Below are positions 1-47,813 of a stretch of DNA of 47,813 bases, in pieces. The first letter of the stretch is position 1. Every line of letters begins with the position of its first letter. The position numbers and the translations under genes were made by a program. The stretch is from an uncultured Bacteroidales bacterium (GTDB taxonomy: Bacteria; Bacteroidota; Bacteroidia; Bacteroidales; UBA932), in NCBI GenBank assembly GCA_947630665.1, contig CANRID010000016.1, positions 1 to 47,813 of the forward strand. The letters are read 5' to 3'. The notes beneath the pieces were generated by a model. It did no database searches. It worked only from the letters and a program-made list of their open reading frames with translations, and was not told where the DNA came from.

Positions 1-10
1 ATGGCAAAAT

Positions 11-35
11 CCTGGGCAACATTTTGTTGCCCAGG
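11..35. other. Perfect hairpin upstream of infB
   Basis: A 10-bp perfect inverted repeat (CCTGGGCAAC and its complement) closes a 5-nt loop ATTTT. There is no T-run straight after it on either strand, so it is a weak candidate for an intrinsic terminator. It lies 66 bp before infB, where the end of an upstream gene (often nusA in this neighbourhood) would be expected. It may be a processing or attenuation site between the two genes. Confidence 0.5.
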
Positions 36-101
36 AACTTATAAAAATAATTATCAATCATGTTGCGGAATTAAGGGTCGAATTAATTTGGGGAATACAA
101 T

Positions 102-3020
102 ATGACAGGAAAAGAAAACATCAGAATCAATAAAGTTTTAAAAGAATTCAATATAGGGATGGGAACCCTGGTGGATTTTTTAAAGAAAAAAGGAATCACT
201 ATCGATGCGAATCCCGGAGCGAAACTCTCGGGAGAACAGTATGCTTTGGTGGAAAAGGAATTCCGGAAGGAACAGATCGTAAAAGAGGAATCCAAGAAAG
301 TGGCCATCAAGGTGAAAGACATTACCGAGAAAGAAAACAAGCCTCAGGAAGAGCCTGAAAAGGAGTTTTTTATAAAGACCTCGGTGGAAGATGTCAAGGG
401 CCCCAAGATAGTGGGAAAAATAGATCTGTCCAGACCTTCCGCGGGGATGCACCCGCATCAGGAACAAAGGCCTCCGGTTCCGAAACCGGCTCCGGCCCGT
501 CCCGCACAGACTTCCGCTCCGGCCGCACCGGCGGAGACACCCGCAAAAAAGGAAACACCCGCAAAGAAGGAGGATTCCATTACTGCCGCACAACCCCAAA
601 ATACCATCGTACAGGAACCGGTAAAACCCATGCCGGCCGAACGACCTGAAAAAAATATTCCCGACACGAATGCCGCCCCGCAAAACAACATGAAGCGGGA
701 CGCAGCCAAAGAAACAACGGCCAAGGAAACAGCCGCCCGCCCGACGGAGGCTCCCGACAAGGATGCCGCACCCAAAACGCCTGCAATCGAACATATAGAA
801 ACCCGGTTCGAGAAACTGGCGGGACCTAAAATCAGCGGAGTGATGGATCTGTCGCAATTCGAAAAGAAGAAAAGCGATAACCGGAGCAAGGGCAAAAGGG
901 AAAGAATCCACAAGCAAAAAGAAAAAGTGGATCTGAACCGCGAGGTGCAGAAAGCCAAAGAACAGGCTAAAAGCGGCGCCGGGCAGGCCCAGGGAGGACA
1001 AAAAAATTCGGGAAGCCAGGGAGGCAATGCCCGCAAAGGAGGAAACAATAATCCGAATGGCGGAAAAGACCGCCACGGGAAAAACCGGTTCAAGCCGGTC
1101 CACACGGAGGTGGACGAGGATGCCGTACAAAAACAGATCAAGGAAACCTATCAGCGGATGATTGAAGGGAAAGGCAAAACGAAAGGAGCCAAATACCGGA
1201 AAGAGAAAAGAGAGCAGAATACCTTGAAAATGTTAGAAGAGGAAGAACTCCAGCAATTGAACAGCAACATATTGAAAGTAACGGAGTTCGTGACGGTAAA
1301 CGACCTTTCCGTAATGATAGGGGAGCCTGTTACCAAAGTAATCGCCGCCTGCATGAGCTTAGGGCTGATGGTATCCATCAACCAGCGTCTGGATGCGGAA
1401 GCCCTCGTATTGGTGGCGGAAGAGTTCGGTTATAAAATAGAGTTCGTGACGGCCGACATACAGGAAACCATCAAGGAAGAGAACGAAGCGGACCGTCCGG
1501 AAGATCTGCAGGAAAGACCTCCTATCATCACGGTGATGGGGCATGTGGATCACGGAAAGACTTCCCTGCTGGACTATATCCGCAAATCCAATGTAATCGC
1601 CGGGGAAGCCGGCGGGATTACCCAGCATATCGGAGCCTATAATGTCAAGCTGCCCGACGGAAGAAGAATCACTTTCTTGGATACGCCCGGCCATGAAGCG
1701 TTTACGGCCATGCGTGCCAGGGGAGCCAAAGTCACCGACTTGGTCATCATCATCATAGCGGCCGACGATGCCATCATGCCCCAGACGGTGGAAGCGATCA
1801 ATCACGCTCAGGCGGCAGGAGTGCCGATAGTATTCGCCATCAATAAAATAGACAAGCCGGGAGCCAATCCGGAAAAAATAAAGGAGCAGCTTTCGAATAT
1901 GAATATTTTAGTGGAAGACTGGGGCGGGAAATACCAGTGCCAGGAAATTTCCGCGAAAAAAGGAATCGGCATAGAGGAACTGTTGGACAAGGTATTGCTG
2001 GAAGCGGATATGTTGGAGCTGAAAGCGAACCCCAACAAACGGGCTATCGGGACCGTCATCGAATCCTCATTGGATAAAGGCCGGGGATACTTGGCCACGA
2101 TTTTAGTGCAGGCGGGAACGTTGCATGTGGGAGATATCATGCTCAGCGGCTGCTATACCGGAAAAATCAAGGCCATGTTCAACGAGCGCGGGCAGAAAGT
2201 TACGGAAGCGGGACCTTCCACGCCTGTATCCATCTTGGGACTGAACGGCGCCCCGACAGCCGGAGAAACGTTCAATGTCTTTGAAGATGAGAAAGAAGCC
2301 AAGGATATCGCCAACAAGCGGGAACAATTGCTCCGTATCCAGGGCCTGCGTACCCAGAAACATATTACGCTGGAAGAAATCGGACGGAGGATAGCCATCG
2401 GGAACTTCCAGGAACTGAACGTAATCGTAAAAGGCGATGTGGACGGGTCCATCGAGGCGCTGTCGGATTCGCTGATCAAACTTTCTACGGAAGAAATCCA
2501 TGTGGATGTAATCCACAAAGCCGTAGGGGCGATTTCGGAATCGGACGTATTGCTGGCGGCCGCCTCCAATGCCATTATCATAGGATTCCAGGTCCGCCCG
2601 TCGGCCAATGCCCGCAAGTTAGCTGAAAAGGAAGAAATCGAAATCCGTCTGTATTCCGTCATTTACGATGCGATCAACGAGGTGAAAAGCGGTATCGAGG
2701 GAATGCTGGCGCCCGAGGAGAAAGAGGAGGTTACCGCCACGGCGGAAGTGCGCGAAACATTCAGGATTTCCAAAGTGGGTACTGTCGCCGGATGTATGGT
2801 AAAAGAGGGAAAACTCACCCGCAGCGCCAATATCCGGGTGATCCGGGACGGCATCGTGGTATATACGGGAATGCTCGGTTCTCTGAAACGGTTCAAAGAC
2901 GATGTGAAGGAGGTTCAGAGCGGTTACGACTGCGGACTGAATATCGAGGGGTACAACGATATCAAAATAGGCGACATCGTGGAAGCCTACCAGATCGTCA
3001 AGATCAAAAGGACCCTGTAG
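102..3020 (+). CDS. infB: Translation initiation factor IF-2
   Basis: GTPase that brings fMet-tRNA to the 30S subunit and promotes subunit joining in the cytoplasm. The 972-aa protein begins with an IF2_N domain (about residues 4-55). A long Lys/Ala/Pro/Gln-rich linker follows, with a PAKKE duplication near residues 146-157 and a Gly/Asn-rich stretch near 320-350. A second IF2_N-like segment lies around 390-440. The G domain starts near 473: GHVDHGKT at 480-487 (P-loop), DTPGHE (G3), NKID (G4) and SAK (G5), then the IF2 domains II-IV. The ATG at 102 fits the family start. The protein is longer than E. coli IF2 (890 aa) because of the linker. It ends 6 bp from the convergent membrane-protein gene. 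Confidence 0.98.
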
Positions 3021-3026
3021 CCTTTT

Positions 3027-4301
3027 TCAAATATTTTTCCGATTTTCCTTCTCGGGAAGATCGGGCCGGAGGCGCCGGCGGACGAGGGACCGGATGTAAA
3101 TCCGTTTGGAAAAGAACCGCACGATCAGGATCATGAAGAAAACCAGCAGCAAAAAGAATTCGGCGGACAATTGTTCCCGGATGATAACGCGGGCCGTAAC
3201 GATATCCGGATCTGCCGCCAGGAGTTTGTCCAATTTTCTGAAAGGATAATTGCCGCAGGCCCATTTGTCCACGATCATTCCTTTGCTCAGATAAGTCAGA
3301 CCGCCATTGGAGCGGTTGAGGGTAAGAGCCGTCTTATAATCCGTATATAATACCGGGACAGCCTCTTCCGACGGATCCGTTTCTTCCATCGAATTGCCGT
3401 TTATCAAATAAACGGAAGCGGACGGAGCGATCCGTTTCAGCAAATCCCGCAGCCGGCCGGCCCGCTCCGCTATCCGGGGAGTTTCCTTTTTATAAAGGGA
3501 AATGAAAAACACGGGGTCCGGACTATTCAGAATTTCCTCCGTCACATATTCCCCGTCCCGGTTTTTCAGGGCGAAATCTATAAGGCCGTCCTCTTTTCCG
3601 GCAGCCTTTACCAATACGGTACGCGCATCCACGAACTGCCATGTACTGTCGGGAATATTATCTATATCGAACTCCTGCTCCCGGCCGTCTTTAGAATAGA
3701 TGAAGGTGGTTTCGTACTCCCTCTCCGCCCCTGTTCCCGCGGAGGCTTCCAGATCGGTCCCGGCCTTATACGCCCCGAAATCGATCAGAGGCAGACGAAT
3801 AAGGGAATACACGGCGATTCCCGCGATAAGCACCCCGTAAACGCATAAATAGACGATCTCCCAAAACGAGTCGGCAATAGGCTCGAACCTGTTCCGCTGC
3901 ACGTAAATCAGAACGGCGCACGCAAGCAGCACCACGTCTTTAAAAAAAGTTTCCCAATTGGTCAGATGAACGGCTTCCCCGAAGCATCCGCAATCCGAAA
4001 CCGGATTCCATAAGGCCGAAACGAACGTCAGAAGGGTAAAAAAGGAGATGAAAACAAGGGCCAGCAAGGTAAAGAACCGCATCTTTATCCCTTTGAGGAC
4101 GCAAACGCCTATGATAAATTCCGCGGCGGACAGCACAATCCCCATACATACGGATAAAGGCGCTATCCACCCCAAATGGAAAGCGTTCAGATATTCGCTG
4201 ATCTTCAATCCAAAACCGATCGGATCGATTATTTTTAAAAATCCCGACAGGATAAATACCGCTCCCGTCAAAAACCGGCTTATCGCTCTGAGAAATCGCA
4301 T
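3027..4301 (-). CDS. DoxX/MauE-like membrane protein (BT_3928-type)
   Basis: 424-aa predicted inner-membrane protein. The N-terminal part has four hydrophobic segments (about residues 8-30, 45-70, 73-95 and 115-135) in DoxX/MauE arrangement, with a DCGCFGEA Cys motif between segments 3 and 4 that is characteristic of MauE-like proteins. A fifth segment lies near 150-165. The region after it is soluble and looks thioredoxin-like but shows no clear CxxC. A last hydrophobic helix near 385-405 precedes a basic tail. The role is unproven; MauE-like proteins are linked to disulfide or redox maturation outside the cytoplasm. The gene follows tmk on the same strand with a 55-bp gap, so the two may be co-transcribed. 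Confidence 0.8.
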   Translation of the reverse strand: MRFLRAISRFLTGAVFILSGFLKIIDPIGFGLKISEYLNAFHLGWIAPLSVCMGIVLSAAEFIIGVCVLKGIKMRFFTLLALVFISFFTLLTFVSALWNPVSDCGCFGEAVHLTNWETFFKDVVLLACAVLIYVQRNRFEPIADSFWEIVYLCVYGVLIAGIAVYSLIRLPLIDFGAYKAGTDLEASAGTGAEREYETTFIYSKDGREQEFDIDNIPDSTWQFVDARTVLVKAAGKEDGLIDFALKNRDGEYVTEEILNSPDPVFFISLYKKETPRIAERAGRLRDLLKRIAPSASVYLINGNSMEETDPSEEAVPVLYTDYKTALTLNRSNGGLTYLSKGMIVDKWACGNYPFRKLDKLLAADPDIVTARVIIREQLSAEFFLLLVFFMILIVRFFSKRIYIRSLVRRRLRPDLPEKENRKNI

Positions 4302-4356
4302 TTTCGTATTATTTTTTATTCCGGAAATTCAAACTGCACCGCCTTTCCATGCGGGC

Positions 4357-5028
4357 CTACATCGGCAGCCGGGCGGCAATACGGGCGAATATATCTTGCG
4401 GACAAAGCATGGAACCGTCCTCCGCAGCGCAATCCACCCGTATGAAATCCTTGTCTAAAACGGTCAGTTCAAGATAAAGTTCCCGCACCTTCCGCTGAAA
4501 CCCCAAATCCGCTTCGTGGATATCCTCCTTTCCGTTCAGATATTCCCGGTCCTCGCCCCGGCGCATCTCCTTTAATTTTTTCCCGACAAAATCCAAGGGC
4601 ACATCTATGAAAATATTCAGATCCGGACGGGGAATATCGAACCGTACATATTCCGTATCGAGAATCCAGTCCCTAAGACGGGCCGATTGCTCCGCATGCT
4701 CCAATTTGGCACACTGAAAAGCCACATTCGAATACACATACCGGTCCAGCAACACGCAACATCCCTGTTTCAGCCATTCCCGTATCAAAGAAGCCGCCGT
4801 CCGTCGGTCCTCCGCGAACAACAGCGCCACCAATTGCGGATGCACCGCCTCCAAAGGCCCGTAATCCCCGCGCAGAAATTTAGCGATCATCTCCCCATAC
4901 ACCGGCGCATCGAACCGGGGAAAATGCAGATATTTGATTTCCAAACCTTTTGATCGGATATATTCTTTTATCAAACTCACCTGGGTGGATTTTCCCGCCC
5001 CGTCCAGACCTTCCAGAACAATAAACAT
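4357..5028 (-). CDS. tmk: Thymidylate kinase
   Basis: Phosphorylates dTMP to dTDP with ATP, an essential step in dTTP synthesis. The protein starts MFIVLEGLDGAGKST, with the P-loop within the first 15 residues as in other thymidylate kinases, and has the DRYVYSNVAFQ nucleoside-binding region typical of the family. An upstream in-frame start would add 17 unrelated residues before the conserved first strand, so the ATG at 5028 is preferred (223 aa). The gene is divergent from folP, with 87 bp between the start codons. No convincing TAnnTTTG box was found in that gap. Confidence 0.93.
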   Translation of the reverse strand: MFIVLEGLDGAGKSTQVSLIKEYIRSKGLEIKYLHFPRFDAPVYGEMIAKFLRGDYGPLEAVHPQLVALLFAEDRRTAASLIREWLKQGCCVLLDRYVYSNVAFQCAKLEHAEQSARLRDWILDTEYVRFDIPRPDLNIFIDVPLDFVGKKLKEMRRGEDREYLNGKEDIHEADLGFQRKVRELYLELTVLDKDFIRVDCAAEDGSMLCPQDIFARIAARLPM

Positions 5029-5115
5029 AAATCTTATTTCTATAAAATCGGAATCCGATATTAAATTTGCACCGGGCATATTCCCGCCCGAAAACCTTTA
5101 CAAAGTTAACAAATT

Positions 5116-5988
5116 ATGCGCACGTCCCAAACCCAAACCGGCCGCTTCCCTCTTATTATGGGAATCATCAACATCAACCGGGAATCCTTTTACGAAGGAA
5201 GCCGCTGTCCGGATGTCCGGCAGGTGGAAAGCCGCATAGAAGAGATGCTCGGCCAAGGAGCCGATATAATCGACATAGGGGCCTGCTCCACCCGCCCCGG
5301 TTCCTCACCCGTAACGGCGCGGCAAGAGTGGGAATATTTAGAAGCCCCTCTGAAATTCATTGCAGCGCATTACGGGAAAAACGCACCGGAAAAACCGGCC
5401 GGCATCTTCAGCGGGGGCATGAGACACTCCCTGTCCATAGATACCTTCCATTCTGAAATCGTGAAAAAGGCCTACGATATCGTAGGGGAGTTTACCGTGA
5501 ACGACATTTCCGCAGGAGAGGACGACCCCGACATGCTCCGCACCGTAGGAGAGCTGAAACTTCCCTATATCGCCATGCATAAAAGAGGCACGCCCGATAC
5601 CATGCAGCAATTATGCGAATATCCCGACGGAGTGGTGGACGAAGTATGGCGGTACTTCGCACAATTCGATGAAAAAGCCGGACGATACGGGATAGACGAT
5701 TATATATTGGACCCCGGATTCGGGTTCGCCAAAACCGTGGAGCAAAATTACGAGCTGCTGGCAGGCCTGCCCCGGCTGAAAGAGTCGGGACACAAAATCT
5801 TAGTGGGACTGTCCCGCAAGAGCATGATCTGGAAACCCCTCGGCATCACCCCGGAAGAAGCCTTGTGCGGCACCGCCGCCCTGAACCTTCAGGCGCTGCT
5901 GCTGGGAGGAGATATTTTACGGGTGCATGATGTAAAAGAAGGGGTGCAATGCCGTAAATTATACGAACAGATTTCAAAGTTTTTGTAA
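5116..5988 (+). CDS. folP: Dihydropteroate synthase
   Basis: Condenses p-aminobenzoate with hydroxymethyl-dihydropterin pyrophosphate in folate synthesis; target of sulfonamides. The 290-aa TIM-barrel protein keeps the family landmarks: MGIININ at 15-21 (loop 1), DIGACSTRPG (loop 2), VNDISAG, MHKRGTP, DPGFGF and GLSRKSM. Two loops differ from the usual form. Loop 1 reads N-R-E-S-F where T-P-D-S-F is normal, and loop 2 has A-C in place of G-E before STRPG. The rest, including the Asn of loop 1 and the SRK phosphate site, is intact, so a functional enzyme is expected. purB follows after 46 bp on the same strand. Confidence 0.94.
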   Translation: MRTSQTQTGRFPLIMGIININRESFYEGSRCPDVRQVESRIEEMLGQGADIIDIGACSTRPGSSPVTARQEWEYLEAPLKFIAAHYGKNAPEKPAGIFSGGMRHSLSIDTFHSEIVKKAYDIVGEFTVNDISAGEDDPDMLRTVGELKLPYIAMHKRGTPDTMQQLCEYPDGVVDEVWRYFAQFDEKAGRYGIDDYILDPGFGFAKTVEQNYELLAGLPRLKESGHKILVGLSRKSMIWKPLGITPEEALCGTAALNLQALLLGGDILRVHDVKEGVQCRKLYEQISKFL

Positions 5989-6034
5989 ATTTGTGGTTTT
6001 CTGTCGGGATAATAATATTAAAAAATATACACGT

Positions 6035-7378
6035 ATGGCATCCAACTCATTGACAGCGGTATCCCCTATCGATGGAAGATACCGGCAACAGGTCGCCCGC
6101 CTGAGCGACTATTTCTCGGAATATGCCCTGATCCGTTACAGGCTCCGCGTAGAAACGGAATATTTCATAGCCCTGTGCAATATTCCGATAGAACAGCTGA
6201 AGGATTTCGACAAGGAGCGTTTCGGAGAACTTCGCGAGATTTACCGGTCGTTCACGCCCGAAAAGGCCGAACAGATCAAGGAAATCGAAAAAACCACCAA
6301 CCATGATGTAAAAGCCGTGGAATACTATATTAAAAACGAATTCAGAAAAATGGGATTGGAGCGTTTCTCCGAATTCGTGCATTTCGGCCTTACCTCCCAG
6401 GATATCAACAATACCGCCACTCCGCTGAGCCTGTCGGAAGGAATCCGGGACGTTTACATGCCTTTGATAGACGAAATTACCGGCATCCTGGAATCGTTGG
6501 CCGAGGAATGGAAAGAAATACCCATGCTGGCCCGTACCCACGGACAGCCGGCCTCTCCTACCCGGTTAGGAAAAGAGATTTACGTATTCGCAGCGCGGCT
6601 GAAAGAACAAATACGGCTATTAGGAACCGTTCCGTACTCCGCAAAATTCGGAGGCGCCACCGGCAATCTGAACGCACATTATTTTGCCTATCCTCAGATA
6701 GACTGGAACCGTTTCGCCACGGATTTCGTGGAAAAAGAATTAGGGCTGAAACGCTCCTATCCCACCACGCAGATCGAACATTACGACAATCTGGCCGCCT
6801 TGTTCGACAACCTGAAAAGAATAAACACCATCCTGATAGATCTGGCCCGGGATATATGGACTTATATTTCCATGGAATATTTCCGGCAGAAAATCAAGAC
6901 CGGAGAAGTAGGGTCTTCGGCCATGCCGCACAAAGTCAATCCCATCGACTTCGAGAATGCGGAAGGAAACTTGGGTATAGCCAATGCCCTATACGTGCAT
7001 CTGGCCGGCAAGCTCCCGATTTCCCGGCTGCAGAGGGATCTGACCGATTCCACCGTTCTAAGGAACATAGGGGTTCCGCTGGCCCATTCCATTATCGCAT
7101 TCAATTCCCTGAAAAAAGGGCTCGGAAAACTCATTCTCAACCGGCAGGCGTTGGAGCGCGACCTCGAAAACAACTGGGCCGTAGTGGCCGAAGGCATCCA
7201 GACGGTCCTGCGCAGGGAAGGATATCCCAATCCGTACGAAGCGCTTAAAGCCCTTACCCGGGGGAACCAGGGAATCACCCGGACGGTCATCCGCGATTTC
7301 ATAACGGGATTGGACGTACCGCAAGCGGTAAAAGAGGAATTGCTTGGAATCTCTCCGCAAAATTATACCGGAAAATAA
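6035..7378 (+). CDS. purB: Adenylosuccinate lyase
   Basis: Cleaves SAICAR and adenylosuccinate, releasing fumarate, in purine synthesis. The 447-aa protein has the fumarase/aspartase-superfamily signature GSSAMPHKVNPIDFENAEGN, the TSQDINNTA region and ARTHGQPASPT. These place it in the PurB subtype found in E. coli and Bacteroidales. The ATG at 6035 gives the N-terminus MASNSLTAVSPIDGRY, which matches that subtype; an upstream in-frame start would add 14 unrelated residues. It lies between folP and an M64 peptidase on the same strand, with only 16 bp to the next gene. Confidence 0.96.
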   Translation: MASNSLTAVSPIDGRYRQQVARLSDYFSEYALIRYRLRVETEYFIALCNIPIEQLKDFDKERFGELREIYRSFTPEKAEQIKEIEKTTNHDVKAVEYYIKNEFRKMGLERFSEFVHFGLTSQDINNTATPLSLSEGIRDVYMPLIDEITGILESLAEEWKEIPMLARTHGQPASPTRLGKEIYVFAARLKEQIRLLGTVPYSAKFGGATGNLNAHYFAYPQIDWNRFATDFVEKELGLKRSYPTTQIEHYDNLAALFDNLKRINTILIDLARDIWTYISMEYFRQKIKTGEVGSSAMPHKVNPIDFENAEGNLGIANALYVHLAGKLPISRLQRDLTDSTVLRNIGVPLAHSIIAFNSLKKGLGKLILNRQALERDLENNWAVVAEGIQTVLRREGYPNPYEALKALTRGNQGITRTVIRDFITGLDVPQAVKEELLGISPQNYTGK

Positions 7379-7394
7379 ATAAACCGACCTCTGT

Positions 7395-8723
7395 ATGAAA
7401 AACAACATACTCGATTTCACATTTTTGAAAACGGCGGTTTGCGCTCTCCTGCTTTCGGCCGTCCTGCCGGCAACCGCACAACCGCAACCGGAATACGATC
7501 AGTATTTTACTCCCGACAGGCTCCGGATCGACTTGGTCTTTGCGGGAGACGCCCAATCGCAGCACGTATATTTGGACGGACTCAAATACGAATCCGGATG
7601 GAGCGGCTCCAAAAAGAATCTCATAGACCCTTTCGGATACGGGGACTATTTTCTGGAAATCCAGACTCCAGATGGAGAAAAGACGCTCTATTCCAAAGGC
7701 TTCAATACCCTTTTCCAGGAATGGAGATCCACAGAGGAAGCCAAAACCACCCCGCGGGCCTTCAACAGCGCCTACCGGGTGCCGTTCCCCAAAAATAAAG
7801 TCCAGCTCGTCATTTCCGAGCGGGTGAAGGAAACCGGGCGGTTCCGGGAACTATACTCCATCGAAATCGACCCGGCCGACAAGCTGATCAACCGCGAGAA
7901 GGAAAACGAATATGCCGTAACCAAAATCCTTTATAACGGCGATCCTGAAAACAAGGTGGATCTGCTGTTCGTAGCGGAAGGCTATACGGCGCAGGAAATG
8001 GAAAAATTCAGGGCGGACGCCGGGAAATTCGCCGGATATCTGTTCGAAACGGAGCCGTACAAAAGCCGTACATCCGATTTCAATATCTGGGCGGTCGAAT
8101 CCGTATCCTCCGATTCCGGTCCCGACATTCCCCACCACGACATCTGGAAAAATACGGTAGCGGGGGCCAATTTCTATACTTTCCGCATCGACCGCTATAT
8201 GACCGCTCCGGATCAGCGCCAGATCTGCCGCCTCGCTTCCAATGCCCCGTGCGATGCCATTTTCGTAATCGTAAATACAGACAAATACGGCGGAGGCGGG
8301 ATATACAATTTTTACGGTCTGAGCATGTCCGATCACCCGACGGAAGCCCAGGTTTTCGTCCATGAGTTCGGACACAGTTTCGCCGGTTTGGGAGATGAAT
8401 ATTACGACTCCGAAGTAGCCTACGAAGACTTTTATAACACGAATACAGAGCCGTGGGAACCCAACCTTACCACGTTGGTGGATTTCGGTAAGAAATGGAA
8501 AGATATGCTCGCTCCCGGGACTCCGGTACCTACCCCTAACGATCCCAAATACGGGGAACCCCGGTATAAAGACTTGGTAGGCGTTTTCGAAGGGGGCGGC
8601 TATATGGCCAAAGGAATATACCGGCCCGGTTACAATTGCCGTATGAAAGCCAATAATGCGCCCGGGTTCTGTCCCGTATGCCGGCAAGCCATCGAGAAAA
8701 TGATAGATTATTATACCAAATGA
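7395..8723 (+). CDS. Secreted M64-family zinc peptidase (IgA-peptidase-like)
   Basis: 442-aa exported protein. A signal peptide covers about residues 1-28 (hydrophobic stretch LLLSAVLPATAQ, cleavage near A27-Q28). An N-terminal beta-rich domain (about 30-160, the M64 N-terminal domain) precedes the catalytic domain, which carries HEFGHSFAGLGDE at 323-335. H323 and H327 are zinc ligands, E324 is the general base and D334 fits the third ligand of HExxHxxGxxD. The family is named for a clostridial IgA protease, but the substrate here is unknown. A late Cys cluster (NCRMKANNAPGFCPVC) is also typical of M64 proteins. It is packed tightly after purB and before a HAD phosphatase. Confidence 0.88.
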   Translation: MKNNILDFTFLKTAVCALLLSAVLPATAQPQPEYDQYFTPDRLRIDLVFAGDAQSQHVYLDGLKYESGWSGSKKNLIDPFGYGDYFLEIQTPDGEKTLYSKGFNTLFQEWRSTEEAKTTPRAFNSAYRVPFPKNKVQLVISERVKETGRFRELYSIEIDPADKLINREKENEYAVTKILYNGDPENKVDLLFVAEGYTAQEMEKFRADAGKFAGYLFETEPYKSRTSDFNIWAVESVSSDSGPDIPHHDIWKNTVAGANFYTFRIDRYMTAPDQRQICRLASNAPCDAIFVIVNTDKYGGGGIYNFYGLSMSDHPTEAQVFVHEFGHSFAGLGDEYYDSEVAYEDFYNTNTEPWEPNLTTLVDFGKKWKDMLAPGTPVPTPNDPKYGEPRYKDLVGVFEGGGYMAKGIYRPGYNCRMKANNAPGFCPVCRQAIEKMIDYYTK

Positions 8724-8757
8724 TATCCCGGATACGGCAAAATCCGGATAAACGATT

Positions 8758-9498
8758 ATGAAACGGTACACTTATTACTTGTTCGACATAGACCGCACCC
8801 TTTGGGACTTCGATACGAATGCGCAAAATGCCCTCAATTACACTCTGGACCGGTTCGGATTCTGCGCACGGTTAGGCATAACGGACAAAAAAGATTTTTT
8901 CGACAAGTACGAAACCGTCAATCAGGAATTGTGGCACCGGTATGAACGGGGAGAAATTACCAAGGATCTGTTAAGAAACGAGCGGTTCTATCAAACGTTC
9001 AAACGGTTCTACCAATTGGACGACCGGCCGTTGGCCGATGAATTCGGCAGCGCCTATCTGGAGCGCATGCCTTTGGAAACCGCTCTCGTTCCGGGAGCCA
9101 AGCAAGTGCTGGAAGAGCTGAAACGCAGGGGATGCGCGATAGCGACCGTTTCCAACGGGTTCAAGGAAGTACAGTACGGCAAGCTGGAAAATTCGGGCAT
9201 CATGCCTTATATCGATGCCGTGCTGATCTCGGAAGAAGTGGGAGTCCATAAACCGAGTCCCGTCATATTCAGGAAGGCGCTCGAATGCCTTATCGGAAAC
9301 GGCCCGTCCTCCTCTGCTCCCGTCATCACCCAAGACATAAAGAAAGAGACCCTGATGGCGGGCGATGATCTTACCAATGACATAGAAGGCGCCCAAATAT
9401 ACGGTATCGACCAGTTTTATTATAATCCGCATCATGATCCGTGCGAATACGCACCCACTTATGAAGGGGACAATCTGCTGGAATTGATTGAAAATTGA
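8758..9498 (+). CDS. HAD hydrolase, YjjG-type nucleotidase family
   Basis: 246-aa cytosolic HAD phosphatase. Motif I is FDIDRT with the nucleophile D10 and acid D12. Motif II is TVSNG, motif III the Lys in VHKPSP, and motif IV GDDLTND. The helical cap between motifs I and II and the sequence LFDIDRTLWDF resemble YjjG, which dephosphorylates non-canonical pyrimidine nucleotides (house-cleaning). Substrate assignment is by similarity only. The gene follows the M64 peptidase after 34 bp and converges with the FtsB-like gene, with an 8-bp gap. Confidence 0.85.
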   Translation: MKRYTYYLFDIDRTLWDFDTNAQNALNYTLDRFGFCARLGITDKKDFFDKYETVNQELWHRYERGEITKDLLRNERFYQTFKRFYQLDDRPLADEFGSAYLERMPLETALVPGAKQVLEELKRRGCAIATVSNGFKEVQYGKLENSGIMPYIDAVLISEEVGVHKPSPVIFRKALECLIGNGPSSSAPVITQDIKKETLMAGDDLTNDIEGAQIYGIDQFYYNPHHDPCEYAPTYEGDNLLELIEN

Positions 9499-9506
9499 AA
9501 ATCCGG

Positions 9507-9833
9507 TTATTCCTTTATAACGAACACGTCCTCGTCATCCTTATGGAAAAGATATTGCTCCCGGGCGAATTTTTCCAGACTGTCCCGGTTGGAGCTCAGT
9601 TCTTTGAGCATTTCGTCCGTCCGCCGGATGGATTCCCTGTAATATTTCTTCTGCTTTTCCTGCGCCGCCACTTCCCTCAAGTTCGAATACCAGGTAACGA
9701 GATTATTGGAGTCAAAAAAAAGTATCCAGACTATGAAAAAAAAGGTAGCCAAAATATATTTGTTTTTCAGCACCGCGACGAACCGGGATCCGCCGAACAA
9801 TCTTTTTACGGAACGGATAAATGATCCTGACAT
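9507..9833 (-). CDS. Septum formation initiator (FtsB/DivIC-like)
   Basis: Single-pass membrane protein of the cell-division complex. With the ATG at 9833 the protein is 108 aa: a short basic cytoplasmic N-terminus, one transmembrane helix (ILATFFFIVWILFF), then a periplasmic coiled coil (about residues 45-90) ending in KFAREQYLFHKDDEDVFVI. The REQY segment followed by an acidic patch is characteristic of FtsB/DivIC proteins in Bacteroidetes. An in-frame start 30 bp upstream would overlap the proposed -7 box, so the shorter form is preferred. The gene is divergent from the nucleotidyltransferase. Confidence 0.87.
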   Translation of the reverse strand: MSGSFIRSVKRLFGGSRFVAVLKNKYILATFFFIVWILFFDSNNLVTWYSNLREVAAQEKQKKYYRESIRRTDEMLKELSSNRDSLEKFAREQYLFHKDDEDVFVIKE

Positions 9834-9842
9834 AATTTTTAT

Positions 9843-9850
9843 TATTTTTG
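9843..9850 (+). promoter_or_regulatory. -7 box for the nucleotidyltransferase
   Basis: TATTTTTG matches the Bacteroidetes -7 consensus TAnnTTTG and ends 22 nt before the start codon. No TTTG is visible 19-20 bp upstream, so the -33 element is weak or absent. Confidence 0.45.
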
Positions 9851-9851
9851 A

Positions 9852-9882
9852 CAAAATTAACAATTAATTGGAATGAAGCCAA
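9852..9882 (-). promoter_or_regulatory. Promoter of the FtsB/DivIC-like gene
   Basis: On the minus strand TAATTTTG (9859 to 9852) matches TAnnTTTG. Exactly 19 bp upstream lies TTGG (9882 to 9879), an approximate -33 box located inside the first codons of the divergent nucleotidyltransferase. The two -7 boxes are separated by one base, so polymerase binding on the two strands should interfere. Confidence 0.5.
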
Positions 9883-10778
9883 CATTATTGATATTGGCGG
9901 CAGGTATGGGAAGCCGTTACGGAGGACTCAAGCAAATGGACGGAGTAGGTCCCGCAGGTGAAACGATCATGGATTATTCCGTGTACGATGCCCTGCAGGC
10001 CGGTTTCGGGAAAGCGGTGTTCGTCATACGGGAACATTTCCGGAAAGATTTCACAGAAAAAGTAGTATCGAAATATCTCCCTTACATACCTGTGGAACTG
10101 GTCGTCCAGGAATTGGACAAACTGCCCCGGGGCTTTAGGCCCGACCCGGCCCGGGAAAAACCCTGGGGTACCGCCCACGCCATGCTGATGGCCGCCGATG
10201 CCATAGATACTCCCTTTGCGGTCATCAATGCCGACGATTATTACGGACGGCATTCCTTTGAGACGCTGGCCGGATTCCTGAAATCCTGCTCCGGAAAAAC
10301 CGGCCGATATTCCATGGTGGGATTTCATCTGGACAAAACCCTGTCCGAAAACGGCGGGGTCTCGCGGGGAATTTGCAGCGCGGATGCGGAACTTTTTCTT
10401 ACCGGCGTGGAAGAACACCATGAAATAGAGGAAAAAAACGGGACAATTACCGCCAGAGGTATGGACGGCTCTTTGCGCGCCCTCGACGGAAATGCCTATA
10501 CTTCCATGAATATGTGGGGGTTCACCCCGGATATCTTCGAATATTCCGAAACCCTGTTCGCGGATTTCCTCCGGCAGAACGAAAAAGACCTTAAAAAAGA
10601 ATTTTATATACCTTTCGTCGTGAACCGGGCCATCGAAACGGGGCTGGCTTCCGTAAAAATTCTCTCCACTCCCGACAAATGGTTCGGAATAACCTACAAA
10701 GAGGACCGGCCGGCCGTAACGGCGAAACTAAAAGAAATGGGAGACGCCGGCATTTATCCGGTCCCGTTATTCAAATAA
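9873..10778 (+). CDS. Sugar-phosphate nucleotidyltransferase-like protein
   Basis: 301-aa cytosolic protein of the NTP-transferase fold. The N-terminus LLILAAGMGSRYGGLKQMDGVGP is the nucleotide-binding signature (G-x-G-x-R plus K-Q). The metal-site region AVINADDYYGRHSF follows near residues 116-130. It resembles glucose-1-phosphate uridylyl/thymidylyltransferases but has unusual central segments, so the sugar and nucleotide cannot be named. The CPBP protease follows after 7 bp and manA after that, so a sugar-nucleotide role is plausible but is inference. Confidence 0.8.
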   Translation: MKPTLLILAAGMGSRYGGLKQMDGVGPAGETIMDYSVYDALQAGFGKAVFVIREHFRKDFTEKVVSKYLPYIPVELVVQELDKLPRGFRPDPAREKPWGTAHAMLMAADAIDTPFAVINADDYYGRHSFETLAGFLKSCSGKTGRYSMVGFHLDKTLSENGGVSRGICSADAELFLTGVEEHHEIEEKNGTITARGMDGSLRALDGNAYTSMNMWGFTPDIFEYSETLFADFLRQNEKDLKKEFYIPFVVNRAIETGLASVKILSTPDKWFGITYKEDRPAVTAKLKEMGDAGIYPVPLFK

Positions 10779-10785
10779 ACCGCAA

Positions 10786-11625
10786 ATGGCAAGGATCCTG
10801 AAGCGAATCGAACATTATCTTCCCGGTTTGGGCCAGTGCTGGGTGCTCGTCTTTCTTTTATGCGTGGTCGGAGGGCTGGCTGCGGGAGCCGTTATGTGGA
10901 CCGTCGCAAAAGTCTCCGGAGATGATGAATTGGATATGCTGCTCCAATACCTGATTCCCTTCCTGCCGGCGGCAATCTACATTTATTGTAAAGGAAATCC
11001 CCGGACCGTAACGCATTCCGTTCCTCTCGACAAATCCGTATTCGGGACCGTTTCCCCCATATTGCTCTTTCCGCTGCTGGCCATTCTTACCTTTACCCTG
11101 TCGGTTGCGGTCGAACCGTTGAGCGCATGGCTTCCCATGCCCGAAAGCATCCGGAAATTATTCGAAATGTATCTGTCGGGAAATTCCCTCAGCGCAATAC
11201 TTTCGACCGTAGCGGCCGCCCCCCTGATAGAGGAGCTGCTGTGCCGGGGCATTATGGAAAGAGGCCTGCTCTTCCATTCCACCCCCCGGAAAGCCATCCT
11301 GTGGAGCGCCTTTCTGTTCGCCTTCATCCACATGAATCCCTGGCAGGCGATTCCTGCATTCGTAATCGGCACCTTTTTAGGATGGATCTATTGGCGCACC
11401 CATTCGTTATGGGCATGCATATTCATCCACTTCGTAAATAACGGTTCCATATATGTCTTTCTGGCATTGTTCCCGGAAATGGATGTGGAAATGCAATTCA
11501 AAGACTTATTTCCTCCCAATATATACCCGATCGCATATATTGCATGTATAATATTTACGGTATCCTGTCTCCTGTTTTTGCACAAGAGGTTAGGAATCGG
11601 AAATTTCGATCTGGCAACCCGGTAA
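10786..11625 (+). CDS. CPBP-family intramembrane metalloprotease
   Basis: 279-aa multi-pass membrane protein with the three CPBP (Abi/CAAX) motifs: EELLCR at 149-154 (EExxxR), FAFIH at 178-182 (FxxxH) and HFVNN at 215-219 (HxxxN). Hydrophobic segments precede and follow these motifs. Family members cleave within membranes, or process or sequester partner proteins; the substrate here is unknown. It lies 7 bp after the nucleotidyltransferase and 26 bp before manA. Confidence 0.88.
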   Translation: MARILKRIEHYLPGLGQCWVLVFLLCVVGGLAAGAVMWTVAKVSGDDELDMLLQYLIPFLPAAIYIYCKGNPRTVTHSVPLDKSVFGTVSPILLFPLLAILTFTLSVAVEPLSAWLPMPESIRKLFEMYLSGNSLSAILSTVAAAPLIEELLCRGIMERGLLFHSTPRKAILWSAFLFAFIHMNPWQAIPAFVIGTFLGWIYWRTHSLWACIFIHFVNNGSIYVFLALFPEMDVEMQFKDLFPPNIYPIAYIACIIFTVSCLLFLHKRLGIGNFDLATR

Positions 11626-11651
11626 AATGAATATAATAAACGGTTAGAAAA

Positions 11652-12788
11652 ATGAATACGAAATTATATCCTCTGAAATTCATTCCCGTACCCAAAGAAA
11701 AGGTCTGGGGAGGGCATGATCTGATAAAAGTCCTGAAAAAAGATTTCTCCGGAGAAATAGATCCCCGGGAAGATATAGAAGAACAAAAAAAGGCCCTCGC
11801 CCGCAAAAAGATAGGGGAAAGCTGGGAAATTTGCAGCCTGAACGGGGAAAGCTCCCGGATCGCCGAGGGATTCCTGGCGGACAACACGCTGGACGACTTT
11901 ATAGAGACCTATATGGGAGATGCTGTCGGGGATGCCAATTTCATTTATTACCGCGGAGAATTTCCGTTGCTGATAAAGACTTTGGATATAAAAGACCGGC
12001 TTTCCGTACAGACCCATCCCGATGACAAGACGGCAATGGAGCGGCACGGGTGTTTCGGAAAGGCCGAATGCTGGTATATCCTGGATGCGAAACCGGAAGC
12101 CAAAATCTATATGGGATTCAATAAGGATATGACTCCGCAGGAATTATACGACCGGTGCAAAAACGGAACCGTGGAAGAAGTATTGAATGTATATACGCCC
12201 AAGCCGGGAGACTTTATCTACATCGAACCGGGATGCGTACATGCCGCCGGCGGCGGAGTGATGATAGCGGAAATACAGCAAAGCTGCGATGTTTCCTACC
12301 GGCTGTACGACTGGGGCAGGGAACACGATCCTAAAACCGCCCGCCGGATGGATTTAGAAGAAGCCATCGACATTATCGACTATAAAAAATACGAAAAAGA
12401 CAAATATTATTTTTCGCAGGTAACCGGCAGCAAATTGATAGTGAATACTTCCCGGTTTATTATAAAGACGCTGGACCTTACGCAGCAGACCCGCATCTTT
12501 CCCGATATGACGGAGAGTTTCATCATTTATCTGTGTACCCGGGGGGAAGCGCACGTCCAGACGAACGACCATCAGGTGTATTCCCTCAAAAAAGGAGAGT
12601 CCCTGCTCATTCCGGCCGGGATGGAAGATTTTTTGATGGTTCCCGACAAAGGGGATCCGTACCTGCTGGAAATCTGCCTGCCGCAGCCTGAAGAAGAGCC
12701 TGACAATTATCTGAATTACGAAGAGGAAGACCACCACGAACACTGCGGATGCGGCCATTGTGAAGGGGAGCATCATCATTCCCGCTGA
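11652..12788 (+). CDS. manA: Class I mannose-6-phosphate isomerase
   Basis: Interconverts mannose-6-phosphate and fructose-6-phosphate using Zn2+. Probable metal ligands are Q120 and H122 in VQTHPDD, E139 in GKAECWY and H197 in GCVHAAGG, all in the cupin N-terminal domain; a second cupin-like domain fills about 270-350. The 378-aa protein is longer than typical short class I enzymes, mainly because of a C-terminal tail (about residues 358-378) with seven His and three Cys that looks like an extra metal-binding appendage. Assignment to phosphomannose isomerase is by family. It is co-directional with the CPBP and S4 genes. Confidence 0.88.
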   Translation: MNTKLYPLKFIPVPKEKVWGGHDLIKVLKKDFSGEIDPREDIEEQKKALARKKIGESWEICSLNGESSRIAEGFLADNTLDDFIETYMGDAVGDANFIYYRGEFPLLIKTLDIKDRLSVQTHPDDKTAMERHGCFGKAECWYILDAKPEAKIYMGFNKDMTPQELYDRCKNGTVEEVLNVYTPKPGDFIYIEPGCVHAAGGGVMIAEIQQSCDVSYRLYDWGREHDPKTARRMDLEEAIDIIDYKKYEKDKYYFSQVTGSKLIVNTSRFIIKTLDLTQQTRIFPDMTESFIIYLCTRGEAHVQTNDHQVYSLKKGESLLIPAGMEDFLMVPDKGDPYLLEICLPQPEEEPDNYLNYEEEDHHEHCGCGHCEGEHHHSR

Positions 12789-12826
12789 TATGCGCCGGGA
12801 AACTGTCGGGATACAAATTGAAGAAA

Positions 12827-13222
12827 ATGGAAGCGGAAATAAGAATCGATAAATATTTGTGGTCGATCCGGGTTTTCAAAACCCGTTCGGAAGCGGCCGA
12901 AGCCTGCAAGACGGGCAAAGTGGAGGTAAACGGGCAGAGCGCCAAATCCTCCCGGGACATTAAGGCGGGAGACAGAATCACCGTGCGCAAAGGAGCGGTA
13001 CGGTTTCAATACATGGTCGTCTGCCCTATCGATAAAAGGCAGGGTGCCAAAAACGTAGCGCTTTATGCAACGGATATCACGCCCCAATCGGAGTTGGACA
13101 AATTGGCTCCGCCGGCGGAAACGATTTTCTTGAAACGGGACCGCGGTTCAGGACGCCCGACTAAAAAAGAAAGGCGCGAAATGGACAGGCTTCTGGACCA
13201 GTTAGACAACACCCCGTTTTAA
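12827..13222 (+). CDS. S4-domain RNA-binding protein (Hsp15-like)
   Basis: 131-aa basic protein. The S4 fold (about residues 1-60: IRIDKYLWSIRVFKTRSEA, then GKVEVNGQ, and later AGDRITVRKG) matches Hsp15/HslR, which in E. coli recycles 50S subunits carrying nascent chains. The basic C-terminus RGSGRPTKKERREMDR is also typical. The first ATG (12827) is preferred; an in-frame TTG nine bases earlier is possible. In many Bacteroidetes an S4 gene of this type sits beside pth and rplY; here those are 6 kb away across the accessory island and on the opposite strand. Confidence 0.88.
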   Translation: MEAEIRIDKYLWSIRVFKTRSEAAEACKTGKVEVNGQSAKSSRDIKAGDRITVRKGAVRFQYMVVCPIDKRQGAKNVALYATDITPQSELDKLAPPAETIFLKRDRGSGRPTKKERREMDRLLDQLDNTPF

Positions 13223-13278
13223 ACGTCAACCGGCCCCGGCACACAATGACAGAATTGCGGTCCACCGTATGTTTCTAC

Positions 13279-14709
13279 TCACGAATTAAAAAGGTCATCC
13301 ATCGTTACTTCGCTGTGAACAATGCTATGGCTTTTAACATTGGCAACGCCATATGTCGTTATAAATGTGTGAACCAAAGTCTTGTTAGTTTTGGTCATCT
13401 CTCTGAACAGACTGGATCGCTCTCGTAGTTGGCGCTCATATTCAGGTTTGATACGATATGCACCAATACTGAATTTTATTTCGCACAGATGTATAATACG
13501 ATCGGCTCGCTCTATAATCATATCAATCTGTCCGCCTGAAATTCCTTCTTCCTTGTTAGGTTTGAGTTGCCACGAGGATAATGATGTCGCAACACCTCTT
13601 ATCCCCAATGCGGATTTAATCTGTTTGTGATGCCTCATGCAGACAAGTTCAAAGCTACTGCCCATCCAATCGAATACACGACCTGAGTCACAATGGTTGC
13701 TCCACCACTCATCATCATGTGAAAGATTATCGGCGAGGAACCGAAAATAGAACAACGAAAAGAAATCGGTAAGTCTGTAAACAGCTCCACGACGCTTATT
13801 GCCATATTGCAGCCACTTTTCAATCATATCAGACCGTTCAAGATTCTTGATAGCCTTGGAGATATGGCTGCTCTTCGATGGCAGTAATTTGATTATATCA
13901 CCTCTCGTCAGTCCGGATTCATGTTCGCTGAGCAATTGGACAACGGCAGTATACAAATCGGCATTATCGAAAAGGGCATGATACAATTCATCGAACTCCA
14001 ATTTTAGAAGTGCGCCGTCATTAAAGAAAAGCCTGTCGATATTTTGAGTGAAACTCAATTCAGAGTCAAGGAGACTGTAATAAAATGGGACGCCACCAAG
14101 TACCATATATGTTTGGGTTAATTGATAGCGGTCCCATTCTATGCCTTTGGTGGCAAGATATCGCTCTGTTTCATTCAATGTAAACGGAGCCAGATGCAGA
14201 TTACAGGTTATTCGGGCATGCAGACCGCCTTTGTTGGCGACAATCTTGTCTTTCATCCACGATGTAGCCGAACCGGTAGCGATAAGCATAATGTTCCGCT
14301 GCGACATAGCCCAACCGTTCCAGAAGTTTTCAAGGGCAGATACAAAGATTGACCTCCCGGAATCCATCCAAGGCATTTCGTCTATAAATACAATTCTTTT
14401 GCGATCGGCAGGCAAAGTAGACAAATACTCTTCAAGGGCATAGAACGCTTCGTCCCAATTGCGCAGATAGCCGAACTGCTTTGTTGAATATCCGTTAAGT
14501 ACTCTCAAAAAGTTGTTCAACTGCCGTCGGGTGGTCATGCCGTGTGCACCGACATATTTGAAATCAAACTGTTGATTGAAGAATTCTTCAATCAGGAATG
14601 TTTTTCCGATGCGCCGTCTGCCGTGAACTATAACCAATTCCGACCTGTCCGAGTTCAGACATCGCTCTAACTCCGCATATTCTTTGTCGCGTCCGATAAG
14701 TTTGCTCAT
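13279..14709 (-). CDS. AAA ATPase with DUF234 nuclease-fold C-terminus
   Basis: 476 aa. The N-terminal archaeal-type ATPase domain has Walker A GRRRIGKT (30-37) and Walker B RIVFIDE (105-111), with a sensor-like ATGS at 144-147. A winged-helix-like region (about 255-315) follows. The C-terminal DUF234 segment shows a PD-(D/E)XK pattern, D396 in GQIDMII with E410 and K412 in CEIKFS. Proteins of this plan are common in Bacteroidetes and archaea and are mostly uncharacterised. Composition is lower in G+C than the core genes to its left, consistent with horizontal acquisition. It converges with the S4 gene (56-bp gap), and its promoter abuts the nested inverted repeat. Confidence 0.85.
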   Translation of the reverse strand: MSKLIGRDKEYAELERCLNSDRSELVIVHGRRRIGKTFLIEEFFNQQFDFKYVGAHGMTTRRQLNNFLRVLNGYSTKQFGYLRNWDEAFYALEEYLSTLPADRKRIVFIDEMPWMDSGRSIFVSALENFWNGWAMSQRNIMLIATGSATSWMKDKIVANKGGLHARITCNLHLAPFTLNETERYLATKGIEWDRYQLTQTYMVLGGVPFYYSLLDSELSFTQNIDRLFFNDGALLKLEFDELYHALFDNADLYTAVVQLLSEHESGLTRGDIIKLLPSKSSHISKAIKNLERSDMIEKWLQYGNKRRGAVYRLTDFFSLFYFRFLADNLSHDDEWWSNHCDSGRVFDWMGSSFELVCMRHHKQIKSALGIRGVATSLSSWQLKPNKEEGISGGQIDMIIERADRIIHLCEIKFSIGAYRIKPEYERQLRERSSLFREMTKTNKTLVHTFITTYGVANVKSHSIVHSEVTMDDLFNS

Positions 14710-14726
14710 CTCTCATGATTTTAATG

Positions 14727-14757
14727 CAAAAATAATCATTTGCCATTGAACAGTCAA
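14727..14757 (-). promoter_or_regulatory. Promoter of the DUF234 ATPase gene
   Basis: Minus-strand TATTTTTG (14734 to 14727) fits TAnnTTTG, with TTGA (14757 to 14754) exactly 19 bp upstream as the -33 element. The -7 box ends 17 nt before the start codon. The nested inverted repeat begins 8 bp further upstream. Confidence 0.55.
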
Positions 14758-14765
14758 GAATAAAA

Positions 14766-14904
14766 ACCACAAACCTGAACTTATCTATGATTTTTTACAA
14801 CATAAATACAGTTCTATGGTTGGCAAAATAGTACTTGCCATAATATTAAACCACAAAACTGGTTTTATCTCCGATAAAATGCCGGATAAGTTCAGGTTTG
14901 TGGT
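14766..14904. repeat. Nested inverted-repeat element, MITE-like
   Basis: A perfect 20-bp inverted repeat (14766-14785 and 14885-14904, unit ACCACAAACCTGAACTTATC) encloses 99 bp. Inside is a third, direct-orientation copy at 14850-14869 matching the left unit at 16 of 20 positions. There are also small hairpins: TGGCAA/TTGCCA at 14821-14840 and TTTTATC/GATAAAA at 14863-14879. The element has no coding capacity and no obvious target-site duplication. It occupies most of the 321-bp gap between the ATPase and collagen-like genes. Confidence 0.75.
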
Positions 14905-14962
14905 CATGCGTACTTTGCCGACGGCTTCGATTTTCGCAGCCAAAGAGAAAATGTGAACATAA

Positions 14963-14993
14963 AAATACGGGACTCTTTTAGAATCCCGTATTT
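14963..14993 (-). terminator. Terminator of the collagen-like gene
   Basis: A 10-bp stem (AAATACGGGA with TCCCGTATTT) has an 11-nt loop. On the minus strand the stem is followed by TTATG after its own run of T, and it lies 37 bp after the stop codon at 15031. Confidence 0.7.
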
Positions 14994-15030
14994 CCCATTT
15001 ATACAAAATTTTGGACAGTGCCTGTTTCGG

Positions 15031-17691
15031 TCAGTTCTTCTTGGGCTTGAACGTGAAACTTCCTGTTATAGGGAACTCCGGTCCGTCGGTGACTTTGAGT
15101 TTCAGCCCCTCCGGAATTACGAAAGTGCAGTCCTGGTCTAAGTTTTTAATCGCATTATCGGACTTCACACATATAATCGGAAGCATCGGATTCGGTCTTC
15201 CGCCTTGCCTGGTCAGCACTAACGTCGCCGACTCCGGTGTCGCAGGCGAGGCTCCATCCCGTTGGCATTTCGTATCGCCCTCCAATTTCAGGGATTCAAA
15301 CCCTCCGGCATACATCATCCACACTCCCACGTTGCCGAGTCTCCCGTCGAAGAACTTGGTGATTTCCTCGTCCGTATAAGGCAGTTGCTGGGTCTTGGGA
15401 TAGCTGGCATCCATTGACAGGTAAATCAACGGGTAACCGTCGCGCCCCGTCTGCTTGTAGGATTTGTCGTTGATATCCGTGGACATCTCGACGCTCCCCA
15501 AGTCAATCTTCTTATTTGCTGCAGGGCCCTTGAACGTCAGTGTGCCCGACACTTTCAGCGCCTTGCCCCCGGAAGTTTTTATCGAATTGCTACCGGACCG
15601 GGTAAGGGTAACCATGTGATCGCCCTCGCAATATTTGAAGCCGCTCACAGCGAAAGCAAGGTCCCCGGAGAAAGTTGTCGCCGTGACCTTCAGGTCGTCG
15701 GCTTTCTGTATGTCTTTCAGGTCGTCTGTATTTTCGATGCTCCACGCCGTCCCGTCTACGAAGAGATATTTTTTCACGCTGTTGGACAGACTGCTCTCCT
15801 TGCCATTGTATTTCAGCGTCGCAGGAGCAGTGTATGCGGCCCCCTCCGACATCCAGCCGCTACGCTTGCCCGTCTCCCATTTCTGGTAGTTCCACATCAC
15901 ATCAACTTCCCACTCATACTCCGAAGGCAATATGTGTACGTCTGCACTGATCACATCGCCTACTTGGATGGAGGTTCCTCCGTTTGAGATCATCAGCTCG
16001 TATTCCGCACTCCATGTCTTGCCTACATTGTCCTTATTTGCTGTTCCCAAAGAGAATGTCAACGGCTTGCCAAGTTCTAAAGTGGGATCCGATGGTTCCG
16101 TCACACAGTTTCCAGGCTTTATGCTTCCTATACTGACTTTTCCGCCCCGCTGCACCGTTCCTTTCAGTTCTTCATCCCACTCGAACTTTTTCTTCGCATC
16201 CTCGAGCGACATCACCGTCTCGCCATTGTCGTAAACCACCTCGTAACCCTCCATCAACTTGATGGGGATGTTGATTTCATCGTAGGCCAGCGTATATTCG
16301 ACATGGTTGTCGCGACTGATGCGCACGTAGGTGTCGCCCTCCTTTCGGGCCACGTAAAAACGATTCGTCAGGTCACTGCCTTCTCCCACAACGGTCGTGT
16401 AAGGCGAGGTAATCTCCGTGTCCTCGTAACGGATGCACAGTGCCACAGCGATATCTCCGTGCGTGAAGTCGTGACTGTTCGCCACAGTGATCAACAGTTC
16501 GCCCGGGCCGTTACCCTCCTCTACTTTCACCACGTTGAACTCATCAAGTCCATTGTGTTCCGGCTCTCCGGCGCGTGTCATTGCGTTCGATACTTTCCGG
16601 ATCGGGCTACCACTCGTCTCTGTCCCCGTCTCCTTTGACTCCGTCTCTCTCGTCACGTGCTCCTGCCAGAAGCTATAATTCCCCGAATTCAAGTACATGA
16701 GCAGCTCGTCGCGCAGCGTCGCCGGCGACACCCGGTACTCTATCTTTTGGGTGTTCGCCACTTTGATTTCCTTTTCTCCTCCACCTTGTACGATGCCTTT
16801 GATGTAAGAGGTACCGAGGTGTATCTTTCCATCGCCGGTCTTGGGTACATACACTAAGCTTTGGATGCGGTCCAGCAACCTCTCTACGGCTTCCGACGAG
16901 GTGAGCGGCACGGTGAAAATAGTCTTGCCGTCCGCCAATGTGAACTCTACGCAGTCGTCTTTCACATTCACGTCTTGGAATAAGGCATCGCCTTTTTCTC
17001 CCTTGGCCTTGATGGGATTCCCGTCTTTATCTATCATTTCTTTCCAGTGATCGCCGCCGTCAATCGATCTCTCCCACACATAGGTATCGGGGTTGATACG
17101 CACTTGCAGGGCCTCGTTTCCTGGAGTTCCGACCTCGCCTTTATCACCTTTGTCGCCTTTATCTCCTTTATCACCCTTGTCGCCCTTGTCGCCTTGGGCG
17201 CCATCATCACCTTTATCACCTTTAGGTCCGGTCACGGGAATCTTCTCTTTTGCATCATTGAGGATCCATTCGCCGTTCAGTGTCCAGTAATACACGCCGT
17301 TCTCATCCTGCTTCACGCCGATAGTCGGGATGCTGCCGGAAACTCCGTCGTCTCCTTTATCTCCTTTATCTCCTTTATCACCCTTATCTCCCTTGGCTCC
17401 GTGGTTGATAAGGATGGACTTTCCGTCCGAAAATGTGATCTGGTAACCGGTCGTAACCTCTTTCACGTCCGTGATAAATATCTTCTCCTGCAAAGCCTTC
17501 ACGAGGGTCTGCAGCGACTGGATATCCGAATTGATCGACTTTTCCCATTCTTCGAGCGATGTCACGCGCTTGTCTAAATTGTCGATGTCATTCCGCAGCT
17601 CCGTATCATCGTACTTGTCGCACGATGCAAAGCTCATCAGCGCCGCTGCAAAGGCGAGATAGAGCCAGCCGATTTTCAATAATTTTTGCAT
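15031..17691 (-). CDS. Surface lipoprotein with DUF4988 and collagen-like repeats
   Basis: 886 aa. The N-terminus is a lipoprotein signal with lipobox SFASC (C24). Residues 27-72 form a predicted trimeric-type coiled coil followed by a DUF4988-like segment (also called the PL29 N-terminal domain). Two collagen-like G-x-y tracts, rich in GDK, lie at 98-119 and about 155-192, split by a DUF4988-like module (YYWTLNGEWIL). The remaining about 650 residues are beta-rich repeats without a domain I can name. Signal and lipobox predict attachment to the membrane, probably at the cell surface. No lyase motif is evident, so function as adhesin or binding protein is inference. It has its own promoter and terminator. 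Confidence 0.8.
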   Translation of the reverse strand: MQKLLKIGWLYLAFAAALMSFASCDKYDDTELRNDIDNLDKRVTSLEEWEKSINSDIQSLQTLVKALQEKIFITDVKEVTTGYQITFSDGKSILINHGAKGDKGDKGDKGDKGDDGVSGSIPTIGVKQDENGVYYWTLNGEWILNDAKEKIPVTGPKGDKGDDGAQGDKGDKGDKGDKGDKGDKGEVGTPGNEALQVRINPDTYVWERSIDGGDHWKEMIDKDGNPIKAKGEKGDALFQDVNVKDDCVEFTLADGKTIFTVPLTSSEAVERLLDRIQSLVYVPKTGDGKIHLGTSYIKGIVQGGGEKEIKVANTQKIEYRVSPATLRDELLMYLNSGNYSFWQEHVTRETESKETGTETSGSPIRKVSNAMTRAGEPEHNGLDEFNVVKVEEGNGPGELLITVANSHDFTHGDIAVALCIRYEDTEITSPYTTVVGEGSDLTNRFYVARKEGDTYVRISRDNHVEYTLAYDEINIPIKLMEGYEVVYDNGETVMSLEDAKKKFEWDEELKGTVQRGGKVSIGSIKPGNCVTEPSDPTLELGKPLTFSLGTANKDNVGKTWSAEYELMISNGGTSIQVGDVISADVHILPSEYEWEVDVMWNYQKWETGKRSGWMSEGAAYTAPATLKYNGKESSLSNSVKKYLFVDGTAWSIENTDDLKDIQKADDLKVTATTFSGDLAFAVSGFKYCEGDHMVTLTRSGSNSIKTSGGKALKVSGTLTFKGPAANKKIDLGSVEMSTDINDKSYKQTGRDGYPLIYLSMDASYPKTQQLPYTDEEITKFFDGRLGNVGVWMMYAGGFESLKLEGDTKCQRDGASPATPESATLVLTRQGGRPNPMLPIICVKSDNAIKNLDQDCTFVIPEGLKLKVTDGPEFPITGSFTFKPKKN
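17122..17229. repeat. Collagen-like coding repeat tract 2
   Basis: Tandem 9-bp units encoding Gly-Asp-Lys triplets (residues about 155-190 of the lipoprotein). Units differ at third positions but include near-identical runs. Slippage would change length by whole triplets, keeping the frame. Confidence 0.75.
17335..17400. repeat. Collagen-like coding repeat tract 1
   Basis: Shorter run of the same GDK-type 9-bp units (residues 98-119 of the lipoprotein), containing several identical consecutive units. Confidence 0.72.
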
Positions 17692-17722
17692 ATAAAATCA
17701 AATTTTTTTGTTTTTCCGGCTA

Positions 17723-17730
17723 CAAATCTA
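17723..17730 (-). promoter_or_regulatory. -7 box of the collagen-like lipoprotein gene
   Basis: Minus-strand TAGATTTG matches TAnnTTTG and lies 31 nt before the start codon at 17691. The region 19-20 bp upstream is A/T-rich without a TTTG. Confidence 0.5.
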
Positions 17731-17772
17731 TAAAATTAGTATATATTATTTAATAGATTTTTGGGATTTTTA

Positions 17773-17784
17773 CCCCCCCCCCCC
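17773..17784. repeat. Homopolymer of 12 C (G12 on the coding strand)
   Basis: Twelve consecutive C on the plus strand, hence G12 upstream of the lipoprotein gene. It lies 42 bp upstream of that gene's -7 box. Runs of this length are prone to slipped-strand length change and to sequencing error. The 365-bp gap between the lipoprotein and DUF1016 genes otherwise holds A/T-rich sequence and repeat copy R1. Confidence 0.85.
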
Positions 17785-17875
17785 GTTTACATTTTATTGA
17801 TATTCAATAATTTATAAACATAAATTTCTACAGCCCAAAAACAGGAAAATGCAGGCGGAATGACAAAAGAACACA

Positions 17876-17989
17876 AAAGCTGTGGTTGCCCCGATGGGAG
17901 ATATGGGGCGGATATAGAGAAAATGTACAAAAAGAAAATACGCCATACGGTTGAATTATAACGCAGCGGTATGGCGCAGAGGCAAAAGA
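17876..17989. repeat. 114-bp direct repeat, copy R1
   Basis: Matches 19355-19468 at 111 of 114 positions (differences at 17901, 17916 and 17969). It lies 68 bp after the stop codon of the minus-strand DUF1016 gene. Read on the minus strand it contains CGCCATAC paired with GTATGGCG around a 20-nt loop, then a T-rich tail (TATTTTCTTTTTG), so it may act as a terminator. Confidence 0.9.
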
Positions 17990-18057
17990 TTGTGGTAAAT
18001 TCTTGATATATTGACTAATTATCTTGAACATCAACAAGTAACGAACAGAATTTGCAA

Positions 18058-19188
18058 TCAGAGCAACAAACTGTCCACATTGTCATTAGTCAACTCATCT
18101 TCAATTTCCTCTATGGTAGGAAGTGCCGACGCTACATCGTTGAACAGTTTTTCAGTTTCATATTGGGCTATCCCCATCGGTTGGGTTATTCCCCTCAGCG
18201 CAAACTCAGCCTTTTTATTGCTTTTGTTGCGACAAAGCAAGAGACCGATCGTTGGCTTATCTTCCGGTGCTTTCACATACTCGTCGACGGCTGAGATATA
18301 GAAATTCAGTTTGCTGACAAACTCAGGGATAAACTCGACAGCCTTTAGCTCAACTACCACATAACAATGCAGTTTCAGGTGATACATCAGAATATCAATA
18401 TAATAATCATCACCATCAACCACAACATTATATTGCCTGCCGATGTAGGCGAATCCATGTCCTAATTCAAGCAGAAATTCTGTCATACGCTCGGCAAGAC
18501 GATTCTCGATGTCACGCTCATGCTGCAAGGCCATAGTGCCTATGAAACTGAAATTATATGGGTCTTTGAAAGCGTACTGAGCAAGATCTGATTGATAGTC
18601 GGGTAAGGTTCGTGAAAAATTAGTGATGGCACTGCCTACCGCATTCATATAACCGCTGTCAATTTTAGACACCATAACATCCCGGTTCCACCCGTTGCGT
18701 GTCGTTTCAAGGATGTAGAAAGCACGTTCCGCATCGCTCTTGATTTTTGGGAGCATGGAGATATGATGATACCAGCTTATGGTTGTCAGGGGAATATCCA
18801 CATAATCCTTTCCGGCTGCCAATTCTGCAAGTGCCGCTTGCGAAATTGGCAGGTCCTTAAATTCTGCAAGTGGTACTTGCAGAATTGGAAAGTTGGGATA
18901 ATTCTCAGCGAACCGTCTCATATAGTGCAGGTTTCTCACTGAGTAACCCTTATCTTCAGGAAACTTACGTGTTAAATCCACGGATAACTGCTCGATTACT
19001 TGCGCTCCCCATCCAAGTTCTTTTTTCTTACGGATAATGTCACTGCCGATGCTCCAATACAAAGAAAGCATGTCGGTATTCACATGAATAGTCGCATTGA
19101 GTTTGGCTTTCTCAATGAGATTTTCAATTCTATTGCGCCATTCAGCGTAACCATCCGGAAGGTTAATTACGTCTATTTCAGCTTTCAT
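18058..19188 (-). CDS. DUF1016 / YhcG-like PD-(D/E)XK nuclease
   Basis: 376 aa. The N-terminal helical DUF1016_N region (about residues 15-180: SLYWSIGSDI, SVRNLHYMRRFAE, TISWYHHISML) is followed by a C-terminal nuclease-fold domain. That domain has D265 in YYIDILMY and E280/K282 in VVELKA, so the active site looks intact. A 13-residue repeat (about 97-123) sits between conserved blocks. Family members occur in genomic islands and with restriction-modification or phage-defence genes, but the cellular role is not settled. The gene stands alone between two 114-bp direct repeats. A TAnnTTTG box ends only 4 nt before its ATG. Confidence 0.87.
   Translation of the reverse strand: MKAEIDVINLPDGYAEWRNRIENLIEKAKLNATIHVNTDMLSLYWSIGSDIIRKKKELGWGAQVIEQLSVDLTRKFPEDKGYSVRNLHYMRRFAENYPNFPILQVPLAEFKDLPISQAALAELAAGKDYVDIPLTTISWYHHISMLPKIKSDAERAFYILETTRNGWNRDVMVSKIDSGYMNAVGSAITNFSRTLPDYQSDLAQYAFKDPYNFSFIGTMALQHERDIENRLAERMTEFLLELGHGFAYIGRQYNVVVDGDDYYIDILMYHLKLHCYVVVELKAVEFIPEFVSKLNFYISAVDEYVKAPEDKPTIGLLLCRNKSNKKAEFALRGITQPMGIAQYETEKLFNDVASALPTIEEIEDELTNDNVDSLLL
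18821..18898. repeat. 39-bp tandem repeat with palindromes inside the DUF1016 gene
   Basis: Two 39-bp units (18821-18859 and 18860-18898), both starting AATTCTGCAAGTG. The second contains a perfect 11-bp palindrome, ATTCTGCAAGT and ACTTGCAGAAT, around GGT at 18861-18885. The first has a decayed version of the same hairpin. Each unit encodes 13 residues and keeps the frame. Confidence 0.8.
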
Positions 19189-19192
19189 AATA

Positions 19193-19200
19193 CAAAACTA
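19193..19200 (-). promoter_or_regulatory. -7 box abutting the DUF1016 start
   Basis: Minus-strand TAGTTTTG matches TAnnTTTG and ends 4 nt before the ATG at 19188, which would give an mRNA with almost no leader. No clear -33 box is seen. The rest of the 310-bp gap to pth holds non-coding sequence and repeat copy R2. Confidence 0.4.
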
Positions 19201-19354
19201 ATAAAAAATTCGTCAATAACGTCCTGAACCCCGACATCACTACCGGGGTTGCTTGTCATTGTCGTATGGTGAATTACCTGATTACAATACAGACAGCTTG
19301 AAGTTGTAGTATGCGGCCTTTTTCGGTTATCCGGTCCATCGTGCGTTCCGATGT

Positions 19355-19468
19355 AAAGCTGTGGTTGCCCCGATGGGAGGTATGGGGCGGATATGGAGAA
19401 AATGTACAAAAAGAAAATACGCCATACGGTTGAATTATAACGCAGCGATATGGCGCAGAGGCAAAAGA
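19355..19468. repeat. 114-bp direct repeat, copy R2
   Basis: Second copy of the repeat at 17876-17989, offset by 1,479 bp. It sits 30 bp after the pth stop codon (minus strand). Its hairpin has one end-pair mismatch relative to R1 (A at 19448), otherwise the same stem and T-rich tail. Confidence 0.9.
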
Positions 19469-19498
19469 CTATACGATTGTCTTTATGGGATTATTTTT

Positions 19499-20071
19499 CT
19501 AAGGATTCTGCCTCTTATTGAACTGGTTCATGGCGCAATCCGCCCCGACCGTAACGAATGCCTTGATAATCTCGACAGCCCTGTCGGTAATGAAAGGAAG
19601 TTCTTTTTCTTCTTCTCCGTTCCATCTGCCCAGCACGTAATCCACCTGGCCGCCTTTGTTGAAATTATCGCCGATTCCTATTCTCAAACGGGCGTAGGCC
19701 GTATTTCCTAAACACTCGTTAATGCTTTTAAGTCCGTTGTGGCCCCCGTCGCTTCCCTGTTTGCGCAAGCGCATGCTTCCGAAAGGAAGAGCCAGATCGT
19801 CCACCACGACCAGTAAATTCTCTTCTTTTATCTTTCCGGCTCCGAGCCAATAATTGACCGCCTTTCCGCTTAGATTCATATACGTGGACGGCTTGAGCAG
19901 AACAAGCTTATGTCCCCGTAAGGATATCTCCGCGGTAGAACCGTAACGCCCGGAAATAAAAGAGGTGCCGGACTCTTTGGCAAAAGAATCCAGCACCGTA
20001 AAACCTATATTATGCCGGGTATTTGCGTATTCAGCGCCTATATTTCCCAATCCTGCGATTAAATAAGCCAT
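19499..20071 (-). CDS. pth: Peptidyl-tRNA hydrolase
   Basis: Frees tRNA from prematurely released peptidyl-tRNA. The 190-aa protein starts MAYLIAGLGNIG and has the catalytic His H20 in NTRHNIGF, N10 in GLGN, the STYMNLSG segment and the VVVDDLALPFG Asp. The ATG at 20071 is preferred; an upstream TTG at 20083 would add only four residues. The stop of rplY (20089) is 17 bp upstream, so rplY-pth is an operon, as in many bacteria. Confidence 0.96.
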   Translation of the reverse strand: MAYLIAGLGNIGAEYANTRHNIGFTVLDSFAKESGTSFISGRYGSTAEISLRGHKLVLLKPSTYMNLSGKAVNYWLGAGKIKEENLLVVVDDLALPFGSMRLRKQGSDGGHNGLKSINECLGNTAYARLRIGIGDNFNKGGQVDYVLGRWNGEEEKELPFITDRAVEIIKAFVTVGADCAMNQFNKRQNP

Positions 20072-20088
20072 ACCCGTGTTCAATACTG

Positions 20089-20664
20089 TTATTTGGCGGC
20101 AGCGGCGGCGCCTAAGGCAGCGCGGGTCATCTTGACGGCGCAGATAATCGTGCTCTTAGGGGAGACGATCTGAATCCCTTCGTATGAAAGGTCTCCCGCT
20201 ACGATCGTTTTGCCTAACTGGAGATTGGTAATATCCACTTTAAGTTCGTCCGGCAAGAGATCTATCGGAGCGGAAATTTTCAGTTTGCGTGCGGATACAA
20301 GCAATTTACCGCCCTGTTTTACTCCTTCCGAATTTCCCTCGATCACTACCGGCACGTCGATTACTACCGGCTTTTCGGAAGAAATAGCCAAAAAATCTAC
20401 ATGCAGCGCCTCATCGGTCACCGGATGATATTGTATCTGATGAAAAATGCACAGATGCGCCTGTCCGTCCACTTCCAGATTGATAAGATACGATTTGGGA
20501 GTGTGGGTGATTTTCTTCAAGTCTTTAGCGTCCACAGAGAAAGCGATATTTTCCACATTGTGTCCGTAAAATACGCAGGGAACTTCCCCTGCTCTGCGCA
20601 ATTGTTTCACATCGGCCTTTTTGCCGATTTTTCTGGATTTGCCTTTAAGAGTAATTGTTTCCAT
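20089..20664 (-). CDS. rplY: 50S ribosomal protein L25 / general stress protein Ctc
   Basis: Binds 5S rRNA in the large subunit. The 191-aa protein is the two-domain (TL5/CTC) form: an N-terminal 5S-binding beta-barrel (about 1-90, VPCVFYGHNVENIAF) and a C-terminal beta domain (about 95-180, with VPVVIEGNSEGVKQGG). A short Ala-rich tail ends it. The ATG at 20664 fits the start (METITLKGKSRKIGKK). It is first in the rplY-pth operon, with a consensus promoter and a structured leader. Confidence 0.95.
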   Translation of the reverse strand: METITLKGKSRKIGKKADVKQLRRAGEVPCVFYGHNVENIAFSVDAKDLKKITHTPKSYLINLEVDGQAHLCIFHQIQYHPVTDEALHVDFLAISSEKPVVIDVPVVIEGNSEGVKQGGKLLVSARKLKISAPIDLLPDELKVDITNLQLGKTIVAGDLSYEGIQIVSPKSTIICAVKMTRAALGAAAAAK

Positions 20665-20692
20665 TATAAATCATTAAAAAATGTGTTACTCA

Positions 20693-20749
20693 GTCCGGAG
20701 TTTCCGGACCCCATTGCACCAAAAAAGATGCTTTTTTTGCAGGGTGCAA
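20693..20749 (-). promoter_or_regulatory. Structured leader hairpins of rplY
   Basis: Two hairpins lie between the rplY promoter and start. One is a perfect 7-bp stem (TCCGGAC with GTCCGGA, 3-nt loop) at 20693-20709. The other is a larger one at 20714-20749 (TTGCACC with GGTGCAA, inner A-run/T-run pairing) that overlaps the predicted transcription start. Confidence 0.45.
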
Positions 20750-20777
20750 AAATAAGTATTTTTATCGGGACATCAAA
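20747..20777 (-). promoter_or_regulatory. Consensus promoter of rplY-pth
   Basis: Minus strand TTTG (20777 to 20774), 19 bp, TATTTTTG (20754 to 20747): exact match to the Bacteroidetes pattern at both elements. Predicted leader is about 75 nt. Confidence 0.75.
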
Positions 20778-20823
20778 AATTTATATTTTCCCGCCCCGAA
20801 TTTGCGAATGTGCGAAAAAATAT

Positions 20824-20854
20824 TTTGCCGTTCAGAAAATTAATTTTAATTTTG
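20824..20854 (+). promoter_or_regulatory. Consensus promoter of the rubrerythrin gene
   Basis: TTTG (20824-20827), 19 bp, TAATTTTG (20847-20854): exact match at both elements. Predicted start near 20861, leader about 40 nt. It is divergent from the rplY promoter. Confidence 0.75.
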
Positions 20855-20901
20855 TATCAATTAATAATAATTATAAAATAACTCTATTTTAGAATACTAT
20901 T

Positions 20902-21459
20902 ATGAAAAAGAAATTTATCTGCACCATTTGCGGTTATGTTCATGAAGGGGACGAAGCCCCGGAAAAATGCCCTGTATGTAAAGCCGGCAAAGACAAGTTC
21001 AAAGAAGTGACGGAAAGCGAAGGCGGCCTTTCCTGGGCCGACGAACACCGCATCGGCGTAGCCAAAGGATGCGACCCGGAAATCTGGAACGGATTGCAGG
21101 CTCATTTTACGGGAGAATGCACCGAAGTAGGCATGTATCTGGCTATGAGCCGTCAGGCAGATCGTGAAGGTTATCCCGAAATTGCAGAGGCATATAAAAG
21201 AATCGCTATCGAAGAGGCGGAACATGCGGCCAAATTCGCGGAACTGATCGGAGAAGTGGTATGGGACACCAAGACCAACCTGAAAAAAAGGATGGAAGCG
21301 GAAGCAGGCGCCTGTCAGGATAAAAAAAGGATTGCTACAAAAGCAAAACAGCTGAACTTAGACGCTATCCACGATACCGTTCATGAGATGTGCAAGGACG
21401 AAGCACGCCACGGACAAGTATTCGAAGGCTTATACAAGAGATTTTTCGGGAACAAATAA
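20902..21459 (+). CDS. Reverse rubrerythrin (peroxide-reducing)
   Basis: 185 aa. Unlike classical rubrerythrin, the rubredoxin-type iron site is at the N-terminus (C7, C10, C23, C26) and the diiron four-helix domain follows ([32 protein letters not shown] supply the ExxH and ExxRH ligands). Reverse rubrerythrins reduce H2O2 (and O2) using electrons from rubredoxin-type donors or NADH and protect anaerobes in the cytoplasm. Single-gene unit with a strong promoter upstream and a bidirectional terminator downstream. Confidence 0.92.
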
Positions 21460-21486
21460 ACCGGGAGATTCAGTTGCAAATATTTT

Positions 21487-21531
21487 AAGAGAGTGCCCCA
21501 AAAGCCGGATCGACTTTCAGGGCACTCTCTT
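21487..21531. terminator. Bidirectional terminator
   Basis: Perfect 12-bp stem AAGAGAGTGCCC with its complement, and an inner AAAG/CTTT pairing in the loop. It lies between the convergent rubrerythrin and C11 peptidase genes (27 and 5 bp from their stops). Confidence 0.8.
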
Positions 21532-21536
21532 GACTT

Positions 21537-22847
21537 TTATTCTGCCGGTTCATTTCCGGAATTTCCTTCTGCCGAATCTACAATCATCCTCGTTGCTTTA
21601 TTCCATTCGTATTGCCGGTAATAATTATCCAATACTTCATTTGTCGGATTGGGTACATAAATACTCATTCCCGAGAATCTTTCTATCGGGAGATTCAGAA
21701 AATAGGGTGTCGCCGCCTTATATATGACAGCTTTCTGGAGTGCGGAGGAAAATTCGGCGGCATCCTGGGAATCGGCCAACTGTCCGATAAAATCTTCTAA
21801 ATCGTAAAACCAGGGCAGATTGATCCGAAGATATCTCTGGATGGCGTTCGTATTCAGCAAGGCGATCTTTTCCCGGTATTTATCGAATATCTTCCCGGCA
21901 ACGGCCGCCACATTTTCCAGCTCGGAGGTTTTTATCAGGCTGATAGTAGCGGAGCGGGAATCCCCTCCCTGATTATTGTAATAATTGTAATATAAATCCC
22001 CTACCTCCCGTACATCCGCAGGCGTACGGAAAAGAGGCTCCATGATCCTCGAATAGGGAAATCCTTTAACCAGGACCTCCGCAGGCGAAAACAAAATATA
22101 ATCCGTGCTGTCTTTCAATTGATAGGCGACTTCGATTCCTCCCATCAGGCATGCATCGAAAATTATATAGGAAAACCTGTAAGGAAGAGCCTTTACCATC
22201 TCCATAATATCCATTTCCTTTCCATCTTCGGCTCCGAAACTCCGGGTTACAGCCCCCCTGCGGAGGCTCATTTTTATCAGATCCGCATACGGATCGTCTA
22301 TATATCGCATCCCGACAAAATCACTTTCCTTTCCCGGCGCCCCGGACATTCCGGCCGATAAGGGACCGGACTTGCGGGCCAGAGAGACGGAAGAAGTTAT
22401 TTCGCCCGTACTGTAATATCCCGGAGGAAGCCATCCGTTTGCGTGGGACCAGAGGATCAGCCCGTATTCCTGCGCGGGGCATAAGGTAGCGGCCACTTTC
22501 AGGGCGCTGCTTAAAGAGGAAGGGAGGGCGGAATTATAGTCGGGGAAACGATACAAGGTATCCACTACGGTCGCGCCTGTTTCATCCCTGTAAAGGCGCA
22601 ACAGTTTGGGACTACTGTTGGGAATATGATAATATACTACGAGGTTGTCGGAAGAGGGCAGAAAGCCCTGCTTGAGTTCTTCCAGATTATTGATCGCATT
22701 GGAGGACAGATCATTGTCGGCCGCCATATATACGATTACGGTTTTATCCTTGACCGGATACTCCGGCGGAGTTGTCATTTCGGCCGGAGTACAGGCCGAA
22801 ATCCACAGAACAGTCAAGAGTGAATATGCCCAATGTGCCGATTTCAT
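21537..22847 (-). CDS. Clostripain-type (C11) cysteine peptidase lipoprotein
   Basis: 436 aa from the ATG at 22847. The signal ends in lipobox WISAC (C19), so it is probably a lipoprotein. The catalytic dyad is visible as His in LILWSHANGW and Cys in FDACLMGG, typical of clan CD family C11; YMAADNDLSSNAINNLEEL near residues 40-60 is also a C11 hallmark. The family cleaves after basic residues; the target is unknown. An upstream in-frame extension of 19 residues lacks signal character. The start lies 7 bp after the DUF486 stop, so the two genes form one unit. Confidence 0.9.
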   Translation of the reverse strand: MKSAHWAYSLLTVLWISACTPAEMTTPPEYPVKDKTVIVYMAADNDLSSNAINNLEELKQGFLPSSDNLVVYYHIPNSSPKLLRLYRDETGATVVDTLYRFPDYNSALPSSLSSALKVAATLCPAQEYGLILWSHANGWLPPGYYSTGEITSSVSLARKSGPLSAGMSGAPGKESDFVGMRYIDDPYADLIKMSLRRGAVTRSFGAEDGKEMDIMEMVKALPYRFSYIIFDACLMGGIEVAYQLKDSTDYILFSPAEVLVKGFPYSRIMEPLFRTPADVREVGDLYYNYYNNQGGDSRSATISLIKTSELENVAAVAGKIFDKYREKIALLNTNAIQRYLRINLPWFYDLEDFIGQLADSQDAAEFSSALQKAVIYKAATPYFLNLPIERFSGMSIYVPNPTNEVLDNYYRQYEWNKATRMIVDSAEGNSGNEPAE

Positions 22848-22854
22848 TTTCTCT

Positions 22855-23226
22855 CTAATTTTTAAATATAAAATACACGGCCAATACCAGAAACACGAAA
22901 GCAATCAGGTGGTTCATCCGAAAACTTTCGCTTCTGAAAAATACGGCCGAAAATACTACGAAGATAAGCAAGGTAACCACTTCCTGAATCACTTTCAACT
23001 GCACTAAGGAGAAAGGCCCTCCGAAATTTTTGAACCCTATCCTGTTGGCGGGCACCTGAAAACAATACTCGAAAAAAGCGATCAGCCAACTGAGGACAAT
23101 GATTCCTAAAAGCCCCCATTTGGGCAATAGCTTGTCGGTGTGAAATTTCAGATGGCCGTACCAGGCCAGCGTCATAAAACTGTTGGATATTACCAGCAAC
23201 AATATGGTCAAAATCCCTTTTCCCAT
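22855..23226 (-). CDS. DUF486 / DMT-family small membrane protein
   Basis: 123 aa with four predicted transmembrane helices. The sequence WYGHLKF, WLIAFFEYCFQVPANRIG and ending VYFIFKN are typical of DUF486, a short member of the drug/metabolite transporter superfamily that probably works as a dimer. Its substrate is unknown. It is the upstream gene of a two-gene unit with the C11 peptidase. No clear promoter box was identified in the 220-bp gap shared with the divergent YtxH gene. Confidence 0.9.
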   Translation of the reverse strand: MGKGILTILLLVISNSFMTLAWYGHLKFHTDKLLPKWGLLGIIVLSWLIAFFEYCFQVPANRIGFKNFGGPFSLVQLKVIQEVVTLLIFVVFSAVFFRSESFRMNHLIAFVFLVLAVYFIFKN

Positions 23227-23396
23227 TTTATCGTTATCAATATCAGACGGATGCGTATCCTGAAAATGTTCTTTATACGGGACCGGCTTTTTATATGAAA
23301 AATTTTTCGGCTTTTATAAAACCAATCCTCTATCTTCTTTGTTATCAAATTAATCAATTGGTAACTATCAGGAAGCAAAAATAGGAAAAAAAAGCA

Positions 23397-23404
23397 TATA
23401 TTTG
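23397..23404 (+). promoter_or_regulatory. -7 box of the YtxH operon
   Basis: TATATTTG matches TAnnTTTG and lies 42 nt before the YtxH start codon. No TTTG at the expected -33 position. Confidence 0.5.
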
Positions 23405-23446
23405 CTTTCGACACCAAAAACAATTTTTAACTAAAAATTAAATAAG

Positions 23447-23839
23447 ATGAAAGGAAACGCATTACTCGCATTCATTGGTGGAGCATTGGCCGGAGCAACC
23501 GTAGCATTGCTTTGTGCTCCCGACAAAGGTGTTAATACCCGCAACAAAATCATGTCCAAAGCCCGGGATCTGAAAGAAGGTATCAAAAATACGGCGGAAC
23601 ACATTAAGGACAAGGCGGAAGATTTGAAAGAAGATATCCGTTACAAGACGGACGAAGCGAAAAATAATCTCAAAAACAAAGCAGAAGAGGGATACGATAA
23701 TCTGCGCGACAAAGTGCACAACACAGCGGAACACGTAGCAGCCAACACCAGCGGAAGCAGCGCCGGGACAAGCAGCTACGGAAGCAATACCGGATCCACG
23801 AAAACGGGAACCTCCACAGGTTCGGGCACCGTCAAATAA
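23447..23839 (+). CDS. YtxH-domain protein
   Basis: 130 aa. An N-terminal hydrophobic helix with small residues (LLAFIGGALAGATVALLCAP) is the YtxH signature. It is followed by a long amphipathic Lys/Asp/Glu helix (about 28-100) with 11-residue-like periodicity resembling LEA or apolipoprotein helices, then a Ser/Gly/Thr-rich tail. YtxH proteins are tied to general stress responses in Gram-positives; in Bacteroidetes the role is unknown. First gene of a three-gene unit; the holin-like gene follows after 41 bp. Confidence 0.88.
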   Translation: MKGNALLAFIGGALAGATVALLCAPDKGVNTRNKIMSKARDLKEGIKNTAEHIKDKAEDLKEDIRYKTDEAKNNLKNKAEEGYDNLRDKVHNTAEHVAANTSGSSAGTSSYGSNTGSTKTGTSTGSGTVK

Positions 23840-23880
23840 ACCGGGATTTTCCCGTCCGTCAACTTCCATAAAACGATAAT

Positions 23881-24246
23881 ATGAAAGAACCCATATTAAA
23901 GGACTCTGTCAAAGAGCTCAAAGACTCTGCAAAAGAGTATGTCAATTTAAAAATAGATGAATACAAATTAAGAGGGGTAGAGTCGCTTTCTACCCTTCTT
24001 AATAAACTCATTTTTATCCTTACGGCAACGATCCTGGCAAGCATAGTCATCCAGTTTCTCGCGCTGGCCTTAGGGTGGTGGATCGGATCGATGATAGGTT
24101 CCATAGCGATCGGCATGCTGATAGATGCCGTAATATTCGCAATAGTCTTCATACTTCTGTATCTGCGCAGGGATACCCTGTTCATAAATCCGATGGTAAA
24201 ATTGTTTATAAACGTTTTTTTCAGTAACGATGACAAGCACAGATAG
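23881..24246 (+). CDS. Phage-holin-family (holin-X-like) membrane protein
   Basis: 121 aa. An amphipathic N-terminal helix (about 1-38) precedes two long transmembrane segments (about 41-65 and 70-98), the second ending LLYLRR, and an IDxxKLRG motif typical of the superfamily III holin-like proteins of Bacteroidetes. Despite the family name nothing phage-like surrounds it; it is more likely an envelope-stress membrane protein. The next gene starts inside it (17-bp overlap), which suggests translational coupling. Confidence 0.82.
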   Translation: MKEPILKDSVKELKDSAKEYVNLKIDEYKLRGVESLSTLLNKLIFILTATILASIVIQFLALALGWWIGSMIGSIAIGMLIDAVIFAIVFILLYLRRDTLFINPMVKLFINVFFSNDDKHR

Positions 24247-24619
24247 AAATCATAAGAGCGATATAGATTACGGTTCCATTTCCACCATGCAGGAGTTGCG
24301 CGAAGCAAAGCTCAGACTCAGAGGCAAATTGATTATTAAAAAAATGGAAATGTCCATGGAGTACGACCGGGTGAAGGAAGCGGTCAATCCTATGACATAT
24401 ATCCGCCGTTTTCTGTCCGGTTTCAACAATTTAGACGTAATTTACTCCTCATTCCGCCAGGGATACGACTGGATTTCCTCTTTTATAGGGAAAAACCGGA
24501 ACAAGAATGAAGTGAGAGAATCCGGAGAAAACCATCCGGAATCTTATCGGGATGACGGGCAGGAATGCGACCGCGAAGGCGGAGATATCCGACCGGATAC
24601 CGACCGGGAAAACCAGTAA
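24230..24619 (+). CDS. Small hydrophilic protein of the YtxH/holin operon
   Basis: 129 aa, no domain I can name. The N-terminal half is helical and basic (TMQELREAKLRLRGKLIIKKMEM), with a conserved-looking DRVKEAVNPMTYIRRFLSGF segment. The C-terminal third is acidic and probably disordered. There is no signal or membrane segment. Overlap with the upstream gene by 17 bp makes it very likely real. It probably binds or regulates the membrane partner, which is inference. Confidence 0.8.
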   Translation: MTSTDRNHKSDIDYGSISTMQELREAKLRLRGKLIIKKMEMSMEYDRVKEAVNPMTYIRRFLSGFNNLDVIYSSFRQGYDWISSFIGKNRNKNEVRESGENHPESYRDDGQECDREGGDIRPDTDRENQ

Positions 24620-24656
24620 AAACGACCGTTATCAACTCATAAACCTGATTGGAACT

Positions 24657-26648
24657 ATGTCAAATGTTTCCGCCATACATCCGGACCCGGATCCGCATAC
24701 GGAGAAAGAGCGGGCCGCAGAAAAACCTTTTAAATATTCGGCAGACGAATTTGCGGATATTCAGATACTCCGCTACCGGGTGCCGGGCTGGGATTCCCTG
24801 TCCCTAAGACAAAAAGAATATATTTATCATCTGGGAGAAGCAGCCAAATGGGGCCGGGACATTCTGTTCGACCAAAATTTCAAATACAATCTCCGTATCC
24901 GGAAAGTGCTGGAAAAAATAATAGAAGAATACCGGGAAGACAAAAACAGCGAAAACTATCGGGATTTCCTTATTTATGCCAAACGAGTGTTTTTCAGTAA
25001 CGGCATCCACCATCACTATGCCGAAGATAAATTCATTCCCGGCTGCGATCGGGCGTATTTCAAGTCCCTGATGGTCTCCACCGGACAGGAAGCGTTGTGC
25101 GAAGAGCTATTGCCGGTAATTTACGATCCCCATCTGTACCCTTGCAGGCGTTATACGGGTGGGGACAAAGAGTTGTTGACGGCTTCTTCCGTGAATTTCT
25201 ACCAGGGCGGAGTGACCCGGGAGGAAGCCGATGCTTTTTATGCCCGAATGGAAAATTCCGCAGATCCTTCTCCCCTCTCATACGGTTTGAACAGCAAACT
25301 CATTAAAAAGGACGGCGTTCTGAAAGAGGAAGTCTGGAAAACCGGCGGTCTATATGGAAAGTCGATAGAAAAGATCGTAGAGCATCTGGAAGCGGCTTCC
25401 AAGGTAGCGGAAAACGAATCCCAGAAAGAATATATCGCAAACCTGACAGAATATTACAGAACGGGAGATCTGAAAATCTGGGACCGGTATAATATCGCCT
25501 GGGTACAGGACCAGGAATCCCAGGTGGATTTCATCAATGGCTTTATCGAGACCTATAACGACCCGTTGGGCAGAAAGGGCACCTGGGAAGCGAACGTAAA
25601 TTTCAAAGATCCGGAGGCTTCGAGAAGGACGCAGATTATCAGCAGCCATGCGCAGTGGTTCGAGGATCATTCCCCCATCGATCCGCAATTCAAAAAGAAA
25701 AAAGTAAAAGGCGTTTCCGCCAAAGTCATCAATGTAGTATGTCTGGGCGGAGATTGCTATCCAGCCACTCCTATCGGGATCAATCTGCCTAATGCAGACT
25801 GGATCCGGAAAAAGTACGGCTCCAAGTCCGTAACCATCGCCAACATCACGGATGCTTACGACAAAGCTTTGCAGGAATCGCCCAGAAGCATGCTTACCGA
25901 ATTTTCCTGGGACGAGAATGAAATCGCGCTGATAAAACGATACGGGACCCTGACAAGCAATCTGCATACCGACTTGCACGAATGCCTGGGGCACGGTTCG
26001 GGACAACTTCTGTCGGGAGTCTCACCCAACAGCTTGGGAGAATATTCATCCGCCATAGAAGAAGCCCGGGCGGATCTGTTCGCCCTTTACTATCTGGCCG
26101 ATTCTAAATTGACAGAACTGGGTGTCCTTCCCGACAGGAATGCGTATAAAGCAGAATACATGAATTTTATCCGCAACGGCATTTTTACGCAATTCTCCCG
26201 TATCGAATTGGGCAAATCGAATACGGAAGCCCACATGCAGGATCGCAAACTGATAGCCCAATGGTGCTACGAACAAGGCAGAGCGGAAAACGTAATCGAA
26301 AAAAAAATCCGGGACGGCAAAACCTATTTCGTCATCAATGACTTCGGCAGGCTGCGGACTCTTTTCGGACGATTGCTCAGGGAAATCCAGCGCATCAAAT
26401 CGGAAGGCGATTACCGCGCCGGAAAATCTTTGATCGACACGTACGCCGTACACATCGACCCGATTCTGCACAAAGAGGTAAAAGAACGGTTCGAGGCATT
26501 GCACCTTAAACCTTACAAAGGATTCATCAATCCCGACATCGTACCCGTTGCAGATCCGGCTGACGGACACATTACCGACTACGAAATCATTTACCGCAAC
26601 GACTATCTCGGACAAATGCTCCACTATGGGCGGCACTATTCCATATAA
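24657..26648 (+). CDS. Dipeptidyl peptidase III (M49)
   Basis: 663 aa from the ATG at 24657. Zinc peptidase that removes dipeptides from the N-terminus of oligopeptides. The M49 motif HECLGH is at 441-446 and the second motif EEARAD at 468-473 supplies the third ligand; both fit bacterial DPP III. No signal peptide is visible, so a cytosolic role in finishing peptide breakdown is likely. An in-frame start 105 bp upstream would overlap the preceding gene and adds no conserved sequence. It follows the stress trio after 37 bp, possibly as an independent gene. Confidence 0.92.
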   Translation: MSNVSAIHPDPDPHTEKERAAEKPFKYSADEFADIQILRYRVPGWDSLSLRQKEYIYHLGEAAKWGRDILFDQNFKYNLRIRKVLEKIIEEYREDKNSENYRDFLIYAKRVFFSNGIHHHYAEDKFIPGCDRAYFKSLMVSTGQEALCEELLPVIYDPHLYPCRRYTGGDKELLTASSVNFYQGGVTREEADAFYARMENSADPSPLSYGLNSKLIKKDGVLKEEVWKTGGLYGKSIEKIVEHLEAASKVAENESQKEYIANLTEYYRTGDLKIWDRYNIAWVQDQESQVDFINGFIETYNDPLGRKGTWEANVNFKDPEASRRTQIISSHAQWFEDHSPIDPQFKKKKVKGVSAKVINVVCLGGDCYPATPIGINLPNADWIRKKYGSKSVTIANITDAYDKALQESPRSMLTEFSWDENEIALIKRYGTLTSNLHTDLHECLGHGSGQLLSGVSPNSLGEYSSAIEEARADLFALYYLADSKLTELGVLPDRNAYKAEYMNFIRNGIFTQFSRIELGKSNTEAHMQDRKLIAQWCYEQGRAENVIEKKIRDGKTYFVINDFGRLRTLFGRLLREIQRIKSEGDYRAGKSLIDTYAVHIDPILHKEVKERFEALHLKPYKGFINPDIVPVADPADGHITDYEIIYRNDYLGQMLHYGRHYSI

Positions 26649-26722
26649 GATTGCATGATCTGATATAATGGTGCGGCCTGACGGCCCATAATCCGGAACA
26701 GACAGGAGAGGCCCTCGACCTG

Positions 26723-28093
26723 TCAGATCCGCGGCACCGGCGTATCGTCATAATCGTCCAGCCGACCGCTCCAGAGATATTTGCGGGTTTCCGCCACTAC
26801 CACGCCGCTCAGCAGAAGAAGAACGACTAAATTGGGAATCGCCATCAGGGCATTAGTGCCGTCGGCGATATTCCATACTAAAGACAAATCCACTACCGCC
26901 CCCACAAAAATAAGGGCAACCCAGATAATCCGGTAATATTTGATCAGTTTTTTCCCGGCCAGGTATTCGATAGCCCGCTCCGCATAGTAGGACCATCCCA
27001 ATATGGTAGAAAAAGCGAATGTTATCAAGCCCACCGTTAAAATAATGGAACCCACATAAGGTATTTTATTAAACGCATACTGGGTAAGTTTCGCCCCGTC
27101 CGAATAATCGATATCGGAATGGGCGATAATGCTGCTGACCAGCACCAACCCCGTAAGAGCGCAGACTACGACCGTATCCCAGAACGTAGCGGTGGAAGAA
27201 ACCAGCGCCTGACGTACCGGATTGCGTGTCTGGGCGGCTGCCGCCACGATAGGAGCGGATCCCATACCGGATTCGTTGGAAAAAAGTCCGCGGGCGATGC
27301 CGAAACGGGCGGCCATCATAACGGAACTTCCCAAAAAGCCGGCCCCTGCCGCCTGCGGCGAAAAGGCGGATTTAAAAATAAGAGCAACGGTCTCCCCCAG
27401 ATACTGGGCATTGAAAACAAGAATCACGATACATCCGATCACATAAAACAAGGCCATGAACGGAACCAGCGCACCGCATACCCGGGCGATTCCCTTCACC
27501 CCGAAAATAATCACCAGCGCCACAAAAAAAGCGATGACGGCGCCGGAAATATACGTGGAAATACCATAAGATTCATTCAACAAGGTAGATATGGCGTTGG
27601 ACTGCACCGTATTGCCGATTCCGAACGCCGCAATAGCCGTGAAAACGCAAAACACCACCGCCAACCATTTCATCTTAAGTCCCCGCTCCAGCGCATACAT
27701 AGGGCCTCCCAGCATGGTGCCGTCGGATGTCTTTACCCGGTATTTAATCGCCAGCAACCCTTCCGAATACTTGGTCGCAATTCCAAAAACTCCTGTAATC
27801 CAGCACCACAGAACCGCTCCCGGGCCTCCCAAAGAAATTGCCGTAGCCACTCCTATAATATTTCCTGTCCCGATAGTAGCCGCCAGAGACGTAGCCAATG
27901 CACCGAACTGGCTCACATCGCCATGCGAATCCTTATCCTTGGTAACGGACAATTTGATAGCTTTAAAAATTTTCAATTGCGGGAATCTCAACCGGATGGT
28001 GAGAAAAAGATGAGTACCCAAAAGAAGAACGATAGTAGGCCATCCCCATAGCGCGGCGGTAATTTCCGACACGATGTGTTCAAAAGAAGCCAT
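26723..28093 (-). CDS. AGCS-family sodium:amino-acid symporter
   Basis: 456 aa, about ten transmembrane helices. Sodium-coupled uptake of alanine or glycine across the inner membrane. The family signature region (ATIGTGNIIGVATAISLGGP near 75-95) and GLFSNESGMGSAPIVAAAAQ near 270-290 are present. Specificity among small amino acids cannot be read from sequence. Single gene with its own promoter; it converges on dipeptidyl peptidase III with a 74-bp gap that shows no strong terminator. Confidence 0.93.
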   Translation of the reverse strand: MASFEHIVSEITAALWGWPTIVLLLGTHLFLTIRLRFPQLKIFKAIKLSVTKDKDSHGDVSQFGALATSLAATIGTGNIIGVATAISLGGPGAVLWCWITGVFGIATKYSEGLLAIKYRVKTSDGTMLGGPMYALERGLKMKWLAVVFCVFTAIAAFGIGNTVQSNAISTLLNESYGISTYISGAVIAFFVALVIIFGVKGIARVCGALVPFMALFYVIGCIVILVFNAQYLGETVALIFKSAFSPQAAGAGFLGSSVMMAARFGIARGLFSNESGMGSAPIVAAAAQTRNPVRQALVSSTATFWDTVVVCALTGLVLVSSIIAHSDIDYSDGAKLTQYAFNKIPYVGSIILTVGLITFAFSTILGWSYYAERAIEYLAGKKLIKYYRIIWVALIFVGAVVDLSLVWNIADGTNALMAIPNLVVLLLLSGVVVAETRKYLWSGRLDDYDDTPVPRI

Positions 28094-28118
28094 AAGCGGT
28101 AAGAAGTTTAAGTTCCCG

Positions 28119-28149
28119 CAAATTTAAGAAAAATAATAATCTACACAAG
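28119..28149 (-). promoter_or_regulatory. Promoter of the AGCS symporter gene
   Basis: Minus-strand TAAATTTG (28126 to 28119) with CTTG (28149 to 28146) exactly 19 bp upstream. The -7 box matches fully, the -33 box at three of four bases. Leader about 20 nt. Confidence 0.6.
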
Positions 28150-28177
28150 CACAACACATGTATAATCCCCCAGACAC

Positions 28178-28206
28178 AAAAAAGAGGCGATGTACGCCTC
28201 TTTTTT
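28178..28206 (-). terminator. Terminator of the cupin gene
   Basis: Perfect 12-bp inverted repeat (AAAAAAGAGGCG and complement, loop ATGTA). The outer A/T pairs give a T-run on either strand; it is placed 22 bp after the cupin stop. Confidence 0.85.
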
Positions 28207-28228
28207 GTTTATAAACGAGTTCTGATTC

Positions 28229-28690
28229 TTACCATTTCACCGGTTCCTGCAACAGATTGCCATCCGCAGCATCTTCCTTAGTAAACGTATTGCCCCTGTA
28301 TTGTACGCAGAGCATGATAAGCGGCGATGTTCCGTTGTTGCGCACGGAACGTTTTCCTGCCGGAGCAACCCTCACGACACTCCCTTCCGATACAGGGAAT
28401 ACCTTGCCGTCCACTTGAAATTCACCTGTCCCGCCAAGGAAAAAATAAAGTTCTTCGTGCGTCTTGTGGGTATGCAAAAAGCCTGTTTCCGTACCCGGAG
28501 CGAAAGACTGGAATGAGAACTCGCTGCCCGTAGTTCCCGACAATGTACCGCCAAACACCTTGCCAGGAATCTTTACACCGGGAGCAAACTCCAATACATA
28601 ATCACCCAGTTCATTCAATTTGCCGACATTGATAGCGCTAAAATTCTCTGCTTCAGCGATTTTCTGAATTTCTTTCATATCTTTTATCAT
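28229..28690 (-). CDS. Cupin-domain protein
   Basis: 153 aa (149 if the second in-frame ATG at 28678 is used). Single cupin barrel: HTHKTHEELYFFLGGTGEF carries the H-x-H...E metal ligands of cupin motif 1, and the second motif region is VVRVAPAGKRSVRNNG, where the usual His is replaced by Arg. Such proteins bind small molecules or are isomerases or dioxygenases; no specific function can be given. Monocistronic, divergent from the M28 peptidase. Confidence 0.85.
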   Translation of the reverse strand: MIKDMKEIQKIAEAENFSAINVGKLNELGDYVLEFAPGVKIPGKVFGGTLSGTTGSEFSFQSFAPGTETGFLHTHKTHEELYFFLGGTGEFQVDGKVFPVSEGSVVRVAPAGKRSVRNNGTSPLIMLCVQYRGNTFTKEDAADGNLLQEPVKW

Positions 28691-28782
28691 TTAGATGAAT
28701 ATTTCGTTCCAATCACAATCAATGTGTTATTTTTGTATAAACATTCCTAAACGTTTCGTTAGCATTTCTTTTGCAAATTTTA

Positions 28783-28790
28783 TACCTTTG
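28783..28790 (+). promoter_or_regulatory. -7 box of the M28 peptidase gene
   Basis: TACCTTTG fits TAnnTTTG, 53 nt before the start. A second match (TATTTTTG, 28728-28735) lies upstream. Neither has a clear -33 box. Confidence 0.4.
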
Positions 28791-28843
28791 TTTCCGAAAA
28801 AATCGACAGCATCTTTATTATATAATTTTTAATTTTATAATCC

Positions 28844-30538
28844 ATGAAACTCTCTTTAAGAAAGTACAGAATCATAGTGGCTTTGTTAGCGGCCGTTATG
28901 ATCGTTCCCCAGACTCTGACAGGACAAACAGGGCAAAACCGCGCCAAAGATCCGGTCATTGAAAAAATCATTCTGGAAGGGACTACCCATAACCAGACGA
29001 TGGATCATCTGGACATATTATGCAATCGTTTCGGCGGACGCATTCTGGGATCGGCGGCTTATACGGATGCTGCCGAGTGGGCAGCCTATATGTTTAAAAA
29101 ATGGGGGCTGGAAGTAATCATGGAAGAAGTGGGAGAATTGCCGGTAGGCTTCAACCGCGGCCCATGGTTCGGCAGAATGCTGGGAGGAAAAGAAATGACC
29201 CTTCATTTTGTTACCCCTTCCTATACGGCAGGGACAAAAGGCGTTCAGCGGGGGACTGTTGTTAAAGAACCGCAAACCCGCGAAGAGTTCGAGCGGATGA
29301 AAGGCACCATTAAAGGAGCCTGGGTGCTTATCAACGGGAGCAATACCGGCTGGCCTATCGATTATTCTCCGGCAGGAGACCAACGCAGGGCGGAGATCAT
29401 TGCACGCAACGAGGAAATAGCAAAAGAAAACAACGAAATCCGGGCCTACAACCGGGATATACAACGGCAAAAAGCGGCGTTGCAGAAAGAAATAGAAAAC
29501 AATCCTAAAACAAAAGCCGCCAATACGGCTAAAATCGCCGCTTTGGAAGAAAAACCGTACAAACCTCTTGTTGAAGAACCTGCCCTGTTCTACAAAGAAA
29601 TGAAAGAGGCGGGCATGCTCGGCATCATTCAGTCCTCTCCGGTTCCTCTGAGAGCCCTGTATGACCGTAAAAACATAGAGAACATGACTTGGGAGACCCT
29701 CCCGACAATTCCCGACATCAAATTGGACGAAGACCAGTACAAGATCATCGCCGATATGGTAGCCAAAAGAGAATACTTCCAGTTGGAATTCGATATCCGC
29801 AACCATTTCAGAATGGGACCTGTCAAATTCCATAACGTGATAGGAATGATACGCGGCACGGAATACCCGGATCAGTATGTGATGTGCGGCGGCCATCTCG
29901 ACTCTTTCGATTCAGCTACGGGAGGCGTCGATTGCGGAGTCGGCACCACCCCTGCTATGGAAGCGGCCCGCCTGATAGCCCAGGCCGGTGGCAAGCCTAA
30001 ACGGACCCTTTTATTCTGTCTGTGGGCCGGTGAAGAATTCGGTTTATGGGGCTCCAAATTCTGGACGGAAAATAACAGCGAAAAGCTGCCGTATATTTCC
30101 AACTACTTCAACCGCGACGGAGGTCCTACCGTTCCGCTGGGAATTACGGTAACTCCGGAAATGTACGATGACTTCGTAGCCGTATGCGAACCGGTCAACT
30201 CCATCAACAAAGATTTTCCGTTTACCGTACAGAAAAGGACAGGGGAACCGCGCCCGATTCCTACCGGCGGAGGCAGCTCGGATGATTTTTCATTCGCTAC
30301 TTTCGGCGTACCGACTTTCGGATTCAATACCGGCGACCCTAAAGGATATAATTTCAATTACGGGGAAATCTGGCATACCGAGCGGGATCTGTACAATAAA
30401 AGTATTCCGGAATATCAAAACCATGCCTCCGTGGTAACGGCCGTAGTAATGTACGGATTGGGAAATCTGGACCATATCCTCGACCGGGCCAATTTATACA
30501 AAGCGCCGGACACCCCGTCGGGAAAAGCAAAAAAATAA
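28844..30538 (+). CDS. Secreted M28-family zinc aminopeptidase
   Basis: 564 aa. The signal peptide (about 1-27) ends near TLTGQ. A PA-like insert (about 110-240) holds a long charged helix rich in Glu/Lys/Gln (about 185-230). The M28 catalytic core carries H351 and D353 in GGHLDS, GVDCGVGTTPAM (bridging Asp), WAGEEFGLWGS (catalytic Glu and ligand), the NRDG Asp and a final His in EIWHTERD. It probably releases N-terminal residues or dipeptides from peptides in the periplasm or outside. Stands alone between the cupin gene and marC. Confidence 0.92.
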   Translation: MKLSLRKYRIIVALLAAVMIVPQTLTGQTGQNRAKDPVIEKIILEGTTHNQTMDHLDILCNRFGGRILGSAAYTDAAEWAAYMFKKWGLEVIMEEVGELPVGFNRGPWFGRMLGGKEMTLHFVTPSYTAGTKGVQRGTVVKEPQTREEFERMKGTIKGAWVLINGSNTGWPIDYSPAGDQRRAEIIARNEEIAKENNEIRAYNRDIQRQKAALQKEIENNPKTKAANTAKIAALEEKPYKPLVEEPALFYKEMKEAGMLGIIQSSPVPLRALYDRKNIENMTWETLPTIPDIKLDEDQYKIIADMVAKREYFQLEFDIRNHFRMGPVKFHNVIGMIRGTEYPDQYVMCGGHLDSFDSATGGVDCGVGTTPAMEAARLIAQAGGKPKRTLLFCLWAGEEFGLWGSKFWTENNSEKLPYISNYFNRDGGPTVPLGITVTPEMYDDFVAVCEPVNSINKDFPFTVQKRTGEPRPIPTGGGSSDDFSFATFGVPTFGFNTGDPKGYNFNYGEIWHTERDLYNKSIPEYQNHASVVTAVVMYGLGNLDHILDRANLYKAPDTPSGKAKK

Positions 30539-30594
30539 ATTTGCACGGTACCGCAAACAAATAGTTTAGCGTACCGGCAAACCGACAAAATAAG

Positions 30595-30633
30595 GAATTG
30601 CAGCCTTGAATAAATTATTCAAGGCTGCAATTC
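30595..30633. terminator. Bidirectional terminator
   Basis: Nearly perfect palindrome with 19-bp arms (GAATTGCAGCCTTGAATAA and complement) around one base. It is followed on the plus strand by TTTGTTTT, between the convergent M28 and marC genes. Confidence 0.85.
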
Positions 30634-30654
30634 TTTGTTTTAATAGCCCGACCG

Positions 30655-31236
30655 TCAAAACATTTTCATAATATTGGCTGCGAACAATTTGACAGCGATA
30701 GCCAGCAGGATGATTCCGAAAAATTTCCGGAGTACATAAATAAAGCCTTTTCCCAGCACTTTCTCCAGCCAATCTAATTTACGGAGAACGATATAGACAA
30801 ATATCATATTCAGAATCAGCGCTATAATGATATTCTCGACCCGGTATTCAGCCCGCATGGCCAAAAGCGTGGTAAGAGTACCCGCACCTACGATCAACGG
30901 GAAGATAAGAGGAACGACCGTAGCGCTTCCCGTAGGGCTGTCGTTCTTTATCAGTTCCACCCCCATTATCATTTCTATCGCCAAAACGAATATAATAATG
31001 GAACCGGCCACTGCGAACGATTCTATATCCACCCCGAAAAGGGAGAGCAATCCGTCTCCGACAAACAGGAAAACGAAAAAGATAGCGAATGAACCCAGAA
31101 CCGCCGGCAATGCCTGCACTTTCTTTCCGTTTTCTTTCAATTCCAGAATGATCGGAATCGAACCCGTAATATCGATAATGGAGAACAGGACCATAAAGGC
31201 GCTGATAATTTCCTTAAAGCTGAATTCTAAATTCAT
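30655..31236 (-). CDS. MarC-family integral membrane protein
   Basis: 193 aa, six predicted transmembrane helices in two sets of three. The segments FSIIDITGSIPIIL, IKNDSPTGSATVVPLIFPL and GAGTLTTLLA are the MarC/UPF0056 signatures. Despite the name, E. coli MarC is not shown to mediate multidrug resistance; function is unknown. A TAnnTTTG box lies 51 nt upstream of the start. Confidence 0.92.
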   Translation of the reverse strand: MNLEFSFKEIISAFMVLFSIIDITGSIPIILELKENGKKVQALPAVLGSFAIFFVFLFVGDGLLSLFGVDIESFAVAGSIIIFVLAIEMIMGVELIKNDSPTGSATVVPLIFPLIVGAGTLTTLLAMRAEYRVENIIIALILNMIFVYIVLRKLDWLEKVLGKGFIYVLRKFFGIILLAIAVKLFAANIMKMF

Positions 31237-31286
31237 CCCGTTATTTTTTAAAAATAGGTAACTGATAATATATCAAAATGTTTGCG

Positions 31287-31294
31287 CAAAGATA
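31287..31294 (-). promoter_or_regulatory. -7 box of marC-like gene
   Basis: Minus-strand TATCTTTG matches TAnnTTTG, 50 nt before the start. No -33 TTTG at 19-20 bp. Confidence 0.45.
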
Positions 31295-31366
31295 CAATTT
31301 TTTACGACTCTTTTCTCTATCGGGACCCCCCTGCCGAGACGCTACGGGAAAAATTTTTTCTTTTTT

Positions 31367-31398
31367 TTTGCGGCATATCATTTTTTTTCATAAATTTA
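31367..31398 (+). promoter_or_regulatory. Promoter of the histone H1-like gene
   Basis: TTTG (31367-31370), 20 bp, TAAATTTA (31391-31398), one base off the -7 consensus. Leader about 30 nt. Confidence 0.5.
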
Positions 31399-31433
31399 TC
31401 CCCAGAAAGCTAACTTGTTAAAATGTTAACGAC

Positions 31434-31610
31434 ATGAAAGAACTAATTGAAAAGATTAAAGCCGAAATGGAGGCTTTTTCAAAAGACGCTGACGCTCAAT
31501 TGATTAAAGGAAACAAAGCCGCCGGAACTCGTGCCAGGAAATCTGCTCTGGTAATCGGTAAACTGATGAAAGAGTTTAGAAAAGTATCCGTGGAAGCAAG
31601 CAAAAAATAG
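31434..31610 (+). CDS. Histone H1-like DNA-binding protein (Hc1-type), 58 aa
   Basis: Very short gene encoding 58 residues: MKELIEKIKAEMEAF at the start, GNKAAGTRARKSAL in the middle and KLMKEFRKVSVEASKK at the end. This is the small lysine-rich histone H1-like protein common in Bacteroidetes, predicted to bind DNA in the nucleoid. The sequence forms an acidic/amphipathic N-terminal helix and a basic C-terminal half. It has its own promoter and a strong terminator, as expected for an abundant small protein. Confidence 0.88.
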   Translation: MKELIEKIKAEMEAFSKDADAQLIKGNKAAGTRARKSALVIGKLMKEFRKVSVEASKK

Positions 31611-31635
31611 TAACGGATTCCGTTACTTTTCAAAA

Positions 31636-31671
31636 AAAACAGGTTGTAATTTTTACGACCTGTTTTCTTTT
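31636..31671 (+). terminator. Terminator of the histone H1-like gene
   Basis: 14-bp stem (AAAACAGGTTGTAA with TTACGACCTGTTTT, one G-U pair) and 3-nt loop, followed by CTTTTT. A small palindrome (TAACGGA/TCCGTTA) lies just after the stop at 31611-31625. Confidence 0.85.
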
Positions 31672-31702
31672 TCGCCCTTTCCGACAACCAGTTAAAGAAG
31701 TA

Positions 31703-32173
31703 TCATTTATCCAGAAAAATAATTAGACCCGTCTTGCTGCTATCATTCCACAGCCAGCTGTTCCCTCCTTCCATTTTCAGGACTTCCATCTCCAGATCCA
31801 TCTTTTTAAAACGCTGCGAAACGGAATAATCCAGTTTCACCCCGACACGGTCGCCTTCACGGGCAGGCCAGTTATCGAATACCATATTTACATAAGATTC
31901 CTGGTCATCCGTCTGGAAACGAATTGTTTTCCGGATATCATTCACCACCCTCTGACAAGATTGCACCTCATATTCAAATGCGTACCCGGCATTTAAGACA
32001 AGCCCCGGCGTCCGCCGTTCCAAAAACATTTCCCGGGTCGGACCGGTTCCGGACTCATGCCGGCATGCGGAAATCAAACAGACCGCCGGAAATATCGCGC
32101 AGACCCACACAAAAACAAAAGCGGGAGCCCTGCGATTTTTGTGCCTCTCATCTATATTACAGTCCTTTATCAT
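31703..32173 (-). CDS. Small lipoprotein of unknown function
   Basis: 156 aa. A basic, Arg/Lys-rich N-terminus (about 1-20) precedes a hydrophobic helix ending in lipobox LISAC (C37). The mature part is about 120 residues, predicted beta-rich, and I do not recognise a domain. It starts 15 bp after the stop of the upstream M6 metalloprotease gene, so the two are likely co-transcribed and may act together at the cell envelope. Confidence 0.75.
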   Translation of the reverse strand: MIKDCNIDERHKNRRAPAFVFVWVCAIFPAVCLISACRHESGTGPTREMFLERRTPGLVLNAGYAFEYEVQSCQRVVNDIRKTIRFQTDDQESYVNMVFDNWPAREGDRVGVKLDYSVSQRFKKMDLEMEVLKMEGGNSWLWNDSSKTGLIIFLDK

Positions 32174-32188
32174 CTCATTATCATCATT

Positions 32189-34318
32189 TTATCTTACCGT
32201 TACTATTTTGGTTATAACATCGCAGGAGCCGTCTTCGTAATACAATTCGGCGGAGATTTCATATTCGCCCGCCCCGGCAAATTTCCAGCGGGTGCCGGAA
32301 AGGGGTTCCCCATTTACTTTCCAGATAATTTCCGTGCAATCGGCAGGCAGATTATAAATGATCAGATCAAGCGATTCCCCGTCGGGATAATACCCTTTTA
32401 TATACATAAACGGATATTCCGAGCTGACCGGATCGGTGGTGCAGGTTATAATGAAAGGAGGACCCATCGACTCCTGCTGCACAGCACGTATCCGGACGGT
32501 ATAATCCCGGCCCGGCTCCAAATTTTCGATCAGCCATTCCGTTTCCCGTGTTTCGACCGTTTCCGAATACGTTCCCGTTCCCGTTTCGGTCTCAGGGCTT
32601 TCTCCCCAGCTTACCTCCCAACATCCGTCGGGAAAAGGAAAAGCGGGCATCCAGGAAACCCGTATTTCCCTCTGATACGGAATACGGGTATATCCGGTTA
32701 TTGCAGGCAGCGTGGCATCGTATATCAAGTCGTTCTCTATGCGGAACCCGACCTTGCCCTCCCCGTATCCGATTCCGGTAATCTTCATCCCCGTAGCATT
32801 TCCGTCCCAATCCGCCATTGCAGGCGCCGAGGTATAGGACAATTCGGTATTGAAAGACGTACCCGGGAAAAAGACCGAAGGTACCGGAGCGGCGTTTCCA
32901 CCGGCAGACAACACCGTAGCACAAGGATGTCCTCCGTAAGAATTGATAATATTATACTTCCAGCGTTCGGAAGCAGGCAGCCCGCCTACGAGCCGATCCG
33001 ATTTATCCAAATGATAGACGATCATCCCCTCTCCTCCGATGTAGCTGTCCCATCCGGCGCGGGTACGGCATTCCACCAAAAAGTATTCTCCCGTCCGGGA
33101 AGTTTCCATCCGCAAAATCCGGTTTTTCGAAACGCTCTCCAAAATATACCGTTTCCCCGATTCCGCTTCCTCCGGAACGGTCAGCCCCAGAAGTTCCCTT
33201 TCCACCGCATTCAGATACGGGGGCGTCCGGCCTTCATTGAGAAAATTACCTTCATCCATCAGGGAAAGGGAACCGCATAGTCCTGCCGTGGTCCCTTCTT
33301 CCTCCCCGTTTATATCGTAAAAATCCGGCAACCCGAAAAAATGGGCGAATTCATGGCAGAAAGTGCCGATTCCGGCCATCTGTGTACCCGATGCTCCCCT
33401 CAGTTCCGAGGCACAGGCGTATGAAGCTATTTTCACCCCGTTCAGAACCATATTCTTATTCTCTATATTCGAATGATGGGGCCATATCGTATAGGACGGA
33501 CCTCCTTCCGCCTGATTATATCCGGCGAAAATAATGACTATCCGATCCGTTTTTCCATCCCCGTCATAGTCATACACGGAAAAATCCACTCCCGCCTCCG
33601 AAGCCAGCCGGCATGCCTGGGCAACCATCTCCCCCGGCCGGATATCTACGGAAGAACCGTCCTGGGCCCCATAATAATCCGCATTCTCAGGCAAAGTATA
33701 AACCCCCTGCACATCGAACCTGAAAGAAGCTGTCCCGGCAAAATTGTCATTGAAATAATCGGCCACCGAGCCGGTAGCGCCGTTTTCCGCATACCCTTTA
33801 AGATTAAGCAAACGGTCGAAACTCTGTCCGGGATCGGGCCCGGAAAACTTTATATCCTTAAATTGCACCAGCAAAACGAGTGTACGGATCTCCGACGGGC
33901 GGTCGCCGGCAATAAATCCGGATCCGGCGGCGGAGGATTTTACGGGCAAATTCATGTACCGGAGGTTGGATTCCCTTCTTGCGGAAGCCCCCTGCATCAT
34001 AAGCGACACGGGCACGGACCGGACCGCACCCCGCACGATGCTTCCGGGAACCGTGGCGGCGCGCACCGTCGTCAGACTCAACTTACCCTCCCCGAAATTC
34101 GCATAATAAACGTATCCGTCTTTCCCCCGGTCCACCACATAACCGTTTAAATCTTTCGAATATCCGAAAAATTCATCTCCGAAAACCCGAACCATTACCT
34201 GCGTTCCGTCAGGTTGCATAATTTTTACTATATTTGATGTTGCCTTAATCGCGTATAAATCAACATAAGCAATTAACAGGCAAATGATTATGGGGATTTT
34301 CAAAGCAGTTTTGCGCAT
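32189..34318 (-). CDS. Secreted M6-family metalloprotease with Fn3 domain
   Basis: 709 aa from the ATG at 34318 (an upstream TTG would add three residues). Signal peptide about 1-23. The catalytic domain (about 130-430) carries HEFAHFFGLPD at 322-332: H322 and H326 zinc ligands, E323 base, D332 third ligand. A DYDGDGKTDR motif near 252-261 may bind calcium. The C-terminal part has a fibronectin type III domain (about 540-630) and a last PKD-like beta domain. M6 peptidases include the immune inhibitor A group; the target here is unknown. Followed by the small lipoprotein gene. Confidence 0.9.
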   Translation of the reverse strand: MRKTALKIPIIICLLIAYVDLYAIKATSNIVKIMQPDGTQVMVRVFGDEFFGYSKDLNGYVVDRGKDGYVYYANFGEGKLSLTTVRAATVPGSIVRGAVRSVPVSLMMQGASARRESNLRYMNLPVKSSAAGSGFIAGDRPSEIRTLVLLVQFKDIKFSGPDPGQSFDRLLNLKGYAENGATGSVADYFNDNFAGTASFRFDVQGVYTLPENADYYGAQDGSSVDIRPGEMVAQACRLASEAGVDFSVYDYDGDGKTDRIVIIFAGYNQAEGGPSYTIWPHHSNIENKNMVLNGVKIASYACASELRGASGTQMAGIGTFCHEFAHFFGLPDFYDINGEEEGTTAGLCGSLSLMDEGNFLNEGRTPPYLNAVERELLGLTVPEEAESGKRYILESVSKNRILRMETSRTGEYFLVECRTRAGWDSYIGGEGMIVYHLDKSDRLVGGLPASERWKYNIINSYGGHPCATVLSAGGNAAPVPSVFFPGTSFNTELSYTSAPAMADWDGNATGMKITGIGYGEGKVGFRIENDLIYDATLPAITGYTRIPYQREIRVSWMPAFPFPDGCWEVSWGESPETETGTGTYSETVETRETEWLIENLEPGRDYTVRIRAVQQESMGPPFIITCTTDPVSSEYPFMYIKGYYPDGESLDLIIYNLPADCTEIIWKVNGEPLSGTRWKFAGAGEYEISAELYYEDGSCDVITKIVTVR

Positions 34319-34324
34319 TTTCCT

Positions 34325-34332
34325 CAAAAGTA
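34325..34332 (-). promoter_or_regulatory. -7 box abutting the M6 protease start
   Basis: Minus-strand TACTTTTG matches TAnnTTTG and ends 6 nt before the ATG. No -33 box is evident, so this may be a chance match or a near-leaderless promoter. Confidence 0.3.
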
Positions 34333-34359
34333 TTGAAGCCGAATTTACAATTTTTTATT

Positions 34360-35331
34360 ATGAATACAAAACCCTTATTAACGATCGCCGTTATTTTGAC
34401 CCTGTTGCTGTATGCTCCCGCGTTAGCTGCACAAAGCGGGCAAATCCAGAATATAAACCGGGGCGGCAAACTGGAAGACTGGAGGGTCAGGGAAATAAAA
34501 GAATCGGGAATTATAGGAGGAAACATAAAATATCTTTATGAAATCGCCCCGGGAGATACCGTCAAAGGCAATATCCCTTATACCAATCCCGACGGGTGGG
34601 TATGGTCCACCTCCAACGTATTGGCCGTAGTAAAAGGCGTTACCAAAACCAGTTGCTCCGTATTTCCGGAAAAAAGGGGCGACGGATACTGCGCCCGGCT
34701 GGAAACCCGGCTGGAAAGAGTAAAAGTGATGGGACTGTTCAATATGGAAGTGCTGACTTCCGGCACCATTTTCTTAGGCGCCATGCTCGAGCCCATTAAA
34801 GACACCAAAAATCCCCAGGCCAAACTCAATGCGGGAATCCCTTTCACGGAAAGGCCCCAAGGAGTACAGTTCGACTACAAAGTGCAATTAGGCTATGACC
34901 GCATCAAAGCCTCGGGATTCGGCTCTCCTAAAGAAATAGGAGACAGCGATTATGCCGAATGCGTGGTCATCCTGCAAAAACGGACAGAAGACGCCGACGG
35001 AAATATAACGGCACAACGGGTGGGAACCGGATATCTCCGGCTGACCGAATCCAACCCCGAGTGGACCGACGGTTACTTGTTAGAAATCCATTACGGAGAC
35101 ATTACCGGAGAACCGTTTTACAAGCCGTATATGCAACTGATTCCCCAGGAACTTTCCAATTATGCCGTAAATTCCAAAGGAAAATCCGTTCCCATTCTGG
35201 AAACGGGCTGGGCCGGCAAAGATGAGAAGCCTACCCATCTGATCATCCGATTCTCTTCCAGCTACGGCGAGGCTTACGTAGGCGATTTAAAAAATCGTCT
35301 GTGGATCGATAATATAAAAATCGTCCTTTAA
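34360..35331 (+). CDS. Exported PCMD-domain protein
   Basis: 323 aa from the ATG at 34360. Signal peptide about 1-25 (LLLYAPALAAQS). The rest is a beta-sandwich type protein ending RLWIDNIKIVL; the segments WVWSTSNVLAVVKG, NAGIPFTERPQGVQFDYK and HLIIRFSSSYGEAYVGD match the putative carbohydrate metabolism domain (PCMD), a family frequent in Bacteroidetes. No catalytic residues are known for it. It opens the seven-gene co-directional envelope run, 11 bp before the barrel gene, so it may be a periplasmic partner; the function is not established. Confidence 0.7.
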   Translation: MNTKPLLTIAVILTLLLYAPALAAQSGQIQNINRGGKLEDWRVREIKESGIIGGNIKYLYEIAPGDTVKGNIPYTNPDGWVWSTSNVLAVVKGVTKTSCSVFPEKRGDGYCARLETRLERVKVMGLFNMEVLTSGTIFLGAMLEPIKDTKNPQAKLNAGIPFTERPQGVQFDYKVQLGYDRIKASGFGSPKEIGDSDYAECVVILQKRTEDADGNITAQRVGTGYLRLTESNPEWTDGYLLEIHYGDITGEPFYKPYMQLIPQELSNYAVNSKGKSVPILETGWAGKDEKPTHLIIRFSSSYGEAYVGDLKNRLWIDNIKIVL

Positions 35332-35342
35332 TAAACTATTGC

Positions 35343-36638
35343 ATGGAATATCAGAAAATACGCCATATCATTTTTCTTCTGACAGCGGTCTTGCTCACCG
35401 GAGAGGCTCTGCATGCCCAATATATCCATCCCGACAGGCAAACCCCCAACGGATATTCCCGCGGAAACGATTTCCTGTCCGCAGCGGCACGGCAAGGGAA
35501 TACTTTTTCCGGAGCCCTTGCTTCAAAAGAAATATTTTCCTCTTCTTTGCAGGACACCATCGAAGTAATCCGGGTCAGGGATACCGTAAAAAAAAGAAGT
35601 GTATGGTATAAAATATACCACTATTTTGCCGATGCGAACAAAAAGAACAATAAGAAATTCGATGTCAGCATTATAGGCGGCCCGCACTACGGGTCGGACC
35701 TCAAGCTGGGTATCGGTATAGTGGCGGCGGGCCTGTACAGCACCAACCGGAAAGACTCTCTCACTCCGGTTTCAAACGTATCCTTGTTCGGGGATGTAAC
35801 CACTACGGGATTTTATATGGTCGGCATCCGGGGAAACAATATTTTCGCCCGGGAAAAATGGAGGATCGACTATACCCTGTATTTTTTCTCTTTTCCGGGT
35901 TTGTTCTGGGGCTTGGGATACGACGCGGGAAACAGTTCCGACAATCAAAGCAGCTTTCTCCGGTTGCAGGCGCAGGCCAAGGCCGATTTCATGTTCCGGA
36001 TAGCCAAGAATCTCTACGTAGGTCCTACGATAGGATTCGACTTTACGTCCGGTTCCAAATTCTCCAACGAAGAGCTGATTGCCGGACACAGGAAGGTAAA
36101 CCGTTCCTATGATCTGGGCGCCCTTATTTCCTACGACTCGCGGGACTTTATCCCGAATGCCTATAAAGGATTCTATATCAAATTAGTGCAAAGAAATTAC
36201 ACCGGATTCAAGTATAAACCGTTTTTCAAGACCACCGTCAACGCCGACTATTATCAGCAGGCCTGGAAAGGAGCCGTATTCGCATTCGATTTCTTCGGAG
36301 AATTCAATTACGGAGATACTCCGTGGACCATGATGGCCGCCATCGGAGGCTCTTACCGGATGAGAGGATATTATGAAGGCAGATACCGGGACAATAACAT
36401 GCTGACCCTGCAAATGGAATACCGCCAGAAAATCTATAACCGGCACGGCATAGTCGCCTGGGTAGGCGCCGGCAATATATTCAGCAAAAAAGAGCCGTTC
36501 ACATGGAGAAAGACCCTGCCCAATTTCGGGGCAGGCTACCGTTGGGAATTCAAAAAACGGGTAAACGTCAGGTTGGATTACGGTTTCGGCAAAAGCGGGC
36601 AGTCCGCTTTCATGTTCAGCATAAACGAAGCTTTCTGA
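35343..36638 (+). CDS. Omp85-type outer-membrane barrel without POTRA domains
   Basis: 431 aa. Signal peptide about 1-25, a short linker (26-100), then a predicted beta-barrel. The segment GGSYRMRGYYEGRYRDNNML near residues 338-357 matches the conserved L6 loop (V/I-R-G-F/Y) of the Omp85/BamA superfamily, and the last residue is Phe, as expected for an outer-membrane barrel. There is no room for POTRA domains, so it belongs with the single-barrel (D15/patatin-associated) type rather than BamA. Cargo is unknown. It precedes the phosphoethanolamine transferase by 23 bp. Confidence 0.8.
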   Translation: MEYQKIRHIIFLLTAVLLTGEALHAQYIHPDRQTPNGYSRGNDFLSAAARQGNTFSGALASKEIFSSSLQDTIEVIRVRDTVKKRSVWYKIYHYFADANKKNNKKFDVSIIGGPHYGSDLKLGIGIVAAGLYSTNRKDSLTPVSNVSLFGDVTTTGFYMVGIRGNNIFAREKWRIDYTLYFFSFPGLFWGLGYDAGNSSDNQSSFLRLQAQAKADFMFRIAKNLYVGPTIGFDFTSGSKFSNEELIAGHRKVNRSYDLGALISYDSRDFIPNAYKGFYIKLVQRNYTGFKYKPFFKTTVNADYYQQAWKGAVFAFDFFGEFNYGDTPWTMMAAIGGSYRMRGYYEGRYRDNNMLTLQMEYRQKIYNRHGIVAWVGAGNIFSKKEPFTWRKTLPNFGAGYRWEFKKRVNVRLDYGFGKSGQSAFMFSINEAF

Positions 36639-36661
36639 CCCATATAAAACCGGAAGAAAAA

Positions 36662-38386
36662 ATGAAATATCTTAACAGATTATATAATTGGATCAGAAAA
36701 ATATCGGGAAACCAGAAGACCCTGTATATCATTTTCGTTTGCATACTCATGTTTACGAACTGCGTCCTGTTCTTTACGGAACCCATGTCTGTCGCCGCGC
36801 GGTTCGCTTACCTGAGCATTCCGTTGGGAGTGCAGATGTGGCTGATGGCCCTCGTGAAAAGGCCGGGCAAGATGTTTCTTTTCCTGTTGGTTAAAAGCAT
36901 CTTAGACGCATTCCAGTTAGTGCTGATCAGATTGTTCGGAGGATCCATCATCGCTGTGGATATGTTCATCAACCTGATCTCCACCAGCGCGACCGAGGCG
37001 GGAGAATTATTATCCAATTTATGGCCTGTCATCCTGTTGCTGCTGATAATCTATATTCCGGCCATCATACTTTCCATCCGCTCCGTCAAAAATCCCCTGC
37101 CCCTGCAGGAGGATTTCCGGAGGAAAATGTTCAAGATAGCGGCAATCGTATTTCTGATCGGTCTGGCCGGCATCGCCGGAGCGAAATTCAGCAAAAAAGG
37201 ATTCCGGCTGAAAGACGATCTCTATCCGGTAAATGTATTGTACAACCTTAAATTCGCCATCCAGAAAACCCATCGGGTATTAGAATATCCGCACACCTGC
37301 GAGAATTTCACATACGGGGCCCGCAAAGTCCGCATCCCCGATTCCGGACAGACGGACGGACGTGAAATCTATGTCCTTATTCTGGGTGAGACCGCCCGGG
37401 CGGAGAGCTGGAGCATCTACGGCTATGAAAGGAATACCACCCCCAATTTGGATACCCTGTCCGATATAGTCGTTTTTAAAGATGCCCTTACCCAATCCAA
37501 CACGACACATAAAAGCCTTTCCCTGATCCTGTCCCCTGCGGAAGCGGCTGACTACGATATCGTCTATCGTACCAAAAGTATCATAACCGCCTTCAAGGAG
37601 GCGGGATTCAAAACCGTATTCATTACCAACCAGAACTACAACAAATCTTTCACCCATTATTTTGCCCAGGAGGCGGACCTGTTATACTCCCTGTCGGAAA
37701 AAGAAGGGGAAAAGAAAAGCGATGACCACCAGATGCTGCCCTATTTAGACCGGGCGCTTCAACAGGAAGAAGGAGACCTTTTTATCATCATCCATCTATA
37801 CGGCTCCCATTTCAACTATCATGAAAGATATACGGACCGGTTCCGGAAATTCGTACCGGACAAAGCCCCGGAAATCGCCCTCAAATATTTTACGGAGTTA
37901 GTCAACTCTTTCGACAACACCATCCTTAGTACGGACGACCTGATCGCACAAATCATCCGCAAAATCGACAGTACAAAAGCCGGAAGCGCCGTCATGTATA
38001 TTTCCGACCACGGAGAAGATCTTATGGATGATAAACGGGAAAGATTCCTGCATGCTTCGCCCATCCCTACCTTCTATCAGCTGCACGTACCTTATCTGAT
38101 CTGGTTTTCAGAGAAATATAAAAATATCTATCCCGACAAGTTCCGCACTGCCGTCGCCCATGCGCAGGAGCCTGTTTCCAGCAATTCGGTCTTCCCTACC
38201 CTGCTGGATATCGCCTCCGTCAGCACCCCGTACTTAGATTCGGCTTTGTCCGTAGTCTCAGACCGTTTCAAGGCGGTACCCAGAACCTATCTGACGGATC
38301 GCGACGGATGCAGCCGGATAGACGAACTGCACCTGAACAACTTGGATATAACCGAATTTAAGAAAAAAGGACTGCGATACCCGTAA
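36662..38386 (+). CDS. Phosphoethanolamine transferase (EptA-like sulfatase fold)
   Basis: 574 aa from ATG 36662. N-terminal membrane part with about five helices (about 20-172), then a periplasmic alkaline-phosphatase/sulfatase-fold domain. Active-site features include the metal site E243 in LGETARAESW, the expected nucleophile Thr in SNTTHKSLS (T281/T282) and SDHGED later. The family moves phosphoethanolamine from phosphatidylethanolamine to lipid A or related glycans, often lowering sensitivity to cationic peptides. The exact acceptor here is not known. Sits in the envelope run between the barrel and the GT2 gene. Confidence 0.85.
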   Translation: MKYLNRLYNWIRKISGNQKTLYIIFVCILMFTNCVLFFTEPMSVAARFAYLSIPLGVQMWLMALVKRPGKMFLFLLVKSILDAFQLVLIRLFGGSIIAVDMFINLISTSATEAGELLSNLWPVILLLLIIYIPAIILSIRSVKNPLPLQEDFRRKMFKIAAIVFLIGLAGIAGAKFSKKGFRLKDDLYPVNVLYNLKFAIQKTHRVLEYPHTCENFTYGARKVRIPDSGQTDGREIYVLILGETARAESWSIYGYERNTTPNLDTLSDIVVFKDALTQSNTTHKSLSLILSPAEAADYDIVYRTKSIITAFKEAGFKTVFITNQNYNKSFTHYFAQEADLLYSLSEKEGEKKSDDHQMLPYLDRALQQEEGDLFIIIHLYGSHFNYHERYTDRFRKFVPDKAPEIALKYFTELVNSFDNTILSTDDLIAQIIRKIDSTKAGSAVMYISDHGEDLMDDKRERFLHASPIPTFYQLHVPYLIWFSEKYKNIYPDKFRTAVAHAQEPVSSNSVFPTLLDIASVSTPYLDSALSVVSDRFKAVPRTYLTDRDGCSRIDELHLNNLDITEFKKKGLRYP

Positions 38387-38425
38387 CCATAAAAACACGA
38401 CACGAAATCAGAGCAAACATACTAT

Positions 38426-39160
38426 ATGAACAAAACAGCCGATTATACCTTTACCGTACTGGTTCCCTTTTATAATGAGGAAGATAATATATACAGATTA
38501 GAGGACAGCCTGAAAAAATTTTTAGAAAAATCCCTCGTGCCGGATACGGCCGTGCTGTTCGTCAATGACGGCTCCCGGGATAACGGGCAGAAGTTGGTAG
38601 AAGAAATATGCGCCCGGAACGAACATTTCTATTACATCTCCCTGGCCCAAAATACCGGATTGAGCGGCGCACTGAAAGCCGGATTCGACAACTGCTATTC
38701 CAAATATGTAGGCTATATCGATGCGGATCTGCAAACCTCCCCTATGGATTTCAATCTTTTGCTCCCTTATGTGGAGGAATACCCTTTGGTCATGGGAATA
38801 AGGGCGAACCGCAAAGACAGCTTCTTTAAGAATTTCCAGTCCAAAATCGCCAACGGTTTCCGGCGGATGATGACCCACGACAATGCCATAGACACGGGAT
38901 GCCCGCTCAAGATCCTGCGGACGGATTATGCCAAGAGAATCCCCATGTTCACCGGCATGCACCGGTTCTTCCCCGCCCTGATCCAATTGCAGGAAGGCGG
39001 CACCATGAAGCAGGTCCCGGTCAGCCATTTTCCCCGTACGGCGGGCGTATCCAAATACCATTTATGGAACCGGCTGATAGCTCCTTTTAAAGATTGTTTT
39101 GCATACCGCTGGATGAAAAAGAGATATATAAATTACCGGATAGGAAAAAATAATTTATAA
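38426..39160 (+). CDS. Polyprenyl-phosphate glycosyltransferase (GT2, ArnC/DPM1-like)
   Basis: 244 aa GT-A enzyme. The sequence FTVLVPFYNEEDNIYRLEDSL at the start, VNDGSRDNG near 48-56, and YIDADLQTSP near 97-106 (DxD-type metal site) match the dolichyl/undecaprenyl-phosphate sugar synthases. HFPRTAGVSKYHLWN near 200-214 is also typical of that group. Unlike ArnC it has no C-terminal transmembrane pair. Predicted to link a sugar from a nucleotide donor to undecaprenyl phosphate on the cytosolic face, supplying the ArnT-like enzyme encoded two genes on. Confidence 0.88.
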   Translation: MNKTADYTFTVLVPFYNEEDNIYRLEDSLKKFLEKSLVPDTAVLFVNDGSRDNGQKLVEEICARNEHFYYISLAQNTGLSGALKAGFDNCYSKYVGYIDADLQTSPMDFNLLLPYVEEYPLVMGIRANRKDSFFKNFQSKIANGFRRMMTHDNAIDTGCPLKILRTDYAKRIPMFTGMHRFFPALIQLQEGGTMKQVPVSHFPRTAGVSKYHLWNRLIAPFKDCFAYRWMKKRYINYRIGKNNL

Positions 39161-39185
39161 TTTTGAATAACTAAACAGATATGCA

Positions 39186-39815
39186 ATGATCTACATATTG
39201 GGATTCTTGGCCCAAGCGCTTTTTTCAGCCAGGATACTCGTGCAGTGGATTCTGTCCGAAAAAGCAAAAAAAGTGGTTTCGCCCACCGTCTTCTGGGTGC
39301 TGAGTATGGCGGCCTCCTACATGCTGTTCATATACGGATGGCTCCGGAACGATTTCGCCATTATGCTGGGGCAGGTCATCTCCTATTATATCTATATCTG
39401 GAACCTGAACGAAAAACATGTATGGGAAAAACTCCCCATAGCGGCCAGATACTGTCTCATTCTTACGCCCGTGGCCGGAATTTCATTCATTTTAGCCGAT
39501 TGGGACCTGTTTGTTTCCCAATGCCTTACAAATGAAGAAATACCTTTCCTTTTAGTAATATACGGCTCGATGGGACAGATCATCTTTACCTTCCGGTTCA
39601 TTTACCAATGGTGGTATTCCCGCAAACGGGGGGAATCGCTGCTGCCCGCCGGATTCTGGATCATCAGTCTGGCAGGCTCCCTGATCATCGTTTCATACGG
39701 AATCGTAAGAAAGGATCCGGTCCTGATACTGGGCCAGTCGGTAGGATTCATCTCCTACACCCGGAATCTGTTTCTTTCCCGCAACCATGCTCCGACAGAC
39801 AAAAACAAAACATGA
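39186..39815 (+). CDS. Duplicated LAB_N-domain membrane protein, candidate lipid-sugar flippase
   Basis: 209 aa, about six transmembrane helices in two homologous halves of the lipid-A-disaccharide synthase N-terminal (LAB_N) type. Half 1 (about 5-75) and half 2 (about 125-198) share the pattern G-x-x-x-Q-x-x-F-x-x-R-x-x-x-Q-W, a W-x-x-S-x-A centre and a GQ-x-x-x-x-x-Y-x-x-N/R-N-L end. It is not LpxB, since the catalytic part is missing. Such genes often sit between GT2 and GT83 genes, where ArnE/ArnF flippase would be, so flipping of the lipid-linked sugar is the inferred role. ATG at 39186; an earlier ATG at 39181 is out of frame. Confidence 0.82.
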   Translation: MIYILGFLAQALFSARILVQWILSEKAKKVVSPTVFWVLSMAASYMLFIYGWLRNDFAIMLGQVISYYIYIWNLNEKHVWEKLPIAARYCLILTPVAGISFILADWDLFVSQCLTNEEIPFLLVIYGSMGQIIFTFRFIYQWWYSRKRGESLLPAGFWIISLAGSLIIVSYGIVRKDPVLILGQSVGFISYTRNLFLSRNHAPTDKNKT

Positions 39816-39861
39816 ATCATAACCGGTCATACCCTAAAGACAAAAACTCAAAAAACATCTT

Positions 39862-41481
39862 ATGAAAAAACAGTGGTTGGTTTACTTAGGAATTTTTATC
39901 GCACTGCTCCCTCTGACGATTCTCAGGGATTACACGCCCAATAACGAACTGAGGTATCTGAGCATTGCGGATGAAGCGATCGAAAACGGACACGTTTTCG
40001 CCTTTTACAATCAAGGGGTCCCGTATGCCGACAAACCGCCTTTGTACTTATGGTTCGTCATGGCTTTCAAAGCCCTCCTGGGAAAACATGTCATTTTTCT
40101 GCTATCCATGCTTTCCGTAATTCCGGCGCTGATAACCCTGAGGGTAATGGACCGCTGGATACGCAGGGAACTGACGGAAAACGAGCGCGTCTCCGCCACC
40201 CTGATGCTTTTCGGATGCGCTTTCTTTCTGGCTTCGGCCATCGTCCTGCGGATGGACATGATGATGGCCATGTTCATTACGCTGGCATTATATACTTTTT
40301 ACAGGATATATACCTATACGGGTCGCGGAAATGATACCAAATACAGACAATGGCAGATTCTGCTGCCCGTATATATATTCTTAGCCATATTTTCCAAAGG
40401 GCCGGTAGGATTCTTGGTCCCGATAGTTTCCATACTCGTTTATCTTGTCGTAAAGAGGGATCTGCGTTCAGCGGGCCGTTATTTAGGATGGAAAACCTGG
40501 ACCATCCTGATTTCTTTATGCGCGGTATGGTTCGTCGGAGTATATTTAGACGGAGGCAAAGCCTATTTGAACGACCTGCTCTTTAACCAGACCATCAACC
40601 GGGCGGTGGATTCGTTCCATCACAAACGGCCTTTCTACTATTATGCCATCAGTTACTGGTATGTGATTGCGCCATGGTCATTGCTGGTATTCTCCGTAGT
40701 GGTAACCGCATTCGTCAAACGCATAGTACGCACGGATCTGGAAAAGTTTTTCGCTACCACGGCCCTCAGTACCATCATCATGATGTCCTGCGTAAGCTCC
40801 AAAATAGAAATCTATCTGCTGCCCTGCTTTCCGCCGCTGCTCTGCCTGACCGCGCTGCTGCTGCCCAAAGTAAAGAACAGTATATGGGTCAGGATTTCCA
40901 TTGCCGTTCCGGCCCTGATATTCTTATTGATCTTCCCGCTTTCGCTGTTTATCTCCGGCAATACCTTAGAGCTGCCTTTCATGAAACATCCGGTAGAGAT
41001 TCCTTTTACATTATGGGCACCTTATCAGGTATTTACCGCCATCCTTCTGATCGGAGGGACGGCTTGTCTGGTCTTTCTGCGCAAAAACCGCCTTTATGCC
41101 GCCACGAATTCCATCGTATTGTCCCTGCTGACGGTACTGTTTGCCGCATCGTTCTCCCTCAAACGCATCAATCCCACAATCGGACTGGAATATGCCGCCG
41201 GCAAAGCCGTGGAAATCTCCCGTGAAACGGGAATCGGCCGTTTCGGAATATACGGCTGGCCGAGAGGGGCAAGCATAGATGTTTATTTTAAGGAAAACCC
41301 TCAGGTTGGCAATGATTTTCAGATAGATCTTTTGGAAAGGCAGGATCTGGAAGAGCTGTCCGAGCCTATGATCCTGCTCATCAAGCCTAAAAGATTGCAG
41401 CGGGAAGCCGGGCTAAAGGAGATAATAAAAGATAAAGAGCAATACGACGGGGGCATGGTCCGTATTATAGTGATGGAGTAA
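39862..41481 (+). CDS. ArnT-like glycosyltransferase (GT83 family)
   Basis: 539 aa GT-C integral membrane enzyme. The N-terminus LGIFIALLPLTILRDYTPNNELRYLSIADEAI places the acidic residues (D/E) in the first periplasmic loop that serve as the catalytic/metal site of ArnT/PMT proteins. The KPPLYLWF motif near residues 59-66 is the classical PMT-like signature. About 11-12 helices run to residue about 440, then a soluble C-terminal domain. Transfers a sugar from undecaprenyl phosphate to lipid A or a glycan in the periplasm. The sugar may be a uronic acid given the adjacent epimerase, which is inference. Confidence 0.86.
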   Translation: MKKQWLVYLGIFIALLPLTILRDYTPNNELRYLSIADEAIENGHVFAFYNQGVPYADKPPLYLWFVMAFKALLGKHVIFLLSMLSVIPALITLRVMDRWIRRELTENERVSATLMLFGCAFFLASAIVLRMDMMMAMFITLALYTFYRIYTYTGRGNDTKYRQWQILLPVYIFLAIFSKGPVGFLVPIVSILVYLVVKRDLRSAGRYLGWKTWTILISLCAVWFVGVYLDGGKAYLNDLLFNQTINRAVDSFHHKRPFYYYAISYWYVIAPWSLLVFSVVVTAFVKRIVRTDLEKFFATTALSTIIMMSCVSSKIEIYLLPCFPPLLCLTALLLPKVKNSIWVRISIAVPALIFLLIFPLSLFISGNTLELPFMKHPVEIPFTLWAPYQVFTAILLIGGTACLVFLRKNRLYAATNSIVLSLLTVLFAASFSLKRINPTIGLEYAAGKAVEISRETGIGRFGIYGWPRGASIDVYFKENPQVGNDFQIDLLERQDLEELSEPMILLIKPKRLQREAGLKEIIKDKEQYDGGMVRIIVME

Positions 41482-41511
41482 TTTACAATTCAATTCAAAA
41501 ACACTGTCGGG

Positions 41512-42522
41512 ATGAAAATATTGGTGACGGGAGCGGCCGGTTTCATAGGATTCCATCTGACAAAAAGGTTAACGGAATCGGGCCATACTTTAGTGGGGCT
41601 GGACAATATAAACGATTATTACGATGTAGGCCTCAAATACGGACGTTTGGAGGAATTGGGCATCGCCCGCAAATCTGTCGGGGAAGCGGAATATGTAAAA
41701 AGCGCCCTGTATCCGGATTTCAGATTTATCAAGGCCGACCTGACCGACCTGGATTTGCTGCGGAAAATCATGGAGGAAAACGGATTCGACAAGGTATGCA
41801 ACCTGGCTGCCCAGGCGGGCGTCAGATATTCTTTTGAAAATCCGTATTCTTATATCCGGTCCAATCTGGTAGGATTCCATAATCTGATAGATTTGAGCTA
41901 CCGGAATAAAGTAAAGCATTTTATTTACGCCAGCTCGAGCAGCGTTTACGGGAACAATGCGAAAGTGCCTTTCGAAGAGAGCGACCGGACGGACGAGCCG
42001 CAAAGCATTTATGCCGCCACTAAAAAGTCCAATGAACTGATAGCCTGGGTATATGCCTCTCAGTTGGGATTGCCTGCCACGGGGCTGCGTTTTTTTACGG
42101 TTTACGGCCCGTGGGGAAGGCCGGACATGGCTCCGTTCCTGTTTTTGAAATCGATTTTAGAGGGGAAAGAGATAAAAGTATTCAATCACGGCAATCTGAG
42201 CCGCGATTTCAGTTATATAGACGATATCGTAACGGGCGTAGTGAAGGTAATCGAGTCCCAGCCCGCAGACGACCGCACCGGCAAGATATATAATATCGGG
42301 AACAGCCGGCCCGTACGCCTGATGGATTTTATCGGGACACTGGAAAAGGCCGCCGGACGGGAAGCCGTAAAAAAATATGTAGGAATGCAGAAAGGCGATG
42401 TTTACCGTACGTATGCCAACACGGCCGCCATCGAGAATGATTTCAATTTCAAACCCGACACGCCGCTCGAATACGGGATATCGGAGTTTTGCAAATGGTA
42501 CCGGAAATATTACGGGCTTTGA
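41512..42522 (+). CDS. NAD-dependent sugar epimerase, UDP-glucuronate 4-epimerase-like
   Basis: 336 aa extended short-chain dehydrogenase. NAD-binding GAAGFIG at 7-13, the active-site triad Ser/Tyr/Lys in ASSSSVYG and YAATKKSN, and LDNINDYYDVGLKYGRL near 36-52, which is characteristic of UDP-glucuronate 4-epimerases (LpsL/CapI/GAE type), as is FFTVYGPWGRPDMA. Predicted product is UDP-galacturonate, consistent with the glycosyltransferase genes just upstream. Substrate is by similarity and would need enzymology. Last gene of the envelope run. Confidence 0.88.
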   Translation: MKILVTGAAGFIGFHLTKRLTESGHTLVGLDNINDYYDVGLKYGRLEELGIARKSVGEAEYVKSALYPDFRFIKADLTDLDLLRKIMEENGFDKVCNLAAQAGVRYSFENPYSYIRSNLVGFHNLIDLSYRNKVKHFIYASSSSVYGNNAKVPFEESDRTDEPQSIYAATKKSNELIAWVYASQLGLPATGLRFFTVYGPWGRPDMAPFLFLKSILEGKEIKVFNHGNLSRDFSYIDDIVTGVVKVIESQPADDRTGKIYNIGNSRPVRLMDFIGTLEKAAGREAVKKYVGMQKGDVYRTYANTAAIENDFNFKPDTPLEYGISEFCKWYRKYYGL

Positions 42523-42720
42523 ACTAATAGTTCTTCAAGATCTGTTCCCGGCCCTGTCTCCGGCACCATTTTTCTTTCCGTTTATATCCGGGCCTTATTT
42601 ATAAAATCCTCTCTTCATTTTTCAAGATTTTTATTATAACGGATTGTCCAAATTCTTACCTTTACGCTCCCAAACGGCGATTTACGCCATATTAATAACA
42701 TAATTATTATACAATCATCC

Positions 42721-43845
42721 ATGGAATTAGTTCAAAACACCTTCGCCCAAATGGAAATCAGCTACCCCAATATTCTCCATAACTACAACTATTTCAGATC
42801 CAAGCTCAAGCCTTCTACCAAACTGTTAGTGCTGATAAAGGCGAATGCTTACGGACACGGCGCCGTCGAATTCGCCCGGATCATGGAAAAAGCCGGTGCG
42901 GATTATTTTGCGGTAGCCCATACGATCGAAGGTATCGAACTGAAAAAAGCCGGTATCGCGACTCCGGTCATTATCCTGTCGGGAGGTACGGATTATTATA
43001 AAGAGGCAGTGGAATACTCACTCGAACCCGCCATGCCGAACATAGAGTCTCTCCGGAAATTCGACAGCCTGCTCGAGCGGTCGGATATAAAAGAGTATCC
43101 GATACATATCAAGATAGATACCGGCATGCACCGTTTAGGATTTATGGAAAAGGAAATTCCCGCCTTGCTGGAGTTTCTGAAAACCCATCCCCGCATCCGG
43201 GTCAAATCCATCTATACCCATCTGGCGGCATCGGACGAGCCCAAACACGACGAGTTCACCTTAGGGCAACTCGCCCTGTACCGGAAACTGGCTTCGCAAA
43301 TAGATGCCGTCTTGGATTACAAGCCGATCCATCATGCCCTGAACTCCGCGGGCATCGAGCGTTTTACGCAGTTCCAGTTCGATATGGTGCGGCTCGGCAT
43401 CGGGATTTACGGTATCAGCGCAGTGGATCCTGCATTATTGAAACCGGCAGCCCGCCTTACATGCAAAATATTGCAGGTCAAAGAGCTTACGCCGGAGGAC
43501 GGAACAGTAGGATACGGGCGGCACGGAAAGCTGCGTGAGGGGATCAACCGCATCGCCACGCTTCCGCTCGGTTATGCAGACGGAATAGACCGGCATCTGG
43601 GACGCGGCAAAGCCTGTTTTTGCGTAAAAGGACAGCTTGTCCCGACTATCGGGAATATCTGTATGGATCAATGTATGATAGATGTGACCGGGACAGATGC
43701 CCAGCCGGGGGATATCGTAACCATTTTCGGAGACAAACCGCAGGCGGTGGAACTGGCCCGCATATTGGACACGATTCCTTACGAGATTTTCACCTCCGTC
43801 GCACACCGGGTTAAAAGAACCGTTATCGCACCGCAATCATTTTAG
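42721..43845 (+). CDS. alr: Alanine racemase
   Basis: 374 aa PLP enzyme making D-alanine for peptidoglycan. PLP lysine K40 in VLIKANAYGHG, the RLGIGIYGIS region, the VGYGRHG segment with the catalytic Tyr, and DQCMIDVTG near 315 are all family hallmarks. The ATG at 42721 fits. The 198-bp gap upstream contains an imperfect -7 box (TACCTTTA at 42657-42664) without -33. The 3' end overlaps the convergent holA by 23 bp, so the two transcripts would be antisense at their ends. Confidence 0.95.
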   Translation: MELVQNTFAQMEISYPNILHNYNYFRSKLKPSTKLLVLIKANAYGHGAVEFARIMEKAGADYFAVAHTIEGIELKKAGIATPVIILSGGTDYYKEAVEYSLEPAMPNIESLRKFDSLLERSDIKEYPIHIKIDTGMHRLGFMEKEIPALLEFLKTHPRIRVKSIYTHLAASDEPKHDEFTLGQLALYRKLASQIDAVLDYKPIHHALNSAGIERFTQFQFDMVRLGIGIYGISAVDPALLKPAARLTCKILQVKELTPEDGTVGYGRHGKLREGINRIATLPLGYADGIDRHLGRGKACFCVKGQLVPTIGNICMDQCMIDVTGTDAQPGDIVTIFGDKPQAVELARILDTIPYEIFTSVAHRVKRTVIAPQSF

Positions 43846-44869
43846 CGACCAGCTCCAATAACAGTTCACCCTCTCCGGCGGCGCCGCCGGCACCGCTTTT
43901 GCTCTTATAATCGTATTCTCTTATCAGCGACAGAATACTCATGGTCTTTACCGGAGAATAATTTCTCATGGCTGTTATGTATTCTGTTTCCTGGAATCCG
44001 TACGCTCCCGCTTTTCTGACGGCCAGCTGAGGGGCGCCGCCGTCTTTCTCTATGTAGGCATGGCACCGCAGCAGTTTGGAAAAATAAAAGAAAAGAGCGC
44101 CCAGAGTTACGACCAACGGATATTTTTTGGGATTTTCTCCCATGAAATGAACGATCCGGTATGCCTTGTCGTATTCGCGTCCGGAAATGGCCTTGCACAA
44201 TTCGAAGGCGCTGAACTCCCGACTGATTCCTATATTGGCCTCGATATCTTTTACGGTAATGCGGCGGCATTCCGCAGGTATGCCTTTTATCAGCTTATCT
44301 ATTTCCAATACGATTTTGCGGAGACCGTTTCCCGTAAATTCGGCCATCAGCAAAGCCGCATCCCGGTCTATGGAAATTCCTTTTTCCCGCAAGAAAGCGG
44401 TTATCCATACCGGAATTTCATATTCCCTAAGGGCCGGCGATTCAAAAATTTCAGCCACAGCCCTGGCTTTCTTGTAAAAGCCGGTCCGTTTGTCGATTGA
44501 TTTTCCCGTATAGCTCAATACCAATACGGTTTCGGGAGCGGGGGCATCCAAATACATTTCCAATGGCTCGGTCTTTGTGAGCGACTGGGCTTCTTTCACT
44601 ACGATCAGCTGCCGCTCGGCAAACATCGGATACCGCCGCGCCAAAGATACGATTTCGGCAGCGGTCGTATCGGAGGCATACATTACGGTCTGGTTGAAAT
44701 CCCGTTCATGCGGCTGCAATACGTGTTCCAGCAATGCGTTTACGATCAAATCGGGATAGTAGGGTTCTTCTCCCATCAACAAATATACGGATTTGAATTT
44801 CCGGTTTTCGATATCCTGCAATAAGACAGCCGCTTGCTGCCGGGGGTTGATCGTTGCTTGCTTGGCCAT
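43823..44869 (-). CDS. holA: DNA polymerase III delta subunit
   Basis: 348 aa clamp-loader subunit that opens the sliding clamp. The N-terminal segment SVYLLMGEEPYYPDLIVNALL is the HolA signature. The three-domain plan (P-loop-like domain without a functional Walker A, lid, C-terminal collar helices) fits the length. ATG at 44869. The last residues overlap the alr end. A TATTTTTG box lies on its strand at 44914-44921, 45 nt before the start. Confidence 0.92.
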   Translation of the reverse strand: MAKQATINPRQQAAVLLQDIENRKFKSVYLLMGEEPYYPDLIVNALLEHVLQPHERDFNQTVMYASDTTAAEIVSLARRYPMFAERQLIVVKEAQSLTKTEPLEMYLDAPAPETVLVLSYTGKSIDKRTGFYKKARAVAEIFESPALREYEIPVWITAFLREKGISIDRDAALLMAEFTGNGLRKIVLEIDKLIKGIPAECRRITVKDIEANIGISREFSAFELCKAISGREYDKAYRIVHFMGENPKKYPLVVTLGALFFYFSKLLRCHAYIEKDGGAPQLAVRKAGAYGFQETEYITAMRNYSPVKTMSILSLIREYDYKSKSGAGGAAGEGELLLELVAKMIAVR

Positions 44870-44913
44870 ACAAAGGGTTTCTTCTAAAGAAAAAATAATC
44901 GTATAAAATTAGT

Positions 44914-44921
44914 CAAAAATA
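44914..44921 (-). promoter_or_regulatory. -7 box of holA
   Basis: Minus-strand TATTTTTG fits TAnnTTTG, 44 nt before the holA start. No -33 TTTG at 19-20 bp upstream. Confidence 0.4.
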
Positions 44922-44939
44922 TAACCACGGCAAATTTTA

Positions 44940-44947
44940 TATCTTTG
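44940..44947 (+). promoter_or_regulatory. -7 box abutting the HsdR_N-like gene
   Basis: TATCTTTG matches TAnnTTTG and ends 5 nt before the ATG, so the transcript would start at or almost at the start codon. Divergent from the holA box 19 bp away. Confidence 0.4.
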
Positions 44948-44952
44948 CAGAA

Positions 44953-45420
44953 ATGAAACAAACCGTATTCGATCCGTTGCGTAAAAAGCATGTCGCCCTG
45001 ACTCCGGAAGAACAGGTCCGGCAAAGCTTTATCCGGTGGCTGAATCTGGAAAGGAATTATCCGATGACTCTCATGGCCAGCGAATATACGCTTCCTTACA
45101 ACAGGCTCGTTTTCCGGTGCGATCTGATCGTGTTCGACAAAACGCTCCGTCCCTTGTTGATAGTCGAATGCAAAGCGCCGCACGTCCGGATTACCAATGC
45201 CGTAGTCGGGCAGATTGTCCGTTATAATCTTGCGCTGAAAGTAAGATATTTAGTTATTACCAACGGAACCGTCACCTTTGCATGCCGGTGGAACGACGAA
45301 AAGGGGAAATACGAATTCATCACCGAAATCCCCGACTACAAAACCGCATGCGACGACTCCTGTCCCACCCCTCCCGAAAACCGGAACGATAGAAAAGCCG
45401 GGCCTGATGAAATTGTATAG
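44953..45420 (+). CDS. Orphan HsdR_N-type PD-(D/E)XK protein
   Basis: 155 aa. Matches the type I restriction enzyme R subunit N-terminal domain (HSDR_N_2): D57 in RCDLIVFD and E72/K74 in LIVECKA form the D...E-x-K nuclease pattern, preceded by the EEQVRQSFIRWL helix. There is no helicase domain and no methylase or specificity genes nearby, so it is not a restriction system. The last about 25 residues look disordered. Small proteins like this, divergent from holA, occur widely in Bacteroidetes; role unknown. Confidence 0.85.
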   Translation: MKQTVFDPLRKKHVALTPEEQVRQSFIRWLNLERNYPMTLMASEYTLPYNRLVFRCDLIVFDKTLRPLLIVECKAPHVRITNAVVGQIVRYNLALKVRYLVITNGTVTFACRWNDEKGKYEFITEIPDYKTACDDSCPTPPENRNDRKAGPDEIV

Positions 45421-45440
45421 CAGACATGGAGACATGTCTG
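45421..45440. other. GNRA-type hairpin
   Basis: Perfect 8-bp stem CAGACATG/CATGTCTG closed by a GAGA tetraloop, immediately after the stop of the HsdR_N-like gene. No T-run follows. Confidence 0.55.
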
Positions 45441-45460
45441 GCGGAACAACTAACGGTCAT

Positions 45461-45510
45461 AAAAAAAGGGTAACCCTTGTAGCCATATTGAATGGCTTTT
45501 GGGTTACCCT
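45461..45510 (-). terminator. Terminator of the large right-edge gene
   Basis: 10-bp stem (AGGGTAACCC/GGGTTACCCT) with an inner AGCCAT/ATGGCT hairpin. On the minus strand the stem is followed by a run of seven T (45467 to 45461), good for an intrinsic terminator of the gene ending at 45570. Confidence 0.75.
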
Positions 45511-45537
45511 CATTTCATAATCTAAAGGTTTCTGTCA

Positions 45538-45565
45538 TAAAGTTTCTCTCGCCGGAGAAACTTTA
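45538..45565. other. 11-bp hairpin at the 3' end of the right-edge gene
   Basis: Perfect TAAAGTTTCTC/GAGAAACTTTA stem with a 6-nt loop, 5 bp from the stop codon of the minus-strand gene. No T-run; may stabilise the mRNA end. Confidence 0.5.
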
Positions 45566-45569
45566 TTCC

Positions 45570-47813
45570 TTATTCCTCTACTGTAATCCTTACTTTGAGA
45601 TCAGTCTTTTTCGTGTAGTTCCAGATATCTTTTACGTTAACAGTTATCGTAGTTTCAGTCGTTGAGGACAATGCACCTGCAATTGCTTGGAAGTATCCGT
45701 TGATTGTTACGCCATCAACGTTTTTGGCAGCTTCACGATCAATCCTTGTGATATAACCGGATGATTTCGTTGGGTCCATTGTAATATCCTGGATTTGCTC
45801 ATTTTTCCAAGCTGCGGTTCCAGCACCGTTAGCTAAATCAGGTACAATATTATACTCTGTGTTGTTGTAGTCATATCCCTTGACCATGGCATCGGTAATC
45901 TTGGCACCATTAACCACGTCATTGGCCTTAAGAGGAATGACATCGCCGACAGCCTTGACAGAACCTTCCATAATCGGGCTCATCAGTCTGATCTTGAATG
46001 AATATAATGTATCAGCAGTACCGTTCTTATATTTCCAACCTTCATAATTGGTTTTGTGTACGTTTACAATCAAAGCTTCGCCATAACCCAATTCATATCC
46101 ATTATCTTTCTTGACACTCGCATTCAAGTCAACTTGTGCTCCGCTGAAAGCAACATCCTCAGTAAAGTTCTGAACCAACCCCTTTGACTTATAGTTCGTA
46201 CCAGATTTGGCAACGATATTGGTTGAGTTATCCATTTTTACCTTCGCATCATTAACAAAGCCATCTTCGAAAAATTCAGTCAAATCCACTGAGTTATCGG
46301 CACCTAACTTATAGAAATAGGCATTGATAACACCGTCTCTGACATATCCATCCTTAGGAACGAACAGATCCTTCAAAGCTGGAGCGGTGAACGTAACCGG
46401 CAGAATTACAGTGTTCAATACTTCAGGATTTGCACCCTTAGTCTTGAAAGTTGTCTTGAGATAATAGGTCGTATTCAGTTTAAGACCTGAGGCTGCGGCT
46501 TTGGTATTGTCGATTGTAAATGTTACACTGGTAGCCTTGTCTGAATCTGTTTCTGAATTGCCCTTAGCATTTACCACAGCCGGCTCAATCAACTTGCCTA
46601 ATCCAACTACACCATCAATACCCGGATCACCACCATCATCAGGTCTTGTACAGTCTTCATCTTCATAAAGAGCATACCCAATCTTGGTGTCGGTCAAATC
46701 CACGTTCTGTTTCCATGCGTCAGTGCCGGTTATAGCTACATCGCTCAGATTGTACTGGAATTTTCTCTTGGAAGAAGCAGGTTTGGTAACATTCACGGTC
46801 TGTGCTGCCAGCATGTTGTTGGACATTTCAGCAGCCAGATGGAATGTAATTTCTGTCTTTTGAGCTTTACCTTTAATGTCTATGGTATAGACTGTCATGA
46901 CGAATTGTCCTTCAAGCGAGCCTACATCAGGATTCTTGCTTATGGAGAATGTCTTGCTCTCATTATCCCAGGTAATTCCGTATGTGCTTATGTCACGGTC
47001 TTTGAATGTGAAATAAGAGTCATATACCGCTGATGGATCATCGAAAGTTACTGTATAGGTCGTACCTACCTTTATTGGGTTACTTGTAAGATTATTAGTT
47101 GTCGCGTCCGTGCCTATTTTTATGCCGTCCTTGATATTATCTTTTACTGACAAGGTCGTCAACAAAGGCTCATCAGTGAATGTAAAATCAATGTTATAAG
47201 CGGAACGGAATACGTTGTCTGCTACCAAAGCATAACCGATCTTATTGTTGACTGCCGCCGTCAACAACCCGTCAAGGGCACTTATGTTGGTGGCTCCTGA
47301 GACAACCTGAGGTTCTATAGTAATATCATACAATCCGTTGCCGTTTGTAGCGGCTTTCGTTTTCTCTCCATCATGTGTAACCAGACCGTTGTACGGCTCT
47401 GCAGTAAGGGCAAGACCGAGGGTTTGATTCTTGCTGTTTGTCAGAGTGTATTTCTCGATGTCTTTTGCAACATCTCCAGGACTGACTTGTACGAGAACTG
47501 GTTTGTCATTATCTGTCGTTGCACCATAAATATAGGAACCACTACTTGGCAGAGTCTTCGGACCGGCCCATGCACTGGCGGCGGGAAGACCCGTGTTACC
47601 GGCATCAAAACCACCCCATTTAACTTTATATACATTAAACGTTTTGTCGTTATTCACAAACGTCAGACCGGTAATCTTTGCAGCGGCGGTAGGCAGATCG
47701 ATGCTCTGCATTGTCCCGTCTGCACCCGGAACATGGAGGGTCCATACGCCGGTATTGGCGTCCTTAACGGCATAAGTTGCTCCTAAGGCTTTATAATCGG
47801 ACTTCACAGCCTC
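45570..47813 (-). CDS. Large probable surface protein, N-terminus cut by the window edge
   Basis: The reading frame runs open to the right end, so the start is outside; at least 747 codons are present. The visible part is Thr/Asn/Asp/Lys-rich, low in Cys, beta-strand patterned, with repeats of a Y-x-L/V-x-x-T/x-F-x pattern and phrases such as KIGYALVADN and KIGYALYEDE that suggest repeated beta modules (near residues 185-195 and 377-388 of the visible part). No catalytic motif is seen. The first visible residues (GVWTLHVPGADG) recall DUF4988-type proteins such as the lipoprotein at 15-17.7 kb; that link is inference. It is probably exported, but the signal is not visible. Terminated by the hairpin at 45461-45510. 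Confidence 0.75.
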   Translation of the reverse strand, partial: EAVKSDYKALGATYAVKDANTGVWTLHVPGADGTMQSIDLPTAAAKITGLTFVNNDKTFNVYKVKWGGFDAGNTGLPAASAWAGPKTLPSSGSYIYGATTDNDKPVLVQVSPGDVAKDIEKYTLTNSKNQTLGLALTAEPYNGLVTHDGEKTKAATNGNGLYDITIEPQVVSGATNISALDGLLTAAVNNKIGYALVADNVFRSAYNIDFTFTDEPLLTTLSVKDNIKDGIKIGTDATTNNLTSNPIKVGTTYTVTFDDPSAVYDSYFTFKDRDISTYGITWDNESKTFSISKNPDVGSLEGQFVMTVYTIDIKGKAQKTEITFHLAAEMSNNMLAAQTVNVTKPASSKRKFQYNLSDVAITGTDAWKQNVDLTDTKIGYALYEDEDCTRPDDGGDPGIDGVVGLGKLIEPAVVNAKGNSETDSDKATSVTFTIDNTKAAASGLKLNTTYYLKTTFKTKGANPEVLNTVILPVTFTAPALKDLFVPKDGYVRDGVINAYFYKLGADNSVDLTEFFEDGFVNDAKVKMDNSTNIVAKSGTNYKSKGLVQNFTEDVAFSGAQVDLNASVKKDNGYELGYGEALIVNVHKTNYEGWKYKNGTADTLYSFKIRLMSPIMEGSVKAVGDVIPLKANDVVNGAKITDAMVKGYDYNNTEYNIVPDLANGAGTAAWKNEQIQDITMDPTKSSGYITRIDREAAKNVDGVTINGYFQAIAGALSSTTETTITVNVKDIWNYTKKTDLKVRITVEE

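Follow-up and report, generated by a model that had tools for sequence, protein, structure and literature searches.

Insertion with long target duplication has reportedly been described for restriction-modification genes by Nobusato et al. in 2000 and by Furuta et al. in 2010. A review (PMC3874152) states of certain restriction-modification systems that they duplicate the target on insertion, over long and variable lengths "in the order of 100 bp", and the insertion of restriction-modification genes with a long target duplication is also treated in PMC3031569 and PMC1643837. No report of a long target duplication was found in the literature searched for either DUF1016 or HipA.

The window, which is the whole stretch of 47,813 nucleotides analysed here and represents one contig of a draft assembly (2.24 Mb, 60 contigs, 93% complete), contains a DUF1016 (YhcG) nuclease gene that lies behind the peptidyl-tRNA hydrolase gene pth, between two copies of a direct repeat (R). 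The unit resembles the restriction-modification insertions in the lack of a transposase, in direct repeats roughly 100 bp in length (114 bp, 97% identical), and in a repeat sequence that differs between loci; for a comparable locus in another pair of genomes (G079/G301), there is also a relative with one copy. It differs from them in being a solitary DUF1016 gene without a methyltransferase, in the Bacteroidales, and in that hipA genes share the footprint and the upstream copy is often found at the 3' end of a gene. The window unit probably represents the same mode of insertion without being a member of the restriction-modification group, and would count as a known kind of event rather than a new system.

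A CIME is an island flanked by attachment sites, and the window is similar in that direct repeats flank a segment that follows a core gene and has no recombinase. Unlike a CIME, however, no integrase-bearing element with R was found in the data searched, R lies 30 bp outside pth, and the repeats vary from locus to locus.

The repeat pair and the DUF1016 gene

The features of the locus, by position in the window, are:

12827..13222, plus strand: gene of what we take to be an S4-like RNA-binding protein, the left edge of the variable region, convergent with pth in most of the relatives examined
13279..14709, minus strand: ATPase gene matching the PADLOC model PDC-S27 (7e-190), the second candidate defence gene, in the 6.3-kb insertion
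15031..17691, minus strand: DUF4988/collagen-repeat gene, in the 6.3-kb insertion
17876..17989, minus strand: R1, the downstream repeat copy, 68 bp past the DUF1016 stop codon
17990..19468, minus strand: proposed inserted unit of 1479 bp, made up of DUF1016 and a single repeat copy, drawn by analogy with G079/G301
18058..19188, minus strand: DUF1016/YhcG-type PDDEXK nuclease gene, an intact ORF of 376 aa, assigned by Pfam domains and a PADLOC model
19189..19354, minus strand: stretch of 166 bp from R2 to the DUF1016 start codon
19355..19468, minus strand: R2, the upstream repeat copy, which starts 30 bp past the pth stop codon
19499..20083, minus strand: pth, peptidyl-tRNA hydrolase, a core gene with the unit at its 3' end

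An earlier reading of the sequence alone (the sequence-only reading) had described a 114-bp direct repeat, matching at 111 of 114 positions, with copies 1,479 bp apart, each downstream of a minus-strand gene (DUF1016 and pth), and both the coordinates and the alignment confirm this description. The copies are 114 bp each, in direct orientation, with three mismatches (97% identity) and a start-to-start period of 1479 bp, and an identity of 111/114 at this spacing is not attributable to chance. A misjoin across R is conceivable in a draft assembly of 60 contigs; the three mismatches argue against it, without excluding it fully. Either R1 or R2 may be the newer copy.

Only two copies of R, R1 and R2, were found in the source genome (151-bp query, 2.24-Mb assembly), the next best match having an E value of 0.05. 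The repeat is absent from 60 relatives, aside from partial matches of 26–28 bp in three of them (G005, G011, and G017), which lie within coding sequence, presumably the end of a fructose-bisphosphate aldolase-type gene, and were rejected as chance matches. None of the 38 congeners carries R, an exact search of the viral contigs of IMG/VR returned no matches, and a pattern search across genome contigs recovered a single unrelated match, in Candidatus Sungbacteria. This confinement to one locus argues, within the data searched, against R being a dispersed element or an attachment site in wide use. With 114 bp, R is too short for a transposase gene, and it occupies a single locus, so that the repeats are not the IS copies of a composite transposon; two copies in the genome also differ from the many dispersed copies of a MITE or REP.

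On the minus strand, each copy of R forms two hairpins, one of them of about ten pairs and followed by a T-rich stretch (z = -3.1 for R1 and -2.1 for R2), while the plus strand folds better still (z = -4.8 and -2.5, respectively). The hairpin with a T-rich tail described in the sequence-only reading is thus real as a fold; it was not called by a simple terminator scan, whose permitted loop length it exceeds, and "terminator-like", as a prediction from the fold, is therefore a fair wording. An Rfam scan returned no matches, and no tRNA is present in the window.

The product of the gene between the repeats has the DUF1016_N (6e-36) and YhcG PDDEXK (5e-55) domains, both over the Pfam cut-off, and retains the E...D...ELK residues of the family motif, as given in a part of PMC1189080, which places it in the DUF1016/YhcG family. 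It also matches the PADLOC model PDC-S02 (E 1.5e-128). The "PDC" models of PADLOC presumably denote candidate systems, and the nuclease is, on this model match, a candidate anti-phage gene. No promoter was assigned in the stretch between R2 and the start codon, where the sole minus-strand sigma-70-like match overlaps the start codon itself. Imperfect inverted and direct repeats are found within the coding sequence at 18819-18888, with similar pieces in the homologues L164, L165, and L166.

The claim that no integrase or transposase lies inside the repeats also held: DUF1016 is the only ORF of more than 96 aa between the copies, where no transposase, integrase, or IS was found, nor any methyltransferase, which leaves the DUF1016 gene solitary. 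Searches of plasmids and phages returned DUF1016 homologues as the only matches, and around the nearest of them, carried by a plasmid of Segatella hominis, there are no more than two short repeats (31–32 bp) within 1500 bp. In Escherichia coli, the yhcG region is matched in some part by 5365 of 5426 genomes, and is 80% covered in 3124; the K-12 yhcG has no flanking repeat.

The interval between the S4-like gene and pth

The S4-like gene of the window ends at 13222 and pth at 19499, with 6.3 kb between them that contain the PDC-S27 ATPase, the DUF4988/collagen-type gene, R1, DUF1016, and R2; none of the three large ORFs of this insertion is a recombinase. The relatives' pth loci examined number 29 (28 from congeners and one from another family) and are the best-scoring of the 56 relatives with a match. 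In 22 of them, an S4-type gene is convergent with pth and no more than 300 bp away. In the other seven, the S4-type gene is found at 1148 bp in one, in the opposite orientation in one, and is absent from the flank in five. The genes of the window's insertion are absent from all 14 of the relatives' pth neighbourhoods compared, one of which is cut by a contig end. Because the S4–pth junction is tight (<300 bp) in 22/29 relatives and spans 6.3 kb in the window, this interval is a lineage-specific insertion.

The sequence-only reading would have given up the cassette idea if the repeat were found only here, with no empty site in any strain. This is literally what was found for R in the genome and its relatives, as R is missing in all 60 and no one-repeat empty site was found at their pth loci, but it is weak evidence, because the pth protein of the nearest relative is only 79% identical and its intergenic DNA does not align with that of the window. 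The same absence of R from the relatives searched counts against the explanation preferred below, in which the presence of R at pth before its duplication has to be supposed. No swapping of cassettes at pth, as had been proposed, was seen, with R carried by none of the 38 congeners.

With the PDC-S27 ATPase and the PDC-S02 DUF1016 gene, the interval 13223-19498 looks like a small island of candidate defence genes, placed at a core-gene junction. A run of 12 C at 17773-17784, some 80–90 bp upstream of the DUF4988 start on the minus strand, may be a slippage site that controls this gene.

Direct repeats around DUF1016 and HipA genes in the Bacteroidales

Direct repeats were sought within 800 bp on each side of the DUF1016 genes found across the Bacteroidales, with ORFs defined by a simple longest-ORF rule. 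The survey started with 128 DUF1016 ORFs in 135 loci, which are the better-scoring share of the homology matches, rather than a random sample, and the removal of protein-sequence duplicates and of ORFs with less than 60 bp of flank left 116. At E<=1e-10, a threshold picked after inspection of the data, 20 of the 116 genes are bracketed by direct repeats (the window's gene included, and two being neighbours in one tandem array), in comparison with 16 of the 582 other ORFs of the survey (Fisher p = 4e-8), all 16 of which come from stretches surrounding DUF1016 genes. In the control subset, which comprises 40 ORFs of the window and 177 ORFs of 14 pth regions, none is bracketed (0/217; Fisher p = 2e-10), and both of these counts remain at zero at E<=1e-3, where 24/116 DUF1016 genes and 22/582 other ORFs are bracketed. 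The remaining 96 DUF1016 genes have no bracketing repeat at E<=1e-10, and they include the closest homologues of the window's gene, in G244 (69%) and in G246 (72% over part, a solitary gene). The G244 locus (L164), which holds the best-scoring homologue (69%), appears to be a type I restriction shuffling locus, with inverted repeats and a recombinase gene, where the neighbours of DUF1016 resemble genes of type I specificity subunits.

The bracketing repeats are 30–193 bp long and, when one copy of each of the 20 was compared, mostly unrelated in sequence, with matches limited to three pairs: two units that belong to the same tandem array, a pair that shares 42 bp at 74%, and the window's R with the repeat of L142, over 16 bp. 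Bracketing repeats at DUF1016 loci are not one single phenomenon. Read by eye, the repeats around seven of the 20 bracketed genes also surround other units, in arrays or tandem sets, and may be of other origin; in the other 13, the repeat was seen only around DUF1016 within the stretch examined. The upstream copy overlaps the 3' end of an upstream ORF of the same strand, or begins within 30 bp of it, at 8 of the 20 loci, including the window, and it takes in the final 72 nt of the neighbouring gene at L140 and the final 101 nt at L054, stop codon included. The recurrence of these other repeats within their own genomes was searched at four loci (L051, L210, L140, and L208). In G258 (L208:9900-10080), about 50 copies of a repeat of ~160 bp are found genome-wide, one of them directly behind DUF1016.

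Empty sites were sought at three loci, those of G079, G258, and G010. Between G079 and G301, identity is 96% in one flank (427 bp) and 91% in the other (1951 bp). In G301, which has no DUF1016 gene there, the two flank alignments overlap by exactly 72 bp, corresponding to a single copy of the repeat. In G079, two copies enclose 1183 bp with DUF1016, and the 72-bp repeat is the 3' end of the neighbouring gene; the copy that still serves as the coding 3' end has four differences from the empty site of G301, and the other has six. On sequence comparison, this is clearly a clean filled and empty pair of congeners. The second case agrees more weakly with a one-copy empty site: G343 and G344 each have one place that matches both copies of the G258 repeat (106 bp, 98% between copies), with no DUF1016 in the stretch examined, but only 55–62 bp align, at 73–76%.

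The third case, in the window's genus, involves G010 and G031, and G026, which has one repeat copy and a different DUF1016 gene beside it. Target duplication is not the sole possible reading here, because the G010 repeat is a promoter-like block that is also found ahead of further genes of the genus, some of them toxin-like, and because the DUF1016 gene of G026 is a different one. A promoter-like block of ~90 bp that contains two palindromes is conserved in the genus ahead of DUF1016 and of other genes, presumably HigB/RelE-like, ORF6N-like, and HicB-like (L210, L262, L266, L270, and L282-L289), and may represent a shared regulon or a mobile promoter.

As a control, 30 HipA_C loci were sampled in the same way as DUF1016, 29 of them with sufficient flank. 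Five of these 29 are bracketed, the same rate as the 20/116 of DUF1016 (Fisher p = 1.0), while none of the 49 HipA neighbours is. Given this equal rate, in a single control family, a DUF1016-specific mechanism, with the nuclease as its own mobiliser, was rejected as a general explanation. The footprint seems to be a property of the arrival of single accessory genes, of which the nuclease need not be the agent, although two families are a narrow base, and, with the footprint just as frequent at hipA genes, the DUF1016 nuclease was most likely carried along as cargo. At another locus (L326, G085:C350), a gene whose product resembles, by eye, a DUF1016 protein comes directly after a hipBA unit enclosed between 38-bp repeats.

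Probable origin of the repeat pair

On balance, the window is probably best explained by the arrival of the DUF1016 gene behind pth, with the duplication of its landing site of about 114 bp, that is, by an insertion with long target duplication. A single DUF1016 (YhcG) gene would have joined the chromosome just past the 3' end of pth, and its arrival would have duplicated some 114 bp of the target, leaving the gene between the two copies. The duplication would be the work of the host, as it recombined or repaired DNA that had been joined at the gene end, rather than of the nuclease, a supposition that follows from the equal rate of the footprint in hipA genes. Possible routes would include the single-crossover integration of a circle that carries the gene end, or the repair of a one-sided homologous join. 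By analogy, we infer that the window arose like the insertions in other genomes for which a one-copy empty site is available.

The cassette idea of the sequence-only reading survives in part. The unit of DUF1016 and one repeat does look inserted, given the relatives that lack it and the one-copy sites of G079/G301 and, more weakly, of G258/G343/G344, but neither the swapping nor a reusable site, acting as a terminator and recombination target, was borne out. Because R is found only here, and the repeats of other DUF1016 loci are mostly unrelated, a duplicated target fits better than a dedicated recombination site.

It is rather unlikely, by comparison, that the window preserves the relic of a gene array, in which two neighbours each ended in R and one of them was lost or replaced, leaving DUF1016 between the copies through tandem duplication and decay. 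Tandem DUF1016 arrays with a common repeat of 55–60 bp do exist, at L209 (four units and five repeats) and L170, and G010 retains a DUF1016 N-terminal remnant next to one copy. However, the ORF list and a reading by eye reveal no DUF1016-like ORF to the left of R1 or to the right of the gene, R was found nowhere else, its identity of 111/114 suggests recent copies, and the one-copy empty site of G079/G301 requires no array.

The attC features of integron gene cassettes provide a basis for comparison with R, and the window is similar to a cassette in having one gene followed by a 3' repeat of ~100 bp with hairpin potential, while gene and repeat arrays that include DUF1016 are known from relatives. 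A site-specific cassette of DUF1016 and R, with R as the attachment site of a tyrosine recombinase encoded elsewhere in the genome, would draw further on such arrays (L193, L192, and L205), on the IntI-like recombinases, below the model cut-off, of the congeners G010 and G031, and on the repeats of G218 (L192, the G218:C184 array), which include the C-terminal end of a gene for a tyrosine recombinase. We nevertheless find this origin improbable, as the window has two copies and no array, and R occurs at no other gene of the source genome and forms two separate hairpins, rather than a single long imperfect palindrome. The IntI model TIGR02249 was matched over its cut-off in none of 22 genomes, including the source genome (G000), although weaker tyrosine-recombinase matches occur in all of them, and the insertion's three large ORFs include no recombinase, while the repeats of other loci are mostly unlike R. 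An integron cassette proper was rejected for the window, on the two hairpins of R, the lack of a TIGR02249 match over the cut-off, and the absence from the source genome of a palindrome found in G004. This imperfect palindrome, of ~118 bp, was recovered at E<=1e-4 from 9 of the genus's 39 genomes (L205 and L212-L239), and in G004 it lies between unrelated genes, in an integron-like manner.

That R is a mobile intergenic element, MITE- or REP-like, which landed independently on either side of the gene, is very improbable: a ~160-bp repeat does adjoin DUF1016 in one of its ~50 places in G258, but R has two copies in 2.24 Mb, both at one locus and in the same orientation, and none in the 60 relatives.

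The duplication of a landing site behind pth, the reading preferred here, may also extend beyond this locus. To our knowledge, the route by which single genes without a transposase leave target duplications of ~100 bp has been open since the restriction-modification insertions were described. We tentatively suggest, with rather more doubt than for the window itself, that single accessory genes of the Bacteroidales (DUF1016 nucleases, hipBA toxin-antitoxin pairs, and probably others) may share a general route of insertion that involves no mobile element, often leads to the 3' ends of genes, and duplicates a target of ~30–190 bp. Such a route would need no dedicated recombinase, with the duplication being made by host replication or repair, and the equal rate of DUF1016 and HipA suggests that the genes are not moved by the proteins they encode. 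Together with the G079/G301 pair, this equal rate makes the arrival of single genes a countable and testable process in the Bacteroidales, which, if the route is real, would feed defence and toxin genes into the neighbourhoods of core genes.
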